NCBI GenBank assembly: GCA_035628995.1
Contig: DASPIR010000023.1
Location: 310,001 to 374,000 of the forward strand
Source: Clostridia bacterium
GTDB taxonomy: Bacteria > Bacillota > Clostridia > Lutisporales > Lutisporaceae
Direction of reading: 5' to 3'
Length of the DNA: 64,000 bases
In this document: one piece after another, positions 1-64,000 of the stretch
Position numbering within the stretch: the first letter of the stretch is position 1
Layout: every line of letters starts with the position of its first letter
The notes under the pieces: generated by a model
The model's input: only the letters and a program-made list of their open reading frames with translations
Told to the model about the DNA's origin: nothing
Database searches by the model: none
Made by a program: the position numbers and the translations under genes

Positions 1-317
1 GTGAGCTGTGGTACAACAAGTCTAATCATCTTTCCATCATTTGAAGGATTGATGCCCAAATCTGACTTTAGTATAGCTTTTTCAATGCTTGGAATAGACT
101 TGGTATCCCATGGTGTTATGGTAAGTACCCTTGGTTCCGGGGCAGCTAAGTTTGCCAGCTGGTTTAAAGGTGTAACTGTTCCGTAGTATTCTACAGTTAT
201 CCGATCCAAAAGACTAGGATTTGCACGTCCTGCCTTCAGTGTAGCGAGCTCGTGCCTCAATACGCTCAGGGTCTTTTCCATTTTATCCTGCATGCCTTTT
301 TCAATATCCTTAACCAT
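1..317 (-). CDS. frr: Ribosome recycling factor, N-terminal part (runs off window)
   Basis: RRF splits post-termination ribosomes together with EF-G so subunits can be reused. The first 105 residues are visible, beginning [10 protein letters not shown], and include the RRF helix segment around [14 protein letters not shown] and the DPxxITVxYYG-like stretch (RITVEYYG). The family is about 185 aa, so roughly 80 C-terminal residues lie outside the window. The ATG at 317-315 follows AAGGAGG, which overlaps the last codons of pyrH; the two genes are probably translationally coupled. It is the last visible gene of the rpsB-tsf-pyrH-frr cluster. Confidence 0.95.
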
Positions 318-320
318 TTG

Positions 321-1034
321 CTAATCCTCCTTTACTACTGTGCCTATCTCTTCACCCATAACTGCTCTAATTATATTATCAGGGTTTTTGAGGTCAAATA
401 CAAGTATTGGTATTTTATTATCCCTGCATAAGGATGCTGCTGTAGAATCCATTACGCCTAATCCCTTGTTTATTACATCAATATATGATATCTTATCAAA
501 TTTCTTGGCATCTTTGTTTGTAACCGGATCGCAGTCATATACACCGTCAACTTTTTTGGCCATCAGTATAATATCTGCTTCAATTTCTGCAGCTCTAAGG
601 GCAGCTGTAGTATCAGTAGAGAAATATGCGTTGCCTATGCCGGATGCAAATATCACTACTCTTCCTTTTTCCAAATGCCTTATCGCTTTTCTTCTTATAT
701 ACGGTTCTGCAATCTGTCTCATCTCAATGGCTGTCTGCACACGTGTAGGCACGTTTATTCCTTCTAAGGCATCCTGCATTGCCAGAGCATTGATAACTGT
801 CGCAAGCATTCCCATATGGTCGGCAGTTGTCCTGTCCATCCCCTCGCCGCTTCTGCCTCTCCAGAAATTACCGCCGCCAACTACTATAGCCACTTCTACC
901 TGGAGCTCCCTCAGTGTCTTTATTCTTTCTGCAATGCTCAGAAGCGTATCGTGATTCAATCCGGAAGCCTTATCTCCAGCCAGTGCTTCGCCGCTAATTT
1001 TCAGTATCACTCTTTTATACTTTACGTCACTCAT
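321..1034 (-). CDS. pyrH: UMP kinase
   Basis: Phosphorylates UMP to UDP in pyrimidine nucleotide synthesis; bacterial PyrH is a hexameric amino-acid-kinase-fold enzyme under UTP/GTP control. The 237 aa product has the normal length, with KISGEAL near residues 12-18, GGGNFWRG at 53-60 and the nucleotide-binding [12 protein letters not shown] region near 150. The frame is open 31 codons further upstream, but GGAGGT stands 9 bases before the ATG at 1034, which gives the canonical [12 protein letters not shown] start. The tsf terminator lies inside the extended frame, which also argues against the longer start. Confidence 0.96.
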
Positions 1035-1098
1035 ATATATTATACCTCCAATTAAGCATAAAATTTCTACAAATTCTAAAAAAATCCTTCTGATTTTC

Positions 1099-1126
1099 AA
1101 AAAAAAGAGAACACTTAGTGTTCCCA
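1099..1126 (-). terminator. Terminator after tsf
   Basis: Read on the minus strand, an 8-bp stem with one G-U pair (GGGAACAC / GTGTTCTC) and a TAA loop is followed by a run of Ts. It separates tsf from pyrH, so pyrH-frr may depend on read-through or on its own promoter. Confidence 0.8.
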
Positions 1127-1133
1127 TATTTTT

Positions 1134-1784
1134 TCAGCACTTCTTCATTTGGCTCATTACTTCCTCAACGAAGTTGTCTTCCTTCTTTGCCAGGCCTTCA
1201 CCTTTTTCAAATCTTACGAATCTTCTTATGGAAAGGTTCTCGCCTATTTTTGCAATCATTGAAGAAAGCATATCCTGCACCGTCTTGTCTGTATCCTTTA
1301 TAAAGGGCTGTTCAAGCAGGCAAATTTCCTTGTAATACTTTTCGATTCTGCCTTCTACCATTTTTTCAATGATTTTTTCAGGTTTTCCTTCATTCAAAGC
1401 CTGAGCTTTAAATATTTCTCTTTCCTTCTCTATTACATGTGGATCAACTTCTTCTCTTCTCACATATAAAGGATTAGTAGCTGCAACCTGCATTGCCATG
1501 TCTCTTACAAACTGTCTGAACTCTTCGTTCTTGGCAACAAAGTCTGTTTCGGAGTTAACTTCGATAAGAACTCCAATCCTTCCGCCCCCGTGTATGTACG
1601 CGTCAACTATGCCTTCACTTGCGATTCTGCCAGCTTTTTTAGCTGCGGCAGCAAGTCCCTTTTCTCTAAGAATTTCAATGGCTTTTTCCATGTCTCCGTT
1701 GCTTTCTGTAAGGGCTTTTTTGCAGTCCATCATACCAGCGCCGGTTCTTTCTCTTAATTCCTTAACAGCTGAAGCTTCAATCAT
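1134..1784 (-). CDS. tsf: Elongation factor Ts
   Basis: Guanine nucleotide exchange factor that regenerates EF-Tu-GTP. The 216 aa protein is the short EF-Ts type. It has the N-terminal UBA-like helix pair ([16 protein letters not shown], residues 10-25) and the EF-Tu-contacting [10 protein letters not shown] motif at 80-89. GGAGGCG precedes the ATG. It follows rpsB, as in nearly all bacteria, with a hairpin between them. Confidence 0.96.
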
Positions 1785-1820
1785 TTTATTTCGCCTCCTA
1801 TGTAATATGCGTATATTGTT

Positions 1821-1844
1821 AAAAAGGCGGCTATCGCCGCCTTT
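1821..1844 (-). terminator. Attenuator/terminator hairpin between rpsB and tsf
   Basis: A GC-rich inverted repeat AAAGGCGGC / GCCGCCTTT with an AUA-type loop is followed on the minus strand by Ts (TTTTTAA). In this position it probably lowers tsf expression relative to rpsB rather than ending all transcription. Confidence 0.75.
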
Positions 1845-1861
1845 AAATACTTACCAAGCAG

Positions 1862-2560
1862 TTACTCAGCAAGCTGTTCGCCCTGTCTAGCTTCAATAAC
1901 AGCATCTGCAATTTTTGAAGTAAGAAGTTTTACGGCTCTTATAGCATCGTCGTTACCAGGTATTGGATAGTCAATTTCCTCAGGGTCACAATTAGTATCA
2001 ACTATTGCAACTATCGGAATACCAAGAATGTGTGCTTCCTGTATTGCTATTTTTTCCTTCCTTGGGTCAACGACAAAGAGCGCTCCTGGAGCACCATTCA
2101 TGTTCTTGATACCGCCCAGGTTCTTCTCGAGTTTTTCCATTTCGCCTCTAAGCTTAATAACTTCTTTCTTTGGAAGAACCTCGAAAGTTCCGTCTTCTTG
2201 CATTTTCTCAAGTTGATTCAATCTTTCGATTCTTTTCCTGATTGTCTTGAAGTTAGTGAGCATTCCGCCCAGCCATCTCTGATTAACATAGTACATGTTT
2301 GCTCTGAGAGCTTCTGACTCGATTGACTCCTGTGCCTGTTTCTTTGTTCCTACGAAAAGTATGTCCTTACCTGAAGCAGATACTTCTTTTATGAAGTTAT
2401 ATGCTTCATCAACCTTCTTTACTGTTTTCTGAAGATCGATGATGTAAATGCCATTCCTCTCCGTAAAAATGTACTCTGCCATCTTCGGGTTCCATCTTCT
2501 TGTCTGGTGTCCGAAGTGTACGCCAGCTTCTAAGAGCTGTTTCATTGAAATCACTGACAT
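1862..2560 (-). CDS. rpsB: 30S ribosomal protein S2
   Basis: Small-subunit protein S2, 232 aa, full length, starting [27 protein letters not shown], which is the conserved S2 N-terminus. The S2 signature region ([15 protein letters not shown]) and the basic coiled-coil insertion are present, as is the [13 protein letters not shown] region near the end. GGAGGT precedes the ATG. A promoter and leader are visible upstream. It lies next to the flagellar operon, as in B. subtilis, but with a terminator and repeat element between. Confidence 0.97.
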
Positions 2561-2600
2561 TAAAATTACCTCCTATGGTTTTTTCCTCCACGATCGTCAT

Positions 2601-2636
2601 ATTCTTTATGGACTCTTAGAGCACCCCGCAAAGAAT
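2601..2636 (-). promoter_or_regulatory. rpsB leader hairpin
   Basis: In the roughly 100-base rpsB 5' leader the minus-strand RNA can pair ATTCTTT with AAAGAAT (7 bp), enclosing an inner GCTCT-AA-GAGTC type hairpin. Many r-protein operons carry autoregulatory leaders. I cannot say from sequence alone that S2 binds here. Confidence 0.4.
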
Positions 2637-2663
2637 CAAATCATGTGTGTTTTTACCTTAAAT

Positions 2664-2692
2664 AGTTTACCATATAACAAATTTATTGGCAA
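2664..2692 (-). promoter_or_regulatory. rpsB promoter (sigma-A type)
   Basis: On the minus strand: -35 TTGCCA (2692-2687), exactly 17 bases, then -10 TAAACT (2669-2664). Transcription would start near 2657, giving a leader of about 97 bases before the rpsB ATG. Confidence 0.7.
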
Positions 2693-2701
2693 TACAAATT
2701 T

Positions 2702-2796
2702 GTTACGCGTTTCGGGTTTCGCGTTACGCGTATATTAGGGTGATTCTTCGAAGCCCTACTAAAATGCTCGCAACTCGTAACTCGTAACTCGCAACC
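2702..2796. repeat. Heptad repeat element, copy 1
   Basis: Left array (2702-2730): four 7-base units GTTACGC, GTTTCGG, GTTTCGC, GTTACGC plus G. Right array (2767-2796): four units CTCGCAA, CTCGTAA, CTCGTAA, CTCGCAA plus CC, which is the inverse orientation of GTTNCGN. The 36-base spacer contains TTCTTCGAAGCC. The same layout recurs at 39819-39918 and, shortened, at 51514-51548. The remaining intergenic bases on either side (2561-2904) hold the rpsB promoter/leader and the operon terminator; I see no gene. Confidence 0.9.
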
Positions 2797-2878
2797 AATC
2801 CTCTATACGAATGCCAACAATATCCCTTATAGTTTTATTATCTTGTGAAAATTTATACTTCAATTTCCCTGTAAATTG

Positions 2879-2902
2879 AAAAATTCCAGGCTAAGCCTAG
2901 AA
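2879..2902 (-). terminator. Terminator of the flagellar/chemotaxis operon
   Basis: On the minus strand TTCTAGGC-TTA-GCCTGGAA forms an 8-bp stem (one G-U) followed by five Ts. It sits immediately after the last gene of the 34 kb operon, whose stop codon is at 2905. Confidence 0.8.
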
Positions 2903-2904
2903 CT

Positions 2905-3390
2905 TTATTTCGTTAATATTTTTATTATATCATCATAGCCTGAATTTTTGGGTATTTCGAAATTGCCAATCTTCAGCTTATCATCCTTTTTTACCTCTTC
3001 AAGCCTCTTTAAGAAGGCCTTTGTATCTTTTATGAGACCACTTTCCTTAAGAAGGTCTGCAATGCCTTCAGAGCTCATCCCGCCCTTAACATTTATTGTT
3101 ATTTTTCCTGATGCTGCTTGTTTAGCTGGTGTAGGAGTTGGTGTTATTTTTGCTGGAGCTGGCGTTGGCGTAGGTGTTGGTGTTCCAGTAGGAGACGGTG
3201 TTATAGTAGGAGACGCTGGTGTTTGATATATCTCTTCATTGGTAAGTACAGTAAGGCTGTGCTTTGCTGCTTCCCTTTTTATTTCTTCTACTGTCAGCTC
3301 TCTACTGCTTAAGTTTATATTTACCATTGATGAAAATATCAAGCCTATTCCTATGCCCAGAGTTATATTCTTAAGGTTATAGTATCCCAT
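2905..3390 (-). CDS. Membrane-anchored protein with MltG/YceG-type LysM-like domain
   Basis: 161 aa. One N-terminal membrane segment (about 8-28), a short helix, a Pro/Thr-rich low-complexity linker (about 57-90), then a small alpha/beta domain (about 95-160) with the pattern INVKGGMSSEGIADLLKESGLI, like the substrate-side LysM-like subdomain of MltG (YceG) transglycosylases. The catalytic YceG domain is absent, so this is not an MltG enzyme; wall or peptidoglycan attachment is an inference. It ends the flagellar operon and abuts the upstream gene (shared base at 3390), implying co-translation. Role in motility unknown. Confidence 0.7.
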   Translation of the reverse strand: MGYYNLKNITLGIGIGLIFSSMVNINLSSRELTVEEIKREAAKHSLTVLTNEEIYQTPASPTITPSPTGTPTPTPTPAPAKITPTPTPAKQAASGKITINVKGGMSSEGIADLLKESGLIKDTKAFLKRLEEVKKDDKLKIGNFEIPKNSGYDDIIKILTK

Positions 3391-3899
3391 TATTCTACCT
3401 CATTCTTCAAGGATAGTATCAGCATTACCTCTCCCTGTCCTATGCTCATCTGTTTGGCAATGTCAGTTATACTCATGCCCTGTGAAGCATAGTCAAATAC
3501 TGTCTGCTGTTTTGGGTTGAGCTTTTCCTCAAAACCTTTATCCTTATCCACATCATCATTTGTTATCTTCTTTTTCTTGTTTACAGCGATAATGGGAGAA
3601 AATGGTGCTACATTCTCCTTCTTCTCAATAACAGCATTATTTATGGCAGCATTGGCAAGATTTCTCTGTTCTTCTCTAAGACTTTTCAGCTTTTCTTCAA
3701 TTTCCTTTACTACCATTTCAGAAGTATAATTCAGTTCGGATATTATTTCATCAGCATCTTCAATTACTTTTTTTATTTCCTGTTCCTTTACGTCAATGTT
3801 GAAATAAATATCCTCGCCCTTTAATTTATCCAGGAAAATGAGTGTTATGGTGGCTAAAACAGCAAATATTCCAAATCCCATTAGCACATAGTTTATCAT
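3390..3899 (-). CDS. SwrB-like single-pass membrane protein (DUF6115 type)
   Basis: 169 aa with an N-terminal membrane helix (about 5-24), a long charged coiled-coil-like region (about 36-85), a linker, and a C-terminal helix-turn-helix-like segment (LNPKQQTVFDYASQGMSITD onward, about 127-165). This plan and its position after sigD and before rpsB match B. subtilis SwrB (YlxL), which promotes activation of the flagellar export apparatus. The functional equivalence is inferred from order and topology rather than strong sequence identity. Confidence 0.65.
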   Translation of the reverse strand: MINYVLMGFGIFAVLATITLIFLDKLKGEDIYFNIDVKEQEIKKVIEDADEIISELNYTSEMVVKEIEEKLKSLREEQRNLANAAINNAVIEKKENVAPFSPIIAVNKKKKITNDDVDKDKGFEEKLNPKQQTVFDYASQGMSITDIAKQMSIGQGEVMLILSLKNEVE

Positions 3900-3912
3900 G
3901 AGAGCACCCCAT

Positions 3913-4233
3913 TTATATTCTTATATCAATTTTAGTCAAAGATCTTCCCTTGGATTCTTTTAGCTGTACATCTTTCTCTCCAGGCTGCCCATCCCTGCGT
4001 TCTTTTTCGTGGCCGCTCTGTTTCTCTTTTTGTTGTCCTTCCCTGTCCACTTTTTTCCCTTGGGCTTTTTTTGTTTCGATTACTTGCTTCGTATTTTTTT
4101 CTTGCTGCTGCTGTTCTTTATGAATGTTGATATTAAGATTGCTCTTTTCTTGTTCGCTTTCTATATTTCTCGCTTTCTGCAATTCTGGAAGCTTGGGTAT
4201 CATTGTCTGCAGGTCAACAGGCCTTATAGTCAT
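3913..4233 (-). CDS. Small highly charged protein of unknown function
   Basis: 106 aa, beginning MTIRPVDLQTMIPKLPELQK. After this short hydrophobic N-terminal motif it is almost entirely Lys, Glu, Gln and Arg and is predicted to be disordered. No family recognised. The ATG at 4233 follows GGGGGAG by 8 bases; an ATG three codons upstream has no comparable site. It lies between fapA and the SwrB-like gene, spaced 13-24 bases, in the same operon. Confidence 0.65.
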   Translation of the reverse strand: MTIRPVDLQTMIPKLPELQKARNIESEQEKSNLNINIHKEQQQQEKNTKQVIETKKAQGKKVDREGQQKEKQSGHEKERRDGQPGEKDVQLKESKGRSLTKIDIRI

Positions 4234-4257
4234 GACAATCACTCCCCCATAAATTAT

Positions 4258-6066
4258 TTACACATCGTCGTAGGAACCCATTTTTATCTCAGCATTCGCT
4301 CTATAGAACGAAACAAATTTTATTGAGTCTTTAATATACATCATGCTACTTCCGATTATTATCCTGCTGCCAGGGTAAATTATGTCATAAACCTTTATCT
4401 TGCCTCTTGAAAGCTCCTCAAAATAAACTTCGAGTTCATTCTGTTCACAAAGGATCTTTTCAAGCTTCTGCTGGAGCTGCAGCTTCAACTGAACAGACTT
4501 TGCCAAAAGGAGCTTCTTATCAAGAGGCAGCTCTGTATTCTTGCTCATCTTTGTAAGAAGATCAACTGCTTTGGTTGTCTTATCCAAATTTTCAGCAATC
4601 TGCTTTGTCTCGGTCTTTATCTCCTCATATTTCTTTCTCATGTCAGGATTAATGCCAACCTCCAGCTCAGTTATGGTGGCCATCGGAGACCCTATAACCT
4701 TTGCTTTGATCTCTTCTCCTACCTTAAAGGTACCTCCAACCAGCAGGCCTTTCCTGCCGTTTGATTCCAGCTTTCTTCCACAAATAATCTGGCTGTGCAT
4801 TATTGCATCACTCTGTATATTTCCCTTAACTTCAACCTTACAGTTTTCCATGAACTTTGCAATGAGATCTCCTTCGCAGAAAAGCTCTCCCTTGTTCATT
4901 CCCTGTATGCCTCTATGGAGTATTATGTTGCCGTTAGATTTTATAAGCGCTCCTTCTACGACTCCATATACTTCAACATCCCCTTCAGCCTCAATTACAA
5001 AGCCTGTGAGTACATTGCCCATTACGACAACCTTGCCATTAAACCTTATATTCCCTGTAGAATTATCTACATTATGTTTTACTTCATATACCGAGAATAC
5101 GTTTACTTTTCCATCCAGAACTTTAACCTCGCCATCGACTGTAGCGGTGAGCTCGAGTCCATCTTTACTTACTTCAACATTCTTTCCTCTCGGTAATACA
5201 AGCTTCCGTCCGTCTTTGCCTGCAACCTCGACACCTTTTACATTTTTACCCGGTATTCCCGCTGTCTGCGGCGTCAAGGTTACCAGCTTCTGTCCAATCT
5301 TTACATTTTTTATTAAAGATAATTCATGATAGTCAATCTTTCCGTCCTTGTCGATATTAATTGATCTTTCGCTTGACATGTCAAAATAATATGAAAGTAC
5401 TGCATCCTGCCCCGCATAAGGTACAATACCTTCTGCTATAAGTATTTCTCTGTCATATGCTTTTAAAGCAACTGCGTTCTTTATTTCACTGTCCTTTATA
5501 TTAAATACAACACCATTAAGCTTAAGTGCTTCGTATATTGCTTTCTCTGTTATTTCCGCTCCCCCAATAGGCTTGGTTAAAGTAATAAAAGCCTGCATGT
5601 TGTCATTTGACAGCTTGACTAAGCATTCACTGTCTATCATTCTCTGATTTTGGGGTTCAGCTATCTTTATCCAGCTATCATGACCTCCGACTTCTACTGA
5701 CTGTTTGATTTTAGTCAAGTCTACACTCTGAATTCTGCGCAGGTCAATTTTAGTTACAATGTCTACCATCGTAACTCCCGATTCTATTTTAATATATACT
5801 CCATCTTCTCTGAACTCAAAATCAATATGCTTGTCCTTCGCCTTTTGACTCTCATTAAGGATGTTGTCAATACTATTCTCGATAACCGCAAGAGTCTTCT
5901 GCTCTCCTAACGAAAACTTGATTTTATAGTATGAGGAAAATAGATTTTTCTTGCTTTCGAGCACTTCGATATGAAGCTCAGCTTTGTTAACTTTAAGGCG
6001 TTGCATACCTTCTGCTATTAACTTGTCATAATCCTTACCCTCAAGAATAATATACTCATTCCCCAT
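4258..6066 (-). CDS. fapA: FapA / DUF342 family protein
   Basis: 602 aa. N-terminal Jag-N/KOW-like region (about 1-60), then the long DUF342/FapA core rich in short beta-strand repeats (a polar bactofilin-like helix pattern such as GNVLTGFVIEAEGDVEVYGVV around 345-365), then a coiled coil (about 475-550) and a small C-terminal beta domain. In Vibrio, FapA is a polar factor for flagellar assembly; in clostridial flagellar operons its job is not established. It lies 15 bases after sigD, in the operon. Confidence 0.8.
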   Translation of the reverse strand: MGNEYIILEGKDYDKLIAEGMQRLKVNKAELHIEVLESKKNLFSSYYKIKFSLGEQKTLAVIENSIDNILNESQKAKDKHIDFEFREDGVYIKIESGVTMVDIVTKIDLRRIQSVDLTKIKQSVEVGGHDSWIKIAEPQNQRMIDSECLVKLSNDNMQAFITLTKPIGGAEITEKAIYEALKLNGVVFNIKDSEIKNAVALKAYDREILIAEGIVPYAGQDAVLSYYFDMSSERSINIDKDGKIDYHELSLIKNVKIGQKLVTLTPQTAGIPGKNVKGVEVAGKDGRKLVLPRGKNVEVSKDGLELTATVDGEVKVLDGKVNVFSVYEVKHNVDNSTGNIRFNGKVVVMGNVLTGFVIEAEGDVEVYGVVEGALIKSNGNIILHRGIQGMNKGELFCEGDLIAKFMENCKVEVKGNIQSDAIMHSQIICGRKLESNGRKGLLVGGTFKVGEEIKAKVIGSPMATITELEVGINPDMRKKYEEIKTETKQIAENLDKTTKAVDLLTKMSKNTELPLDKKLLLAKSVQLKLQLQQKLEKILCEQNELEVYFEELSRGKIKVYDIIYPGSRIIIGSSMMYIKDSIKFVSFYRANAEIKMGSYDDV

Positions 6067-6081
6067 AAAAACACCATCCCA

Positions 6082-6822
6082 TCATTCAAATGCGATTTTG
6101 AATCTGTTCTTAAGCCTTATAATTGCTTTAGTATGCAGCTGCGATACTCTCGACTCTGATATATTGAGAAGCTTTCCTATCTCTTTATATGTAAGCTCAT
6201 CATAATAATAGAGTGATACTACCTTTTTCTCTTTTTCAGGCAATGTGCTGATAGCATCTGTCAGTATTTCTGTAACTTCGATATTTTCAACCACACTCTC
6301 AGGTGTCTCTATCTGTTTATCCTCTTCGCTGCTGGTTACATCTCTCTTCTGTTCAAGTAAATCATCCAACGATACTATTGAGTATGTTGTTATATTCTGT
6401 ATCTTCTTCTGAAAATCCTCTATTGATAATCCGAAGCTATCTGCCATTTCCTCATCGTTAGCAGGTCTGCCAAGCTTGTTCTCCATCTCATAATATGCTT
6501 TTTCAATTTCTTTTGATTTTTGTCTTACAGATCGGGGAAGCCAATCTATAGCTCTGAGTTGGTCTATAATAGCGCCTCTGATCCTTAGTTGGGCATAGGT
6601 ATCAAACTTTACTCCCCTGGAAAAGTCATATTTATCGATAGCATCAATCAAGCCAAATATGCCATAGCTTACGAGGTCGTCGAATTCAACGTTGCTTCCA
6701 TAGCTTGCATACAGCCTGCCTGCTACAAACTTAACCAGATATGTATATTTAAGTATAAGCTCTTCGCGTATACCTGCATCCTTTGTTTTGGAATATGTTT
6801 CCCATAGATTGATAAGATCCAT
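6082..6822 (-). CDS. sigD: RNA polymerase sigma-28 factor (FliA/SigD/WhiG family)
   Basis: 246 aa, normal for the family. Region 2 spans about 25-95, including the core-binding FDDLVSYGIFGLIDAIDKYD segment and RGAIIDQLRAIDWLPRSVR. Region 3 is about 96-150, with ENKLGRPANDEEMADSFGLS. Region 4 is about 190-240, with TYKEIGKLLNISESRVSQLH, the -35-recognition helix-turn-helix. It directs transcription of late flagellar, filament, receptor and autolysin genes. Being near the distal end of a 34 kb operon ties its level to completion of that transcript, as known for B. subtilis sigD. Confidence 0.95.
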   Translation of the reverse strand: MDLINLWETYSKTKDAGIREELILKYTYLVKFVAGRLYASYGSNVEFDDLVSYGIFGLIDAIDKYDFSRGVKFDTYAQLRIRGAIIDQLRAIDWLPRSVRQKSKEIEKAYYEMENKLGRPANDEEMADSFGLSIEDFQKKIQNITTYSIVSLDDLLEQKRDVTSSEEDKQIETPESVVENIEVTEILTDAISTLPEKEKKVVSLYYYDELTYKEIGKLLNISESRVSQLHTKAIIRLKNRFKIAFE

Positions 6823-6846
6823 GATATACCTCCGTAGTGTGTATTG

Positions 6847-7236
6847 TTAGTCCTGTTCATTCTGATCGTACTCGCCCATATAAACAGGATTTACTTCAAC
6901 AAATTCATTGTCATCGCCATCATCCATGCTCATAAATTCTTCATCGTCTAGAGGAGGTACCTTTATATCCAACATAGATTTGTTAACATTGTGGTTTTCT
7001 TCTAATTCTGCTGTTCTTCCATCCTTATCACGGGTGGTCTTGCCTAGGTTGCTGCATTCTACAGCATTTTTAACTGTTTTCGTAACCATATAACCGAATA
7101 TACCGAATACTATAGTTACAACAATACATCTAATCATAAGTGCAGAAAAATTTATGTTGCTGCTAACTCCGATTGCAATATTTATCAATAGTGCAGTAAG
7201 TACTATTATTATTGGCATGTTATCGGTGATATTCAT
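6847..7236 (-). CDS. Two-pass membrane protein with acidic tail, unknown function
   Basis: About 129 aa. Two hydrophobic segments near the N-terminus (NMPIIIVLTALLINIAIGV and LMIRCIVVTIVFGIFGYMVT) are followed by a cytoplasmic-looking, strongly acidic tail (DDEEFMSMDDGDDNEF). No family recognised. The frame also opens at an ATG at 7251, but GGAG stands 9 bases before the second ATG (7236) and nothing useful precedes the first. It lies between cheD and sigD. A perfect 22-base palindrome is 18 bases upstream of the chosen start. Confidence 0.65.
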   Translation of the reverse strand: MNITDNMPIIIVLTALLINIAIGVSSNINFSALMIRCIVVTIVFGIFGYMVTKTVKNAVECSNLGKTTRDKDGRTAELEENHNVNKSMLDIKVPPLDDEEFMSMDDGDDNEFVEVNPVYMGEYDQNEQD

Positions 7237-7254
7237 CTCAGAAAACTCCATTCA

Positions 7255-7276
7255 ATATATTTCGTACGAAATATAT
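7255..7276. promoter_or_regulatory. Perfect 22-bp palindrome
   Basis: Centre TTCGTACGAA flanked by ATATAT on both sides; perfectly self-complementary. It lies in the 180-base gap between cheD and the small membrane-protein gene. The rest of the gap has an imperfect long-range inverted repeat (GTATGTTTTGTGAA near 7316 against TTCACAACATAC near 7388) and no gene. It could be an operator or an mRNA structure. Confidence 0.6.
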
Positions 7277-7416
7277 CCCTTGATTAAGGCTTTGTCGCCG
7301 GAGGGACAATGCCAGTATGTTTTGTGAAAAGTACATTTTTGATAACACAAATGCAGATGCTTCTACTGCTTTGTTATGATAAATACTTCACAACATACAT
7401 GCTATACTTTGCATTA

Positions 7417-7902
7417 TTATATCTGTTTCATTCCATAACCTATTGTTTTTATTAATAATATACCAGTCTCTGAATATAATTCAATAGTACGTCCATAATT
7501 CCCCCCAGTGTCCTCTGCAATTATAGGAACATTGAGTGACTTCAAGGTCTCTTTTGTAGCTGTTACATTTCTTGCACCTATCCTCATGATGTCACTTGCA
7601 TCATTGAAATTGAACATTTGAGAGCCCCCAGCTATTTTACTTACTAGCTTGCTTCTTTTTGCACCCATTTTGATCATATCTTCAATAAGCTTTATTATTC
7701 CAGTGTCTGCAAACTTTGCTATGTTGCTGTTATTCTTTATTTGTGCGCTGCTTGGGAGCATTATATGTGCCAGTCCTGAAATCTTTGTAGATGGATCATA
7801 AAGACAAATCCCGACACAGGAACCAAGTCCAAGTGTAGTGAGTATCCCGGGACTATATGCAGTATTAAGATCTGCCATTCCAACTTTAATTAACTCAGCC
7901 AT
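7417..7902 (-). CDS. cheD: Chemoreceptor glutamine deamidase
   Basis: 161 aa. CheD deamidates specific glutamines of chemoreceptors and forms a complex with CheC that feeds back on adaptation. The catalytic Cys (Cys29, GLGSCVG) and His (His46, GLAHIMLP) are present, as is the later IAGGSQMF motif. The start codon is two bases from the cheC stop codon, so the two are translationally coupled, consistent with their complex. Confidence 0.95.
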   Translation of the reverse strand: MAELIKVGMADLNTAYSPGILTTLGLGSCVGICLYDPSTKISGLAHIMLPSSAQIKNNSNIAKFADTGIIKLIEDMIKMGAKRSKLVSKIAGGSQMFNFNDASDIMRIGARNVTATKETLKSLNVPIIAEDTGGNYGRTIELYSETGILLIKTIGYGMKQI

Positions 7903-7903
7903 T

Positions 7904-8518
7904 TTAAATTACTCCCAAACTCTTAAGTAAAATTTCGAATGAATCCTCATCTGGAATCAAGAAAAAGTTTCCTTTTACATGATTTGTACCCTCATTAAAG
8001 TCAGTTTCAATAAGCATAACCTTATCCCCAACCTGTCCAAAGAGTATGACAGGTACGCTCAAAATTGCTCCCGCCATATCCATTGCCAGGGAAGGTATTG
8101 ATACGATAAGCTTCAGATTTGTTAAAGTCGATAATGAAGACAAGTAAGAACCCGCTAAAATATTGCCGACTTCCTGCAATGCAGAAAAATCCATCTCATC
8201 CAATTCTCCATCATCATCCGGTTTGCCCATAAGTAAACTTGTCAGTAGTTTAGCAGATTTTTTGTCAAGCAAAAACATTATGCTCCCAGTTATATCGCCG
8301 GTTACTTTGAAGTAAATGCCTATTACCTCGACTTCAGGTCCGCCTACCAGCTCAGAAACATTTTTAAACTCTAGGATATTGACCTTTGGAACGTCCATAT
8401 CGATTCTTTTGGATATCATTTTGGATAAAGCCGTAGCGGCATTGCCTGCTCCAATATTCCCTATCTCCCTTAAGACATCAATTTGAAGACTGTTTAAATC
8501 GTCAATTGATATACCCAT
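7904..8518 (-). CDS. cheC: CheY-P phosphatase CheC
   Basis: 204 aa. It carries two copies of the CheC/CheX/FliY active-site pattern D/S-x3-E-x2-N-x22-P: D14-E18-N21-P44 and S112-E116-N119 with its proline 23 residues later. Both motifs are intact, so both sites are predicted to be active. It dephosphorylates CheY-P and, bound to CheD, modulates receptor deamidation in the B. subtilis-type adaptation system. Confidence 0.95.
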   Translation of the reverse strand: MGISIDDLNSLQIDVLREIGNIGAGNAATALSKMISKRIDMDVPKVNILEFKNVSELVGGPEVEVIGIYFKVTGDITGSIMFLLDKKSAKLLTSLLMGKPDDDGELDEMDFSALQEVGNILAGSYLSSLSTLTNLKLIVSIPSLAMDMAGAILSVPVILFGQVGDKVMLIETDFNEGTNHVKGNFFLIPDEDSFEILLKSLGVI

Positions 8519-8562
8519 TACATCACGTCCTTTTCTCTAACGAATAGGATAGATTCCCTTTT

Positions 8563-9006
8563 TTATACTGCGGAGTTGGTAACTATTTTCACTATATCCA
8601 ACAATATGATGAGTCTTTGTCCGACTTTACCTATACCATAAATATTCCCTTGGTCTACGCTTCCAACTCCATCCGGTGCTTCTTCTATAGCTTCACTGCT
8701 TATATCTATTACCTCGGAGGAAGTGTCGACAACTAACCCAACAGTAATGTCATCAACTGAAACTATTATGATTCTAGTACTGTTATTTTCAGCACCCTCA
8801 GAAAGGTTGAATTTTTTTCGAAGTTCAATTACAGGAATGACTTCACCTCTGAGATTTATTACGCCGCGTACAAAATGTGCTGCTTTGGGAACTCTGGTTA
8901 TACTCATCATTTCCTTGATTTCTTTAACTCTTAAGATATCGATTCCATATTCCTCATTTTCCAATCTAAATACAACGTATTGCTTTATATATGCTGCCGT
9001 TTCCAT
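8563..9006 (-). CDS. cheW: Chemotaxis coupling protein
   Basis: 147 aa CheW-domain protein linking receptors to CheA. Typical features are QYVVFRLENEEYGIDI near the start, RGVINLRGEVIPVIELRKKF in the middle and VGLVVD near the end. The ATG at 9006 follows GGGGGTG and lies 14 bases after the cheA stop; an in-frame start 12 codons upstream would sit inside cheA and is rejected. Confidence 0.95.
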   Translation of the reverse strand: METAAYIKQYVVFRLENEEYGIDILRVKEIKEMMSITRVPKAAHFVRGVINLRGEVIPVIELRKKFNLSEGAENNSTRIIIVSVDDITVGLVVDTSSEVIDISSEAIEEAPDGVGSVDQGNIYGIGKVGQRLIILLDIVKIVTNSAV

Positions 9007-9019
9007 TGTGTGCACCCCC

Positions 9020-11038
9020 TTATACCAAAGAATTTGTATCAACGATTAATGCTACCTGTCCATCGCCTAGGATGGTTGCGCCTGCTATAAATTTGATACC
9101 TGACAAGAATTTGCCCAAGGTCTTTATTACTATTTCCTGCTGTCCGATCAAGCTGTCCACAATGAATGCTGCATTCTTATCGCCTTTTTTCACAACAACA
9201 GCGGTAAGTTCTTCACTTGCATCACTATTAACATTAGCGACCTCCAGCATCCTTCCCAGTCTTACAATCGGTATTACGCTGTTTCTGTTCAGTACAACAT
9301 CCTGCCCATGTACGTTCCTTATGGTTGATGCGTTTATAGTTGTAATATCTCTAATTACATTTAGTGGTAATGCATACTTCTCATCACCGATTGTAACAAG
9401 AAGCGCCTGAATGATAGCAAGAGTGAGAGGCAGTCTTATTATGAACTTGCTTCCTTTTCCCTTTGAGTTTTCTACTTCTACTATACCGTTAAGGGATTCT
9501 ATCTTTGTCTTAACAACATCAAGTCCAACTCCTCTGCCTGAGAGGTCAGAAATCTTATCTGCAGTGCTGAAACCAGGTCTGAACAGCAGTTCAATAGCAT
9601 CTTTCTCATCCAGTTCACTGGCTTCGTTCACTGAAATAAGTCCTCTTTCTATTGCCTTTTTCTTCACTTTCTCTACATCTATGCCTTTTCCATCATCTTC
9701 AACTTCAATAACTACACTGTTTCCATCCTGGTAAGCCCTAAGATTAACTATTCCGGTGGCTGTCTTGTTGACTTTGACTCTTTCTTCCCTCTCTTCAATT
9801 CCATGGTCTATGGCGTTTCTAATCAAGTGTATAAGAGGATCGCCGATTTCATCTATAACTGTTCTGTCCAGTTCTGTCTCTTCACCCGACATATTGAGGG
9901 TTATATCCTTTGAAAGATCTTTGGACAAGTCTCTTACCATTCTGGGGAACCTATTGAATACTCTTTCTATCGGTACCATTCTTACCTTCATAACTGCATC
10001 ATGCAGGCTGGTAGTGATTCTTTCCAGATATTCTACTGCTTCTGTCATATCTTGATTCTTTGAATCATTGCCGACGCCTTCAAGTCTTGTTTTTATAATT
10101 ATAAGCTCGCTTACAAGGTTCATAAGGTTGTCCAGCCTGTCAATATCCACCCTTACTGTTTTGCCCATTTTGGCCTTTTTGCCGGCTGTCTCTTCATTAT
10201 TTTCTTTTTCATCCCCCGAAGTCGCTGGTGTATCTTTTTCCACTGCAGAATCAAGCTCAATATTCTGATTACTCTCTGCTTCAGCAGCTACTTCGATTTT
10301 TTCAAATCTTGCCTCAATTATTTCTGAGATAGATTCCAATTCTTTCTTTATTAAAGCTTCAGGTTCTTTTGTAACAATTGCTATTGTAAATTCATTATCA
10401 AATTTTTCGTCTTCAATATCCTCAACCTTTGGTACTGCTTTGAATATCTCAGCATATCTCTCTACAGTCTGAAAAACAATAAAGGCTCTGGCAGATTTCA
10501 GCATGCAGTCACTTGCAAGCATCACTCTAACTTTATAAACCCCCATACCCTGTTGTGTTGCTTTTCTTACTATGTTTTCATCGTATTGATTCAGCTTCAT
10601 CAATTCATCCTGTTTGCCAGGAGCAGCCTCAACCTTCTTCACTTCTTCTGCTGGTTTTTTCAAAAGTATCCCATTAAGACTTGCAATAATGGCATCTGCC
10701 TTATTGCTGCCTTCTTGCCCGGTGCTGGAGATTGTGCCAATAGAATTATCCAAATAGTCAAGACACTCAAACAAAATATCTACAATTGAGGTATTTACAT
10801 CAACCTTGCTATTTCTAATGGCATCCAGTACATCTTCCATTCGATGAGTGAGGCTTGTAATCCCTGTATAGCCCATTGTTCCTGCCATACCTTTTAGTGT
10901 ATGCGCTACCCTGAATATTTCATTTAGTATTTTCATATCCTTCGGGTTTGTTTCTAGGCCTAGCAAGCTCTGATTCAGCAACTGCAAATGCTCCTGCGAT
11001 TCTTCTATGAAAATTTCCATATATTGATTCATGTCCAT
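9020..11038 (-). CDS. cheA: Chemotaxis histidine kinase
   Basis: 672 aa with the full CheA layout: P1 Hpt domain with phospho-acceptor His46 (VAHTLKGMAG), P2 response-regulator-docking domain (about 165-250), a Glu/Lys-rich linker, P3 dimerisation (about 290-360), P4 ATPase with N-box LIRNAIDHGIE and G-boxes DDGKGID and GRGVGLDVV, and a C-terminal CheW-like P5. It phosphorylates CheY and CheB. Stop and cheW start are 14 bases apart. Confidence 0.97.
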   Translation of the reverse strand: MDMNQYMEIFIEESQEHLQLLNQSLLGLETNPKDMKILNEIFRVAHTLKGMAGTMGYTGITSLTHRMEDVLDAIRNSKVDVNTSIVDILFECLDYLDNSIGTISSTGQEGSNKADAIIASLNGILLKKPAEEVKKVEAAPGKQDELMKLNQYDENIVRKATQQGMGVYKVRVMLASDCMLKSARAFIVFQTVERYAEIFKAVPKVEDIEDEKFDNEFTIAIVTKEPEALIKKELESISEIIEARFEKIEVAAEAESNQNIELDSAVEKDTPATSGDEKENNEETAGKKAKMGKTVRVDIDRLDNLMNLVSELIIIKTRLEGVGNDSKNQDMTEAVEYLERITTSLHDAVMKVRMVPIERVFNRFPRMVRDLSKDLSKDITLNMSGEETELDRTVIDEIGDPLIHLIRNAIDHGIEEREERVKVNKTATGIVNLRAYQDGNSVVIEVEDDGKGIDVEKVKKKAIERGLISVNEASELDEKDAIELLFRPGFSTADKISDLSGRGVGLDVVKTKIESLNGIVEVENSKGKGSKFIIRLPLTLAIIQALLVTIGDEKYALPLNVIRDITTINASTIRNVHGQDVVLNRNSVIPIVRLGRMLEVANVNSDASEELTAVVVKKGDKNAAFIVDSLIGQQEIVIKTLGKFLSGIKFIAGATILGDGQVALIVDTNSLV

Positions 11039-11042
11039 AGTA

Positions 11043-12128
11043 TTACACCCCCATGTTTTTTAATATTTCTGCAGTTATATTATGTAAAGGAGCTATAGTA
11101 TCGATAGCGCCAATGTTTACTGCTGATTTTGGCATTCCGTATACTACGCAGGTATTCTCATCCTGCGCTACGGTTTTTCCCCCAGCTTTTTTAATCTTTA
11201 ATATGCCCTCACTACCGTCACTTCCCATACCCGTCATCATTACAGCTATGATGTCCTTATGCCCACATTCTGCCACTGAATTCATCATAACATTTACTGA
11301 TGGTCTATGTCCAGTTACTGGAGATTCCTTATTTATAGATATTTTATATTCATCATTAAGTACTTTATTAACCACCATATGGTAATCACCTGGAGCTATG
11401 TAAGCCCAACCTGGCTTTAGTACATCACCCTCTTCGGCTTCTTTGACATTTATATGTGATAAACTATCCAACCTTGCTGACAGTGATTTTGTAAAGCCTG
11501 GGGGCATATGCTGCACTACCAGCACTGCTGCAGGAATATCCTCAGGGAGTTTCGTAAGTACCTCCTGAAGTGCCCTTGGCCCCCCAGTGGAGGTGCCTAT
11601 CGCAATCAGATATTTTAAGCTTTCTTTTGAACCGACTCTTGCTGCAGTGTTTTTTTTTATTACAGGAAGAATGCCCTTGAACTGTGTCTGAGGGAAATAT
11701 CCTCCTGTTGACTTTCCTATGGAATTTATCTTCTTTGTAAGCTCATCCTTTATATGCTCTGCATCAAAGTTAAGTATTGAGGCGGTAGGTTTTGCAACAA
11801 AATCCAGAGCTCCAAGCTCAAGAGCCTTTATTGTGGCTTCACCGCCCTCATATGTTAAGCTTGAAAGCATTATTATCTTTGGTACAGGTCTTAGCTTCAT
11901 AAGCTCAGCCAGTGTCTCCAGACCATTCATAACAGGCATTTCAACATCTAGCGTAATTATATCCGGCTTCACGGCTATTGCCTTCTCCATACCTTCCTTG
12001 CCATTTCTTGCTGTAGCTGCTACTTCAATATTTCCATCACTATTCAGCATATCAGAGATTATTCTTCTCATAAATGCTGAATCATCTATTATAAGTACTC
12101 TAATTTTTTTATCTGCAGAGGTAACCAT
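11043..12128 (-). CDS. cheB: Chemoreceptor methylesterase/deamidase response regulator
   Basis: 361 aa. N-terminal receiver domain with phosphorylatable Asp61 (ITLDVEMPVMNGL) and a C-terminal methylesterase domain from about 165, with the catalytic Ser in GTSTGGPRAL, His in VVQHMPPGF and Asp in MTGMGSDGSEG. Removes methyl groups from receptors in adaptation. The matching methyltransferase cheR is not in this window. Confidence 0.96.
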   Translation of the reverse strand: MVTSADKKIRVLIIDDSAFMRRIISDMLNSDGNIEVAATARNGKEGMEKAIAVKPDIITLDVEMPVMNGLETLAELMKLRPVPKIIMLSSLTYEGGEATIKALELGALDFVAKPTASILNFDAEHIKDELTKKINSIGKSTGGYFPQTQFKGILPVIKKNTAARVGSKESLKYLIAIGTSTGGPRALQEVLTKLPEDIPAAVLVVQHMPPGFTKSLSARLDSLSHINVKEAEEGDVLKPGWAYIAPGDYHMVVNKVLNDEYKISINKESPVTGHRPSVNVMMNSVAECGHKDIIAVMMTGMGSDGSEGILKIKKAGGKTVAQDENTCVVYGMPKSAVNIGAIDTIAPLHNITAEILKNMGV

Positions 12129-12130
12129 AT

Positions 12131-12799
12131 TTATACTAACCCTTTCTTTATCAGCCTGCGCTGTTCCTCAAATATATATTTGGAAACCTCATTTCTTTCA
12201 AAATCACTCATCCTGTCAAATCTTACACCATAACCATATGGTGCTCTGGAATTTCCAGTGAGAGTTCTACGAACGACTATTCCAAATACTATCAGCTTCT
12301 TGCCATTCAAATTGAGCGTAATTTCAAGCATATCCTTTTCCTGCAGCTCTTTAACAGAACTGAGATGAAGTCCTCCAGCGCTGATATCATGCAGATTGCA
12401 TCTGAATTTTTCACTATACTTTCTTGCCTTAAGGTCTTCTACTTGCGCAGCTTCAACATCTTTCATAAGCTTTAGCCTGTAGAAATCTCTCCTTTGTATC
12501 TTGTTTATTTCCGTAAGCAATTTCAGCCTATAAAGCGGTATTTTACCGAAAAGCCTTTCATGTAGAACAGCTCTAAGCTCATACACGGCTTCACCCTTTG
12601 ATGATACTACTAGCTTTAACATAGTATCTTGTTTCAGGTAAATATCTTGATTCTTATGTATAGGTATTAACACATCTAAATAATCATTATTATGAAGCTC
12701 AATCACCTGACTTGTGTATCCATGCAGGTGCCCGCTTGCATCTATATATTCCATTAGAATTTTTTCTCCAACTGTGAAATATTTCTTCAAGTCAAACAT
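12131..12799 (-). CDS. PilZ/YcgR-type c-di-GMP receptor
   Basis: 222 aa. N-terminal YcgR-like beta domain (about 1-95) and a C-terminal PilZ domain. The c-di-GMP-binding signature is present: QRRDFYR (Arg103, Arg104, Arg108) and D138-x-S-x-x-G (HDISAGGLHL). In Bacillus (YpfA/MotI) and E. coli (YcgR) such proteins slow or disengage the flagellar motor when c-di-GMP rises. Its insertion between flhG and cheB, 3 bases before cheB, supports a motility role. Which motor part it contacts is not shown. Confidence 0.88.
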   Translation of the reverse strand: MFDLKKYFTVGEKILMEYIDASGHLHGYTSQVIELHNNDYLDVLIPIHKNQDIYLKQDTMLKLVVSSKGEAVYELRAVLHERLFGKIPLYRLKLLTEINKIQRRDFYRLKLMKDVEAAQVEDLKARKYSEKFRCNLHDISAGGLHLSSVKELQEKDMLEITLNLNGKKLIVFGIVVRRTLTGNSRAPYGYGVRFDRMSDFERNEVSKYIFEEQRRLIKKGLV

Positions 12800-12905
12800 A
12801 CCGATTCTCCTTAAGAAGTAAATAGTACAAGTATATGTTCCATTTGCTCATACTTGCGTTTATATGCTGTAATCATTATAAAACTTTTGAAGAAATTCGT
12901 ATGAG

Positions 12906-13808
12906 CTAATTAAATAAGTTGGTGAGCTTGTTTATGAATACTTTTATTCCGGACGCCGAATTTGTGCTTAGCTCTTTATTATCCATAAGCGTTAGAGCTA
13001 TGTCATTCAGATTCTTTGAAGCTTCGCTTCTGCTGAAACTTATTACAAAGGGCTGCTGGATCTTCACTGCTTTTGTTACATTAGCATCATTCAGAATGTA
13101 ACCCAGCTTCTGCAGCTTAACACCAAGGAATTTCTGAGTTACAACATTAAGCTTATCCAATATGTTGAAGGCTTCAGCAGCATTATCAGCCCTATTTACT
13201 ACAACCTTAATTATCTTCATTTTGTCTTTATGTGTAATTGTTTTTATCAGAGCATATGCATCTGTTATTGATGTAGGTTCGGGCGTAGTCACCAGTATGA
13301 CCTCTCTGGCCGCATGCACAAAGCTTATGACATTATCCGACAGCCCTGCTCCAGTGTCTATTAGTATTATATCAGCTTCCTCATCAAGCTTTCCAAGCTT
13401 CATCAGTAAATCTACCAGCTGAGTTTTGTTAAGCTTTACCAGCTCTTGAACTCCCGATCCTCCCGAAATGAATTTTACTCCGTTTGGACCCTCCTCAAGT
13501 ATCTCAAGTATATCCTTGTTGCTGTTTATTACATCAGATAAATTGTATTTGGACATTTTGCCCATTACTACATCTACATTTGACAAACCAAGGTCAGCAT
13601 CTATTATCACTACTCTGAGACCCATTTGTGCAAATTTTATACCCAGGTTAACGGTAAAATTTGTCTTTCCTACACCGCCTTTACCGCTGGTTATCGTAAT
13701 TACTCTTGATCCCGGTTTATCAGTCAAGCTGCCTGTGCTTTTCTCATCATCTTTATAATCCTTAATGCTGCTAATTATCTCTCTTAGTCTCTCAGCTTGA
13801 TCTTTCAT
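12906..13808 (-). CDS. flhG: Flagellar number/placement ATPase FlhG (YlxH, MinD-like)
   Basis: 300 aa ParA/MinD-family ATPase. It has the deviant Walker A motif SGKGGVGKTN (about 41-50), switch ADLGLSN and Walker B-like DIILIDTGAG. The N-terminus MKDQAERLRE contains the DQAxxLR activator helix that stimulates the FlhF GTPase. A C-terminal amphipathic membrane-binding helix (VFINKLTNLF) is visible. The start overlaps flhF by 17 bases. It controls flagellar number together with FlhF. Confidence 0.93.
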   Translation of the reverse strand: MKDQAERLREIISSIKDYKDDEKSTGSLTDKPGSRVITITSGKGGVGKTNFTVNLGIKFAQMGLRVVIIDADLGLSNVDVVMGKMSKYNLSDVINSNKDILEILEEGPNGVKFISGGSGVQELVKLNKTQLVDLLMKLGKLDEEADIILIDTGAGLSDNVISFVHAAREVILVTTPEPTSITDAYALIKTITHKDKMKIIKVVVNRADNAAEAFNILDKLNVVTQKFLGVKLQKLGYILNDANVTKAVKIQQPFVISFSRSEASKNLNDIALTLMDNKELSTNSASGIKVFINKLTNLFN

Positions 13809-15033
13809 ATAACTTATCTCCCAACAAACAATTTATTATCTTGCTATTATCTGCAATTTCAATGTCATCAGGCACGCTTTGTCCGGTAGTGATATATGAA
13901 ATAGGCTTTTTTGTAATGTAAGCAACATTTAGGATTACGCCAAAGGCGGATGTCTCATCCAGCTTAGTAAAAAGCAGCTTGTAATCATCTAGAAAACTGT
14001 AGCTCTTTATTATCTCTATGCAGTCTGAAAATTTTGTCGTGGCACTCATTACCAGGTACACTTCATAGTCAATACTGGATTTTATAAGAGTCTTCAATTC
14101 CATAAGCTGATATTTATCCTTATGGCTTCTGCCTGCAGTATCAACAAGTATCAAATCCTTATTGCTGTAAGTCTCTATAGCATTAAGAATTTCTGCCGGT
14201 GTATATATTATGGATAAAGGAACCCCGATTATCTCGCTGTACGTCTTAAGCTGTTCAACCGCTGCTATTCTGTATGTATCAGAGGTTATAAGAGCAACCT
14301 TCTTTTTCTCTGTCAAAACCATGTTTGCCGCTAGCTTGGCAAGGGTAGTTGTCTTTCCGACCCCAGTTGGACCTATTACAATTATTACCTTTTTGTCCTT
14401 AGTGAAGGAAAATGGTTCGGGCTCCTTCATATACTTGCTTAATATATTATAGATGGTGTTCCTCACAATGGCCTCGCTTTGTTGTTTCTCGCTGTCCAAA
14501 GTCTCAATAAGCTTCTCTTTTATCTCATTGACGATTACCTTATCAACTTCATAATCTTCCAGAGCCTTTAAATATTTCTTCACTATATCAGACAGTCTAG
14601 TATTTTCATAATCTACCTTTACAGCATCATAAACCTTGTTGAGCATGTTTTTGAGCTCCATAAAATCCTGCTGCAGCAGCTCTTTGTCATCGTTATGTGT
14701 TTGCTGCTTGATGCTCTCCCTTGGCACATTCTTCTGAACCTGCATATTTGCATTAAGCTCGCTTATAAAGCTGCTTGCACTATTGTTATTGTACTCCTCT
14801 TTAATATGCTGCGCTGAAGGCCTTATATCTTGAGCTTTGTTCTGCTTGGCACCTGATGAAATATCACTGTCGATGGTTGCAACAACTTCAACAAGCGGCT
14901 TCGAAAAGAAACCCATCAAGCCCTGCTTTCTGATCTTTCTGGTATTTAATATTATTGCGTCTCTGCCCAGGTCCGATTTTACTTTTTGCAATGCCTCCTG
15001 AGCTGTTTCTCCCACATATCTTTTTACTTTCAC
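13792..15033 (-). CDS. flhF: Flagellar SRP-like GTPase FlhF
   Basis: 413 aa: variable N-terminal basic domain, helical N domain (about 165-210) and SRP-type G domain with [27 protein letters not shown] and FTKLDE motifs. It recruits early basal-body parts to the assembly site. The start is GTG, and its G is also the last base of the flhA stop (TAGTG overlap), implying tight coupling. Confidence 0.95.
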   Translation of the reverse strand: MKVKRYVGETAQEALQKVKSDLGRDAIILNTRKIRKQGLMGFFSKPLVEVVATIDSDISSGAKQNKAQDIRPSAQHIKEEYNNNSASSFISELNANMQVQKNVPRESIKQQTHNDDKELLQQDFMELKNMLNKVYDAVKVDYENTRLSDIVKKYLKALEDYEVDKVIVNEIKEKLIETLDSEKQQSEAIVRNTIYNILSKYMKEPEPFSFTKDKKVIIVIGPTGVGKTTTLAKLAANMVLTEKKKVALITSDTYRIAAVEQLKTYSEIIGVPLSIIYTPAEILNAIETYSNKDLILVDTAGRSHKDKYQLMELKTLIKSSIDYEVYLVMSATTKFSDCIEIIKSYSFLDDYKLLFTKLDETSAFGVILNVAYITKKPISYITTGQSVPDDIEIADNSKIINCLLGDKLYERSS

Positions 15034-17060
15034 TATATACTCACCACCCCTACTGATTGTACCTCAACTGATGTATCCAATTCGTTATATGACAACACTA
15101 CGAGTCCTGGGGCAACCTGATCTATCATCCTCTTAAAATAGAGTCTGACTACGGGAGATGCCAGTATGATCGGCTGCTCTCCTATTGAATTCAGTTTCTG
15201 CACCTCTTTAAGCAGATTATTGATTATCCTCTGTGCTGAACTGGGATCTAAATTAAGAAAAGAACCATATTCTGTCTGCTGCACCGAGTCCATTATTATT
15301 TGTTCCAAACCTGCATCCAATGTTATTACTTTTGCCTGTTTGTCAAATATAAAGCGTTTAGTAATATTTCTTTTCATTGATTGTCTTACATATTCCGTAA
15401 GCATGTCAGTATCTTTCGTCATTGGTGCATAATCTGCAAGTGTCTCCATTATTGTCACCATATCCCTTATGGAAACACCTTCCTTAAGCAGATTTGCCAG
15501 AACCTTTTGAACATCTCCGATGCTGAGCATCTTTGGTATGACGTCATCTACCAGTGCAGGATAGCTTTCCTTAATATTGTCTATGAGCTTTTGAACATCC
15601 TGCCTTCCAAGCAGCTCGTGAGCATAGTTCTTAATGATCTCGGTAAGATGTGTGGCAATTACAGAAGGTGGATCCACCACTGTATAACCCATCATCTCAG
15701 CTCTCTCCTTCTGATTTTCATTAATCCAAACAGCAGGTAATCCGAAGGCCGGCTCGGTAGTCTTTATTCCTTCAAGTTCGCCATCGGCAGTACCTGGGTT
15801 CATCGCCAGGAAATTATCAAACATCAGCTCGCCGCTTGCTACTTCTATGCCTTTTATTTTAATTACATATTCATTAGGTCTGAGCTGTATATTATCTCTG
15901 AGCCTTATAACAGGAACGATTACTCCCAAGTCCAGAGCACATTGTCTTCTAATCATTACTACCCTGTCCAACAAATCTCCGCCTTGACTGGCGTCAGCCA
16001 GGGGTATTATTCCATATCCAAACTCAAGCTCTATAGGGTCTACCTGTAGTAGTGTCATTACGTTTTCTGGCTTTCTGATTTCTTCAACTTCGATGTCCTG
16101 TGCTTTAATTTCCTCATCCTTCGCTGCGCTCTTTATTGTTCTTTGTAATGAGTAGCCCATGAATGCCAGGAAAGATGCAAGGATAATATTTGGTATCATC
16201 GGAAGTCCTGTAAATGCCAATAAGAATAGAGTTCCAGCTGTAATATAAAGCACTTTTGGCTCCGCTAATAACTGTGAAATAATATCAGTTCCAAGATTAG
16301 ACTCTGAAGCTGCCCTTGTTACAACCATACCTGCAGCTATTGAAATAAGCAGTGCTGGTATCTGACTGACCAAGCCATCTCCTATAGTCAATATAGTGAA
16401 TTTTGAAAGAGCTTCTGAAAAACCCAAGCCCATCTGAAGCATGCCAATAGCAAATCCGGCTGTGATATTTATAACAGTAATTATTATACCCGCTATTGCG
16501 TCACCCTTTACAAACTTGCTGGCTCCATCCATTGCTCCATAAAAATCAGCTTCCCTCTGTATCTTTTTTCGTCTGTCCTTTGCTTCAAATTCACTTATAA
16601 GTCCGGTGTTCAAATCTGCATCTATAGCCATCTGCTTACCAGGCATTGCATCGAGGGTGAATCTTGCTGAAACCTCAGCAACCCTCTCTGAACCCTTAGT
16701 GATAACCATGAACTGCACTACTATAAGAATTAAAAACATTATAAATCCGACTATCGCATTGCTGCCTGTGACAAAGTTGCCAAAGGCATTTACAACTTCT
16801 CCTGCATAGCCCGTCCCCAGTATCAGCCTTGTGGTTGAGAAGTTTAATGACAGGCGAAACAGAGTAGTTATCAGCAGCATCGTTGGAAATATAGAAAACT
16901 GCAGCGGCTCCTTAATATACATAGATAATAAAAATATTACAAGTGACAATGAAATATTCAATGTCAACAGTATATCCAGTAAAAATGTAGGCACCGGTAC
17001 TACTATAAGCATTATTATAGCTACTATTGCAATAGCTACCATATCACTAGATCTGCCCAT
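15033..17060 (-). CDS. flhA: Flagellar type III export gate protein FlhA
   Basis: 675 aa. About eight membrane helices in the first 310 residues with the conserved FHIPEP-type loop (RFTLDAMPGKQMAIDADLN, about 150-170), then a large cytoplasmic domain that docks chaperone-substrate complexes and lines the export ring. Length is normal for Firmicutes. It lies between flhB and flhF. Confidence 0.96.
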   Translation of the reverse strand: MGRSSDMVAIAIVAIIMLIVVPVPTFLLDILLTLNISLSLVIFLLSMYIKEPLQFSIFPTMLLITTLFRLSLNFSTTRLILGTGYAGEVVNAFGNFVTGSNAIVGFIMFLILIVVQFMVITKGSERVAEVSARFTLDAMPGKQMAIDADLNTGLISEFEAKDRRKKIQREADFYGAMDGASKFVKGDAIAGIIITVINITAGFAIGMLQMGLGFSEALSKFTILTIGDGLVSQIPALLISIAAGMVVTRAASESNLGTDIISQLLAEPKVLYITAGTLFLLAFTGLPMIPNIILASFLAFMGYSLQRTIKSAAKDEEIKAQDIEVEEIRKPENVMTLLQVDPIELEFGYGIIPLADASQGGDLLDRVVMIRRQCALDLGVIVPVIRLRDNIQLRPNEYVIKIKGIEVASGELMFDNFLAMNPGTADGELEGIKTTEPAFGLPAVWINENQKERAEMMGYTVVDPPSVIATHLTEIIKNYAHELLGRQDVQKLIDNIKESYPALVDDVIPKMLSIGDVQKVLANLLKEGVSIRDMVTIMETLADYAPMTKDTDMLTEYVRQSMKRNITKRFIFDKQAKVITLDAGLEQIIMDSVQQTEYGSFLNLDPSSAQRIINNLLKEVQKLNSIGEQPIILASPVVRLYFKRMIDQVAPGLVVLSYNELDTSVEVQSVGVVSI

Positions 17061-17074
17061 ATATTAGTCTCCTT

Positions 17075-18166
17075 CTATTTTTCTCTCAAGCTATATACAA
17101 ATGCCAACACTTCAGCAACAGCCTTGTATAATTCACTAGGAATTTTCTCGCCAATGTCAACGCTTTTATACAATGCTTGAGCAAGAGGCTTGTTTTCAAC
17201 AACTGGAACCTTATTTTGTTTTGCTGTTTCCTTTATCTTTTGTGCAATAAGATCCTTGCCTTTTGCAATTACCATTGGCGCTTCAGATGCTTTTGCATCA
17301 TATTTGACAGCAATTGCAAAGTGGGTCGGGTTTGTAATTATTACATCCGCATTAGGGACTTCTGCCATCATTCTTCTTAAAGACAGCTGTCTTTGCTTCT
17401 CTCTTATCTTTGACTTGATTTGCGGATTACCTTCTATCATTTTGTATTCATCTTTAATTTCCTGCTTAGACATTCTAATATTTTTTTCATAGTCCCATAT
17501 TTGATAGCCATAATCAAAAACTGATAGTACGAGAAGCACCACAGCAGCTCTTATGCCAATATTTATAATAGTGTTTCCGATAAATACACTTGTACTTTCT
17601 ATATTCATATTGAGAAGCTCAGGTACAATCTTGATATTATCATCCAAATAATCATATACTACATAGCCTATGATTCCTATTTTCAGTATTGATTTTACCA
17701 ACTCCACAAAAGCTGTCTTGGAAAACAATTTCTTAAATCCCTCAATCGGGTTCATTTTATTCAGACTGGGCATTAAGGGTTTCGTTGTAAAAACAACTCC
17801 TACCTGTAAGTAGTTAACAATAATTGCGACTAAAGCAATTATTATCAGAATCGGTGCAAGAACCTTAGCTAAAATAAGCATAAGCTGAATTAATAATTGC
17901 ATTATATTTTCAGTTGTGAATCTGGAGTCGATATCTTTTTGAAAACTAAGATAGCTTTTCATTGTAAAAATCATATCTTTGAAAATATAACCTGAAAGCA
18001 GCTTCATACTCCAGAATGAAATCAGCAATATCAACGAAGTATTCAATTCCTTACTTCTCGGAATTTGTCCCTTCTCCCGCATCTCGTGCCTTCTCTTTGC
18101 TGTTGCGGGCTCGGTTTTTTCGCCGAAAAGCTGCAGGTTTATCTTAAAATCAATTAAATAGCTCAT
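17075..18166 (-). CDS. flhB: Flagellar export switch protein FlhB
   Basis: 363 aa. N-terminal EKTEPAT signature at about 16-22, four membrane helices, and a cytoplasmic domain with the autocleavage motif NPTH at 279-282. Cleavage there switches export from rod/hook to filament substrates, with FliK as the length sensor. The start overlaps the fliR stop by 4 bases (ATGA). Confidence 0.97.
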   Translation of the reverse strand: MSYLIDFKINLQLFGEKTEPATAKRRHEMREKGQIPRSKELNTSLILLISFWSMKLLSGYIFKDMIFTMKSYLSFQKDIDSRFTTENIMQLLIQLMLILAKVLAPILIIIALVAIIVNYLQVGVVFTTKPLMPSLNKMNPIEGFKKLFSKTAFVELVKSILKIGIIGYVVYDYLDDNIKIVPELLNMNIESTSVFIGNTIINIGIRAAVVLLVLSVFDYGYQIWDYEKNIRMSKQEIKDEYKMIEGNPQIKSKIREKQRQLSLRRMMAEVPNADVIITNPTHFAIAVKYDAKASEAPMVIAKGKDLIAQKIKETAKQNKVPVVENKPLAQALYKSVDIGEKIPSELYKAVAEVLAFVYSLREK

Positions 18167-18948
18167 CCTTTAGCCATACTCCTTATTATTAAGTAGATAT
18201 AGCCATACATCCTGTCAAAGGTCACCGCCATAATCTGTACAAATATAGGAATCATTACGTATAGAGTAAGAAGTCCAATACCTATCTTTAATGGAATACC
18301 CACCACAAATACATTCATCTGTGGAACTGTCTTTGATAGTATCCCCAGGGCAACCTCTGCCAGTAGGGCTGCTGCCAAAACAGGTATGCTGATTTTAAAC
18401 CCTATGACAAATACATCTGTGAAAATTGTTGTAATGTTGTTTAACATGGCTTCTGTAAACGCAAAGCCGTTAATGGGCAAAACACTGTAGCTCTTGAATA
18501 GTGCTGAGATTAACATATGATGTCCATCTATAGCAAGGAAGAACAAAGTTGCCAGTATATATATAAAGTTTCCTGTTATAGGAATCTGGGTATTCATTGT
18601 CGGATCCAGGACATTTACCATTCCGAAGCCTATCTGTATATCAATTATTTGGCCTGCCACATAAAGAGCTGAAAATACTAAAAAACTTACATAACCAATT
18701 ATAATTCCGACTAAAAATTCTTTAGATGCTAAAACTGCAAAGCTTAGTAAGTTGGTATACTCTACTTTGACATCTCCAAGCAGAGGAACCAGTATGTATG
18801 AGCAGAAGAATGCAAGACCGATTTTTAAATATGAGGGCATTTCTCTTCTTCCAAATACGGGTGTTATCACAAAAAGCGATGACATTCTCACAAAAACCAA
18901 AAGCAGTATTAGGAATTTATCAACTAAAATAACACTAATACTATCCAT
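18163..18948 (-). CDS. fliR: Flagellar export gate protein FliR
   Basis: 261 aa, about six hydrophobic segments, with the family pattern around DIQIGFGMVNVLDPTMNTQ. FliP5-FliQ4-FliR1 forms the export channel core; FliR is the single-copy member. It lies 2 bases from fliQ and overlaps flhB, matching assembly of FlhB around the FliPQR complex. Confidence 0.95.
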   Translation of the reverse strand: MDSISVILVDKFLILLLVFVRMSSLFVITPVFGRREMPSYLKIGLAFFCSYILVPLLGDVKVEYTNLLSFAVLASKEFLVGIIIGYVSFLVFSALYVAGQIIDIQIGFGMVNVLDPTMNTQIPITGNFIYILATLFFLAIDGHHMLISALFKSYSVLPINGFAFTEAMLNNITTIFTDVFVIGFKISIPVLAAALLAEVALGILSKTVPQMNVFVVGIPLKIGIGLLTLYVMIPIFVQIMAVTFDRMYGYIYLIIRSMAKG

Positions 18949-18950
18949 AA

Positions 18951-19220
18951 CTATTTAATATATGTAGGAATATTCTCAAATAGCTTTACAGTAAATTCAT
19001 ACATAATGTTCATCATCCAAGGTCCGAAAATAAGCATGGTCAAGGAAATTGTTATTATTTTCGGTATGAATGATAATGTAGGCTCCTGTATTTGTGTGGT
19101 TGCCTGCACTATGCTTACTATAAGGCCAACGAGAAGTCCTAATCCCAATATTGGCGCTGAAATCATTAATACCACCTTAATTGCTTCTTGTGCTACATCA
19201 ATTACTACACCTTGATTCAT
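18951..19220 (-). CDS. fliQ: Flagellar export gate protein FliQ
   Basis: 89 aa, two membrane helices, starting MNQGVVIDVAQEAIKVVLM. The frame is open three codons further to a GTG, but TTGAGG stands 8 bases before the ATG at 19220, which also gives the usual family N-terminus. Located between fliP and fliR as usual. Confidence 0.93.
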   Translation of the reverse strand: MNQGVVIDVAQEAIKVVLMISAPILGLGLLVGLIVSIVQATTQIQEPTLSFIPKIITISLTMLIFGPWMMNIMYEFTVKLFENIPTYIK

Positions 19221-19234
19221 GGACAACACCTCAA

Positions 19235-19999
19235 TTATTTAAATCCCATTATGAGAGATTTGACTATTAGATTCCAGCCATCGACCATTACAAAAAGCAG
19301 TATTTTAAAAGGCATTGATATCATGATAGGCGGCAGCATCATCATACCCATTGACATAAGAGTACTGGCCACAACCATATCAATCATTAAAAACGGTATA
19401 TATAAGAAAAAACCAATCTCAAAGGCTGTTTTAAGCTCGCTTATAATAAATGCTGGTATAAGCGTAGAGGTTGGTATATCACTCTTGGCTAAAGGCTGGT
19501 TTACCTGCCCCAGCTTCAGGAATAACGCCAAGTCTTTTTCTCTTGTATATTTGAACATAAAAGTACGAACAGGTTGAACAGCCTTTTCTATAGCTACTTC
19601 TTGAGTAATCACACCATTTGTATATGGCTTGAAAGCCGTTTCATTTATTTCCGTTATTACCGGTGACATTATGAAGAAGGTTAAGAATAGTGCAAGACCT
19701 ATAAGAACTTGGTTTGGCGGCATCTGCTGAGTACCTAATGCATTTCTTGTAAAGGACAGTACAATTATAATCCTTGTAAAAGAAGTAAGCATTATTAGAA
19801 GTGACGGTGCTAGTGACAGTATTGTCAACATGAACATTATCTGCACACTCATTGCGACGTCCTTCGGGTTATCAGCAGCCTCAATATCCAATCCTATCTT
19901 AGGTATTGGAAGCGGGTCGCACCAAGCACTAAAGGTCACTGCTGGAAGTATTAAGGCTATAAATAATGCAATTATTATAATACTTTTTCTCTTAAACAT
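19235..19999 (-). CDS. fliP: Flagellar export gate protein FliP
   Basis: 254 aa with a cleavable-looking N-terminal signal (IIIIALFIALILPAVTFSAW), then membrane helices with the conserved FTRIIIVLSFTRNALGTQQMPPNQ region. Forms the pentameric part of the export gate. The start overlaps the fliO stop by 8 bases. Confidence 0.96.
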   Translation of the reverse strand: MFKRKSIIIIALFIALILPAVTFSAWCDPLPIPKIGLDIEAADNPKDVAMSVQIMFMLTILSLAPSLLIMLTSFTRIIIVLSFTRNALGTQQMPPNQVLIGLALFLTFFIMSPVITEINETAFKPYTNGVITQEVAIEKAVQPVRTFMFKYTREKDLALFLKLGQVNQPLAKSDIPTSTLIPAFIISELKTAFEIGFFLYIPFLMIDMVVASTLMSMGMMMLPPIMISMPFKILLFVMVDGWNLIVKSLIMGFK

Positions 20000-20444
20000 C
20001 TATTTTGTTCCCTCTAACAATAGATTTTAATTTGTCCAGGTTACGCTTTATTGAGTTCATACCCTCGCTTTCATTTCCAGTTTTCAGCTTGTCCATGTAT
20101 GACTCAATGCTTTCCCCGTCCATATTGTTATATACTTCACTTGCATTGCTGAGTGTCAGCTTTTCTTTATCAACTGCTGTAAGCATAGTTAATTCCTTTT
20201 GAGTATTTCCCAGCAGCAGATATTGCTCGCCAACCTTAACAAGCAAAAGGCTCTTATCAATTCCTAGAGGAATTGTTTCGACTATTTTGAGATTCTTATT
20301 ATTAGCTGAGCTCAAACCTTTTCTTGCTAAATATTTGGTAACATAATACGCAGCACCCAGTATAACAGCTGTCATGAATAAAAAGTAAAGCGCCCCGTAT
20401 ATAGTACTGCCGACAGTCATTACATTACTAATTGTACCTATCAT
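19992..20444 (-). CDS. fliO: Flagellar biosynthesis protein FliO
   Basis: 150 aa, one N-terminal membrane helix (about 17-37), then a short cytoplasmic domain with the FliO pattern KIVETIPLGIDKSLLLVKVGEQYLLLG written as two adjoining strands, and a charged tail. A scaffold for FliP assembly. Position between cheY and fliP is the B. subtilis order. Confidence 0.88.
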   Translation of the reverse strand: MIGTISNVMTVGSTIYGALYFLFMTAVILGAAYYVTKYLARKGLSSANNKNLKIVETIPLGIDKSLLLVKVGEQYLLLGNTQKELTMLTAVDKEKLTLSNASEVYNNMDGESIESYMDKLKTGNESEGMNSIKRNLDKLKSIVRGNKIDV

Positions 20445-20462
20445 TTGACTACCTACTCCTTA

Positions 20463-20825
20463 TTAGCCCAGCACCTTCTTAACAGCTTCTATAATTCTTT
20501 CTGCCTGGAAGGGCTTAACTATAAAATCCTTTGCTCCTGCCTGTATGGCTTCTATTACCATTGCTTGCTGTCCCATTGCAGAGCACATGATAACCTTTGC
20601 TGCACCATTCATTTTTTTGATTTCCTTAACCGCCTGTATTCCATCAACTTCTGGCATAGTAATATCCATTATAACCAAGTCTGGATTGAACTCTTTAAAC
20701 TTTTCTATAGCTCTTGCTCCATTCTCCGCCTCACCGCAGATTTCAAAACCGTTTTTGGATAATACATCCTTAATCATCATTCTCATAAAAGCTGCGTCGT
20801 CAACAATCAGTATACCGTTAGCCAT
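20463..20825 (-). CDS. cheY: Chemotaxis response regulator CheY
   Basis: 120 aa single receiver domain with Asp9/Asp10, phospho-acceptor Asp54 (VIMDITMPE), Ser82 and Lys104 (IVKPF). CheY-P binds the switch proteins FliM and FliY. The ATG at 20825 is preceded by GGAGG at good distance; the open frame upstream includes the ribosome site itself. Located between fliY and fliO. Confidence 0.95.
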   Translation of the reverse strand: MANGILIVDDAAFMRMMIKDVLSKNGFEICGEAENGARAIEKFKEFNPDLVIMDITMPEVDGIQAVKEIKKMNGAAKVIMCSAMGQQAMVIEAIQAGAKDFIVKPFQAERIIEAVKKVLG

Positions 20826-20862
20826 TTGAATACTTCCTCCTTGCATGTATTAATATTGTATG

Positions 20863-22038
20863 TTATTGAATTTTACTAAGGCGCTTTGATGCACTTACTA
20901 TATCCGTTATCCTGACTCCAAAGCTCTCATCTATTACAACTACTTCACCCTTTGCGATGTACTTACCGTTTACCAATATATCCACTGGTTCTCCTGCCAG
21001 CTTGTCCAGCTCAAGTATAGTACCTGGTCCAAATTCCAGAATATCCTTTATAAGCTTCTTTGTACGTCCTAGTTCAACTGTGATCTCCAGCGGTACATCC
21101 ATAATCAGCTCAATGCTTTCTTTTTCTACACTCCACTGATCACTGTCGAAAGTCTGGTATTGAACAGGCTGAACACTAACCACCTTGTGTTCTTCCCTTT
21201 TGACCGGCACATTTTCTTGGTTTTCATTATACCTGTTATTCAATATAGTCTGTTTTGGAGGCTGCTTCAGCTGACTGCTGGGTTTGTTAGCGGCTGCAGG
21301 TTTTATCTGTGGCTCTTGCTGCTTATCTTGCGATACTGGCCCTTCAGAAGCTGCCATACTATTAAGAAGATTGCTAACAAGATCCTTGGCAAATTCTATA
21401 GGTATTAACTGCATAATCTCACTGTCAATTAAATCTCCTATTTCCATCCTGAAGGCAATCTTGACAACCTTATCGTTTGAATCGAATTGCTTTAACTCTT
21501 CAAAGTTCTGAAAATATAATATAAATGCCTTAGGCGGAGATATATCTATCCTTTTATTGAACATAGTTGACAAGGATGTAGATGAGGAACCAATCATCTG
21601 GTTCATTGCTTCACCTATGGCGCTGAGATGAAGATCCCCTATGGGCTCATTGCTGTTTTCTCCCGAACCGCCCATCATAAGATCGGTGATAATTCTTACA
21701 TCATCCTCTTTCATTATAAGAAGATTCGAGCCTTGTAAGCCTTCCTTGTAATGCACCTGCACTGCAACATATGGAGTACTGTATTCTTTTGAAAGTTCCT
21801 CCCAAGTTACAACAGATACTTTAGGCGTAGTAATGTTTACCTTGTTATTAAGGAGTGTAAACAGAGTTGTTGCTGAAGTACCCATGCTGATATTGCCTAT
21901 CTCACCCAAAGCATCTTTTTCTTCGCTTGTAAGATCACTGCTTTGATCAGCCTGAGAAGATGAATTATCTTGAGGCACTTCTGCGCTGTCTCCCCTTAGA
22001 AGGGCATCAATCTCTTCCTGTGACAGCATTTCACTCAT
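20863..22038 (-). CDS. fliY: Flagellar switch protein / CheY-P phosphatase FliY
   Basis: 391 aa, three parts. An N-terminal CheY-P-binding peptide (MSEMLSQEEIDALL); a CheC-like middle with two intact D/S-x3-E-x2-N-x22-P motifs (DALGEIGN and SAIGEAMN); and a C-terminal SpoA/FliN-like domain (about 310-390) that builds the C-ring. A Gln/Pro-rich linker joins the last two. AAAGGAG abuts an in-frame ATG at 22047, so the next ATG (22038) is the start. It overlaps fliM by 8 bases. Confidence 0.95.
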   Translation of the reverse strand: MSEMLSQEEIDALLRGDSAEVPQDNSSSQADQSSDLTSEEKDALGEIGNISMGTSATTLFTLLNNKVNITTPKVSVVTWEELSKEYSTPYVAVQVHYKEGLQGSNLLIMKEDDVRIITDLMMGGSGENSNEPIGDLHLSAIGEAMNQMIGSSSTSLSTMFNKRIDISPPKAFILYFQNFEELKQFDSNDKVVKIAFRMEIGDLIDSEIMQLIPIEFAKDLVSNLLNSMAASEGPVSQDKQQEPQIKPAAANKPSSQLKQPPKQTILNNRYNENQENVPVKREEHKVVSVQPVQYQTFDSDQWSVEKESIELIMDVPLEITVELGRTKKLIKDILEFGPGTILELDKLAGEPVDILVNGKYIAKGEVVVIDESFGVRITDIVSASKRLSKIQ

Positions 22039-23026
22039 CGTAATCATCTCCTTTCTTTTCTACTTTCGTTATTTTTACTGAAACTCTACTCTTTTTTAAT
22101 CCAGGCTTACCATGAAATTTTAAAAGATTGCCTACGTAAATTTTCAAATCTTCACTAACTGTAGTACTTAGCGGTACTACATCACCAATATTAAGTCCTA
22201 TGAAATCTCTTACAGTAACCTCATTTTGCCCCAATACTACCCTCACAGGAAGCAGTGTACTTTGAATCTTCTTTTCTATTATCTTTAAGTCACTGCCGGT
22301 TATTTCCTTATTTATACCCGAGAACCAGAACTTTGTACTTAGCTTCGGTATTACCGGCTCAATAACCAAATGAGGTATGCAAATGTGAATCATTCCTTCA
22401 ATATTACCAACCTTGGTATTTAAAGTTATTAGTGCAACAGTTTCATTTGGAGACATTATCTGAGCAAACTGCGGGTTCGTCTCTATTTTCTTAAGTCTCG
22501 GCTTCAGCTCTATTACATTTTTCCATGGGTCTTTAAAGTAACTTATTATTTGACCCATTATTTTCTCAATCAAGCTGAGCTCTATTTCTGTAAAACCTCT
22601 TGCCCTTTCAAATGCGTGGCCTGTGCCCCCAAGAACTCTTTCAATCATAGCAAATGATATAGATGGTGTCATTTCAACTATGATAGATCCACTTAAAGGA
22701 GAAAAGTCCACAATACCGAGAACAGACGGATTTGGCATAGAGTTGGTAAACTCATTGTATGTAAGCTGGTCAACTGATATTACTTCAATTTGTACCAAGG
22801 CTCTCAGATAACCTGAAAGATATGTCTGCAAAAGTCTCGAATAATTCTCATGTAATATTTGTAGCGTTCTTGTATGGTCCTTTGCAAACTTGTTCGGTAT
22901 TTTGAAGTTATAGTCCTTGACTTTTCTTTCTTCTTTTTCTTCTTTTATTTCATGTACACTAATCTCACCTGAATTTAGTGCGCTTAACAGCGCATCTATC
23001 TCATTTTGCGAAAGAACCTCGGACAC
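22031..23026 (-). CDS. fliM: Flagellar motor switch protein FliM
   Basis: 331 aa. N-terminal CheY-P-binding peptide (LSQNEIDALLSAL), a CheC-like middle domain without phosphatase motifs, and a C-terminal SpoA domain. The start codon is GTG (23026) after GGAGGTGG. C-ring subunit linking FliG to FliY. Confidence 0.95.
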   Translation of the reverse strand: MSEVLSQNEIDALLSALNSGEISVHEIKEEKEERKVKDYNFKIPNKFAKDHTRTLQILHENYSRLLQTYLSGYLRALVQIEVISVDQLTYNEFTNSMPNPSVLGIVDFSPLSGSIIVEMTPSISFAMIERVLGGTGHAFERARGFTEIELSLIEKIMGQIISYFKDPWKNVIELKPRLKKIETNPQFAQIMSPNETVALITLNTKVGNIEGMIHICIPHLVIEPVIPKLSTKFWFSGINKEITGSDLKIIEKKIQSTLLPVRVVLGQNEVTVRDFIGLNIGDVVPLSTTVSEDLKIYVGNLLKFHGKPGLKKSRVSVKITKVEKKGDDYDE

Positions 23027-23058
23027 ACTCTGCCACCTCCTTCTCTAAGAAGCCTTCA

Positions 23059-23484
23059 TTACTGCACTATGAATTCGTCAAAGTATACGTTCCTAATTTC
23101 TTTTGAGTTAATTATCTTTTGCATTGCAGCAGTCATTTCTTTTGCGAGCTTTTCTTGCCCTTCTTTGCCTGCCAGGTCAGTTTCAGTCTTTGACCTCATC
23201 AATGCATTTATCCTGTCCCTTATTTCCGATTCCCTGTAAGTGATTAATTCTGCCACTTCTTTATTAATTTCGACTTTTAATGTCACCTTGCATATTTTTT
23301 TACTATCTTTGACATTATTCACAAAGGAGTCACCTAATGTCACCATCATCAGTTCTTTGTCGATTTTTATAGGTTCTTCCTTGACTACCCTTGGATTGTT
23401 CAAAAGCATATATATTATTATACCTGAAACTATCACCAAAAGTAAAAGTATAATAATTGAGATAAGTACTATATTTTTTTTCAT
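23059..23484 (-). CDS. fliL: Flagellar basal-body-associated protein FliL
   Basis: 141 aa. N-terminal membrane helix (IVLISIIILLLLVIVSGIII), then a periplasmic-side FliL domain ending EIRNVYFDEFIVQ. FliL rings surround and stabilise stators. The start at 23484 follows GAGGAGGG; a longer open frame to 23544 is disfavoured. The 138-base gap before it, after motB, holds an 8-bp inverted repeat (23515-23522 / 23543-23550). Confidence 0.9.
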   Translation of the reverse strand: MKKNIVLISIIILLLLVIVSGIIIYMLLNNPRVVKEEPIKIDKELMMVTLGDSFVNNVKDSKKICKVTLKVEINKEVAELITYRESEIRDRINALMRSKTETDLAGKEGQEKLAKEMTAAMQKIINSKEIRNVYFDEFIVQ

Positions 23485-23514
23485 TAAGTCACCCTCCTCT
23501 GCATTTTGCAAATC

Positions 23515-23550
23515 GCATTTTTCATTATTCTTCAAATTTCGCAAAAATGC
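23515..23550. repeat. Inverted repeat in the motB-fliL gap
   Basis: GCATTTTT (23515-23522) and AAAAATGC (23543-23550) are perfect complements with a 20-base loop; a further related TGCATTTTGCA lies just beside them. It could be an mRNA hairpin ahead of the fliL ribosome site. The rest of the 138-base gap shows nothing I can identify. Confidence 0.5.
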
Positions 23551-23622
23551 TTTTCTTGATTTTATGAATTCGTAATATACCTTATATATATTTATAATTG
23601 CTTTAAAATCTGCCCGAGTATT

Positions 23623-24345
23623 CTATGGCTCTGTGTTATCTTTTTCAGCTCGGAGTATTAACAGGTCGACTCTTCTGTTTTTTTGCCGTCCAATCTGAGT
23701 ATTATTATCATCAACAGGGTGTTGATCTGCGTACCCTGAAGCTGATAGCCGCACTGCCGCTATACCATTTTCCTCAATTAGATATTTTACAACATTAACT
23801 GCCCTGGTAGTCGATAGTTCCCAATTTGACGGGAATTTTGGCGTACTTATTGGTACATTGTCTGTATGTCCTTCAACTCTGACATTCTTGTCATTTGTTT
23901 TGATAATCTCAGCAACTTTATTAATAATTTCTCCCGCCCTTGTTGTCAAATCGGCTTTGCCAGATTCAAAAAGTACATCATCCATAAATCTGATTAATAG
24001 TCCTCTTTCATCCAGACGAAGCGTTATGCTAGCTTCCAAGTTGTTTTCTTTTACAAATTCACTCATTTCCCCGTATAGCTTCTTGAACTCCTCTTTCTCT
24101 TCCGTAGGGGAATCGTTTGGAAAGCTGCCTACTAATGGCTCCATGTTCATTGATGCACCTGAATCCAAAACACCCATCGAACCATTCATAGATACTGCTA
24201 TCGCTTTAAACTTCTGCACATCAAGAGTGGCAAAGGAAAACAGAAGTACAAAAAAGCACAAAAGGAGGGTTACCATATCCCCATATGTAGCCATCCACTC
24301 GGGTGCACCAGGCTTTGGCTCATCCTGGACTCGTTTCCTGGCCAT
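23623..24345 (-). CDS. motB: Flagellar stator protein MotB
   Basis: 240 aa. A single membrane helix carries the essential ion-binding Asp23 (TYGDMVTLLLCFFVLLFSF), then a plug/linker and a C-terminal OmpA-like peptidoglycan-binding domain (VRVEGHTDNVPI; NRRVDLLI). Anchors the stator to the wall. The coupling ion (proton or sodium) cannot be decided from this alone. Starts 2 bases after the motA stop. Confidence 0.95.
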   Translation of the reverse strand: MARKRVQDEPKPGAPEWMATYGDMVTLLLCFFVLLFSFATLDVQKFKAIAVSMNGSMGVLDSGASMNMEPLVGSFPNDSPTEEKEEFKKLYGEMSEFVKENNLEASITLRLDERGLLIRFMDDVLFESGKADLTTRAGEIINKVAEIIKTNDKNVRVEGHTDNVPISTPKFPSNWELSTTRAVNVVKYLIEENGIAAVRLSASGYADQHPVDDNNTQIGRQKNRRVDLLILRAEKDNTEP

Positions 24346-24347
24346 AT

Positions 24348-25139
24348 TTATTCCTCTCCCTCTTTCGGTTCCTTTGCTGACTCAAGCATGCTTCTCATTT
24401 TAGGTGACATAAAGGCTTTTAGCTTTTCTTCAATTATCCTTGGATTTTCACCGGCCTGTATCGACAACATACCTTCCAGCATTACTTCTTTCATAAGAGA
24501 TTCCTGTGAGCTTCTGAGCTTTAGCTTATTTACCACAGGGTTACAGAAAACATTTTGGATAATTGAACCATATAGAGTAGTTATAATAGCAACAGCCATA
24601 TTAGGCCCAACTGTAGATGGGTCAGAAAGGTTCGCAAGCATGTTTATGAGTCCTATAAGTGTCCCCAGCATACCAAAGCCAGGGCCTATACCTGCCATAT
24701 ACTCAAATACACCCTGGTTGCTTTTATGTCTTTCCTCAATAAAGGACAACTCTGTCTCCAGGATGTTCCTCACAAGCTCAGGATCAGTACCATCAACAAT
24801 CAAAAGTACACCCTTCTGCAGAAAGTCATCTTTAAGCTGCTGAGCGGCTTCCTCCAGAGCGAGCAGACCTTCTTTTCTTGCCACGTTAGCAAGGTCTATA
24901 ATGGATTTTATTACATTTTCTGAATCCATTTCAGTGTAAATAAATACATGCTTCAGTGATGCGAAACCCTCTTTAAGCTTCTTTACGGGAAAAGCCATAA
25001 AAGTCATGCATATTGTACCACCGAAGGTACATATGATTGACGGTATATCCACATACCCCGAAAGGTCTCCGCTCAAGAGAATAGTTACAATTATTACTAT
25101 AATTCCGCCAATTAATCCAAAAACTGAAGCAAAATCCAA
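24348..25139 (-). CDS. motA: Flagellar stator protein MotA
   Basis: 263 aa with four membrane segments and the conserved MotA/TolQ/ExbB region (FEYMAGIGPGFGMLGTLIGL, about 144-163). Forms the ion channel with MotB. The start codon is TTG (25139) after GAGGTG. In B. subtilis motAB lies elsewhere; here it is inside the main operon between flbD and fliL. Confidence 0.95.
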   Translation of the reverse strand: MDFASVFGLIGGIIVIIVTILLSGDLSGYVDIPSIICTFGGTICMTFMAFPVKKLKEGFASLKHVFIYTEMDSENVIKSIIDLANVARKEGLLALEEAAQQLKDDFLQKGVLLIVDGTDPELVRNILETELSFIEERHKSNQGVFEYMAGIGPGFGMLGTLIGLINMLANLSDPSTVGPNMAVAIITTLYGSIIQNVFCNPVVNKLKLRSSQESLMKEVMLEGMLSIQAGENPRIIEEKLKAFMSPKMRSMLESAKEPKEGEE

Positions 25140-25155
25140 TTATTTGCACCTCACT

Positions 25156-25368
25156 TTAGATGTTCTCCTTATTAATTAGAGATGAAAGGTCAAAAATCCT
25201 CTTTTTATATTCGATAATTTTTTCAATTATTTCCTCTGAAGTTTCAGAAACCAACAATTTTTTTCCATCTCTGAGAGTAATAACTGTATCCGGAGTATTT
25301 TCTATGGTTTCAATTAGCTCGCAGTTCAGGTAATACACTATACCGCTAAACCTAGTTACCTTAATCAT
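25156..25368 (-). CDS. flbD: FlbD / SwrD family protein
   Basis: 70 aa, matching the small FlbD (SwrD) family: MIKVTRFSGIVYYLNCELIE at the N-terminus and DGKKLLVSE in the middle. SwrD in B. subtilis raises motor torque, probably through stators; its place directly before motAB fits that. It follows flgE across a strong hairpin. Confidence 0.9.
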   Translation of the reverse strand: MIKVTRFSGIVYYLNCELIETIENTPDTVITLRDGKKLLVSETSEEIIEKIIEYKKRIFDLSSLINKENI

Positions 25369-25395
25369 AAAGTCACTTCCTTTTTGTATTTTTTT

Positions 25396-25422
25396 AATCC
25401 CTGGGCTTTTGGCCCAGGGATT
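25396..25422. other. Strong intercistronic hairpin after flgE
   Basis: Perfect 11-bp stem AATCCCTGGGC / GCCCAGGGATT with a 5-base loop. It starts 15 bases after the flgE stop codon. On the minus strand it is followed by As, not Ts, so it does not look like a terminator of the operon. A short T run (TTTT) follows it on the plus strand. Confidence 0.75.
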
Positions 25423-25437
25423 TTGTGGTTAAGTTAT

Positions 25438-26823
25438 TTATCTCTTAAGGTTTACCAGCTCCTGAAGCATCTCGTCCGAGGTTGTTATTATTCTTGAGTT
25501 TGCCTGGAAGCCTCTCTGTGTACTTATCATTTCGGCAAATTCATTCGATATATCAACATTCGACATTTCTAATGTGCCTGAGTTAATTGATCCAAGTCCA
25601 CTGGAACCCGGAACACCTGTTATTGGATCTCCTGAGTTCGGTGTTACCTGGTACATGTTCTCCGATGTCTTCTCCAAACCTGCTGGATTCTTGAATACTG
25701 ACAATGCAACCTGTCCTATTATCTTGCTCATGCCATTTGTGAAAATACCGCTTATTTCACCGGTTGGTCCAATGCTAAAGGTATCCAGTGAGCCCTGTGG
25801 GTATCCATCGGTGCTTGTTACTGCAGCATTGGATTCGTTAGCAAATTGGGTCAGCTTTGAGAAGTCAATATCAATATCTATAGGACTAGAGCCGTTTTTG
25901 GTAGGTACTTTAAGTTTTACCTTGCCGCCATTTTCACTGGCTGCTGTCATAATACCGTCTACCCCAAAATTTAGATGGAATAAATTCTCCGTATATGCGG
26001 TTGGCACATCTGTTGTGTTCATAGTGGCTTTTGGGTCATCATTACCGTTATAATATTTCTTTTCATCCTGGTCGTATATGGTTACACCCCAATCGCTATC
26101 CGTAGCATCTGCTGAAGCAGTGGATCCGTTTTCATCTATACCTCTAAAAAAGGTGTATTTGAGTGTATGCTTTCCTCCTAAAGAGTCATATACTGTATTA
26201 GTTGTCTCCCAGAATTTTGCCCCCGCAGGAGGTACAATAGCACCGGCTGCAAAAGTAGGATTTGCTGACAATCTTGCAATCTGGTTATCCAGATTTCCTT
26301 CAAAGCCAGCATCTTTTGTAGCTTTTGCAGCAACCATCTCAGCTTTGGATATTTTGAGGCCTTCCAACTGGCTTTTTAGGGTATTCGTAGTTTGATCCAT
26401 CATATAGCCGAGAACCTTGTACCCATTTGACGCAACCAGATTGCCAGTTTCATCAAGCGAGAAGTTGCCCGCTCTTGTATAACTCCTGCTCATCCCATCA
26501 TCTGAGTTTGAAAGTATAAAGAAGCCATCTCCGTTTACAGCAAGGTCTGTAAGATTGTCTGTCCTCTGTACCGCACCCCTTATATGGAAGGTATCAATAG
26601 AGGAAAGGGATATTCCAAGACCTACCTGCTGCGGATTGGTTCCGCCCTTGCCTTCTTGCGCTGAACCTGCACCTCTTATAGTCTGGTTGAATACTTCCTG
26701 AAAAGTGGCTCTCTGTGATTTATAACCTACTGTGTTTACATTTGCTATGTTGTTACCGATTGTATCCATTTTGAGCTGATGTGCTCTAAGTCCGGATACA
26801 CCGGAAAACATTGATCTCATCAT
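25438..26823 (-). CDS. flgE: Flagellar hook protein FlgE
   Basis: 461 aa. N-terminal rod/hook signature MMRSMFSGVSGLRAHQLKMD with ANVNTVGYK, a variable middle domain (about 100-380), and the C-terminal hook helix ending ANSRIITTSDEMLQELVNLKR. Polymerises to form the universal joint. GGAGG precedes the first ATG. The product is needed in about a hundred copies per flagellum. Confidence 0.95.
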   Translation of the reverse strand: MMRSMFSGVSGLRAHQLKMDTIGNNIANVNTVGYKSQRATFQEVFNQTIRGAGSAQEGKGGTNPQQVGLGISLSSIDTFHIRGAVQRTDNLTDLAVNGDGFFILSNSDDGMSRSYTRAGNFSLDETGNLVASNGYKVLGYMMDQTTNTLKSQLEGLKISKAEMVAAKATKDAGFEGNLDNQIARLSANPTFAAGAIVPPAGAKFWETTNTVYDSLGGKHTLKYTFFRGIDENGSTASADATDSDWGVTIYDQDEKKYYNGNDDPKATMNTTDVPTAYTENLFHLNFGVDGIMTAASENGGKVKLKVPTKNGSSPIDIDIDFSKLTQFANESNAAVTSTDGYPQGSLDTFSIGPTGEISGIFTNGMSKIIGQVALSVFKNPAGLEKTSENMYQVTPNSGDPITGVPGSSGLGSINSGTLEMSNVDISNEFAEMISTQRGFQANSRIITTSDEMLQELVNLKR

Positions 26824-26903
26824 AATGTGTGACCTCCTATAAGTTTTTTATGTACCTTTCCTCTGTCATTCAGAAAGGTTAAGCCCCCTTAAAAAGGTCC
26901 GGC

Positions 26904-27293
26904 TTATATTATTACTGCGCCATCAATGTTAGTGAATACATTATTCTTCAAGTTGTCTTCTGTCGCAGCTGTGATTATTGTTTTGTTCTTAACATTTGCT
27001 ATGAAAGCTGAGTTTCCCATAATTATCAGCGTTTCCTTTACACCCTTCTCTGCTGCTTTATTGACCGCATTGTCTATTTTATTCAAATCTTCCTTTGAGA
27101 GCTTAATATTTCTTGATTGCAGCCTTTCCAAAGCGTGCTTTGAGAACTTTACTTCAGACTGTTTTGAAAGCTCTTCCTGGAATACAGCGTCAAAGCTACT
27201 ACCTTTGCTTGTGTTTTTATCCTCTGCCGGTTTGGCTGATGGCATTGGCCTGCCTATCGGCAATATGGGCTTGTTATTGTATATGACGCTCAT
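26904..27293 (-). CDS. TIGR02530-type flagellar operon protein
   Basis: 129 aa, matching the small flagellar-operon family found between flgD and flgE in many Firmicutes and other phyla: a disordered N-terminus, then KFSKHALERLQSRNIKLS and a C-terminal beta-rich part (TLIIMGNSAFIANVKNKTII). Biochemical role not established; possibly a hook-assembly chaperone or cap helper, by position only. The 80-base gap to flgE has two weak inverted repeats. Confidence 0.8.
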   Translation of the reverse strand: MSVIYNNKPILPIGRPMPSAKPAEDKNTSKGSSFDAVFQEELSKQSEVKFSKHALERLQSRNIKLSKEDLNKIDNAVNKAAEKGVKETLIIMGNSAFIANVKNKTIITAATEDNLKNNVFTNIDGAVII

Positions 27294-27310
27294 TTTCTCA
27301 CCTCTAAGGT

Positions 27311-27967
27311 CTATTTTACCTCTTTCACATCTTCTAAGAACATTTCTTTTCCATTAACCGTCAGATATATGGCCGGGCCATCCTTCCTGATCTTTTCAAC
27401 TGTTCCTTCAATATCTACTGTTTTGCTTCTCTTGACTCCATCAACTGTTGTAACCTCTTCGTAGGTACCCTTGACATTTTTCCCTATCAAATTGAAGGCT
27501 GTATTACTCCTCGTACTCTGGTTCATAAGGTATATCTGCTCTACTGAGTTTTCAAGCTCTGTCACTTCTTTGACATCATCATACTTGACATCGTATTTTA
27601 CACCTTTAACGTCTAATGTCAGATATACATTGTTGTCTTTTATCATTACCTTCTCCACCAGGCCGATGTACTCTTTTGTTTCTGTGGAATCAGCTGCTTT
27701 GTAATCCGCCTTTACCAGCTTGTTTACCATATTATTTGCTGAATTCATCTTTATTGACATATTGCTATTCTGCGACTGCTCAAGTGCGCTGAATTGTGCC
27801 ATCTGTCCAATGAACTCGCTGTCTTGAGTCGGTTCGAGTGGATTCTGATATTTTAGTTGTGTTACAAGTAATTTCAGGAATGCGTCTTTATCAAGATTGC
27901 TGCTGAACTCCTTGGGTGCGTCTGGATTGTATGTAGTATATTGTCCACCAATTCCGCTTACTGCCAT
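27311..27967 (-). CDS. flgD: Hook-capping protein FlgD
   Basis: 218 aa. Conserved N-terminal FlgD segment ([20 protein letters not shown] and [18 protein letters not shown], about 25-65), then a beta-rich C-terminal part. Caps the growing hook and helps FlgE polymerise. Ribosome site GGAGGTAAC precedes ATG. Confidence 0.95.
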
Positions 27968-27978
27968 TCTGTTACCTC

Positions 27979-29586
27979 CTATGCTCTATGATCAAACTTG
28001 CCATTATGCATGCTGTATGGGTTTACTATCCTTGCAGGTGCAACTTCCCCTGTCTGATACCCTTCGTAGCTTCCTTTATTCATACTTCTGCCATTTAATT
28101 TTACTGTCTCTTTCCACTGGTGGAATGCATTGTCGTTGTTCTGTTCCTTGTTGTCCTGCCCGACAGAAACGCTGAAATTCTGCACTTCCAAACCTTTTTC
28201 CTTGAGCATGTCCTTAAGGTCATTAAGGTTGGATTCTATGATTTGCTTTACCTCATAGCTTTCAGCTACAAACTTTGCAGTTATCAAGCCTTTTTCCACT
28301 GCCAGCTTTAACGACAGCTTCCCAAGATTTTCAGGTTCTAACTGCATTCTCATTTCCTGCTTGGCATCAGTAAATATTACTTCTGCTTTTTTTACAATCT
28401 GATTGATTATGTCTGTTTTATTTACTGTCTCTGATTTTGGTGCTGTCACTTGATTCTGCACTATTTCAACCTGATTGTCTACTACTGCTTGATCCAGCTT
28501 CATTGCAGCCATTTCTGCATTTCCCTGTTTGTTATGAGCTGCATTTATTGTTTTTGGCATTTGATGTTCAGCCCCATTGCTGCTTTCGGTATCTGTATCC
28601 TGTTTTTTACTTTCCTTGCCTTCAACAGTTACCTTATCTACTTTGCTGTCTATGGTTGTCTTAACTTGCTCTTCTACTTCTACTTCTACTTCTTCTTCTT
28701 CTACTGCTACTGGCTTTGCTTCTTTAATGACAGGCTTTGTGTCTGCAACAGGCACTTCTACCTTCATTTGCTGATTCTGTTTCTCCTCAGCATCATTTAC
28801 CATCTTGCTTTCAGCTGCAGAATTATTATTCTTCTCCTCGCTCTGCACTGCATGAGCTTTATCAACCTCACTACTTACTGCACCAAGACTAGCTGCTGCT
28901 TTATCAGTACTGTTGTCTGCCTTAATCTGAACCGGCTCTGATACATTATTTTCCGTTGGTGTTTTAGAAGCTTCAATCTTTGCCACTGTCTCTGAAATAA
29001 TAATCTCAAGTTCTTGCGCAAAGTCCGAGGTCAATGTCTTGTTCATCAAGCTGTCATTAGTCTTTAGCTCTTCCAGCATTCCTTTCAATACATCTGTAAG
29101 TTCCGGGGTTTTCACTTGCAGCTCTGCTGTTTCAATTCCTTTACTACTGCCCTGTACTGCTGGGAGCTCCTTTATAGCTTTCATGATGTCGTCTTGCAAT
29201 GCTGTTTGCTTTTCCGTCGGTACTTCTCCAGGTTGCTGCAATTTAACCAGTTCTTCCAGCTTTGAAAGCATTTCCTCTATCGTCTTTACTATTGTGTCAA
29301 TCTGCTTTTCATTACCTTCTTCTGGCTTTTCATTTTCTTTGCTCTTTACCTCTGGCTTTTTCAAGTTCTTCAGCTTTGCCTCTGATTTGCTGACCAGTTC
29401 CTTTCTGAGAGCAGTATCTCCATCTGTTTTTCTCTCATCCAGACTCCTGCTGCTGACTGCTTCCTTCATGCTGTCCCTAAAGCTATTAGGCATTTGTGCT
29501 GCATTGCTGGGAAAATCAACTGTCTTGCTGCGGTTATCCGGTATACTTACTTTAAGTGCAGTTGCCATATCGATATTATATGCCAC
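27979..29586 (-). CDS. fliK: Flagellar hook-length control protein FliK
   Basis: 535 aa. Long, low-complexity, Lys/Glu/Thr-rich N-terminal ruler region (about 1-400), then the globular C-terminal Flg_hook domain ([20 protein letters not shown] onward, about 415-490) that triggers the FlhB switch. The start is GTG at 29586: AGGAGGTG lies 7 bases upstream, inside a longer open frame that begins at 29604. An in-frame microsatellite (28671-28703) codes for [11 protein letters not shown] near residue 300. Confidence 0.88.
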
Positions 29587-29658
29587 TATTTCACCTCCTT
29601 CCACAACTTATAAATCTCAATGATTATATTACAAAAGCGACTATGCCGCTTTGCAATC

Positions 29659-30357
29659 CTATGGCTTTTCGGTTTCCTCTGCTACATCCTGTACCAGCGG
29701 CTGTTCTGCAATATCTTCAAGTATCTGTGCAGCCTGCAGCGGATCCATTAACGCAAGTATGGCAGACGCTTTTTCCTTCTTCATATTTCGCAGTATCTGA
29801 ACTGCTGTAACCTTGTCATCCATACTCATGATTATATTCATGGCTTTTGTATTATCTACTTTTTCAAGGTACTGTACCTGCTCTTGTATGCTGGTGAGTT
29901 TTTCACTCAGCTTTTCAAGAGTGTCATTTATTTGAAGCTCCTTTTCAGCCAGTTCTCTTTCTTTGCTTTCGATTTCCTTGGCTTTTTTATCAAGTTCCTT
30001 CTTTTGTTCGTTTATTTCCTTGAGCTTTATTGCATTATTTGATTTTTCTATTTCTACTTCTTCCTTGGCAATTTGCTCTGGATTCTTGTTCTCTACTACC
30101 GGCTTCAATAATTTGCCTACTACCGGAATATTGCTTATCCACATTGAAGTCTCCGCCTTTAGCCCTGCGAAGTTGAACATGAATATTGAACCGAATGTAA
30201 CAATAAATGCCAGTATTAAAATTATTATTATCAATAAGAAGGTATTATTCTTTCTTCCTCTATTTTTATCAAGCTTTGAATCAGCCTTAGTATTGCTTTC
30301 CACGGCAGACCCTTTAGCGACGGTTTGCTTTGCATTATTTTCTGGTGGTTGAGTCAT
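29659..30357 (-). CDS. MotE-family protein (YlxF, MgtE N-terminal-like domain)
   Basis: 232 aa. Disordered start, one membrane helix (about 37-60), a long coiled coil (about 95-155), and a C-terminal helical domain like the MgtE N-terminal domain (KAMNIIMSMDDKVTAVQILR). It occupies the ylxF slot between fliJ and fliK. Related MotE proteins chaperone stator MotC/MotB in alphaproteobacteria; the role in Firmicutes is not settled. AGGGGG sits 8 bases before the ATG at 30357. Confidence 0.8.
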   Translation of the reverse strand: MTQPPENNAKQTVAKGSAVESNTKADSKLDKNRGRKNNTFLLIIIILILAFIVTFGSIFMFNFAGLKAETSMWISNIPVVGKLLKPVVENKNPEQIAKEEVEIEKSNNAIKLKEINEQKKELDKKAKEIESKERELAEKELQINDTLEKLSEKLTSIQEQVQYLEKVDNTKAMNIIMSMDDKVTAVQILRNMKKEKASAILALMDPLQAAQILEDIAEQPLVQDVAEETEKP

Positions 30358-30369
30358 AAGCATATCCCC

Positions 30370-30813
30370 CTATGATTTGTTGCTTTCTTTAAAGGAAACC
30401 AGGTCATCAACCAGCTTTTCCTCTTTTTTCTGTTCGCTGTACAAGTACTTTCCATAATCTATTTCTTTCAGCTTCTCCATCATCTTTTTTTCCTGAGTTG
30501 CTTTAATAAGCTCATTTCTGCAAGTTGAAAGATAATCTTCAGCCATTTTGATTTTAGTTCTTTGTTCTTTTATACTTCTCTTATAATAATCGATATAATT
30601 TGCCAATAACTTTAGTTCATTTACCGCCATTCCTTGAGAAGTTTTTTCTTGAAAGGTGTTGTTCATTTCATTTTGCTTCTGCTTAAGCTCCAAAAGCCTG
30701 TTCTTTTCAATCTCCAGCCTTTTAGAAGCAAGGCTCATCTCATTCTTTTTCTCTTCTTCCATGCTTATTTTATAATCCAGCAGCTTTTGCAATCTGAATC
30801 TATATACAGCCAT
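30370..30813 (-). CDS. fliJ: Flagellar export chaperone FliJ
   Basis: 147 aa, almost wholly alpha-helical coiled coil, starting YRFRLQKLLDYKISMEEEKK as in FliJ. Acts as stalk and chaperone escort in the FliI ATPase complex. It follows fliI by 10 bases, the normal order. Confidence 0.9.
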   Translation of the reverse strand: MAVYRFRLQKLLDYKISMEEEKKNEMSLASKRLEIEKNRLLELKQKQNEMNNTFQEKTSQGMAVNELKLLANYIDYYKRSIKEQRTKIKMAEDYLSTCRNELIKATQEKKMMEKLKEIDYGKYLYSEQKKEEKLVDDLVSFKESNKS

Positions 30814-30823
30814 ATGCCTCTCC

Positions 30824-32137
30824 CTATGACACTATGTTTTTCATAGTGTTCAATACCTCTTCCAGTTCCACCTTTTCTTTAACATCCTGCCCAAGGAAGC
30901 TGTTAATAAGGTCTATTTTGTCTATTGCCCTGTCAATGCCCTTGTTGCTTCCTTTTACATAGGCGCCTATGTTTATCAAATCCTCAGCATCTTTATATAC
31001 TGACAATAAATTCTTTATTTCATTTGCATAGCCTTTATGTTCACCATTAATTATATTCGGCATAACTCTGCTTACACTTGACAGCACCTCTATTGCAGGG
31101 TAATGATTCCGGTTGGCTAAATTTCTTGACAAAACAATGTGTCCGTCAAGTATTCCTCTTACTGTATCAGTAATAGGTTCATTCATATCGTCACCGTCTA
31201 CAAGTACTGTGTACATTCCTGTTATTGAACCTTTGTCAGAGGTGCCTGACCTTTCTAAGAGTCTTGGCATGACTGCAAATACAGATGGAGTATAGCCCCT
31301 TGTAACTGGAGGCTCTCCCAAAGCAAGTCCAACTTCTCTTTGTGCCATTGCAAAACGTGTAAGCGAATCCATCAGAAGCATTACATCTTTTCCCTGATCC
31401 CTAAAAAACTCTGCAATTGAAGTAGCAAGCTGAGCAGCTTTTAATCTTACCAAGGCAGGCTGGTCTGAAGTTGCTACAATCACAACAGAACGAGCAAGTC
31501 CTTCCTCTTGAAGGTCGTTCTCTATAAACTCTCTTACTTCTCTGCCACGCTCTCCAATAAGTCCTATGACATTTACATCAGCTTTAGTATTCCTTGCAAT
31601 CATTCCCATCAGTGTGCTCTTGCCTACGCCGCTGCCAGAAAATATTCCTATTCTCTGTCCCTTACCTATTGTAAGAAGTCCATCTATCGCTTTGACACCT
31701 ACAGGCAGTATCTCGCTTATTTTCTTTCTTGTAAGTGCATTAGGAGGATCGTTTTCTACAGAATATAAAGCACAGCTATTTACGCAGCCCTTCCCATCAA
31801 TAACATCACCCAAGCCGTCGAAAACTCTGCCAAGCATATCCTCGGACACACCTACTGAAAGATTCTTCCCTGTCGCTTCAACCTTGCTTCCCGGACCTAC
31901 ACCATTCATGCTCCCCAGAGGCATCAAGCATACTATACTTTCCTTAAAGCCTACTACCTCAGCTTTTATAGGCAAATCACCCTTTAGAGGATATATGTTG
32001 CAAAGCTCCCCTAAATTAACAGCAGGTCCATGGGACTCAATAGTAAGCCCAACAACCTGCGAAACGCGACCTGTATACTTTATCAGGTCACTGGATGATA
32101 AAGCATCTCTATATTTATTTAAATTGATATCCTCCAC
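30824..32137 (-). CDS. fliI: Flagellum-specific ATPase FliI
   Basis: 437 aa F1-beta-like export ATPase. Walker A FSGSGVGKST (about 166-175), catalytic Glu region GERGREVREFI, Walker B VMLLMDSLTR. Energises substrate unfolding and delivery at the export gate. Between fliH and fliJ. Confidence 0.96.
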   Translation of the reverse strand: MEDINLNKYRDALSSSDLIKYTGRVSQVVGLTIESHGPAVNLGELCNIYPLKGDLPIKAEVVGFKESIVCLMPLGSMNGVGPGSKVEATGKNLSVGVSEDMLGRVFDGLGDVIDGKGCVNSCALYSVENDPPNALTRKKISEILPVGVKAIDGLLTIGKGQRIGIFSGSGVGKSTLMGMIARNTKADVNVIGLIGERGREVREFIENDLQEEGLARSVVIVATSDQPALVRLKAAQLATSIAEFFRDQGKDVMLLMDSLTRFAMAQREVGLALGEPPVTRGYTPSVFAVMPRLLERSGTSDKGSITGMYTVLVDGDDMNEPITDTVRGILDGHIVLSRNLANRNHYPAIEVLSSVSRVMPNIINGEHKGYANEIKNLLSVYKDAEDLINIGAYVKGSNKGIDRAIDKIDLINSFLGQDVKEKVELEEVLNTMKNIVS

Positions 32138-32191
32138 ATTGCCTCATTCCCTTCACTTCAACAATAAATAAACGTATACCCGTTTTTATTA

Positions 32192-32947
32192 TTACTCATT
32201 TCTTAACAGATAGGCGAATATTTTCTCGATTTCCTTAATCTGAACATCTATGCTTGAATTAATCTCGCCGGAAGGGGTTTCAATAATACAGCTGCCTTGG
32301 GTAAGAGATAAATCTGACACTATATCAATATCGGATATGCCTTCAACCATCATGCATATCCTATCTTTATTCTCTAAAATGAAATTTGAATCCTGAGGTG
32401 AAATCTTTAAGACAAGCTTTTTCCTGAAGGCGCATTTTTGAAGCGCCTGGTTTACCAAGGATAGAATTGTTTCGTTATTCTGTGTTAATTCATCACCAAT
32501 TACTTTTCTTGCCAATTCCAAAACAAGCTGCACTACCTGTTCTTCAGCTTCCTGATAGAATTTTTCCTTTCTGATGTCAAGAAATTCACGAAGCTCTGCA
32601 GCTTCATCAACTATTGATTGCGCTTCCCTTCTACCTTCAACATAACCTGAATCATAACCTTCCTTATACCCACTCTCAATAGCAACAGATTTCAAATTCT
32701 GAGCCTCCATATCAGCAGCTGCTACCATTGATTTTGCTTCGGTATTTGCTTCCTCGATTATCTTCAGGTACATCTGCTTGGCATCTTCAATAATAGAATT
32801 GGCAGCTTCTGCGAAATCATCATCCTTTGCTGTCTCTTCTATTATTACCTCTGCTTCTGGATTTTGCCTCGCTTCACTCTTAAAAATGTTAATTATAGAC
32901 TTTGGAGTACCCATAGAAATATGATTTGATTTGTAGATCTTAGACAA
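32192..32947 (-). CDS. fliH: Flagellar export regulator FliH
   Basis: 251 aa. N-terminal variable region, Ala/Glu-rich coiled coil (about 55-100) with the FliH pattern GYKEGYDSGYVEGRREAQ (about 92-110), and a C-terminal domain similar to the F-ATPase delta subunit. Negative regulator and anchor of FliI. The start overlaps the fliG stop by 8 bases. Confidence 0.9.
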   Translation of the reverse strand: MSKIYKSNHISMGTPKSIINIFKSEARQNPEAEVIIEETAKDDDFAEAANSIIEDAKQMYLKIIEEANTEAKSMVAAADMEAQNLKSVAIESGYKEGYDSGYVEGRREAQSIVDEAAELREFLDIRKEKFYQEAEEQVVQLVLELARKVIGDELTQNNETILSLVNQALQKCAFRKKLVLKISPQDSNFILENKDRICMMVEGISDIDIVSDLSLTQGSCIIETPSGEINSSIDVQIKEIEKIFAYLLRNE

Positions 32948-33956
32948 TTATCTCATCTCCTCCACCTCTGGAGATTACAATTTCTCCTGCATCCTCCAAC
33001 TTCCTGATAACATTTACTATCTTCTGTTGTGCTTCTTCTACGTCTCTAAGCCTTACAGGACCCATATAGTCCATATCTTCCTTTATCATCTCAGCAAGAC
33101 GTTTTGACATATTGCTGAATATTGCTTTTCTGACTTCTTCCCCGGCATTCTTGAGCGCCAGAGCCCAATCCCCGTTTTCAACCTCTCTTGTAACTCTCTG
33201 TATAGACCTATTGTCAAGTGTAACAATATCGTCGAATACAAACATTCTTTTTCTTATCTGTTCTGCCAGGTCAGTGTCCTGTACTTCAAGAGTTTCCATG
33301 ATGAATTTTTCTGTACCTCTGTCTACTGAGTTAAGTATGTCTACAACTGCAGTTATACCACCTGCAATAGTATAGTCCTGTGTAACCATTGATGAAAGCT
33401 TTCTCTCCAGAACTCTTTCTATCTCCTTGATTACCTCCGGGGAAGTCCTGTCCATTATAGCAACTCTTCTTGCAACATCTGCCTGCTTGTCCTGCGGTAA
33501 CGAGGATATTATTGCAGCTGCCTGCTGAGGCTTGAGGTATGCCAGAATAAGTGCAATTGTCTGGGGATGCTCGCCTTGTATAAAGTTCAAAATCTGTGCC
33601 GGGTCAGCTTTTCTTACAAAATCAAAAGGTCTTACCTGCAGTGAAGCAGTAAGCCTGTTAATAACATCCAAAGCTTTCTGCCCACCGAGAGCTCTTTCCA
33701 ATATATCCTTCGCATAGGATATACCACCCTCAGATATATATTCCTGAGCCACACAAATTTGATAGAATTCGTTTAAAACCTCTTCCTTTTCCTCTGGTGA
33801 TACAGTTCTCATATTCGCAATTTCCAGAGTAAGCTGCTCAATGTCTTCTTCCTTTAAATGTTTGAAAATAGCTGCAGACTTTTCCGGTCCAAGGGTTATC
33901 AGAAGTATTGCTGACTTTTGCCTGCCATTAAGTTCGCCTTTAAATCCTCTTGCCAT
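32940..33956 (-). CDS. fliG: Flagellar motor switch protein FliG
   Basis: 338 aa; armadillo-type middle domain with EHPQTIALILAYL (EHPQ motif, about 129-132) and C-terminal torque helix FDDIVTLDNRSIQRVTREV, where charged residues meet MotA. N-terminal part binds FliF. Full length. Confidence 0.96.
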   Translation of the reverse strand: MARGFKGELNGRQKSAILLITLGPEKSAAIFKHLKEEDIEQLTLEIANMRTVSPEEKEEVLNEFYQICVAQEYISEGGISYAKDILERALGGQKALDVINRLTASLQVRPFDFVRKADPAQILNFIQGEHPQTIALILAYLKPQQAAAIISSLPQDKQADVARRVAIMDRTSPEVIKEIERVLERKLSSMVTQDYTIAGGITAVVDILNSVDRGTEKFIMETLEVQDTDLAEQIRKRMFVFDDIVTLDNRSIQRVTREVENGDWALALKNAGEEVRKAIFSNMSKRLAEMIKEDMDYMGPVRLRDVEEAQQKIVNVIRKLEDAGEIVISRGGGDEIIV

Positions 33957-33968
33957 AATTAACCACCT

Positions 33969-35561
33969 CTAATCCTCGTTTATCCAAGTTTTTAAGAGCT
34001 GAGCAACTGTTTCCGGTTTTAATCCTACGAATCTTTCTATCTTCTTCTTTACTTCATTTTTATCCTCAATATCAATTTCCGCAACCGGCTCTCCTGTCAT
34101 CATATTTACCGGCACCATTCTACCGGTAGCACTGTCTGTCACGTATTCAACTGCCTCATCGCTTCCCTGTCTCTTTCTCAACATAAGGAACATAACAGCT
34201 CCAAAAACAAGTACAGCGCCGACTCCTGTTCCAACCATTATAAGAAGCTCTCTTGACCTCATCTTTGCTTCTTCAGCCTGAGCGCTCTTTATACCATCCT
34301 CCAGTGAAGTATCAAACTTCATAAGTGCAACATTTATGCTATTATCCGGTGTAGAAGCTTCTGCATTAAAGCCTTGTACCGAAAACTTAACCAAATCCTT
34401 TATCTTTGCCGTTAGCTGTTCTGGATCTGCCAGTGCATCCTCTTTGAGTCCGTTTTCATTAATTAGCACAGATACTGATAGTGATTGGATATTCCCCATT
34501 TCCTTTACAATCTTTTCTTTTATTTCATTTATTTCGTAATTAACCACATTACTGGCTTCGCTGTATTGAGCTTTTGAAGCATCCACCTCTGCGTACTGAT
34601 TAATATCGGTATTTGCATCAGTACCTGGCACACCGCCTTGTCCTGCATCCACCCAATCCTTTTTTATATCCTGCATGTTCCTGACTATACCTGCATTTTT
34701 TTCAGCATCAGGAGCGGTATAGGTGGTCTTGTCCTGTGTGACGCTATTGAAATCAAGCTTTACTGCTGCAGTTACCTTTACATTATTCATTCCAAAGGGA
34801 GCTTCCAGAAATTTAGTGATACTTTTCTCCAGTTCCGCTTTCACTGCATTTTGCATTTCCATTTGCGATGATATCATTGCATTTTGAGTTCCAACCTCTG
34901 GAACAAGAGACCTTCCATTTTCATCAATTATAGAAACCTTATCAGGCTGCAAGCCTTTGACGCTCTTTGCAACATACTGCATAATACCATTGACTTGATT
35001 CCTGTCAAGTGCCGGATATCCAGACTTCATTTTTATTATTAAAGAAGCTGTAGCCTCATTGCTGCTCTGGTCAATTATAAAGGTCTGCTCCTCCGGAATA
35101 TATAAATTTACATCTACATACTCAACGCCTTTAATTGCTTTTAAGCCCTTCCTTAGCTTGTTCTGCTTCGCTGCAAGGTATCGTTGGTTCTTATCCTGAC
35201 TGGTCTCATAAAAGGTGGCTTGGGTTTCTTCAGGATATGTGGAATCCTCACCTAAAAGTCCTTCAACTGCCAATTGGGCTCTCAGCTCATCAACCTCGTC
35301 TTTTGGTACATATATTGTAGTCCCGCTTATTTTCGAATTGACACTCATCTCCTTGAGTTTGGAATAAATCTGTCCCGCATCAGCCTGGCTAAGGTTGGAG
35401 TATAATATCTCCATTTGTGGACGGCTCGCATAGACTACAAAGCTTGCAATCAATACCACAGACAGTACGGCGGCAATTATTATTCTTGTTCTCTGGCCTT
35501 TTTCCAGGCCGCTCCAGAACTCATTGAAACCACTTTTGAACTTATTCAGAAATTCGCCCAT
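33969..35561 (-). CDS. fliF: Flagellar MS-ring protein FliF
   Basis: 530 aa. Membrane helices near 27-47 and 440-460, two ring-building domains between, and a C-terminal FliG-binding tail (EIDIEDKNEVKKKIERFVGL to the end). Base for rotor and export gate assembly. Start MGEFLNKFKSGFNEF. Confidence 0.96.
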   Translation of the reverse strand: MGEFLNKFKSGFNEFWSGLEKGQRTRIIIAAVLSVVLIASFVVYASRPQMEILYSNLSQADAGQIYSKLKEMSVNSKISGTTIYVPKDEVDELRAQLAVEGLLGEDSTYPEETQATFYETSQDKNQRYLAAKQNKLRKGLKAIKGVEYVDVNLYIPEEQTFIIDQSSNEATASLIIKMKSGYPALDRNQVNGIMQYVAKSVKGLQPDKVSIIDENGRSLVPEVGTQNAMISSQMEMQNAVKAELEKSITKFLEAPFGMNNVKVTAAVKLDFNSVTQDKTTYTAPDAEKNAGIVRNMQDIKKDWVDAGQGGVPGTDANTDINQYAEVDASKAQYSEASNVVNYEINEIKEKIVKEMGNIQSLSVSVLINENGLKEDALADPEQLTAKIKDLVKFSVQGFNAEASTPDNSINVALMKFDTSLEDGIKSAQAEEAKMRSRELLIMVGTGVGAVLVFGAVMFLMLRKRQGSDEAVEYVTDSATGRMVPVNMMTGEPVAEIDIEDKNEVKKKIERFVGLKPETVAQLLKTWINED

Positions 35562-35610
35562 TCAATCACCTCATGAAACCCTATTGTAAATTTTCTGCTT
35601 TTTTATATTC

Positions 35611-35901
35611 CTAAATAGGCATTCTCATTATTTCCTGATATGCATCAAGGATTTTATTCCTGATTTGCATTGTAAACTGTAACGCCATCTCAGCCTTTTC
35701 ACCCGCTATCATTACCTGATGAATGTTGTCAGTCTTGCCCATTGCAAAAGCTTCATTCAACTGTTCGGAATCAAGCTGAAGCTTATTTACCTCAGAAACA
35801 GCGTTGTTCAAGAAGTCCGCAAAAGAAGTACCCTCGCTCTTGGCTGTGCCGTTCATTAAATTGCTATTTATATCTATTGGTTGTGTAGGAATAATTTTCA
35901 T
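35611..35901 (-). CDS. fliE: Flagellar hook-basal body protein FliE
   Basis: 96 aa. Family pattern TSFADFLNNAVSEVNKLQLD and the C-terminal EMALQFTMQIRNKILDAYQE. Joins the MS ring/export gate to the rod. Between flgC and fliF as usual. Confidence 0.94.
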   Translation of the reverse strand: MKIIPTQPIDINSNLMNGTAKSEGTSFADFLNNAVSEVNKLQLDSEQLNEAFAMGKTDNIHQVMIAGEKAEMALQFTMQIRNKILDAYQEIMRMPI

Positions 35902-35950
35902 ATTCTATCCTCCAATTCAGAAAATGGCTAGAAGCAAGTAAGACAAGTTA

Positions 35951-36394
35951 TTATCCTCTTCCTATTTCAAGGGCCTTGAGTGCCATACTCTTTGCAGAAT
36001 TGATTGCAGTGACGTTGGCTTCGTATGCTCTGCTGGCAGATATCATATTTACCATTTCTGTCATCACATCAACATTAGGCATTTTAACATAGCCTTTTTC
36101 ATCAGCATCAGGATGACCGGGATCGTATACTGATTTGAAAGGAGTCTTGTCCTCTGTAATACCTGTAACCTTGACACCGGAACCAATAAGGTTCTTACTG
36201 GCATCGCTCAGATATTCGCTGAAGAGCAGCTGATTTTCCCCTGCTTGAAAAACCACCACTTGTCTTCTATAGGGTGTCCCCTCTGCAGTCCTTGTTGTAT
36301 TTACATTTGCTATATTCCTGGATATTACATCCATCCTAAGCTTTTCTGCTGTAAGACCTGAAGCACTTATATTAATCGAGTTCAAAAATGCCAT
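35951..36394 (-). CDS. flgC: Flagellar rod protein FlgC
   Basis: 147 aa proximal rod protein. N-terminal ASGLTAEKLRMDVISRNIAN and C-terminal SRAYEANVTAINSAKSMALK signature helices. It starts 5 bases after flgB. Confidence 0.95.
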   Translation of the reverse strand: MAFLNSINISASGLTAEKLRMDVISRNIANVNTTRTAEGTPYRRQVVVFQAGENQLLFSEYLSDASKNLIGSGVKVTGITEDKTPFKSVYDPGHPDADEKGYVKMPNVDVMTEMVNMISASRAYEANVTAINSAKSMALKALEIGRG

Positions 36395-36399
36395 AATTT

Positions 36400-36807
36400 T
36401 TACCTCCCGCCGTTAATTGCTAATTTGATTATGCTGAATTCCTTTGACATCTGAGCTATTAGTGCGTTGTATTTAATCGAGTTTTTTGCAAGCTCAGCCA
36501 TTTCAACATCAATATTAACATTGTTTCCGTCTCTGCGCATCGAGGTGGAATCCTCCTGTACTATTTCAGGCGATACCGTTGACTTTGTATCCTTACCGAT
36601 GGGCAGAAATTTTCCATCCTTTTTTATTCCTGATATTTGAAACTTGTCTACAGCGTCGGTTAGGAGCTCCTCAAACTTCACATAGGATTTTTTGTAGCCT
36701 GGAGTATTAACATTTGCAATATTATTCGATATTGTCTCATTCCTCATCCAAGCAGCATCCAGAGCCTTCTCAAGCATCATGGTCTTATCGCTTATCCTAT
36801 CAATCAT
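36400..36807 (-). CDS. flgB: Flagellar rod protein FlgB
   Basis: 135 aa proximal rod protein with the ANVNTPGYKKSYV motif and C-terminal helix typical of the family. First gene of the operon. The ATG at 36807 follows GGAGG by 8 bases; an upstream in-frame start (36822) is within the ribosome site and is disfavoured. Confidence 0.94.
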   Translation of the reverse strand: MIDRISDKTMMLEKALDAAWMRNETISNNIANVNTPGYKKSYVKFEELLTDAVDKFQISGIKKDGKFLPIGKDTKSTVSPEIVQEDSTSMRRDGNNVNIDVEMAELAKNSIKYNALIAQMSKEFSIIKLAINGGR

Positions 36808-36822
36808 AGTTAGAACCTCCAT

Positions 36823-37010
36823 TTACAATCAAAATAAATTTAATATAGAGATGTAAAAATTACCATAAAAAACTTACACCAGGTTATTATTCGACACAAA
36901 TCTCTCATTTCCTTTGTCCATACCCGAATTAATGTAGGATTGTGTCAAAAACTTTTAGACAATTTTCGCAGGTATTATCATTATCATACTGATAATTAAT
37001 ATATCGTACA
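36823..37010 (-). promoter_or_regulatory. Control region of the flagellar operon (codY-flgB gap)
   Basis: A perfect -35 hexamer TTGACA (minus strand, 36948-36943) is present, but the sequence 17 bases on (GGGTAT) is a poor -10, so the start site is uncertain. GACACAA (36893-36899) and TTGTGTC (36940-36946) form an inverted repeat around this region, and ATTATCA-TAC-TGATAAT (near 36974-36990) is a second one. They may be operators. In B. subtilis CodY represses the homologous promoter, but I see no convincing CodY box here. Confidence 0.4.
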
Positions 37011-37048
37011 TAAAAAAGGATTAGTTCAACTTTTCAGCTGACTAACCC
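37011..37048 (-). terminator. Terminator after codY
   Basis: Minus-strand GGGTTAGT / ACTAATCC stem (one G-U) around an AG-rich loop, followed by six Ts. Ends the hslV-hslU-codY unit before the flagellar control region. Confidence 0.8.
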
Positions 37049-37058
37049 TTATTATTAC

Positions 37059-37841
37059 TTATCTAACTTTTTTCAGTTCTTCCAGGAGCTTGTCATTCAG
37101 AATTCTTATATGAGTTCCCTTCATACCAAGGGATCTTGATTCTATGACCCCAGCACTTTCAAACTTTCTTAATGCATTTACTATTACCGATCTGGTAATA
37201 CCCACTTTATCGGCAATTTTGCTTGCTATAAGCAAACCTTCATTTCCTTCAAGTTCTCTGAATATATGATCTACAGCCTCCAGCTCCGAATAAGACAACG
37301 TCCCAATGGCCATTTGTACAACAGCTTTCTTTCTCGCCTCATCCTCTATTTCGTCATGTTTGGATCTTAAAATCTCCAAGCCCACTACTGTAGCTCCATA
37401 CTCTGCAAGCACCAGATCTTCTACGTTGAATTCCTCGTTGTATTTGCCCAATATGATAGTCCCTAATCTTTCACCGCTGCCATTTACCGGAACGATTGTT
37501 GAGTAATTAGTACCCATAGTGCATTTCTCTCTATTATCTATTACGCATACATTTTCTTTATTTATAAGATTTTCCTTTGTTTCAGCATAACTAAGCAGAG
37601 TCTTATTATAATCCTCGGGGAATCTCTTGTCCGCCAGGAGATCATTCTTTAAAAAGTCACACTCCTCTGAAGTGCCTAATGCATAACCAAGTACTCTTCC
37701 TTTTCTGCTTAATATATAAACATTTGCATTCAGTACCTCACTCAGTATTTTGCATAAATCACGAAAGGATACAGATTGAGTGTCCGATGTCTGAAGTACC
37801 TTATTAACTTTCCTCATCTTTTCTAAAAGTGTTGAGTTCAT
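37059..37841 (-). CDS. codY: Global transcriptional repressor CodY
   Basis: 260 aa. N-terminal GAF-type domain that binds branched-chain amino acids ([13 protein letters not shown] start) and a C-terminal winged helix-turn-helix ([20 protein letters not shown], about 207-226). With GTP and branched-chain amino acids it represses starvation genes, and in B. subtilis also fla/che. It lies directly upstream of flgB, the same neighbourhood as in Bacillus. Confidence 0.97.
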
Positions 37842-37855
37842 ATGCTTCCTCCTTA

Positions 37856-39256
37856 TTATATTATATACTTGCTGACATCCTTGTTTTTAATGTCATACAT
37901 CAACGCTTGTCGCACATAGTCTTTTGAAATTTTCAATTCGTAGTTCTTCATTTCCGGAGCTTCAAAGGATATATCCTCAAAAAGTCTTTCCATTACTGTG
38001 TAAAGTCTTCTAGCTCCAATATTCTCATACTGCTCATTCATGAAGGCTGCTATCTCAGCAAGCTCTTCAATGGATTCCTCCTCAAAGGTAACGCTTATTC
38101 CTTCTGTCTGCAAGAGAGCCGTGTACTGCTTTATAAGTGCATTCTTGGGCTTGGTCAATATCTCCTTGAAGTTATCCTTGCTTAGGCTGGAAAGCTCGAC
38201 TCTCACTGGAAACCTTCCCTGAAGCTCCGGTATCAGGTCAGATACCTTGGATACATGGAAAGCACCGGCTGCAATAAACAGAATATAATCAGTCTTAACT
38301 GGACCATATTTCGTAACAACAGTGCTGCCTTCAACTATCGGAAGTATATCTCTCTGTACGCCTTCCCTTGACACATCTGGACCACTTCCAAAACCTTTTC
38401 CGGCAATCTTGTCAATTTCATCTATAAATATGATTCCTCGTTCTTCAGCCTTCTTTATGGCTTCATCTATAACGCTATCCATGTCAATAAGCTTATGTGC
38501 TTCTTGCTGTGTCAACAGCTTCAATGCTTCCTTCACTGTCACTCTTCTATGCTTTGTCTTTTTGGGAAGCAGCCCTCCAAACATATCCTGGAGGTTAATA
38601 TTCATTTGATCTATACCAAGTCCGGACAACATTTCAATATTGTGTCCTGACGAATCTTCCACCTCTATTTCAACGTTCTGGCTGTCCAGTTCTCCGCTCT
38701 TTACCTTTTGCTTTATGTAATAACGGTTGGTTGCCAAATCATTTTCCCTTTGTTTTGCAGCATCATCTTCTTCGTTTTCCTTGCCTCCGCCGTAATTAAA
38801 TATCATTTCGAAGGGGTTTTTTGACATATTGCTCTTATGGGCAGAAGGGACAAGTATTTCTGCTACTTTTTCGGCAGCTAGTTCAGAGGCCTTTTCGTTT
38901 ACTTGTGACACCTTCTCTGCTTTAACCATTCTTACAGAGAATTCTATCAAGTCCCTTATTATGGACTCTACATCTCTTCCGACATAGCCAACTTCTGTGA
39001 ACTTGGTCGCTTCAACCTTAACAAAGGGTGCATTGACCAGCTTGGCCATCCTTCTAGCTATTTCTGTTTTCCCGACCCCTGTAGGGCCTATCATTAATAT
39101 ATTCTTGGGAGTTACCTCTTCTCTCATCTCATCATCCAGAAGATTTCTCCTGTATCTGTCCCTTAAAGCCACTGCTACAGACTTTTTAGCCTTTTCCTGC
39201 CCTATAATGTATTTATCCAGCTCTGCAACTATCTGCTTTGGGGTCAACTCGTTCAT
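37856..39256 (-). CDS. hslU: ATP-dependent protease ATPase subunit HslU
   Basis: 466 aa AAA+ unfoldase partner of HslV. Walker [16 protein letters not shown] (about 57-71), Walker [12 protein letters not shown], an inserted I-domain (about 110-240), sensor and C-terminal domain. It begins 10 bases after hslV. Confidence 0.96.
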
Positions 39257-39265
39257 AGCATCCTC

Positions 39266-39796
39266 CTATAATTCTTCAACCATTATGTTGTTATTAGTGA
39301 AAACGCAGATGGAAGCAGCTATTTCCAAGGATTTTCTCACAACCTCACTTGGTGAAAGATCAGTGTTCTGAGTCAATGCCTTTGCTGCAGCCAATGCATA
39401 ATTGCCTCCTGAACCAATTGCAATTACACCATCATCTGGTTCTATTACCTCTCCGCTTCCTGATATAACAAGAAGTGTATCGCTGTCCAGTGCTATAAGC
39501 ATAGCCTCCAGATTCCTCAGTACTTTATCGCTTCTCCATTCCTTTGCAAGCTCTACAGCTGCTCTTTTGAGATTGCCGCTGTGCTGCTCCAGCTTTTCCT
39601 CCAGCCTCTCTGCCAAGGTAAAAGCGTCGGAAACCGAGCCTGCAAAACCTACAATTACCTTGCCCCCAAACAAACGCCTGACCTTTTTGGCAGTTGATTT
39701 AATTATTGTACTCTGACTCATGGTCACCTGTCCGTCACCGGCTATGGCGCCTTTGCCATCTCTTTTGACTGCTGCTATTGTTGTACCATGAAACAT
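39266..39796 (-). CDS. hslV: ATP-dependent protease peptidase subunit HslV
   Basis: 176 aa threonine peptidase. The N-terminus [25 protein letters not shown] suggests a short propeptide (MFHG) removed to expose Thr5 as nucleophile, the usual Firmicutes form (not the serine of CodW). First gene of the hslVU-codY unit; heptad repeat copy 2 lies 22 bases upstream of the ATG. Confidence 0.95.
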
Positions 39797-39818
39797 ATTA
39801 ATCCTCCAGATAAATCCT

Positions 39819-39918
39819 GTTTCGCGTTTCGCGTTTCGGGTTTCGCGTTACGCGAATCGGGTTAGTTCTTCGAAGCCATTCCAACATACTCGCAACTCGT
39901 AACTCGCAACTCGCAACC
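39819..39918. repeat. Heptad repeat element, copy 2
   Basis: Left array (39819-39854): five 7-base units GTTTCGC, GTTTCGC, GTTTCGG, GTTTCGC, GTTACGC plus G. Right array (39889-39918): CTCGCAA, CTCGTAA, CTCGCAA, CTCGCAA plus CC. The 34-base spacer contains TTCTTCGAAGCC, identical to copy 1. It fills most of the 259-base trmFO-hslV gap; the rest holds the trmFO terminator and AT-rich sequence where the hslV promoter may lie, with no clear -35/-10 pair. Confidence 0.9.
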
Positions 39919-40006
39919 AAATTCTATATATTGCTCAATAATGATTATTTTCTAATTTTTGATGAGTAATTAATTTTCATAAACGTTACAATATTCATAA
40001 AAATCA

Positions 40007-40043
40007 AAAAACTCTTCAAATTTAATATAGCATAAGAGTTTTT
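40007..40043 (-). terminator. Terminator after trmFO
   Basis: Perfect 10-bp stem AAAAACTCTT / AAGAGTTTTT with a 17-base loop, followed on the minus strand by TT-GATTTTT. Ends the dprA-topA-trmFO unit. Confidence 0.75.
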
Positions 40044-40055
40044 ATATTTCAACCT

Positions 40056-41366
40056 TTACAGCCCTGAATCGGTAAACTTTTCTAAATCCTTAAGCGCCCT
40101 TTCAGCATAATAGCTGCTCTTTTCCTTCTTATTCTTTATTCTGTGTTCTGGCTGTGGAAATATGCCAAAGTTCACATTCATAGGCTGAAAATTCTTTATC
40201 GTCTGATCGGTAATATAGTGGCACAATGCTCCATGAGCTGTGGTTTCAGGAAATATCAACGGCTCCATATTCCTGAATATTCTCGCCATATTTATTCCGG
40301 CAATCAAACCTGAGGACGCAGATTCTACATAACCTTCTACCCCTGTCATCTGCCCTGCAAAAAACAGCTTGTTGTTGCCACTGTACTGCAGTGTCGGTCT
40401 CATTATCTTTGGTGAATTTATAAAAGTATTCCTGTGCATTACTCCATATCTTACAAACTCTGCGTTCTCCAGCCCTGGTATCATGCTGAACACTCTTTTC
40501 TGCTCACCCCATTTAAGATGTGTCTGAAAGCCCACAATGTTATATAATGTACCTTCTTTGTTGTCCTGCCTAAGCTGTATTACAGCATGAGGAAGCTTCT
40601 CCGTCCTCGGGTCTATGAGTCCTACCGGCTTCAGTGGCCCGAATAACAGCGTCTGGGGTCCTCTTTTTGCCATTGTCTCTACCGGCATGCAGCCCTCGAA
40701 GATAATTTCCTTCTCGAAGCTCTTTATCGGTACAACTTCAGCATTTATCAACTCGTTATAGAATTTTTGGTATTCATCTTCTGTCATAGGGCAGTTGATG
40801 TAATCACTGTCGCCCTTGTCATATCTTGATGCCTTAAAGACTTTGCTCTGGTCGATGGACTCATATGCTACAATCGGAGCTGCTGCATCATAAAAATAAA
40901 AGTACTCACTATCCATAAGCTTTCTAATGCTTGCCGAAAGCTTATCCGAGGTAAGAGGACCTGTTGCTGCTATAACATATTGATCCTGAGGGATTTCAGT
41001 GATTTCTTCCCTTACTATTTCTATGTTGGGATGCTGTGTTATTCTATCAGTTATTTCCTGGGAAAAACCTTCTCTATCAACAGCTAATGCCCCGCCTGCC
41101 GGCAATGCCTTATTATCGGCGCATTCCATTATAAGCGAGCCCAGCCTTCTCATCTCTTCTTTCAATAGTCCCACTGCGTTTTCCAATTGGTTGGAACGAA
41201 GGGAATTGCTGCAGACCAACTCTCCGAACTTATCAGTATGATGTGCCGGCGTATTGTTCACCGGCCTCATTTCATAAAGTTTAACCCTTATACCCCTGCT
41301 TGCAAGCTGCCATGCTGCTTCACTGCCTGCAAGTCCTCCACCTATGACTATTACCTGATCCTTCAA
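40056..41366 (-). CDS. trmFO: Folate-dependent tRNA (uracil-54-C5)-methyltransferase TrmFO
   Basis: 436 aa flavoprotein that makes ribothymidine-54 in tRNA using methylene-tetrahydrofolate. FAD-binding [14 protein letters not shown] (about 8-21), conserved [20 protein letters not shown] with the catalytic Cys region (about 51), and C-terminal [16 protein letters not shown]. Starts 3 bases before the topA stop region. Confidence 0.95.
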
Positions 41367-41368
41367 TA

Positions 41369-43462
41369 TTAATCACCCTTCTTGTCTTCTGCTCTTTTAA
41401 AACCACAGACTGCATTAGTACACTTATGCTCCATACCTTTTTTGTTATACTTCTTTACCATCAGACTGCCGCATTCAGGACATCTTTCTGCTATTGGCTC
41501 ATCCCAGCTGACAAAGTTGCACTCTGGATATTTATTGCAGCCATAAAACTTTCTGCCCTTTTTGGTTTTTCTAGTAATAAGCTCGCCTGAACACTGAGGA
41601 CAGCCTATACCGGTACTCTCTACTATTGCTTTAGTATTTCTGCACTGCGGGAACCCCGGGCACGCAAGGAACTTGCCGAACCTGCCCTGCTTATATACCA
41701 TGTTCCTTCCGCAAAGTTCACATATTACATCGCTGACTTCATCCTGTATCTCAATTTTACCGACTTTCTCTTCTGCACTGCTTAGAGTTATCGCAAAGGG
41801 CTGATAGAATTCCCTTATTACCTGCTTCCATTCCTTATCTCCCTCTTCGATTTCATCCAGCTTGTTCTCCATATTGGCAGTGAATTCTACATTCATAATC
41901 TCAGAAAAAAACTCTGTGAGAATACCAGTTACCTTCTCACCCAAATCAGTTGGCATAAGGAACTTTTTCTCCCTTACAACATACCCCCTTGCCAATACAG
42001 TTGATATAATAGGGGCATATGTACTAGGCCTTCCTATTCCTTTCTCCTCAAGAGCTTTTACCAGCGTAGCCTCTGAATATCTCAAGGGCGGCTCAGTAAA
42101 GTGCTGCTTGTGGTCCAGCTTCTTAAGCTTTACCGACTGCCCTTCCACAAGATTAGGAAGAGTTATTTCTTCTTCTTCATCCTTGTCATCGCTGCCTTCT
42201 TTATAAATGCTCATAAAGCCCTTAAACTTCATTATGCTTCCATTAGCCCTGAAAATATAGCCCTTAGCTTCAATATCTGCCGTAACAGTATCAAACACAG
42301 CAGCCTGCATCTGGCTTGCTACAAATCTTTCCCATATGAGCTTATACAGCTTGTATTGGTCCTTATCAAGAGAATCCTTGACATGTTCAGGCTCTCTGAA
42401 TACAGAAGAAGGTCTGATTGCTTCATGGGCATCCTGAACTTTCTTACCAGGCTTATTAGGTTTTGTTTCTCCATCAAGATAGTTCTTTCCATATTTATCA
42501 GTAATATATTGAGCAGCATCCTTTTTCGCTTCATCAGATATTCTTGTTGAGTCTGTCCTTATATACGTTACAAGACCTAATGTTCCTTCACCTTTTATAT
42601 CAACACCTTCATAAAGCTGCTGCGCAATCATCATAGTCTTCTTTGTAGTATATCCCAGCTTCCTGTATGCCTCCTGCTGCAAACTACTAGTGATAAACGG
42701 ACTGGGAGCATTTCTCTTTTTCTCCCCTTTTTTGACTTTCTTGACTGTGTAATTTGCACCCTTCAGCTTGCCTAGTACAGCGTTCATATCACTCTCGCTG
42801 GAAATCTCCATTTTTTCATTCTCAGAGCCATAGAACTTGGCATCGAAATTCTTTTTTGAGTCTGGATCGTTAAGCTTTGCAATAAGTGACCAGTATTCCT
42901 TTGGCACAAACGCTCTGATTTCATTCTCCCTGTCGCAAATAAGCCTTACTGCAACAGATTGAACCCTTCCTGCACTTAACCCCTTCTTGACCTTTTTCCA
43001 CAGCAGAGGACTTATCTTATATCCCACAAGCCTGTCTAGCACTCTTCTGGCTTGCTGAGCATCTATAACATTAAAATTCAGCTTTCTGGGATTTTTAATA
43101 GCATTGGTAACTGCCGTCTTGGTTATCTCATTAAACTCTATCCTTGAGACATTCTTCATATCCAGATTCAGTATATTGGCAAGATGCCAGGATATAGCCT
43201 CACCTTCTCTATCAGGGTCAGTTGCAAGGAAAATTCTATCACATTTTTTTGCTTCTTTACGGAGCTTTTCTGTTATTTCTCCCTTTCCCCTAATAGTAAT
43301 GTACTTAGGCTGAAAATCCTGATCTACATCAATACCCAACTGGCTTTTAGGCAAATCTCTTATATGCCCCATGGATGCCTCCACTTTATAGCTTGAGCTC
43401 AAAAACTTCTTTATAGTTTTTACTTTCGCAGGTGATTCAACAATTACCAAAGATGTTTTCAA
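41369..43462 (-). CDS. topA: DNA topoisomerase I
   Basis: 697 aa type IA topoisomerase. Toprim domain ([13 protein letters not shown] and [13 protein letters not shown]), active-site Tyr in [13 protein letters not shown], and three C-terminal zinc ribbons (CELC...C...C, CPQC...C...C, CPEC...C...C). Relaxes negative supercoils. TTG at 43462 ([13 protein letters not shown]) follows GAGGTG by a good distance; the GTG four codons upstream is part of that ribosome site. Confidence 0.93.
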
Positions 43463-43518
43463 ATAATTCACCTCATTTTAAAAATTCAAATTTCATTATA
43501 ACAGAATATAAAAAAAAA

Positions 43519-44607
43519 TCAAATTAAAAGGTAAATCCCACCAATTTGCTGTACAAGCCCTTTTACTTCCAGTTTTGTTAAGGCGCCCATCGCTTTCCCT
43601 GGCTGAAGGCCTGTTGCGGCAAGTATTTCCTCCTTGCTTCCGCCCTTTTCTCTCAGAAATGCAAGTATACAATCTTCTTCAATACTTATGTCTAGATTTA
43701 CATTATTATTAATATTACTTTCTTCCTTGTATATGATTTTAAGATTTAACTCTTCAATAATATCTTCAATTCTGCTAACAAGCTTTGCTCCGTTTTTTAT
43801 CAAGGTATTTGTGCCTCTGCTGGTCGGTGAGCTTATGTTGCCAGGTACGGCAAATACCTCCCTGCCTTGTTCAAGTGCAAAATCTGCAGTTATCAATGAG
43901 CCGCTCTTTTCACCTGCCTCCACAACTATGACCCCAAGTGACATCCCGCTTATTATTCTATTCCTAGCTGGAAATTGAGCGGGAAAAGGTTCTGTGTCAA
44001 AGAGATACTCGGATATCAGGGCACCACTTTTTAGTATCTCATTGCTTAAATTGTAATTGGACATAGGGTAAACATACTTAAGTCCACAACCAAATACTGC
44101 GATTGTCCTACCTTTTGACATAAGTGCACCTTTGTGGGCAGCTGAATCAATTCCAAGTGCCATGCCGCTTACTATTGTAATACCCAATTCTGCAAGCCTC
44201 GAAGCAATTCTTTGAGCGGCCTTCAACCCATAGTCACTTGCTTTTCTTGAGCCGACAATCCCAACTGCAAGTCCATCCTCTTTTATAAGCTCGCCCTTAA
44301 CATACAATACAGGCGGTGGATCATAAATGTTTTTAAGGTTCTCAGGATATTCATCATCATGTATAGTATAAACTTTTATACCATTTTCTTTCACAATTTT
44401 TAAATATTCATCAATGTCTTCAATATTCCTATGCTCTGAAATACTCTTAACCGTCTGTTCTCTTATAAGCCCCGAAGCCATAAGCTCAGAATACGAGCAT
44501 TGATATACGTTTTCCGCAGAGCCGAAATACCTGATAAGATTCATACTGCTCTTACTCCCAACTCCAGGAACAGAGGAAAGCCATACCCAATATTTTTTCT
44601 CTTTCAT
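43519..44607 (-). CDS. dprA: DNA processing protein DprA (Smf)
   Basis: 362 aa. N-terminal helix-hairpin-helix/SAM-like part, Rossmann domain (GIVGSRKASDYG, VSGMALGIDSAAHKGAL, GSLITADFALEQGREVFAVPG) and C-terminal winged helix (EEILAATGLQPGKAMGALTKLE). Loads RecA on incoming single-stranded DNA. dprA-topA is the common Firmicutes order. Confidence 0.95.
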   Translation of the reverse strand: MKEKKYWVWLSSVPGVGSKSSMNLIRYFGSAENVYQCSYSELMASGLIREQTVKSISEHRNIEDIDEYLKIVKENGIKVYTIHDDEYPENLKNIYDPPPVLYVKGELIKEDGLAVGIVGSRKASDYGLKAAQRIASRLAELGITIVSGMALGIDSAAHKGALMSKGRTIAVFGCGLKYVYPMSNYNLSNEILKSGALISEYLFDTEPFPAQFPARNRIISGMSLGVIVVEAGEKSGSLITADFALEQGREVFAVPGNISSPTSRGTNTLIKNGAKLVSRIEDIIEELNLKIIYKEESNINNNVNLDISIEEDCILAFLREKGGSKEEILAATGLQPGKAMGALTKLEVKGLVQQIGGIYLLI

Positions 44608-44722
44608 ACAATCCCCTTTTCAATAATGCTTTAATATGCCTGAATAAGCAAGTCTTGGATACAATTTTGTTACATTCTTCATTGAATTGTTACACTATGA
44701 TAACAACTTTGTAACATTGATT

Positions 44723-44812
44723 TGATATAATAATATCAGCAAGGATGACAAAGGAAATTAATTCTTCCCCCTCCTATTTATAACCGGTAGCTTTTCACTA
44801 CCGGTTTTTAAT
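44723..44812 (+). ncRNA. Candidate small RNA between dprA and the DUF1232 gene
   Basis: On the plus strand, an extended -10 (TGATATAAT, 44723-44731) precedes a predicted transcript of about 75 bases (about 44738 to 44812) ending in a perfect 9-bp hairpin (44782-44790 / 44798-44806) plus TTTTT. It contains a C-rich run TTCTTCCCCCTCC complementary to Shine-Dalgarno sites and a 12-codon frame (44745-44783). Neither neighbour gene points this way. The alternative is that the hairpin is a weak terminator for the minus-strand DUF1232 gene. The rest of the 210-base gap has scattered GTTAC/GTAAC repeats. Confidence 0.4.
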
Positions 44813-44817
44813 TTGCT

Positions 44818-45255
44818 TTAATATGGTTTTTTTCTTCTTAACTTTCTTATCCCCAATAGAGCCGAGTAGCCTATGAATTTTACTGAGTTTGAAACCACTT
44901 TAACCGTACCTCTCCCTATTGATTTCAAGGTTTCTTTTGTAAGTAATATATCCTCGCTAATATCCTCCATTGTTACTCCTGCTTCATCTAAATACTTGTT
45001 CCTGATTTCAACATCAGTTGCATTAAGCACTTTTTTAAGACATCGCAGCATTACGATTATATTGTCCAATTGCCCTGCCACAGGAATTATCCCTGGTATC
45101 AGCTCAATAGGAGATAAACTGTAAGCTATTCCCATTGAAAGCAGCACCTTGTGTTTCCTGCGGATATCGCGACTCTTATACAGCTTGAAAAGTAGTTTGC
45201 TGTAGCATGGCAGCTTGCCAATTATTGAAAAAATGTCCCGCTCTTCATTGCCCAT
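44818..45255 (-). CDS. DUF1232 (YkvA-like) membrane protein
   Basis: 145 aa. DUF1232 core KVLLSMGIAYSLSPIELIPG then IPVAGQLDNIIVMLRCL (about 36-74), a small membrane-associated family of unknown function. A lysine-rich C-terminus follows. It lies 22 bases after comM and is probably co-transcribed. Confidence 0.75.
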   Translation of the reverse strand: MGNEERDIFSIIGKLPCYSKLLFKLYKSRDIRRKHKVLLSMGIAYSLSPIELIPGIIPVAGQLDNIIVMLRCLKKVLNATDVEIRNKYLDEAGVTMEDISEDILLTKETLKSIGRGTVKVVSNSVKFIGYSALLGIRKLRRKKPY

Positions 45256-45277
45256 TTCTTTCTCACTCCATTATCAT

Positions 45278-46810
45278 TTAAAGTGTATACTTTCTGTCCA
45301 AACTTCTATGTTGTATTGCCTCAGCAATATGGTCCAGCTTTATATGCTCGCTGCCCTCCAGGTCAGCTATAGTCCTTGCAACCTTTAAAATCCTATTGTA
45401 CGCTCTGGCGCTTAAATTGAACCTGTCAAAGGCATTCTTTAGAAGTTCCTTCTCCTTTTTTCCAATGGCGCAGTATACAGCCATCTGCTTGGGCTTCAGC
45501 TGAGAGTTGGAATAAATGCCTTCATTTTTATATCTTTCAAGCTGCAGCTTCCTAGCTTTGTTTATTCTCTTTTTGATGCTGGCCGAGCTTTCACTATGAG
45601 TATTTCCTGATATGTCATTAAAATTTACAGAAGGCACTTCAATATGTAAATCAATCCTATCCATAAGCGGTCCTGAAATTTTGCCCAAGTAATTCTTTAT
45701 TTGAATCGGGCTGCAGGTACACCTATTGGATTCATCTCCATAAAAGCCGCAGGGGCATGGGTTTATTGAGCTTACAAGAATGAATTTTGCGGGATAGGTT
45801 ATGGTGCCATTTACCCTTGATATAGTAACGCATTCATCTTCCAATGGCTGCCTGAGAACCTCCAGCACATTCTTGGGAAATTCAGGCATCTCGTCCAAAA
45901 ACAATACACCGTAGTGGGACAGAGAGACTTCACCGGGATGAGGAACTCTTCCGCCACCAATTAGTGCTGCAGCAGACATTGTATGATGCGGCGCCCTGAA
46001 GGGTCTTTTTGTTACAAGGCACAGCTTATCCTTAAGCAAGCCCGCAATACTATAAATCTTGGTTACTTCCAGGCTCTCCTCAAAGGACATTTCCGGCAGT
46101 ATCGAAGGAAGCCTTCTTGCAAGCATTGTCTTTCCAGAGCCTGGGGGTCCAAGCATAATTAAGTTATGAGCACCTGCCGCTGCAATTTCCAAAGCTCTTT
46201 TTGCTATATCCTGTCCCCTGACATCTGCAAAATCATATTCCTCCTCCACAACCCCCTCAAGCAAGGCTTCCAAATCAACCTTATGAGGCGTCATGTTTCT
46301 TTTCCCGTTCAAGAATTCCACCATATCTATTATATTTTCCACAGGATATATCTCCATGTCATTAACCAGTGCTGCTTCATCTGCATTATCCCTTGCCAGT
46401 ACAAGTCTTTTATACCCATTTTGTTTTAGTGACAGGCACATAGGCAGCACTCCCTTTATACCCTTTACAGTACCGTCCAATGATAGCTCTCCCAGAAAGG
46501 CATAGCTTTCCAAGTTCTCATTCTCTATGAACATAGAAGCTCTTAGTATTCCAGCGGCTATTGCCAGATCGAATATGGAGCCTTCTTTTCTAATATCTGC
46601 CGGAGCAAGGTTTATAGTTATTCTTTTCTGAGGAAATTGAAAATCAGAATTCTTTATTGCTGCTCTTACTCTTTCTCTGGACTCTTTGACCGCAGTATCC
46701 GGCAGTCCTACAATGTCAAAACCCGGAAGTCCGTTGGACAAATCAGTTTCTACTTCAATAACGTGTCCTTGAATTCCGTATAAAGCGCAGGTATTAGTTT
46801 TATAAATCAT
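45278..46810 (-). CDS. comM: ComM/YifB-type AAA+ helicase-like protein
   Basis: 510 aa. N-terminal Lon-protease-fold domain (LPGFDIVGLPDTAVKESRERV), central magnesium-chelatase-type AAA+ with GPPGSGKTMLARRLP, LFLDEMPEFP and a C-terminal lid. ComM promotes branch migration in natural transformation in Gram-negatives; its pairing with dprA close by fits DNA uptake/recombination. Start at 46810 chosen because GGAG is 7 bases upstream. Confidence 0.92.
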   Translation of the reverse strand: MIYKTNTCALYGIQGHVIEVETDLSNGLPGFDIVGLPDTAVKESRERVRAAIKNSDFQFPQKRITINLAPADIRKEGSIFDLAIAAGILRASMFIENENLESYAFLGELSLDGTVKGIKGVLPMCLSLKQNGYKRLVLARDNADEAALVNDMEIYPVENIIDMVEFLNGKRNMTPHKVDLEALLEGVVEEEYDFADVRGQDIAKRALEIAAAGAHNLIMLGPPGSGKTMLARRLPSILPEMSFEESLEVTKIYSIAGLLKDKLCLVTKRPFRAPHHTMSAAALIGGGRVPHPGEVSLSHYGVLFLDEMPEFPKNVLEVLRQPLEDECVTISRVNGTITYPAKFILVSSINPCPCGFYGDESNRCTCSPIQIKNYLGKISGPLMDRIDLHIEVPSVNFNDISGNTHSESSASIKKRINKARKLQLERYKNEGIYSNSQLKPKQMAVYCAIGKKEKELLKNAFDRFNLSARAYNRILKVARTIADLEGSEHIKLDHIAEAIQHRSLDRKYTL

Positions 46811-46949
46811 CATACCACTCCATATATATATTACTTTCTCTTAAATATTTCTATAAATACTAAATTTTTCCTTCTTTTTCATAAATAGTTTTAAAATTAT
46901 AAACTCCAGATTACATATATATACTAAAATAGTATTGTATATATATTGA

Positions 46950-46986
46950 TAAAAAAAGAGACATGCAACTTATTTTGCATATCTCT
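46950..46986 (-). terminator. Terminator overlapping the end of the RNA methyltransferase gene
   Basis: Minus-strand 12-bp stem AGAGATATGCAA / TTGCATGTCTCT (one G-U) followed by seven Ts. The stop codon of the methyltransferase gene is within the loop, so the hairpin overlaps coding sequence. Confidence 0.85.
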
Positions 46987-47779
46987 TCCTAATTGAAAAC
47001 TCATACATTAAAATTGATGCAGCTATTCCTGCATTAAGTGATTCTGCCCTTCCCGGCATTGGTATCTTTATATTTTTATCTAGAAGCTCTATAATCTCGC
47101 GTCCTATTCCCTGTGATTCATTTCCTATAATAATCGCTGATCTTTTATAGCGGGGCAGGTCTATACAGCTTTCACTGCTGTGAGGATCTGCGCCTATTGT
47201 CATTACGCTGCTGTCTTTCAGTTTCAGTATTGCTTCTGTCGTGTCCAGGTTCTGAATAACCGGTATGTGAAACAAAGAACCCATAGTTGCTCTTATAGTT
47301 TTTCCATTATATAAATCAACACTCCCATTTGACAGCAGTACAGCATCTATTCCGCAGGCATCCGCTGTCCTGATTATCGTGCCTGCATTCCCCGGATCCC
47401 TGACTTCATCCAGCAGCACTATGCAAAGTTCATCTTTTTTTAGAATACTATCAAGGTTGAATTCCATTTTATCAACGATAGCAATTACACCTTGCGGCGT
47501 CTCAGTTTCCCCGACTTCCTTGAATACCCTCTCATCTGAGTAATACAACGGAATATTGCTGCTCTTAAGAGCAGCCTCAAGTTCTCCATACCTTTCACTT
47601 TCAGCAAAGCTTTCACTGAAAAGCACCATTGAAATGGATGCCTTATAATCCAAAGCTTCTTTTAGAAGCTTTTCACCCTCAATTATGAACTTTCCATACT
47701 CATCTCTGTACTTTTTTAACTGCAGTGCTTTTATATACTTTATTGTCTTATTCGTATTGCTTTGTATTATTTCTTTCAT
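46970..47779 (-). CDS. TrmH/SpoU-family RNA 2'-O-methyltransferase
   Basis: 269 aa. N-terminal L7Ae/L30-like substrate-binding domain (about 1-100) and the C-terminal SPOUT knot: LLDEVRDPGNAGTIIRTADA (motif 1), IIIGNESQGIGREI (motif 2) and SLNAGIAASILMYEF (motif 3). The RNA target (23S rRNA or tRNA) cannot be assigned from these motifs. Confidence 0.92.
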   Translation of the reverse strand: MKEIIQSNTNKTIKYIKALQLKKYRDEYGKFIIEGEKLLKEALDYKASISMVLFSESFAESERYGELEAALKSSNIPLYYSDERVFKEVGETETPQGVIAIVDKMEFNLDSILKKDELCIVLLDEVRDPGNAGTIIRTADACGIDAVLLSNGSVDLYNGKTIRATMGSLFHIPVIQNLDTTEAILKLKDSSVMTIGADPHSSESCIDLPRYKRSAIIIGNESQGIGREIIELLDKNIKIPMPGRAESLNAGIAASILMYEFSIRKRYAK

Positions 47780-47782
47780 GCT

Positions 47783-48448
47783 TTACCCCAATTCTGTTTT
47801 CCTCTCCAGCTTTTGCAAATCATCGTTGTCGCCTATGACAATAAGTATATCTCCTTCCTTGATTTCATTGTCTGCCTTAGGAGATACATTTATTTTGTCA
47901 TCATTCATATTCCTTATAGCCACTACTGTAACTCCATATTTTGCTCTTAAATTAAGATCCCTAAGATCTTTCCCCACCCAGCTATGCAGCACGGCAAATT
48001 CAATAATGCTGTGTTCTGGTGACAGTTCTATATACTCAAGTATGTTCGTTGCAATAAGGTTGTGCGCTACGCGTTCACCCATATCCCTTTCAGGAAATAC
48101 TACTCTGTCTGCCCCAATTCTCAAAAGCACTTTAGCATGCAGTTCATCCTTTGCTTTTGCTACAACGTATCGCACCCCAAGCTCTTTTAGCATCAAAGTG
48201 ATTATTATACTGGATTGAATGTCAGAGCTTATGGACACAACTCCTACATCAAAATTTCTTACTCCTAATGATCGCAATACACTCTCATCCGCCGCATCGG
48301 CTGTTACTGCATGAGTCACCTTGTCGGATATTTTTTGGATTGCTTCCTCATCTGTGTCTATTGCAAGCACATCTTGCCCTAACCCATACAACCTCTCGGC
48401 CACAGCCTTCCCAAATCGTCCTATGCCAATTATTACAAATTGTTTCAT
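47783..48448 (-). CDS. ktrA: Potassium uptake regulatory subunit TrkA/KtrA
   Basis: 221 aa. N-terminal RCK domain with NAD(H)/ATP-binding GIGRFGKAVAERL and Asp at the end of strand 2 (LAIDTDEEAI), C-terminal TrkA_C domain that in Firmicutes can bind c-di-AMP. Gates the membrane subunit encoded just upstream. Confidence 0.93.
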   Translation of the reverse strand: MKQFVIIGIGRFGKAVAERLYGLGQDVLAIDTDEEAIQKISDKVTHAVTADAADESVLRSLGVRNFDVGVVSISSDIQSSIIITLMLKELGVRYVVAKAKDELHAKVLLRIGADRVVFPERDMGERVAHNLIATNILEYIELSPEHSIIEFAVLHSWVGKDLRDLNLRAKYGVTVVAIRNMNDDKINVSPKADNEIKEGDILIVIGDNDDLQKLERKTELG

Positions 48449-48464
48449 AATAATCCCCTTTCAC

Positions 48465-49838
48465 CTATCCCACTATTATCCTATCCTCAGGATACTTAAG
48501 ATTACCTTTGTTCCCGCTTGCCCTATGAGCAAAAGCAAGAACCAGAGACAATGGGCCTACCCTGCCAGCAAACATTGTAATACTAATGATTAGTTTTCCT
48601 ATCATGCTCAAGTGTGGCGAATAATTCAACGTTAATCCTACTGTACCGAAGGCGGAGGTTGTTTCAAAAAATAGAGTCAAAAAATCCGCATTTTCAGTAA
48701 GCGAAAGTACCATAGTAACAAAAACCACAAGGCCAAGACTTATTGCTGCCACCGCCATGGCTCTATAAACCAGATAGTTAGATATACGCCTTTCAAATAT
48801 CTCCGGTTCCTCTCTGCCTTTTACTACCGCAATTACCGTAAGTATAAGAATTGCTGCAGTGGCTGTCTTGATACCGCCGGCTGTGGAACCCGGTGATCCT
48901 CCTATGAACATCAATATTATGGTCATAAATTTAGTAGGCGTTGTAAGAGCTGTCATATCCAATGTATTGTAGCCTGCGGTTCTCGGAGATACTGAATGAA
49001 AAAATGATGCAAGCACCTTACCTGAAAAAGGCAGATTCTTTAAAGTACCAGGATTATTGAATTCCACCGCAAATATAAATACTGCTCCAAACAATATCAG
49101 AAATATCGTAGTAACCAGAACTACCTTGCTGTGAAGAGCGATATTCTTAAAACTCCTGTCTCTAAATATTTGATAAATATCAATCCACACCGAGAAGCCA
49201 AGGCCACCAATAATAATAAGCAACATAGTGTTTATATTAATTATAAAGTTGTTTACATAAGGTGTGAAGCTTCTGAATTCTCCTATTAAATCAAAGCCTG
49301 CGTTGCAAAAACTGGTTATTGCATGGAACACTCCGAATGCGATCCCCTTCTTAAGACCATAATCAGGTACGAAAACAAAGGAAAATAATATTGCACCTAT
49401 CAATTCTATTGTAAAGGTGGCAATAATAATGTTCTTTGTTAATCTTACAAGACCTTCCAAATCAAACTGATTGAGGGATTCCTGTATTAATAACCTTTCT
49501 CTTAGTGTGATTTTCCTTCCAAGCAAAAGCGCAAACATGGTTGACATCGTCATTATTCCAAGCCCACCAATTTGAATAAGAGATACTATTATAACTTGCC
49601 CGAAAACAGTCCAATGGGTTCCGGTATCTACTACTATCAGACCTGTAACACATACCGAAGAGGTTGCTGTAAATAATGCATTTACAAAACCAACGGGCAG
49701 ATTATCTCTTGATGCTATTGGCAGGTTTAGAAGAAACGCTCCAAAAAATATAAGAGTAGCAAAGCTTGTAACAACTAGCTGTGTCGGAGTGATTTTAAGC
49801 CTTTTTTTAAAGACACTGAATGCAATTATGTTGATCAC
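48465..49838 (-). CDS. ktrB: Potassium/sodium uptake membrane subunit TrkH/KtrB
   Basis: 457 aa with the four-fold M1-P-M2 repeat layout of TrkH/KtrB; selectivity loops include VCVTGLIVVDTG, FHAITSFCNAGFDLIG, SPRTAGYNTLD and TSAFGTVGLT. The only conventional start is GTG (49838), which overlaps the best ribosome site; GAGGTG is 8 bases before an in-frame ATA, so an AUA start (49829) is possible. Confidence 0.92.
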   Translation of the reverse strand: MINIIAFSVFKKRLKITPTQLVVTSFATLIFFGAFLLNLPIASRDNLPVGFVNALFTATSSVCVTGLIVVDTGTHWTVFGQVIIVSLIQIGGLGIMTMSTMFALLLGRKITLRERLLIQESLNQFDLEGLVRLTKNIIIATFTIELIGAILFSFVFVPDYGLKKGIAFGVFHAITSFCNAGFDLIGEFRSFTPYVNNFIININTMLLIIIGGLGFSVWIDIYQIFRDRSFKNIALHSKVVLVTTIFLILFGAVFIFAVEFNNPGTLKNLPFSGKVLASFFHSVSPRTAGYNTLDMTALTTPTKFMTIILMFIGGSPGSTAGGIKTATAAILILTVIAVVKGREEPEIFERRISNYLVYRAMAVAAISLGLVVFVTMVLSLTENADFLTLFFETTSAFGTVGLTLNYSPHLSMIGKLIISITMFAGRVGPLSLVLAFAHRASGNKGNLKYPEDRIIVG

Positions 49839-50100
49839 CTCATTAAGTTAATAGCAATATATACTGTTAAATATTAACTACACTATTATATCATCGCCCT
49901 GCATATATTAAAAATCGTTAAAACAATCACCATTACCAAGGCTCATCACTATTAGACTGCTACGTGAATCTATCAGCAATTGCTGCTCGTTTGCCCTATT
50001 TATCTCATTTAATCCTCGATTTGCATATAATTATTTCATATATTAAATGGATTTACTTTTAATTTTCACATAAAAGCTTTAATTTATCAAAGAAAAACAA
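49839..50100 (-). promoter_or_regulatory. Gap upstream of ktrB
   Basis: A consensus -10 TATAAT lies at 49890-49885 (minus strand) without a good -35 at 16-18 bases. A 12-bp palindrome CAGCAATTGCTG lies at about 49974-49985. I looked for a ydaO-type c-di-AMP riboswitch, common upstream of ktr genes, and did not recognise its conserved core. No gene seen. Confidence 0.35.
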
Positions 50101-50121
50101 AAAAGACCTTATCGGTCTTTT
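50101..50121 (-). terminator. Terminator after rplT
   Basis: Minus-strand stem AAAAGACC / GGTCTTTT with a 5-base loop and Ts on either end. Ends the infC-rpmI-rplT operon. Confidence 0.85.
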
Positions 50122-50139
50122 TAAATGCATAATCTTAAA

Positions 50140-50499
50140 TTAAGCGTTGAGTTTTCCTTTTGCTGCATCAACAAGCTTTGCAAATGCTGCTGCATCGTTA
50201 ATAGCAAGCTCTGAGAGCATCTTCCTGTTGATTTCTATGCCTGAAAGCTTAAGTCCATTTATAAGTTTGCTGTATGAAATGCCGTTGATTCTTGCTGCTG
50301 CATTTATTCTGGCAATCCAAAGCTTTCTGTAATCTCTCTTTTTAAGCTTTCTTCCGATATATGCAAATCTTAAAGCCCTTATAACTGTTTCATTAGCTAT
50401 TCTATACTTTTTGCTTCTGGCTCCTACATAACCTTTAGCCAGCTTCAATATCTTTCTACGTTTTTTATGTGCGTTAACCGCTCTTTTTACTCTTGCCAT
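50140..50499 (-). CDS. rplT: 50S ribosomal protein L20
   Basis: 119 aa, full length, [20 protein letters not shown] start and typical basic helix. Early large-subunit assembly protein; in Firmicutes L20 represses this operon by binding its leader. Confidence 0.97.
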
Positions 50500-50520
50500 C
50501 TTCTGCTGCCTCCCTGTCTA

Positions 50521-50718
50521 TTATTTGTATGGAACTAATTTTCTTATCATTTTTGCTTCTGTAGCACTTGCGTATGCGCCTTTTCTAAGCTTTCTAGTAC
50601 GCTTTGTGCTCTTCTTTGTAAGAATATGTGACTTATATGCACATGCTCTCTTTACTTTACCTGATTTAGTAAAGCTGAATCTTTTTGCTGACGCTCTGTG
50701 GGTCTTCTGTTTAGGCAT
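50521..50718 (-). CDS. rpmI: 50S ribosomal protein L35
   Basis: 65 aa, [20 protein letters not shown] start, conserved family ending MIRKLVPYK. Between infC and rplT as usual. Confidence 0.97.
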
Positions 50719-50786
50719 TTGAAATCCTCTCCTTCTGTACTATTCATATTTTGAATTATTGAAGCATTCACATTCCGGTATCAGAC

Positions 50787-51299
50787 TTACTGCTTCGGTG
50801 CCAAAACCATAGTCATGTTCTTACCTTCCAGTTTAGCAGGCTTTTCAACTACGCAGTCGTCTTTCACAATATCATAAAATCTTCCTAAAGCCTTTTCACC
50901 AAAGGTAACATGATCCACTTCCCTACCTCTGAATCTGATTGTAACCTTAACCTTGTCACCTTCCTGCAGGAACTTTTGAGCATTTTTTGCTTTGAAATTC
51001 AAGTCATGATCTTCTATTTTAGGCGAGAAACGAATTTCCTTGATGTTAATAACTTTCTGATTTTTCCTGGCTTCCTTCTCTTTTTTACTCTGCTCGAACT
51101 TAAATTTTCCGTAATCCATAACCCTGCATACTGGTGGTTTTGCCTGTGGTGCAATTTTGACAAGGTCAAGCTGCCTTTCTGTCGCAAGCTCTAAAGCCTG
51201 TTTTGAAGACATAATTCCAAGCTGATCTCCATTGGCATCTATGACTCTTAGCTCCCTATCCCTGATTTCCTCATTAATCTGTAAGTCTTTGTTACTTAT
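50787..51299 (-). CDS. infC: Translation initiation factor IF-3
   Basis: 170 aa. N-terminal domain (SNKDLQINEEIRDRELRVID), linker and C-terminal domain (IKEIRFSPKIEDHDLNFKAK). An internal ATG (51212) would delete most of the N-domain. Upstream in frame there is no ATG, GTG or TTG before a TGA, while GGAGG stands 9 bases before ATA at 51299-51297. The start is therefore inferred to be AUA. Rare starts on infC are an established autoregulatory device (AUU in E. coli and Geobacillus). Confidence 0.93.
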   Translation of the reverse strand: MSNKDLQINEEIRDRELRVIDANGDQLGIMSSKQALELATERQLDLVKIAPQAKPPVCRVMDYGKFKFEQSKKEKEARKNQKVINIKEIRFSPKIEDHDLNFKAKNAQKFLQEGDKVKVTIRFRGREVDHVTFGEKALGRFYDIVKDDCVVEKPAKLEGKNMTMVLAPKQ

Positions 51300-51470
51300 A
51301 ACCTTTCACCTCCATTAAATATCAAAAGCAGGTAGAAATATCCACCTGCCCATAAAAACATGCTTTTGGACTTAACCTTACTGACTGTGTCGTAAGGTGA
51401 GAAGTGGAACTCCTTCTTAAACCTTTGAAAAGCTTAAAACAATATATTAAGTTGTTGTTGTCTGTTGACT
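51300..51470 (-). promoter_or_regulatory. infC leader, attenuator-like (candidate L20 leader)
   Basis: The 170-base leader RNA can form: stem ACCTTAC / GTAAGGT (51375-51381 with 51392-51398); an intrinsic-terminator-like hairpin GCAGGT / ACCTGC (51328-51333 with 51344-51349) followed by TTTT; and a competing 8-bp pairing CAAAAGCA / TGCTTTTG (51323-51330 with 51361-51368) that shares bases with the terminator stem. Firmicutes infC operons are known to use L20-controlled attenuation. The assignment is by position and fold, not a covariance search. Confidence 0.6.
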
Positions 51471-51475
51471 TATAC

Positions 51476-51504
51476 ATAATAACACTATGTTTATTTAGTG
51501 TCAA
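51476..51504 (-). promoter_or_regulatory. infC operon promoter with overlapping inverted repeat
   Basis: Minus strand -35 TTGACA (51504-51499), 17 bases, -10 TATTAT (51481-51476): near-consensus sigma-A promoter. The spacer and -35 overlap an inverted repeat ACACTA / TAGTGT (51482-51487 and 51496-51501), which could be an operator. Confidence 0.85.
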
Positions 51505-51513
51505 GGATTTTTT

Positions 51514-51548
51514 GGTTGCGCGTTTCGCGTTACGCGTAACTCGCAACC
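51514..51548. repeat. Heptad repeat element, copy 3 (short form)
   Basis: 35 bases: units GTTGCGC, GTTTCGC, GTTACGC run straight into TAACTCGCAACC, without the spacer seen in copies 1 and 2. Ends GGTTGCG / CGCAACC are complementary and the centre GTTACGCGTAAC is a perfect palindrome. It lies between the dipeptidase stop and the infC -35. Confidence 0.85.
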
Positions 51549-51565
51549 GGACCCTATAGGAATAC

Positions 51566-52972
51566 CTACTTGACAAGCTCATATATCGCTTCGGCATATA
51601 TCTTAGTGCTCTTGATCAAATCCTCGACGTCTATGAACTCATCCTTCTGATGCGCGGTTTCTTCCTTCCCCGGGAATAAAGGGCCGAAGGCTACTGCATT
51701 TTTTATAGCTCTGGCATAAGTGCCTCCGCCTATAGATATAAGCTCTGGCTTTTGCCCTGTCACATCCTCGTATACCTTTTGCAGAATCTTTATCATAAAG
51801 TTGTCTGCAGGTACATAAAGTGGATCCTTTTCATCGCCCTCTATTAGTCTGATGCCAGAAGAAATTTTATTCTTGATTATATCATATACATCGTTCCTAG
51901 TCCTGGTTACAGGATACCTGATGTTTATTCCTACGCTGCCCTTCTCTTCCGTCATATCTATTGTCCCCAGATTGAAAACCAGCTTTCCTGAAACTTCATC
52001 ACTCATTGCAACTCCGAAGGATGTGCCGTCCACTTCCATTCCTATATGCTCATTAAGAAAATTGATGTAAGCAGTCTGTTCTGATACGCAAAGAGGAAGT
52101 TTGCAGATGCATGAAATAAGCTGCGAAATTGCATTTGTTCCCTTGCCTGGGGTACTCCCATGGGCAGAAAGACCGAAGGATTTGAGAATGCATTTGTCGT
52201 TGTCTACTATTAGTTCAAGTTTTGCATTCACTTTATCCTTCATATATTCTACTGTCTTTTGGATTCTTTCAGTAAAATCCTTCTTCATTTCCAGTTCGCA
52301 CTCACAGTAATCGGGAACCATGTTGACCTTGTTGCCTCCATGCATGCGTTTTATTCTTAAACCGTCGCAGCAGGTCTCGTTATTTTCCTCAAACTCTTTT
52401 TCCAGGTTGAATATTAGTATTCCCATTTCGCTGTTGATTATCGGAAAATCAGCATCTGGTGAAAAACCGCACATAGGCATGGAAGCATGCTTAAAATAGT
52501 GCTTCATGCAAGCCCATCTGCCGCTCTCTTCATCACAGCCAACAATAATCCTTACTCTTCTGTTGAATTTCATTCCCGAATCCATTACTGCCTTCAATCC
52601 ATATATTGCAGCCACAGCAGGGCCTTTATCGTCAATGGTGCCCCTGCCGAATATTTTATCGTCGACTATTTCAGCTGCATATGGATCATGGGACCATCCG
52701 GAACCCTCAGGAACAACATCAACATGGACAAGTATCCCTACTATGTCATCACCGTCGCCATATTCGGCATGTCCTGCAAAGCCATCAAAACTTTCGGTTC
52801 TGAAACCCAGATCTTTGCATATTTCAAGTGTTCTATCAAGGCATTTTCTTACCTCTGCCCCGAAAGGAGCACCAGACTCCGGCTTTGTTTCAACACTTTT
52901 TATTTTGACAAGCTCTTGAGTGGTTTTTATTATGTCACTCTGCATGGACTCAACAATTTTATCAAATCTCAT
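51566..52972 (-). CDS. pepV: M20 family dipeptidase (PepV/Sapep type)
   Basis: 468 aa metallopeptidase. Metal ligands in VGILVHVDVVPEGSGW (His), GRGTIDDKGPAVAAIY (Asp) and GCDEESGRW (Glu pair), with a later His near GGTYARAIKN. Acts on dipeptides in the cytoplasm. GAGAGGG is 9 bases before the ATG at 52972. It follows the second permease by 60 bases, so it may process what the transporter imports; the link is inferred. Confidence 0.9.
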   Translation of the reverse strand: MRFDKIVESMQSDIIKTTQELVKIKSVETKPESGAPFGAEVRKCLDRTLEICKDLGFRTESFDGFAGHAEYGDGDDIVGILVHVDVVPEGSGWSHDPYAAEIVDDKIFGRGTIDDKGPAVAAIYGLKAVMDSGMKFNRRVRIIVGCDEESGRWACMKHYFKHASMPMCGFSPDADFPIINSEMGILIFNLEKEFEENNETCCDGLRIKRMHGGNKVNMVPDYCECELEMKKDFTERIQKTVEYMKDKVNAKLELIVDNDKCILKSFGLSAHGSTPGKGTNAISQLISCICKLPLCVSEQTAYINFLNEHIGMEVDGTSFGVAMSDEVSGKLVFNLGTIDMTEEKGSVGINIRYPVTRTRNDVYDIIKNKISSGIRLIEGDEKDPLYVPADNFMIKILQKVYEDVTGQKPELISIGGGTYARAIKNAVAFGPLFPGKEETAHQKDEFIDVEDLIKSTKIYAEAIYELVK

Positions 52973-53032
52973 TAAGTACATCCCTCTCAGCTTTATGTTT
53001 GATTTTTAATATATAGTCTTATAACACTCTCA

Positions 53033-54151
53033 TCATCCATGATTGCTCATGGTCAAACGTTCACGCTCTTTATCCCTGTTCCTGTTCCATGCATGCAATA
53101 CCAGTGAAGCAGCAACAACTGTATATGAAATAAAGGTTCTGGAGTACTCACCTATAACAGCTGAGCCCAAAATGTTGTTTGCTGCCAGAGGCATAACTAT
53201 AAACATTAGATGGAAAAGCGCAGTACCAATAAAAACATTAGGAATACTAGCTTTGTTTACTGTTGCACCTCCGACAAGAAGAGCAGCAGCAGCATAGAGT
53301 GCCAATGAGTCAGTTCCGGCATAAGTACTCAATGTACCAATATTCTGTATGGAAATCAACTGTCCAAAGCCGGCCAAAGTCGTTGACACTATCATTGCAA
53401 TTATACGCGTTTTATCTACATTTATACCTGCAGTTGCCGATACTCCCATATCCTGTCCGATAGCTCTCATTTCTTGTCCCATCTTGGTTTTTCTGAACCA
53501 TACCGTTAAACCACAAAGTACTCCTATAATTACAAATGAGAATAAGGGAAAATGAACCCCACCTATGCTTATAGGCACCCCTAATAGCTTGTCAAAGAAC
53601 ATATCAAACGCTCCCTTTGTCTGAGTAAGCTGAATGGCATTTCTTACTCCAAAGCCTTTTGACAGAAGAAGCAGGTTGTTAGGATCATGTATAGGAATTA
53701 TACTGCCCATACATATTATTACTACGAACTGATATATACCAGTCATAAAAAATCCCAGTACAAAGGAAGTAATCATTTCACGTCCTTTTGCCCTGTTAAG
53801 TATTGCACCTGCTAAAGATCCCAGTAGAATACTAATCGGAGCTGATAGCGCCATAGCAAGGAACATACCGGCTACGCCCGGAACCTGCCAGCTCGTTACC
53901 AGTATCAATGCAATCTGACCAGAAAATGCGCCCAATGCGAGTCCGAAGTTTATACCCATACCTGCCATTACGGGAAGCAACAGCGCCAATACTAGAAATG
54001 AGTCTCTACCAAGACGTGTTACTACTTCTTGTACAAGGTGTTGTCCTGAATACTGTGAATATGGTATAGCAATTCCACTTATTAATAGAAATAGTATAAT
54101 TACTATATTCTTAGCTAAAAAATCACGAATAATCGTTTTGTTCTTTGCCAT
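53033..54151 (-). CDS. ABC transporter permease, DUF3798-linked (second)
   Basis: 372 aa, about 9-10 hydrophobic segments, in the BPD_transp_2 (RbsC/YufPQ-like) family; the conserved cytoplasmic loop pattern MRAIGQDMGVSATAGINVDKTR is present (about 235-255). Starts 3 bases after the first permease. Confidence 0.85.
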   Translation of the reverse strand: MAKNKTIIRDFLAKNIVIILFLLISGIAIPYSQYSGQHLVQEVVTRLGRDSFLVLALLLPVMAGMGINFGLALGAFSGQIALILVTSWQVPGVAGMFLAMALSAPISILLGSLAGAILNRAKGREMITSFVLGFFMTGIYQFVVIICMGSIIPIHDPNNLLLLSKGFGVRNAIQLTQTKGAFDMFFDKLLGVPISIGGVHFPLFSFVIIGVLCGLTVWFRKTKMGQEMRAIGQDMGVSATAGINVDKTRIIAMIVSTTLAGFGQLISIQNIGTLSTYAGTDSLALYAAAALLVGGATVNKASIPNVFIGTALFHLMFIVMPLAANNILGSAVIGEYSRTFISYTVVAASLVLHAWNRNRDKERERLTMSNHG

Positions 54152-54154
54152 TCT

Positions 54155-55189
54155 CTATCGCTCCTTCCTTGTGAGGGCATATAGAATCATGCCGTTTGAC
54201 ACAAGTAGTCTGACAACATCCGCAATATCCAGTTTGATAGTACTGTTTATTACGACAGGTGCCAGATATAATATACCGAAGGATAAAAAACCTCCGATAA
54301 TTACGTTTTTGATTGATGCCTTATTAATTGCAGCACCACCTATAAGTATTGCAGCAATAGTAGAAAAGGTATGATTTACCGGAGCTGTGTATAATTGTAT
54401 GAAGCCGAAGCTTTGTGCATATACTACAATCCCAATAGCTGCAATTACAGTAGATAACACTACCGAAAGGGTACGTATCTTATCTACGTCGATACCTGCT
54501 GCTCTTGCATAATCAGGGTTTGATCCGACAGCAGTCATTGCAGTACCGGTCTTTGTCTTAAAAAATCCCCAAACGAGGAAACACATTAAGGCAAAGAACA
54601 GGAACATACCTGTTTGAAACTTGAAGTAAGGTCCTATCTTTATAACTAAAATATCACTTAGCTTATTCATCCAATATACGTCAAGATTTATTGTCTGACG
54701 CATCCCGTTACCGCCATATCCAAGAATGAGATGAGGGTTTTTAAATGGCAGTACAACCCAAACTATACTCATAAATGCTACTGATGCAAAACCAACATAA
54801 GTAGCAATCATCATTTCATCGCCCTTAACCATGTTTAAGAGCTTACCATATAAATATCCTATTATGATTGCAACAATGGTACCAATTATCATAGCTGCAA
54901 ATAAACCTGCATAGCCCTTTAATTGCAATTCAAGGCTGCATACAGCTCCAAAGGTTCCGGCTATTACGCCCAAGGGAAGTCCGAAATTCAGTCCACAGCC
55001 TGATTGTATCATAGGTATAAGTGACAATATCAGAACTGAATACATTCCAAACCTGGTTATCATATCACTAATTGTCAAATCCAGCCTTAGGCCTGCAAAA
55101 GGTGCTATTATGAGCATAAATAGTAAGAATGCTGCAATAATAAACCTAGCTATTCCAACTTTTTTAATAAAATTTTGCATACTAGCCAT
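54155..55189 (-). CDS. ABC transporter permease, DUF3798-linked (first)
   Basis: 344 aa, about 9 hydrophobic segments, same family. Conserved loop MTAVGSNPDYARAAGIDVDKIR (about 229-250). The ATG at 55189 follows AAGGTGG and overlaps the ATPase stop by 8 bases. With the second permease it probably forms a heterodimer. Confidence 0.86.
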   Translation of the reverse strand: MASMQNFIKKVGIARFIIAAFLLFMLIIAPFAGLRLDLTISDMITRFGMYSVLILSLIPMIQSGCGLNFGLPLGVIAGTFGAVCSLELQLKGYAGLFAAMIIGTIVAIIIGYLYGKLLNMVKGDEMMIATYVGFASVAFMSIVWVVLPFKNPHLILGYGGNGMRQTINLDVYWMNKLSDILVIKIGPYFKFQTGMFLFFALMCFLVWGFFKTKTGTAMTAVGSNPDYARAAGIDVDKIRTLSVVLSTVIAAIGIVVYAQSFGFIQLYTAPVNHTFSTIAAILIGGAAINKASIKNVIIGGFLSFGILYLAPVVINSTIKLDIADVVRLLVSNGMILYALTRKER

Positions 55190-56795
55190 TACAGTCCACC
55201 TTCCTTTCATCAAGCTTTATATTGGCCATCAGAAGTCCGAAATTTGTGGATAGTTCAGCAGCATCTAAAATCCCTGATATTTTCCCCTCACTGACAATTG
55301 CAATTCTATCGCAGATAGAACGCAGTTCCTCAAGCTCTGAGGATATCATTACTATAGTGGTTTTGTTCTCTTTGTTGTACTTCTTAAGCGCCTCAAGTAC
55401 AAGTGATTTAGCTCCTATATCTATGCCCCTTGTAGGTTCGGATACAAATAGAAGCTCCGGCTCCAGGTCGAATGCTTTAGCAAGGCATATCTTTTGCTGA
55501 TTTCCGCCAGAAAGCTCTTTTACTTTCTGATTTTCAGATGTACAGCGTATCTCAAGCTGCTTCATATACTGCTTGGCAGATTCTCTCATTTCCTTTTCCT
55601 GTCGGAGCAACAGCCCTCCAAAGATGCGTTTAAGATATTTGTTATGTACCTGCATGGAAGCAAATGCTATATTCCAATAAATAGGTTCGTCAAGTAAAAG
55701 CCCTACTCCTCGACGATCTTCTGAAACAAATGCTATCCCGGCATCTAACGACTTTTTAGGTATATTTAGCGGCAGGTCCTTCCCATTATATACGACCTTG
55801 CCTCCTGCTGGAAAAAGCCCCATTATTCCATTTGGAAAACCAAGCTTCCCCTGTCCCGCAAGTCCTCCTATACCAAGGATTTCTCCTCTTCGGACTTTTA
55901 AACTAACATCATGAACATACTCACCTGGCATATCAACCCAAAGATTTTGTATTTCCATGATTATATCATCATCATTATCGGCTGATTTTGCCCTTTTCTG
56001 CTTTTCGCCGCCCATACCCCTACCGACCATCCATTCAGCTATCTGAATAATAGTTACGTCCTTTGAAGGTGTATCCTTTACTATTTCGCCATCTCGCAAA
56101 ACAATAATAGAATCACATACATCAATTATCTCCTGCAAACGGTGTGATATGAAAATAATCGATATCCCTCTCTCAGCCAATTTTCTCATGGCACTAATGA
56201 GAATCTCTGCTTCAGACTCTGTCAAAACTGCAGTAGGTTCATCGAGAACAAGCAGCTTTACCTGCTTCCTATCTATTTCACGGGCAATTTCCAAAAACTG
56301 CTTATGACCGACAGGCATCTCAGATACCAGCATATCCGGAGGTATCTTAACTCCAAGGGTATTAATTGCATCTTCTGCATTTTTTCTCATTTGCGGCCTG
56401 TCAAGTGTACTAAGCTTTTTTCCCAATATTTTCGAAATAATACTTTCATTTAATAATTCCCTGTTCAGCATTATATTCTCTGTGCTGGTAAAGCCAGGTA
56501 TAAGTGAAAACTCCTGGTGAACCATCCCAATGCCTGCATTCAAGGCATCCATAGGGTTTTGAAAATTAATTTCGGCTCCGTCAAGGTATATTTTACCTTC
56601 ATAGCCTCCAGTTTCTATTATGTCATTCATTCCAAAGAGGATTTTCATCATAGTGGACTTACCTGCACCATTCTCACCAACCAAGCCAATAATCTTACCC
56701 TTTTCAAGGTTAAATGATACATTCTTAAGAACACGATTTCCATAGAATTCTTTGCCTACATTCTCAAAACGCAACAAAAAGTCGCCTAAAGCCAA
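55182..56795 (-). CDS. Double-domain ABC transporter ATPase, DUF3798-linked
   Basis: About 537 aa, two ABC modules in tandem as in RbsA/MglA/YufO. Module 1 has good Walker A GENGAGKSTMMK and Walker B LLVLDEPTAVL but its signature is MPVGHKQ instead of LSGGQ. Module 2 has LSGGNQQK and Walker B-like LLFVSEPTRGID, but its Walker A is GLAGQGKLG, without Ser/Thr after Lys. Only one composite site is likely to hydrolyse ATP, as in relatives. TTG at 56795 follows GGAAGGGGTGG; the exact start is uncertain. Confidence 0.86.
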   Translation of the reverse strand: MALGDFLLRFENVGKEFYGNRVLKNVSFNLEKGKIIGLVGENGAGKSTMMKILFGMNDIIETGGYEGKIYLDGAEINFQNPMDALNAGIGMVHQEFSLIPGFTSTENIMLNRELLNESIISKILGKKLSTLDRPQMRKNAEDAINTLGVKIPPDMLVSEMPVGHKQFLEIAREIDRKQVKLLVLDEPTAVLTESEAEILISAMRKLAERGISIIFISHRLQEIIDVCDSIIVLRDGEIVKDTPSKDVTIIQIAEWMVGRGMGGEKQKRAKSADNDDDIIMEIQNLWVDMPGEYVHDVSLKVRRGEILGIGGLAGQGKLGFPNGIMGLFPAGGKVVYNGKDLPLNIPKKSLDAGIAFVSEDRRGVGLLLDEPIYWNIAFASMQVHNKYLKRIFGGLLLRQEKEMRESAKQYMKQLEIRCTSENQKVKELSGGNQQKICLAKAFDLEPELLFVSEPTRGIDIGAKSLVLEALKKYNKENKTTIVMISSELEELRSICDRIAIVSEGKISGILDAAELSTNFGLLMANIKLDERKVDCNG

Positions 56796-56876
56796 TTGTT
56801 CCACCCCTTCCAAACAGAAACCAATATATTTCCTGTTTTTCTATTCCTTTAACTAATCTTTAAGGGTATAGAATTC

Positions 56877-56909
56877 AATTATCCCCTCTAAAGTATAGAG
56901 GGGATAATT
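56877..56909. other. Strong intercistronic hairpin after the DUF3798 gene
   Basis: Perfect 14-bp stem AATTATCCCCTCTA / TAGAGGGGATAATT with a 5-base loop, 25 bases after the binding-protein stop. There is no T run on the minus strand, so it is not a classic terminator. The rest of this 138-base gap shows no gene. Confidence 0.75.
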
Positions 56910-56933
56910 TGAACTCCCTTTAGTGGTTAAAAA

Positions 56934-58178
56934 TTATTTTATTTTCAAATACTTTTCTGGCACTGGTGTGTTTGTTGATCCAGTATAACCCTTTCCAAAA
57001 ACGTAAGTGTCTTCAAGAACAAGCAAGTAATTCTTCATAACTTCGCCAGTCTTTACATCTGCATAGTTTGTAGTAATCCAGTTTCCGCCTGGTGTAAGAG
57101 TATTAAACGCTTCTATAACAGCCTTTGTATCATCTATCTTTGCTTTGCCGTCTATAACGTTTTTAGCAAATTCGCCAAGTGCTGCGGAATTACAATAGCT
57201 GAATGAGAAAGGAGCTACTGGAATTCTTCCTGATCCGCCCTTTGCTACAACAGCTTCTTCAATTTTCTTTGTGATTGCCGGGAAATCTCCTGCAACATCT
57301 TTAAGGTCAAGACTAAGTGCTGCTGGGAAACCTATCAAAGGAGTTGGTGTATCATTCTCACCATAGATAGCTCCGTTGTCTATTACCTGCTTAATCAATG
57401 GCTCTGAAAGTCCATCATTAGTTGTAAAGAAAGCTGAATCCTTGCCATACTTTGCAATAAGTGCAGGCATCATCTGAAGCAACTGAGCCTGAGCACCTGC
57501 AAGACCTATATCAGTAGCTGGGTCTGGAGCTGTTTCGAAAGCAAATGCTATGCCTAAATCTTTACAAGCTTCTTCCATTATTGCTCTTCTTCTTGCAAGA
57601 AGTTCAATACTCATATGACGTGGGAAGGAAATGTGAACAAAAGTCTTGGCTCCCATATCCTTAGCATTCTTAACCATGTAATAACCACGGGATATGTTAT
57701 CAACGTCAGAAATTAAATCTGCAGCTTTTGAAATAACATTCGGGTCTTCCTGTGGCATGCCAACTAACAATAAAATGTCAGGTCTTTTTTCTCTTATCTG
57801 CTGGAAAGCAGGAGCTGTTCCGCCAACGCCCTGGTTAACTACTATTGCCTTCATATCTGGGTCGTCAGCAAGACCTGCAATAACTGATATTGTAGTTTCA
57901 AGCTCTGATGCGAAGTTGTCCGGATATGTAACATGCTTTATCATACCGCCATCTTTTACATCGCCATACTTTTTAATAAGATATTCTGCACCTCTGGCTT
58001 CATCTTCAGCCTGTGAATATGTACCAGTAACAATACCTATGTGGTACTTCTGTGCTTCAGGTGCTGCTGCTGCTGGAGCCGCTGCTGCAGGTGCTGCTGC
58101 TTGCTCTGCTGGCTTAGCGCATGCTACAAGACTAAAAATAGTAACAAGTGCTAAAACTAAAGCTAATATTCTTTTCAT
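56934..58178 (-). CDS. DUF3798 binding lipoprotein
   Basis: 414 aa. Signal peptide with lipobox FSLVAC (Cys at about 20), an Ala/Pro spacer (EQAAAPAAAAPAAAAPEAQ), then a DUF3798 domain: YHIGIVTGTYSQAEDEARGA, IVVNQGVGGTAPAFQQIREK, KTFVHISFPRHMSIELLARR. The fold resembles BMP-type (nucleoside-binding) lipoproteins, but the ligand is unknown. ATG at 58178 follows GGAGGGG. First gene of the transporter operon; a 21-base palindrome is in its leader. Confidence 0.87.
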   Translation of the reverse strand: MKRILALVLALVTIFSLVACAKPAEQAAAPAAAAPAAAAPEAQKYHIGIVTGTYSQAEDEARGAEYLIKKYGDVKDGGMIKHVTYPDNFASELETTISVIAGLADDPDMKAIVVNQGVGGTAPAFQQIREKRPDILLLVGMPQEDPNVISKAADLISDVDNISRGYYMVKNAKDMGAKTFVHISFPRHMSIELLARRRAIMEEACKDLGIAFAFETAPDPATDIGLAGAQAQLLQMMPALIAKYGKDSAFFTTNDGLSEPLIKQVIDNGAIYGENDTPTPLIGFPAALSLDLKDVAGDFPAITKKIEEAVVAKGGSGRIPVAPFSFSYCNSAALGEFAKNVIDGKAKIDDTKAVIEAFNTLTPGGNWITTNYADVKTGEVMKNYLLVLEDTYVFGKGYTGSTNTPVPEKYLKIK

Positions 58179-58212
58179 TCTTTCCCCTCCACTTAATAAT
58201 TTTATTATTAGA

Positions 58213-58233
58213 CTGAAAAGCAATGCTTTTCAG
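58213..58233. promoter_or_regulatory. Palindrome in the DUF3798 leader
   Basis: Perfect 10-bp arms CTGAAAAGCA / TGCTTTTCAG around one base. A weak promoter pair (minus strand) TTGGTT - 17 - TATAGA lies just upstream, at about 58245-58275. Could be an operator for the neighbouring response regulator or an mRNA hairpin. The rest of the 217-base gap between the response-regulator and DUF3798 genes shows no gene and no clear terminator. Confidence 0.65.
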
Positions 58234-58395
58234 GTACTAATCTATACAAGTATGTATATTCACAACCAATCATAAAATACTATTACATTATCTCTTTGCT
58301 TATCGAGTTAAAAAATGCTTTTATAACTTAACTTGTTAATTTCGTGAATTATCGGATTATTCCTACTTTTATAACATATTTCTCTGAACTTTTTT

Positions 58396-59031
58396 TCAAA
58401 TCAGCTTATATTTGTTTTTAGGCCTTCCAATCTGACCATAAATAGGAACGATTTCTATCTTTTTTTCCTCAATCAAGTACTGTACATATCTGTGTACGGT
58501 CTGATATGCAAGGTTGAGACCATTGGTTATATCATCGATGGTAAGCCCCTCTCCCTTTTCTCTGAAATAATCGCATATAATACTCAAGGTTGCGGGACTT
58601 ATTCCTTTATCAATATATACCTGATGCTTTTCTTCAATATATTTCTGCTGAATTTCATTTATTCTCAAATTCATTTTTATGCGAGAAATTAAGTCTGGCG
58701 ATTTAATTGGTTTAATGGCAAAATCAGTTGCACCAGCTTCAATGAACTTTTCTGCAATTTCTTGTCTTTCGTCAACAGTCAGCACTAATATGGATACGGC
58801 ATTATCGAGCAGACGGATTTTTTTCACTGTAGTGAGTCCATCCCAATCGGGCATATGATAATCTACTATTGCCAGGTTCGGTTTATATGTTTTGCACAGC
58901 TCATAGCCCTGTCTTCCATTTGACGCAGTAACTGTCTCCCAGCCCCCATGCAGGCATATCTCCTGAATTGTATAAACAATGTCCGGCTCGTCATCTATTA
59001 TTACAATTTTGGGCATATTCATTTTTTTCAA
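58396..59031 (-). CDS. CitB/DcuR-type response regulator
   Basis: 211 aa. Receiver domain with Asp13/14, phospho-acceptor Asp57 (VDYHMPDWDG), Thr85, Lys108; C-terminal winged-helix (about 145-210) with EGLTIDDITNGLNLAYQTVH and GRPKNKYKL, as in citrate/dicarboxylate regulators. The start is TTG (59031), 8 bases after GGAGG. 21 bases after the kinase. Likely target: the adjacent DUF3798 promoter, inferred from adjacency. Confidence 0.88.
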   Translation of the reverse strand: MKKMNMPKIVIIDDEPDIVYTIQEICLHGGWETVTASNGRQGYELCKTYKPNLAIVDYHMPDWDGLTTVKKIRLLDNAVSILVLTVDERQEIAEKFIEAGATDFAIKPIKSPDLISRIKMNLRINEIQQKYIEEKHQVYIDKGISPATLSIICDYFREKGEGLTIDDITNGLNLAYQTVHRYVQYLIEEKKIEIVPIYGQIGRPKNKYKLI

Positions 59032-59051
59032 CTAAGTCACCTCCACATATG

Positions 59052-60446
59052 CTAATTACCTGATATTTGCAGGACTTCAACCGATGGCAGGAAAATCGTT
59101 GCTGTCGTTCCTATGTTCTCCTGACTTTGCACTTCAATTGTTCCATCATTGTCCATGAATATTCTTTTTGCAAAAGGCAGCCCCAATCCGGAAGTATTAT
59201 TTGTAGAATAACCTACCTCCCATATTAGCTGAAGATCCGATTCCTTTATGCCGATACCGTTGTCCTGCACAACTATATTAATTCCTCTTTCAGCTGCCAA
59301 TACCTCTAATTTTATCAATTTAAAGGGATGCCTGTAGGGAACTATGATTGCATTTTCAAGTATGTTTATTACCGCTCTGGCAATTCGTATTTTATTTACA
59401 TATATATCCGGAAGATTATCTTCAATATAGATTTCAAATTTAATCTTTTCATCCTCCAGGGGAAGCTGTGCTCTTATATAACTGATCAATTCCGTTACTT
59501 TAAGTCTCTGGTGTGAGGATTCATAGAGAAAGCTGGAAATCATTTCACTCATTCTCGTAACCGAGTTTTCAATTCGATTGCTGTATTCACTTAACTTATC
59601 CTGCCCACTGGCAGTAAGCAACAAGGAATTCAAACCGCGAATTGTCACAAGCGGTGTTTTCAAGTCATGCACCAAAGACTTGACCTCTTGATATACTCGG
59701 TTTTCCAGAGCTTTTGTTCTCATACTTCTTATTTCATTTTCTTTTTCGTAATTCTCCCGCATCATGTGAATGTTCCTGGAGTAGCTTATAAAAAGAGTAG
59801 CCGTAATGAAAGCCGATATAATAAAAGGAAGAAAAAATGCAGCCCCTGAAAAGTTCAACACCGTTTCAGAGTGCAAATATACGCCTGATATTTTAACACT
59901 GTACAGGATATCACTTTGTCCAAATCTGTAGACCGAAAAAATCGGCATGATGTTAAGCCAGTGAAATGCGAAAAAGACCTGTATGGACACTATAAACACC
60001 TGAATGAAGCTGTTAGTTTCCCCAAACAATTTTCCGAAAAGAAACAGCGTTATAAGCAGCGCTAATATTGTTGATACAGGCTCCCACGGAAGCTCAAATA
60101 TAAGAGAGTTTGTCCAATGTAAAAAAATAATTGTAATTAATGATACCAGAAAAATGTCAAATCGGCTTAACCAGTCCTTAAGTTTCGAATGAAAAATCAC
60201 CAGCATTGTTCCCATGAAAATAAAGGTGCTTTGAATTGCGTAGAGGAAGTTAATGGAGGCAGATGCAAGTATAAGATGTCCGCTGTCCCCTGTATTTATG
60301 GCTTCTCTTATCTTCTCTATAATATCAAACCATATAAGCTGAGAAAAGACAGGAAAAAGAAAACCGAGGCTGATAAGTAAAATGCCTCCTGTCATAAATG
60401 TTTTCGGATACTTTATCTCACTCATTTTTATTTCATTGGTTATCAT
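59052..60446 (-). CDS. Multi-pass membrane sensor histidine kinase
   Basis: 464 aa. About six membrane segments within the first 225 residues and no PAS or large outside domain; HisKA with His260 (LVHDLKTPLVTIRGL); HATPase with N-box AVINILENAI, G1 DNGIGI and G2 SGLGLPFAKRI. GAGG is 7 bases before the ATG at 60446. Since it has no binding domain of its own outside the cell, partner proteins encoded just upstream may sense the signal. Confidence 0.9.
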   Translation of the reverse strand: MITNEIKMSEIKYPKTFMTGGILLISLGFLFPVFSQLIWFDIIEKIREAINTGDSGHLILASASINFLYAIQSTFIFMGTMLVIFHSKLKDWLSRFDIFLVSLITIIFLHWTNSLIFELPWEPVSTILALLITLFLFGKLFGETNSFIQVFIVSIQVFFAFHWLNIMPIFSVYRFGQSDILYSVKISGVYLHSETVLNFSGAAFFLPFIISAFITATLFISYSRNIHMMRENYEKENEIRSMRTKALENRVYQEVKSLVHDLKTPLVTIRGLNSLLLTASGQDKLSEYSNRIENSVTRMSEMISSFLYESSHQRLKVTELISYIRAQLPLEDEKIKFEIYIEDNLPDIYVNKIRIARAVINILENAIIVPYRHPFKLIKLEVLAAERGINIVVQDNGIGIKESDLQLIWEVGYSTNNTSGLGLPFAKRIFMDNDGTIEVQSQENIGTTATIFLPSVEVLQISGN

Positions 60447-60491
60447 TATATGACCTCTTCCATTTCCTTGCTTATATAGCATTTCTGGTAA

Positions 60492-61091
60492 TCATCGAAA
60501 AGCTGAAGCAAAAGGCTCAGAAATATCGTTTACTTTATTTACAAGCGTCAATGGTATATCCCCATCCTTCGCCAGTTCAATCAGTATGCTCGCTCTACTT
60601 GACTCTCTCATCCCTACCAGATAATCTGTTTGTTTGCCTATAAGCCTTAGAAGCTCTTCTGTCTTATTGTCTTGAAGCTGCTCGCTCCCTATTACAACAG
60701 TCAAAACCGTCAATTTGTCTTCTTTTGCCTTTTGAAGAAGCTTCTCAATGCGTAACTTCTCTTCCTCGTAGCTTATGCCCTGCAGCTTCGCGCCCAAAGA
60801 ACTGTACCCTACCACAAACACAATTGTTTTAATATCCTTCAAATCCACATCCCTTGCCTGAGGCATAAAGAAGCTTCTGATCATTAATTGGTTTGAAATA
60901 TCACGAATAATATACGTGTCGGTGCTTTGCCCCGCAGAAGTGATAATAACTGGTGTATTCGCTATTGGCCGAGGCAGACCGGGAAGTGTAAATATTTTAG
61001 TCTCGCTTTTTTCCGTGAAGGGCATATTTGTTAAGATAAGCAGAATGATGAGGGTTGCCAGTAGTATTGCTCTAATAAACTTTTGTTTCAT
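60492..61091 (-). CDS. DUF6305-like membrane-anchored protein
   Basis: 199 aa. One N-terminal membrane helix (about 7-23), then an extracytoplasmic alpha/beta domain with TPVIITSAGQSTDTYIIRD (about 49-67), TIVFVVGYSSLGAKLQGIS and a C-terminal helix-strand part. The TSAGQS motif resembles DUF6305, a family with no known function. It lies between the binding lipoprotein and the kinase, 45-46 bases from the kinase start. A role in signal relay is inferred from position. Confidence 0.6.
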   Translation of the reverse strand: MKQKFIRAILLATLIILLILTNMPFTEKSETKIFTLPGLPRPIANTPVIITSAGQSTDTYIIRDISNQLMIRSFFMPQARDVDLKDIKTIVFVVGYSSLGAKLQGISYEEEKLRIEKLLQKAKEDKLTVLTVVIGSEQLQDNKTEELLRLIGKQTDYLVGMRESSRASILIELAKDGDIPLTLVNKVNDISEPFASAFR

Positions 61092-61115
61092 AGTTTTCCA
61101 CCTGCTGCCCTTTCA

Positions 61116-62747
61116 TCACTCTAAATCAATGTCGACGTTCTCCAAGGACTCAACACCTGTCATATGTGGTGCATATCCCTTTACCGACAACCGTGCCGCC
61201 AATGCCGGCATGGTATGTACCAGCGGAACTGAAGGTGCATCATAATTCACCATTTCCTGCACGCTTCTATAAAGGCTTCTTCTGAAAACCATGTTGCTGG
61301 TTTGTCTTGCTTGAGCCAGCAGCTGATCTACTTCTTTACTCCTATAGAAAGAGTAGTTGCCGGCCAGTCCAGGTTTGGCATTTTCAGAAGCCAGCAAAGT
61401 GTATAAGAAATTGTCTGGATCGGTAAAGTCTCCAGTCCAGCCAATTAGAGCCATCTGGTGTTCACCATCGTGTATCTTCGCAAGATATTCATTTAAACTG
61501 AACACCTTAATTTCCGCGTCAATATTTACCTGCTTAAGGTTATCTTTAATGAACTGTGCTGTCTCCAAAGGCTTTGGGAAATAATCCCTTGCCGCATCCA
61601 TTACCCATAATGTTGTTTTAAAGCCATTGGGGAAACCTGCTTTTGCCAATAGCTGACTGGATTTTTCCGGGTTGTATTCATAGGACTCCAAATTATCATT
61701 ATAACCCCAAAGGAAGGGCGGGATATATGTTTTGGCAGGTTTAGCCAAATTGTCAAATACATCATTTATCAGTTTTTCTTTATCGATAGCATGGTTGATA
61801 GCTACCCTAACCTCTCGTACATTAAAAGGTAACTTTTCATTATTCATAGCTAAATAACCGACATTAAAGCTAGGTCTCAGATATAAATACAAATTGGGAT
61901 CATATTTAATATCTGCAATATCGTCAGGACTTAGGTTATCCGCAATATGGATTGAGCCTTGTCTCAACTCATCCAGCCTATCTTTGCTTAAGGGAATAAC
62001 CCTAAACTCCACTTCGTTGACCTTGGCAGCATAGTTCCAATACTTGTCATTTCTTATGAGAGTAATGTTCTTACCCCGTTCCCAGCTTTTAAAAATAAAA
62101 GGTCCGGTTCCAACAGGATGCTCGTATGTGTCCACTCCATATTTCATTATGTTTCCAGGGCTTGATATGCCAAATACCGGCATTGCCAACGCGTTTAAAA
62201 ACGGAGCATAAGGCTTATTAAGCTTTATTTCTACGGAATAATCCGAAATTGCTGTCACACTTTTTACAAAACCAGGGAAACCGCCGAATATATAATTCCA
62301 ATAGCTGAATGAGCCATTGTGATATGTGTTATCAATGTCCATCCATCGCTGGAAATTAAAAACAACAGCTTGCGCGTTGAAAACAGTATCGTCATGAAAT
62401 TTTATTCCCTGGCGCAGCTTGAATACCCAGGTGAGTCCATCCTCACTTGATTTCCAGCTTTCAGCCAGGCAGGGAACAATTTGATCTCCCTCTTTTTCAC
62501 TCTTTACCAAGGTTTCTAATACGTTAACCGTCACTTTGAAGGAATCCATATCAGTAGTGCTAGCAGGGTCCAAGCTGACCGAATCATTGGCACGGCCTAT
62601 AACAAGCGTTTTTCCCGTATCACCATGGCTGATGTAGTTAATATCCCACCCTCCCCGGCTGGTTGTCTCTTTTACGCATCCCGACATGAAAGCGATAATA
62701 AATGCAGTCATAGAAAATATTAGAAATAGTTTATTACCTTTTTTCAT
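61116..62747 (-). CDS. Oligopeptide-type (SBP_bac_5) binding lipoprotein
   Basis: 543 aa. Signal peptide with lipobox FMSGC (Cys at about 24). SBP_bac_5 domain: LAESWKSSEDGLTWVFKLRQ, GIKFHDDTVFNAQAVVFNFQ, GTGPFIFKSWERGKNITLIR, RVAINHAIDKEKLI. Such proteins deliver peptides or similar ligands to Dpp/Opp transporters, but no matching permease or ATPase is adjacent. It is 24 bases from the DUF6305-like gene. ATG at 62747 follows GGGGTGAAGAC. Confidence 0.9.
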   Translation of the reverse strand: MKKGNKLFLIFSMTAFIIAFMSGCVKETTSRGGWDINYISHGDTGKTLVIGRANDSVSLDPASTTDMDSFKVTVNVLETLVKSEKEGDQIVPCLAESWKSSEDGLTWVFKLRQGIKFHDDTVFNAQAVVFNFQRWMDIDNTYHNGSFSYWNYIFGGFPGFVKSVTAISDYSVEIKLNKPYAPFLNALAMPVFGISSPGNIMKYGVDTYEHPVGTGPFIFKSWERGKNITLIRNDKYWNYAAKVNEVEFRVIPLSKDRLDELRQGSIHIADNLSPDDIADIKYDPNLYLYLRPSFNVGYLAMNNEKLPFNVREVRVAINHAIDKEKLINDVFDNLAKPAKTYIPPFLWGYNDNLESYEYNPEKSSQLLAKAGFPNGFKTTLWVMDAARDYFPKPLETAQFIKDNLKQVNIDAEIKVFSLNEYLAKIHDGEHQMALIGWTGDFTDPDNFLYTLLASENAKPGLAGNYSFYRSKEVDQLLAQARQTSNMVFRRSLYRSVQEMVNYDAPSVPLVHTMPALAARLSVKGYAPHMTGVESLENVDIDLE

Positions 62748-62785
62748 GTCTTCACCCCATAATGAAATGTGCACAGATATTTGTT

Positions 62786-62797
62786 GTGCTAAAGCAC
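62786..62797. promoter_or_regulatory. Small inverted repeat in the binding-lipoprotein leader
   Basis: GTGCT-AA-AGCAC, about 20 bases downstream of the predicted transcription start of the gene at 62747. Possible operator or hairpin. Confidence 0.35.
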
Positions 62798-62816
62798 CTG
62801 CATGTCCACTAATATG

Positions 62817-62845
62817 ATTGTAGCTTAAATTAATTAAAAAATCAA
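62817..62845 (-). promoter_or_regulatory. Promoter of the binding lipoprotein/two-component unit
   Basis: Minus strand -35 TTGATT (62845-62840), 17 bases, -10 TACAAT (62822-62817). It sits just past the thrS terminator, with the -35 inside its T-rich tail. Confidence 0.55.
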
Positions 62846-62911
62846 AAAATTTGGTGAAAGAAAGACAGTAAGAAGCTTGCCAATCGGTTTAGCTTATTAC
62901 TGTCTTTCTTT
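62840..62911 (-). terminator. Terminator after thrS
   Basis: Perfect 15-bp stem AAAGAAAGACAGTAA (62857-62871) / TTACTGTCTTTCTTT (62897-62911) followed on the minus strand by a T-rich tail (AAATTTTTTGATTTTTT). Confidence 0.85.
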
Positions 62912-62952
62912 AGCAGTAAATGATTCTTACTACTATATATTTATATATTTGT

Positions 62953-64000
62953 TTATTTGTTTATTTTGTTTTCTATTTCCTTTGTGATTTGAGCGAGAAA
63001 TTCCTCAAACTGCATTACTCCCTTGTCTCCTTCTTTTCTGTCTCTAACTGCAACAGACTCTGTCTCCATTTCCTTATCGCCTACTACAAGCATATAGGGA
63101 ATTTTCTGCATCTGAGCTTCCCTGATCTTATAACCCACCTTCTCATTCCTTGTATCAGCTTCTGCACGCAGTTCGAGCTTTTCAAGCCTTTCCTTAAGCT
63201 TCTCAGCATAATCCTTCTGCTTTTCTGATATAGGAAGTATCATTATTTGTACTGGAGCCAGCCACAGGGGGAATGCACCAGCAAAATGCTCTGTGAGTAT
63301 TGCTATGAACCTTTCTATGCTTCCGAAAATAACTCTGTGTATCATAACGGGTCTGTGCTTCTCTCCGTCTGCTCCTACATAAGTAAGGTCAAAACGTTCA
63401 GGCATCTGCATATCCAATTGAATAGTACCACACTGCCAAGTACGTCCTATGCTGTCCTTCAAATGGAAATCGATTTTGGGTCCGTAGAAGGCTCCATCCC
63501 CTTCGTTTATCTTATAAGGCTTGCCAAGGGAATCCAGAGCATCTCTCAGTGCGTCTGTAGCCATATCCCACGATTCTATTGTCCCAATAAATTTCTCAGG
63601 TCTTGTTGAAAGCTCCATATTATATTCAAAACCAAACAGGCTGTAGAAGGAATCAATCATTTTCGCTACGCCTATTATTTCTTCTTTTATTTGTGAAGGC
63701 ATCATGAATATATGAGCATCATCCTGTGTAAAGCATCTTACTCTCATAAGACCATGCAAAGCTCCAGCGAGCTCGTGTCTGTGGACCAAGCCCAGTTCTG
63801 CCATCCTTATAGGAAGCTCCTTATAGCTGTGCATCTGTCTCGCGTACATCAGCATCCCACCTGGACAGTTCATCGGTTTTATTGCATAGTTGTTCTCATC
63901 AATAGTCGTAAAATACATATTTTCTTTATACTTATCCCAATGTCCTGATCTATGCCACAAATCTTCATTCAGTATAACTGGTGTCTTAACTTCGAGATAC
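62953..64000 (-). CDS. thrS: Threonyl-tRNA synthetase, C-terminal part (runs off window)
   Basis: About 349 C-terminal residues of a roughly 640 aa class II enzyme. The frame continues past an internal TTG at 63960 to the window edge (YLEVKTPVILNEDLWHRSGHWDKY). Catalytic-core zinc ligand Cys in MNCPGGMLMYARQM, motif 2 RMAELGLVHRHELAGALHGL-type segment, motif 3 GSIERFIAILTEH, and the C-terminal anticodon-binding domain. The T-box often found upstream of thrS would be outside the window. Confidence 0.96.
   Translation of the reverse strand, partial: YLEVKTPVILNEDLWHRSGHWDKYKENMYFTTIDENNYAIKPMNCPGGMLMYARQMHSYKELPIRMAELGLVHRHELAGALHGLMRVRCFTQDDAHIFMMPSQIKEEIIGVAKMIDSFYSLFGFEYNMELSTRPEKFIGTIESWDMATDALRDALDSLGKPYKINEGDGAFYGPKIDFHLKDSIGRTWQCGTIQLDMQMPERFDLTYVGADGEKHRPVMIHRVIFGSIERFIAILTEHFAGAFPLWLAPVQIMILPISEKQKDYAEKLKERLEKLELRAEADTRNEKVGYKIREAQMQKIPYMLVVGDKEMETESVAVRDRKEGDKGVMQFEEFLAQITKEIENKINK

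Follow-up and report, generated by a model that had tools for sequence, protein, structure and literature searches.

Opposed heptad arrays form a dispersed palindromic element in the intergenic DNA of a Lutisporaceae bacterium

In a Clostridia bacterium of the family Lutisporaceae, the 5' leader of hslV contains two arrays of 7-base repeats that face each other across a short spacer. What is this unit, and by which route did it reach the leader? Coordinates without a contig name refer here to the window, that is, the whole stretch of 64,000 nucleotides that was analysed (C23:310001-374000 of the host assembly G000, which comprises 3.65 Mb in 35 contigs). The element lies at 39819-39917 and, read directly from the sequence, comprises a B-type arm of five heptads on the plus strand (GTTTCGC GTTTCGC GTTTCGG GTTTCGC GTTACGC; 39819-39853), a 36-bp spacer (39854-39889) carrying the central palindrome CTTCGAAG at 39868-39875, and an A-type arm of four heptads that reads GTTGCGA GTTGCGA GTTACGA GTTGCGA on the minus strand (39890-39917). 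A weak remnant of an outer motif, GGGTATTCCTATAGGGTATG in better copies, follows on the minus strand (39918-39937; the match of the half-element model reaches 39928). The gene hslV itself (39266-39796, minus strand) has its start codon and Shine-Dalgarno sequence just downstream of the element, and the copy is flanked by this Shine-Dalgarno and by a promoter-like TTGAAA...TATATT that is conserved in congeners.

A second copy is found at 2702-2795. Its B-type arm has four heptads (2702-2729, plus strand), its 38-bp spacer (2730-2767) holds CTTCGAAG at 2746-2753, and its A-type arm has four inverted heptads (2768-2795, minus strand). Next to it, the line-up of arms and the half-element model place an outer motif whose minus strand reads GGCATTCGTATAGAGGATTG (2796-2815). 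The original prediction had proposed that the sites at 2.7 and 39.8 kb share a design of opposed arrays, with four and five units in the left arm and an identical sequence in the spacer, and direct reading of both sites bears this out, TTCTTCGAAGCC being present in each. The spacer length it gave, 34-36 bases, holds at 39.8 kb and falls short at 2.7 kb. Both of its sites exist, and it overlooked a third, collapsed copy at 51515-51548, in which three plus-strand heptads abut two inverted ones and spacer and centre are absent; the outer motif of this copy is well kept and reads GGTATTCCTATAGGGTCCG on the minus strand (51549-51567; from the sequence and the arm line-up). Overall, the double-heptad pattern GTTNCGNGTTNCG matches 16 times in the window, for 0.01 matches expected from shuffles. 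The observation behind the prediction is confirmed, and its interpretation is partly supported.

The copies of the window belong to a larger set. Triple-heptad GTTNCGN strings occur 132 times in the whole genome (64 and 68 on the two strands) and the reversed control pattern 0 times, a sequence-only profile of the half-element gives at least 94 matches, and the family comprises at least 45 loci in the host genome. A dispersed family, to be sought by such a genome-wide pattern count, is what had been predicted. Examination of stretches around host elements gave 46 intergenic loci, and samples of congener contigs served for comparison. Arms lined up from about 45 element loci define a full element of about 130-150 bp, an imperfect palindrome made of two halves placed head to head. 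From the outside inward, each half carries the outer motif, about four inward-pointing GTTNCGN heptads, 13-15 poorly conserved bp and one half of CTTCGAAG. The exact CTTCGAAG centre is common to 16 of the 19 tabulated compact copies, and the arms stand 34-39 bp apart in nearly all compact copies, with a minority of long-spacer or solo copies that vary. The outer motif is in inverted orientation and usually well kept at one end only; it adjoins arrays at many host loci and is present also in another genus (G011). The heptads are degenerate and run head to tail without spacers between them, in agreement with the earlier view that this is not a CRISPR.

The two arms are not equivalent. Each of 21 compact copies combines a type A arm (GTTRCGA) with a type B arm (GTTWCGC or GTTWCGG), a pairing expected with p about 5e-7 if types were combined at random. 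At position 4, type A carries A or G and type B carries T or A; at position 7, type A carries A and type B carries C, G, or T (61 of 76 for type A, 80 of 81 for type B). The fixed contrast between arms at these two positions, first seen at two sites, thus holds genome-wide among these copies. A third arm type, ending in GTTGCGC, is seen in long-spacer and one-armed copies. Arms mostly have four units. Positions 1, 2, 3, 5, and 6 of the heptad are conserved at 93-99% and positions 4 and 7 are free, whereas spacers are close to random, 56-59% of their positions differing between copies vs. 71% for shuffled spacers. Such a contrast is what would be expected of binding sites recruited by the host, in which each heptad would bind one monomer of a nucleoid protein or global regulator, each pair of arrays would form a loop or a cruciform, and selection locus by locus would keep the cores while the spacers drift. 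The paired arrays of Geobacter metallireducens, read as regulator sites and proposed as putative IHF/HU-type sites (PMC2700814), also favor this view, which we nevertheless hold to be unlikely: the genes next to the copies have no common theme, and, as described below, copies are missing at orthologous sites and the heptad word changes between congeners, a difference that would be hard for a conserved protein to accommodate.

Could the palindrome act as a folded RNA? Both strands can form a long mismatched hairpin, and the position of the hslV copy between promoter-like sequence and Shine-Dalgarno, together with the prevalence of codirectional gaps among the copies, would suit selection for a regulatory or processing hairpin in the leaders and intercistronic parts of mRNAs. 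However, a stable RNA fold was dismissed on z-scores of only -0.7 to -3.0, weakly better than shuffles, and no Rfam family matches above its gathering score. The spacers have no compensatory pattern: their halves are no more complementary within a copy than between copies (p=0.62; p=0.45 and 0.84 when G.U pairs are allowed), so that a hairpin maintained by paired spacers, as RNA or single-stranded DNA, was also dismissed. Moreover, inspection gave about 13 copies facing one way and 9 the other with respect to transcription, and a strand bias was discarded on this count. An RNA function therefore appears very improbable. Mantel tests across copies likewise give no co-variation between A arms, B arms, and spacers (all not significant). 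With neither within-copy complementarity nor co-variation, the palindrome has been inherited from a common design rather than maintained pair by pair.

The placement of the copies is not that of intergenic DNA in general. With gene context taken from simple ORF calls, 40 of the 46 loci lie between codirectional genes, 5 between divergent and 1 between convergent genes, vs. 44, 13, and 16 among 73 further gaps measuring at least 60 bp on the same stretches (codirectional excess, p=0.002; convergent depletion, p=0.002). The upstream stop codon is within 31 bp for 23 of the 40 codirectional copies, at 20-31 bp for 14 of these, and 20-31 bp is the room that the outer motif needs.

One pair of copies documents the duplication of a whole unit. 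The elements at C9:108.6k and C9:110.4k, 1.8 kb apart, have 97.5% identity over 119 bp, and an 18-bp outer end is the same in both, whereas their outer flanks are unrelated, at background identity (48% and 29%). The copied unit is complete, including a second palindrome lodged inside it. Only this pair is near-identical, and recent cloning of all copies from one master was rejected on the null Mantel tests; the lack of co-variation between arms and spacers means that most copies do not descend recently from a single master. The C9 pair also bears on a mechanism devoid of any transposition, in which the arrays would arise locally by seven-base replication slippage, with hairpin template switching between arms. 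Heptads are described as over-represented among bacterial repeats and slippage is proposed as their origin in two reports (PMC4692102, PMC4679880). Slippage does not readily account for a whole unit duplicated between unrelated flanks, for identical 28-bp arrays present in different flanks, or for the recurrence at unrelated loci of outer motif, arm types, spacer length, and CTTCGAAG; spacer halves no more complementary within a copy than between copies speak against template switching as well. We regard this mechanism as improbable.

Comparison with congeners provides empty sites. The hslV leader is without insert in all three testable congeners, whose HslV proteins are 86-88% identical. Other orthologous gaps were located with the coding flanks of the copies as queries. 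They are empty or nearly so at C10:108k in G003 and G005, at C29:30.5k, C23:584k, C8:128.8k, and C30:59k in G004, and at C34:242k in G003. No target-site duplication is visible, the intergenic DNA of the congeners being too diverged to fix the junctions at empty sites. At several other loci the gap in congeners is not empty and holds another heptad array or a CTTCGAAG core with different arms. The check for empty sites suggested in the original prediction thus has a double outcome, inserts being absent at several congener loci and other arrays or cores being present at others. Since some congener sites are occupied in this manner, the insertions are not cleanly dated, and sharing of sites or hot spots also occurs at several loci.

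Congeners have sites with the same centre and other heptad words. Cores of the CTTCGAAG type carry period-7 arms of the words GATACGA and AGTCGCT in G005, AGTCGCT arms in G004, and GGCTATG and GACACGA arms in G002. Over 12 such sites, self-similarity is 0.38 at lag 7, vs. 0.21-0.28 at lags 4-6 and 8-12. Several are at positions orthologous to host copies: C8:128.8k in G005, C30:59k and C21:55.8k in G002, and C34:242k in G002 and, as judged by the arm, in G005. At C33:167.6k, three congeners have a plain ATCTGGC heptad array. At G001:C44:20691-20751, a core with CTTCAAAG has arm repeats of period 8 (GGTTACGA) instead of 7. An expansion wholly private to the host species had been considered and was dropped once the congeners were searched by the centre rather than by the GTTNCGN word. 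Word turnover around a constant core, or reuse of the same gaps, weakens the case for a purely recent burst. That the period stays at 7 while the word differs between congeners is a point in favor of slippage.

A unit that is multicopy and intergenic, absent from several orthologous congener sites, copied once as a whole and endowed with conserved cis parts is probably a non-autonomous, MITE/REPIN-like interspersed palindrome, moved by a candidate trans-acting enzyme. This enzyme would recognize the palindromic centre together with the heptad arrays and their polarity, and would place the unit, by copying or insertion, in gaps between genes, for the most part immediately after the stop codons of operon genes. 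Recognition of this kind would keep the heptad cores and the centre and let the rest drift. After insertion, mRNA leaders and intercistronic regions would contain the unit as a weak hairpin with regular mismatches, and effects on neighbouring genes, if any, would be secondary.

The search for a mobilizing gene at the loci examined returned ordinary genes between copies. Phosphotransferase-type kinases, YabG, an NTP transferase, CTP synthase, and one protein without Pfam match were considered as cargo or transposase and set aside, and no autonomous transposon with the same ends was found among these loci. A RAYT was also rejected as mobilizer, both Y1_Tnp genes being flanked by other palindromes without GTTNCG arrays: GGGCGAACANTGTTCGCCC for the gene at C30:165915 and GGGACAAGGTACCTGTCCC-type palindromes for that at C8:73673. 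Upstream of the latter gene, a fragment of its 5' end is present in duplicate. GGGCGAACANTGTTCGCCC is a second dispersed palindrome, found at 52 places in the genome with at most one mismatch, often after GTAG. It is clustered around the RAYT-like Y1-transposase gene (G000:C30:165100-166257), and copies of it are also lodged within or beside the heptad elements at C9:108.6k, C9:110.4k, C10:29.8k, C22:42.0k, and C23:451.4k. Some one-armed copies or cores run directly into CACGGAATTACACGGAT- or CCACTGAATGCACTGA-type repeats (L059, L073, and L075 in the host, L421 in G003). The latter arrangement suggests that different kinds of intergenic repeat pile up at shared sites.

How far does the element extend beyond the host? 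The half-element profile has 0-4 weak matches in congeners and 22 in a different genus of the same family. Across the class, 5 of 196 genomes have matches, all within the family, and no match was found outside it among these 196 genomes. In genus g7 (G011, G014, G016, G018, G020), intergenic mosaics are observed in which GGGTATTCCTTTAGGGTCTTG recurs between heptad arrays of several words, along with CACGGATT-type repeats; at these loci, chosen for their arrays, there are 43 arrays of period 7 vs. at most 6 for other periods. The bare heptad word is more widely distributed. Exact strings of five GTTNCGN heptads were found in at least 117 stretches of species genomes, the matches listed including Chloroflexota, Bacteroidota, Desulfobacterota, Gammaproteobacteria, Cloacimonadota, and others, and a four-heptad scan of IMG/VR viral contigs gave 92 stretches. 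Among the matches listed, most arrays outside the family are one-armed, and 92 of 243 arrays are monomorphic; occurrence in many phyla, often in uniform arrays, is again in line with slippage.

When oppositely oriented arrays do lie within 140 bp of each other, one of them with at least four units, they mostly converge. Among the matches listed, convergent and divergent pairs outside the family number 13 and 0 in genomes and 7 and 2 in viral contigs, hence 20 to 2 in total over unrelated genomes and viral contigs, and the two divergent cases are near-copies of each other. Some of the viral convergent pairs have gaps of only 8-31 bp. The CTTCGAAG unit is absent from the pairs listed from genomes and viral contigs. 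That neighbouring arrays converge and do not diverge means that polarity matters, which would suit binding sites as well, and the 20 to 2 bias in unrelated genomes suggests a shared mechanism that reads direction. We propose, tentatively, that convergent short-period arrays are one widespread palindromic class defined by its architecture, with a constant core and inward 7-base arrays. Words would be swapped between species (GTTNCGN, GATNCGA, AGTCGCT, or GGCTATG around CTTCGAAG), period and polarity would be kept, and a copying or conversion machinery would ensure uniformity within a genome.

Known repeat systems share some of these features. The short tandem heptamer repeats of heterocystous cyanobacteria are mainly direct arrays and are not known to have a palindromic composite unit, unlike the host element with its outer motif, centre, and opposed arms. 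The likeness to them that had been predicted stands at the level of the class, as heptamer arrays scattered in intergenic DNA and sporadic across distant taxa, a description that also fits the TAACTGA arrays of Beggiatoaceae; arrays of Xanthomonas and G. metallireducens are closer precedents. The TAACTGA arrays are mainly direct, with one inverted case among 170 in Maribeggiatoa (PMC4679880).

In Xanthomonas, 183-186 arrays of GGGAATC / (GGGANTN)n heptameric repeats are described per genome, with a mode of four units; about 90% are intergenic, the mean distance to the upstream gene is 28 nt, the neighbouring genes are mostly codirectional, and two convergent arrays stand side by side in 70-75 cases (Rehm et al. 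2015, PMC4692102). The host element resembles this type in its tandem 7-nt unit, of which five positions are fixed and two are free and which is usually repeated four times, and in its intergenic copies near the upstream gene with arrays in convergent pairs. The likeness is structural only, since GTTNCGN has no G-run or quadruplex potential, and the text consulted on Xanthomonas mentions neither a conserved centre or outer motif nor handed arms or empty sites.

In G. metallireducens, classes 1-3 and the H4 family are short tandem arrays (8-mers, the heptanucleotide MTYCTGA, or four GGACCGG heptads), and the site classes are mostly paired on opposite strands (PMC2700814), as in the host. They differ by their words, by the variable inter-site distance of classes 1-2, not shared by the compact host copies (34-39 bp in nearly all cases), and by the GGACCGG family being found inside genes as well. 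The BrickBuilt MITE of Porphyromonas gingivalis is likewise MITE-like and intergenic with a tandem-array body, but has one-direction 23-bp units with a leader and a tail and no opposed heptad arms (PMC4596501). Finally, REP/REPIN sequences are, like the present element, dispersed intergenic imperfect palindromes without a gene of their own. In contrast, the GTTNCGN element does not flank a RAYT gene, the REPs of the RAYT-like gene here being GGGCGAACANTGTTCGCCC.

In the open-access literature, we found neither this sequence nor a composite unit that combines an outer motif with a centre, and no description of arm handedness or of heptad words exchanged while the core stays the same. The class itself is already known from Xanthomonas, Geobacter, cyanobacteria, and Beggiatoaceae, and is unexplained, its intergenic heptad arrays having been reported separately in each group without an account of their spread or role. 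New here are the composite unit, the handedness of its arms, the empty sites, and the turnover of words around a constant core. With a dense family, defined ends, empty sites, one clear duplication, and word-exchanged congeners, the host genome makes mobility, polarity, and word turnover testable.

Follow-up and report, generated by a model that had tools for sequence, protein, structure and literature searches.

A conserved C-rich small-RNA gene predicted beside dprA in a clostridium of the Lutispora family, and a second gene of the same build

The gap between dprA and a DUF1232 gene in a clostridial genome of the Lutispora family appears to hold a real, conserved small-RNA gene, here named sRNA1, and a further gene built in the same way, sRNA2, is present at another place in the genome. 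The limits of the gene, its conservation, its promoter array and terminator, and the existence of the second gene are read directly from the DNA, and transcription and a base-pairing mechanism are what we infer for both. The two genes probably encode C-rich antisense RNAs that are activated by a response regulator and occlude Shine-Dalgarno (SD) sequences. With its own promoter and terminator, its conservation and its lack of a conserved reading frame, sRNA1 has the attributes of a bacterial intergenic trans-acting small RNA.

Within the window (the whole 64-kb stretch of DNA that was analysed), sRNA1 occupies the plus strand at 44658-44810, from promoter array to terminator, and is flanked by two minus-strand genes, dprA (PF02481; 43519..44607), which is transcribed away from it, and the DUF1232 gene (PF06803; 44818..45255), which is convergent with it. 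A preliminary description had proposed a plus-strand small RNA here, in surroundings where every gene is on the minus strand, and the strand count agrees: all 53 non-overlapping open reading frames (ORFs) of at least 150 aa, overlaps being resolved by keeping the longest first, lie on the minus strand. The elements that it named are likewise in place, namely the extended -10 TGATATAAT (44723..44731, plus strand), which has no -35; the C-rich seed TTCTTCCCCCTCC (44762..44774, plus strand), which complements ribosome sites of the AGGAGG or GGGGGAAG type, the C-rich segment of the RNA reading CTTCCCCCTCCTAT; and the intrinsic terminator (44782..44806, plus strand), with a perfect 9-bp stem and a 7-nt loop, directly followed by the T-rich stretch TTTAATTTGC (TTTAATT). 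A terminator is thus present, and only its placement "75 bases on" was loose, as the stem is reached after 59 nt, counted from the first base of the extended -10. The predicted transcript (44738..44810, plus strand) is about 73 nt long, its start being an estimate set 7 nt past the -10.

Taken singly, these signals do not exceed chance, but their combination does. In a 3-kb region, one terminator-like site was counted against a shuffle mean of 2.0, and a promoter scan did not list the sRNA1 promoter because its -35 is absent (the best match has 2 of 6 positions). Among the nine TGNTATAAT sites of the window, that of sRNA1 is alone in having a perfect stem of 8 bp or more with a T tract in the next 150 nt, and such a combination of -10 and terminator arose in none of 60 first-order Markov simulations. 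The decisive evidence is conservation.

A DNA search of 61 genomes gave strong matches to the sRNA1 block in G002, G003, G004 and G005, four of the five other genomes of the genus, and in G008, from one further genus of the same family. sRNA1 was not found in G001, which is 71% complete, and its absence says little because dprA was not found there either. At a loose cut-off every one of the 61 genomes gave some match, the best outside the carriers being in G038 (E 1.1e-5, around the -10), without C-run or hairpin. A covariance model of the sRNA1 transcript, R1, detected the gene in 6 of the 22 genomes of the family, with E-values no higher than 1.4e-11. In the alignment of the six copies the stretch between the first promoter hexamer and the -10 has no gap or indel, TGNTATAAT and the hairpin are kept in 6/6, as the check on relatives proposed in the preliminary description had asked, and the C-run is near-invariant, with a single change, in G002. 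Identity to the window copy reaches 86% in G002, 86% in G004, 81% in G005 and 74% in G008, whereas four-fold degenerate sites of dprA in the same pairs reach 37%, 38%, 39% and 28%; constraint on the block is therefore far above that on dprA silent sites (for G003, 87% by BLAST, there is no dprA for comparison). Changes in the stem include one T-A to C-G exchange, and the one-sided changes (A-U to G-U, C-G to U-G) leave the helix paired on the plus strand only. With six sequences, the helix does not rise above shuffles in either covariation (77/500 as high) or paired cells (158/500 as high). Promoter, C-run and terminator, kept in six genomes including that of the window, together with this excess of constraint and the strand-specific pairing, all speak for the plus-strand small RNA originally proposed, as does the strong covariation of the second gene described below.

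The dprA gene was found in 15 of the 22 family genomes. Five of these loci carry sRNA1 (window, G002, G004, G005, G008), two lie at contig edges (L206, L209) and eight belong to other genera. At two of the eight, a possible divergent sRNA1 occupies the same place: in G006 (L207:1181-1260, minus strand), a TTTCCCCTCC run is followed by CCGGCAGCTGCCGG and seven T (R1 24.7 bits, E 0.010; fold z-score -2.6), and in G009 (L204:791-874, minus strand), CTTTCTCTCCTA is followed by a hairpin (R1 27.2 bits, E 0.0032). With filters off, R1 gave nothing better than E 1.5 beyond these two at the eight loci. Both are possible divergent versions, both weak, and they are not counted as members owing to their scores and because the promoter array was not seen before them. 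R1 produced 12 matches beyond the six orthologues; among the nine inspected (L036-L042, L045, L047), L047 is sRNA2, and L041, directly upstream of dprA in G009, is kept as a possible divergent sRNA1. Separately, dprA and sRNA1 are set apart in G005 (L197) by some 370 additional bases containing repeats like CACTAGATGCTAGTCGCTAGT, possibly a small mobile element.

Five putative operator hexamers with the consensus RWWACA, given here on the plus strand, precede the -10. Half-site 1, GATACA (44658..44663), is identical and in the same place in 6/6 sequences; each of the others is kept in 5/6, half-site 2 being GTTACA (44669..44674; TTTACA in G005), half-site 3 GTTACA (44689..44694, TGTAAC on the minus strand; GTCATA in G008), half-site 4 ATAACA (44700..44705, minus TGTTAT; ATAACG in G008) and half-site 5 GTAACA (44711..44716, minus TGTTAC; GTAATA in G003), so that 26 of the 30 half-site cells are identical. 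The hexamer starts are spaced 11, 20, 11 and 11 bp apart, and the fifth ends 9 bp before TATAAT. On the minus strand, half-sites 5 to 3 read TGTTAC-N5-TGTTAT-N5-TGTAAC, which fits the WalR consensus TGTWAH-N5-TGTWAH, whereas half-site 1 departs from the WalR hexamer; half-site 3 belongs to an exact TGTWAY-N5 triple, found at three places in the genome. In its layout the array looks like sites of OmpR-family response regulators.

The second gene came to light as an additional, weak R1 match in the window's genome (C34:77689-77793, E 0.8), the only genome in which R1 sees it. sRNA2 (L078:5540-5840, equal to C34:77539-77839) carries the C-rich TATTCCTCCCCCTCATT and has a TATAAT, the element ATGCTAATACTCTTTATTCCTCCCCCTCATT, which reads GTGCTAATACTC in the majority of relatives, and a long hairpin; exact TTCYTCCCCCTC occurs at only two places in the genome, sRNA1 and sRNA2. 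Searching at the DNA level recovered sRNA2 from many genomes of the family. A model built from sRNA2, R2, detected the gene in 18 of the family's 22 genomes, with E-values of 4.3e-14 or lower, and did not find it in G005, G009, G010 and G015; the sRNA2 type is present in six of the seven sampled genera of the family. Among the named genomes that carry it are those of Lutispora thermophila DSM 19022 and L. saccharofermentans; the NCBI taxonomy places the genus Lutispora in Lutisporaceae, Lutisporales, Clostridia. A pattern scan of named genomes returned 22 stretches, 15 of them with both box and -10; among the remainder, L109 and L118 are cut by contig ends and L099, L106, L108, L113 and L119 are chance matches. 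One sequence, JAJGRE010000001.1 (L102), is labelled Calditrichales bacterium MX18-03 and carries a Lutispora-family sRNA, and this organism label looks wrong. Of six R2 matches inspected (L158, L159, L160, L165, L166, L169), only L160, a strong match at a contig end of G018, proved to be sRNA2. When 291 genomes, those of the family among them, were searched with a model under stricter filters, weak matches appeared in 15 that do not belong to the family; in the eight inspected by eye (L170-L177), none had a -10, a C-run and a terminator together, L171 having TTTATTCCCCCTTGATTT and L172 TTTATTCCTCTTCTCC.

The sRNA2 hairpin shows two-sided changes at 8 of its 11 pairs, with 98.4% of cells paired across 17 distinct sequences, and its covariation score of 0.547 against 0.258 in shuffles was equalled in 0 of 500; further pair types are fewer than in shuffles (12 vs 14.9). 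On these alignments, sRNA2 makes a stronger case than sRNA1 for a structured RNA. Its promoter has a TGTAAA-N5-TGTAAC box whose distance from TATAAT is 39 bp in all but one of the 25 rows and 40 bp in the remaining one, the intervening sequence varying, and TGTWAH-N5-TGTWAH is present in all 25 rows with a readable promoter (the rows include repeated records and represent 17 distinct transcripts). A role as the leader of a HAD gene was rejected. A HAD-like gene lies downstream on the same strand in 4/4 rows of the window's genus and in 0/12 elsewhere, where the first downstream ORF is on the opposite strand in 12/12 rows (one pair of rows being the same locus), and sRNA2 is therefore not a leader. 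Evidence against a peptide comes from indels between GTG and the C-run in G008, G007 and L115, which, judged by eye, break the frame. A conserved 5' block (L080:1680-1691; alignment A7 columns 30-45) reads GTGCTAATACTC in most relatives and ATGCTAATACTC here; its GTGCTAA resembles what we take to be half of the CIRCE element, and in Lutispora the block is predicted to form a 5' hairpin with AAGGATTATTGGTA.

R2, trained on sRNA2 only, also finds sRNA1 in three of the six sRNA1 genomes (G004 at 1.2e-6, G003 at 1.6e-5, the window at 7e-4) and misses it in G002, G005 and G008. Common descent of the two genes is likely on this sequence evidence, although the C-run, -10 and hairpin that they share could be convergent.

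The C-rich segment was proposed at the outset to pair with ribosome sites. In predicted folds, the probability of being unpaired is 0.68-1.0 over the C-run of sRNA2 (17 sequences) and, more weakly, 0.41-0.94 over that of sRNA1 (six sequences). Against the SD segments of 61 window ORFs, whose start codons were selected by fit to the anti-SD, the sRNA1 core has a median pairing energy of -11.5 kcal/mol, about twice the -5.8 of random 33-mers; the base-shuffled core is nearly as strong, with a median of -10.0, and the energy therefore mostly reflects C content and is no proof of design. An anti-SD role of the C-run fits these predictions. The best of the 61 ORFs, at -23.2 kcal/mol with sRNA1, is a DUF3798 lipoprotein gene (56934-58178, minus strand) with the G-rich SD GTGGAGGGGAAAGA and an ABC-type ATPase gene next downstream. 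A Bmp/PnrA-like lipoprotein gene (C29, L028:3073-4250) reaches -20.0 and has an SD, TAAGGGGGAAGA, complementary to sRNA1, and its promoter carries a triple TGTAAT/TGTAAC hexamer array. Our guess is that substrate-binding lipoproteins (Bmp at C29, DUF3798 at window 58178) are among the targets. A pattern search of the genome gave 44 places; of the 28 one-mismatch places with loci, nine lie before an ORF, with PlsC-like, Wzz-like and MotB-like genes (named by eye) represented, and selection by resemblance makes this set biased.

Control of both genes by an OmpR-family response regulator is likely, judging from their promoters. Genome-wide, TGTWAH-N5-TGTWAC occurs 12 times, against 7 in a reversed control, and the matches include sRNA1, sRNA2 and the Bmp-type lipoprotein gene, an NlpC/P60 peptidoglycan hydrolase gene with three overlapping matches, an intergenic region between murA-like and wecG-like genes (the latter named by eye) and a site before an exported protein gene; others lie in coding DNA, before an HPr-like gene and beside an apparent tRNA. 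Before sRNA1, WalR-type pairs on the minus strand number two, overlapping, in the window, G002, G004 and G005, and one in G003, with no full pair in G008. The motif is oriented oppositely at sRNA1 and sRNA2. The consensus itself, TGTWAH-N5-TGTWAH, is that of Bacillus subtilis as quoted for Clostridioides difficile (PMC9210968), and both the sRNA2 box and the three -10-proximal half-sites of sRNA1, on the minus strand, fit this loose form. The best WalR candidate among response regulators reaches 339.3 bits where the cut-off is 340; the kinase beside it has HAMP and PAS domains and a Cache_WalK match of 28.2 bits, and the operon of this WalK-like kinase holds TGTAAT-N5-TGTAAT. The pst operon, beside a PhoP-like regulator, has PhoP-type TTAACA-N5-TTAACA sites (TGTTAA on the other strand), unlike the sRNA sites, but these too satisfy TGTWAH. 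The pst boxes form two clusters (L138:4123-4150 and 5216-5232), of which one precedes pstS and the other stands between pstS and the gene after it. Conservation of the NlpC/P60 boxes is poor: of 16 upstream regions examined, they appear in three, those of the window genome, G008 and G019. The regions derive from 17 matches after removal of the partial L193; L190 offers just 16 nt of upstream sequence, and for some of the ORFs the start is uncertain. WalR is thus a lead to which we give somewhat less than an even chance. No WalR-driven small RNA appeared among the titles and abstract openings covered by the literature search.

In the reading that we favour, an OmpR-family response regulator would bind the hexamer array, mostly at 11-bp spacing, and recruit RNA polymerase to the extended -10 in spite of the missing -35. 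The resulting RNA would carry a C-rich, largely single-stranded segment ahead of the terminator hairpin, and this segment would pair with purine-rich SD sequences and block translation of a subset of mRNAs. sRNA2, with the same build and more widespread in the family, would probably act on overlapping targets.

The competing account that deserves most weight also assumes a stand-alone RNA, acting mainly through protein or ribosome binding, as a mimic of the 16S anti-SD or as a decoy, and not as an antisense RNA. The sRNA sequence CCUCCUAU nearly equals CCUCCUUU, which we take to be the 16S anti-SD, and both the hardly specific pairing energy relative to the shuffled core and the purely predicted nature of the targets suit such a role. 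Against it, sRNA1 and sRNA2 differ just at their anti-SD-like end (CCTCCTAT vs CCCTCATT) while keeping the C-run, and the Gram-positive C-rich sRNAs named in PMC4132741 and PMC8079631 are presented there as acting by pairing; this account is a minority possibility, well behind antisense action. More remote is the view that the hairpin does no more than end the minus-strand DUF1232 mRNA, as in one of the refutations that the preliminary description had named for itself, and that the plus-strand promoter is fortuitous. The DUF1232 gene does end 12 nt from the stem and the hairpin is symmetric, but the T run is confined to the plus side, the one-sided stem changes would break pairing on the minus strand, conservation extends to the promoter array, and in G005 and G008, two genomes of the six, promoter, C-run and hairpin are retained at a place where no DUF1232 gene is seen. 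These observations disfavour it strongly.

An equally improbable view makes the block a minus-strand promoter or operator of dprA, with the C-run as a ribosome site or leader element there. The minus strand does read AGGAGGGGGAAG, and the TGTWAY repeats face dprA; the invariant -10, though, sits on the plus strand, conservation breaks off where the array faces dprA, the distance between C-run and dprA start is 159-531 nt across the five genomes measured, and, judged by eye, any minus-strand frame across the block would be shifted by small indels present in the copies of the window, G005 and G008. Least credible is a coding role. The 12-codon ATG frame pointed out earlier (44745-44783, plus strand; peptide MTKEINSSPSYL) exists and is open in the window, but its start codon is missing in 5/5 orthologues and the comparable frame of sRNA2 is broken by the indels mentioned above, which makes a micropeptide extremely unlikely.

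Comparison with known RNAs points to resemblance in working. A cmscan of the window against the 4227 families of Rfam 15 gave no match at gathering score; at a relaxed E-value the best match of sRNA1 was RsaOG (21.5 bits, gathering 50) and that of the sRNA2 of the window's genome was rimP (23.2 bits, gathering 47), and no description of either RNA was found in Rfam or among the literature matches listed. In Listeria monocytogenes, the LhrC family (LhrC1-5, Rli22, Rli33-1) is portrayed as a multicopy set of short RNAs, several of them induced by a two-component system and LhrC itself controlled by LisRK, whose single-stranded, CU-rich UCCC motif blocks the SD of surface-protein mRNAs and which represses a substrate-binding protein as well as surface proteins (PMC4132741, PMC8079631). 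The present genome similarly has two genes of the same build with a C-rich motif complementary to the SD, single-stranded in sRNA2 and less so in sRNA1. It differs in belonging to another bacterial order, in having one C-rich site where LhrC has three, in the lack of an Rfam match and in that control by a response regulator is here only presumed. By analogy, sRNA1 and sRNA2 would most resemble LhrC in working and not in descent. The csRNAs of the streptococcal CiaRH regulon are described as short RNAs with an unpaired stretch complementary to the SD and a terminator, expressed from promoters with TTTAAG-N5-TTTAAG ten bases before TATAAT (PMC3091779). The N5-spaced repeats of sRNA1 likewise end 9 bp before TATAAT, without a -35, but the hexamers are RWWACA in sRNA1 and TGTAAA/TGTAAC in sRNA2 instead of TTTAAG, the sRNA2 repeat lies 39 bp from the -10, and again no Rfam family matches. 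RsaE/RoxS of Staphylococcus and FsrA of Bacillus, in which a C-rich UCCC motif is reported to pair with mRNA (PMC4132741), share the C-rich motif and differ in the same lack of a match at gathering score.

sRNA1 and sRNA2 thus match no Rfam family and come from a little-studied family of clostridia, and their promoter arrays make their control directly testable. A bolder proposal, which we regard as rather improbable, gives the cell-wall regulator WalR an RNA arm of its own in the Lutispora family, made up of these two genes: WalR would switch on the C-rich RNAs, and they would damp translation of envelope lipoproteins and hydrolases that WalR also controls at the DNA level; if so, the Bmp gene, with its triple WalR-like box and an SD complementary to sRNA1, would form a feed-forward loop. 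If the link to a response regulator is true, the Lutispora family would be the third lineage with a two-component-driven family of C-rich anti-SD RNAs, after LhrC and the csRNAs. We know of no sequence relation between LhrC, the csRNAs and the two RNAs described here, and, given that same link, this would suggest repeated invention of the same circuit.
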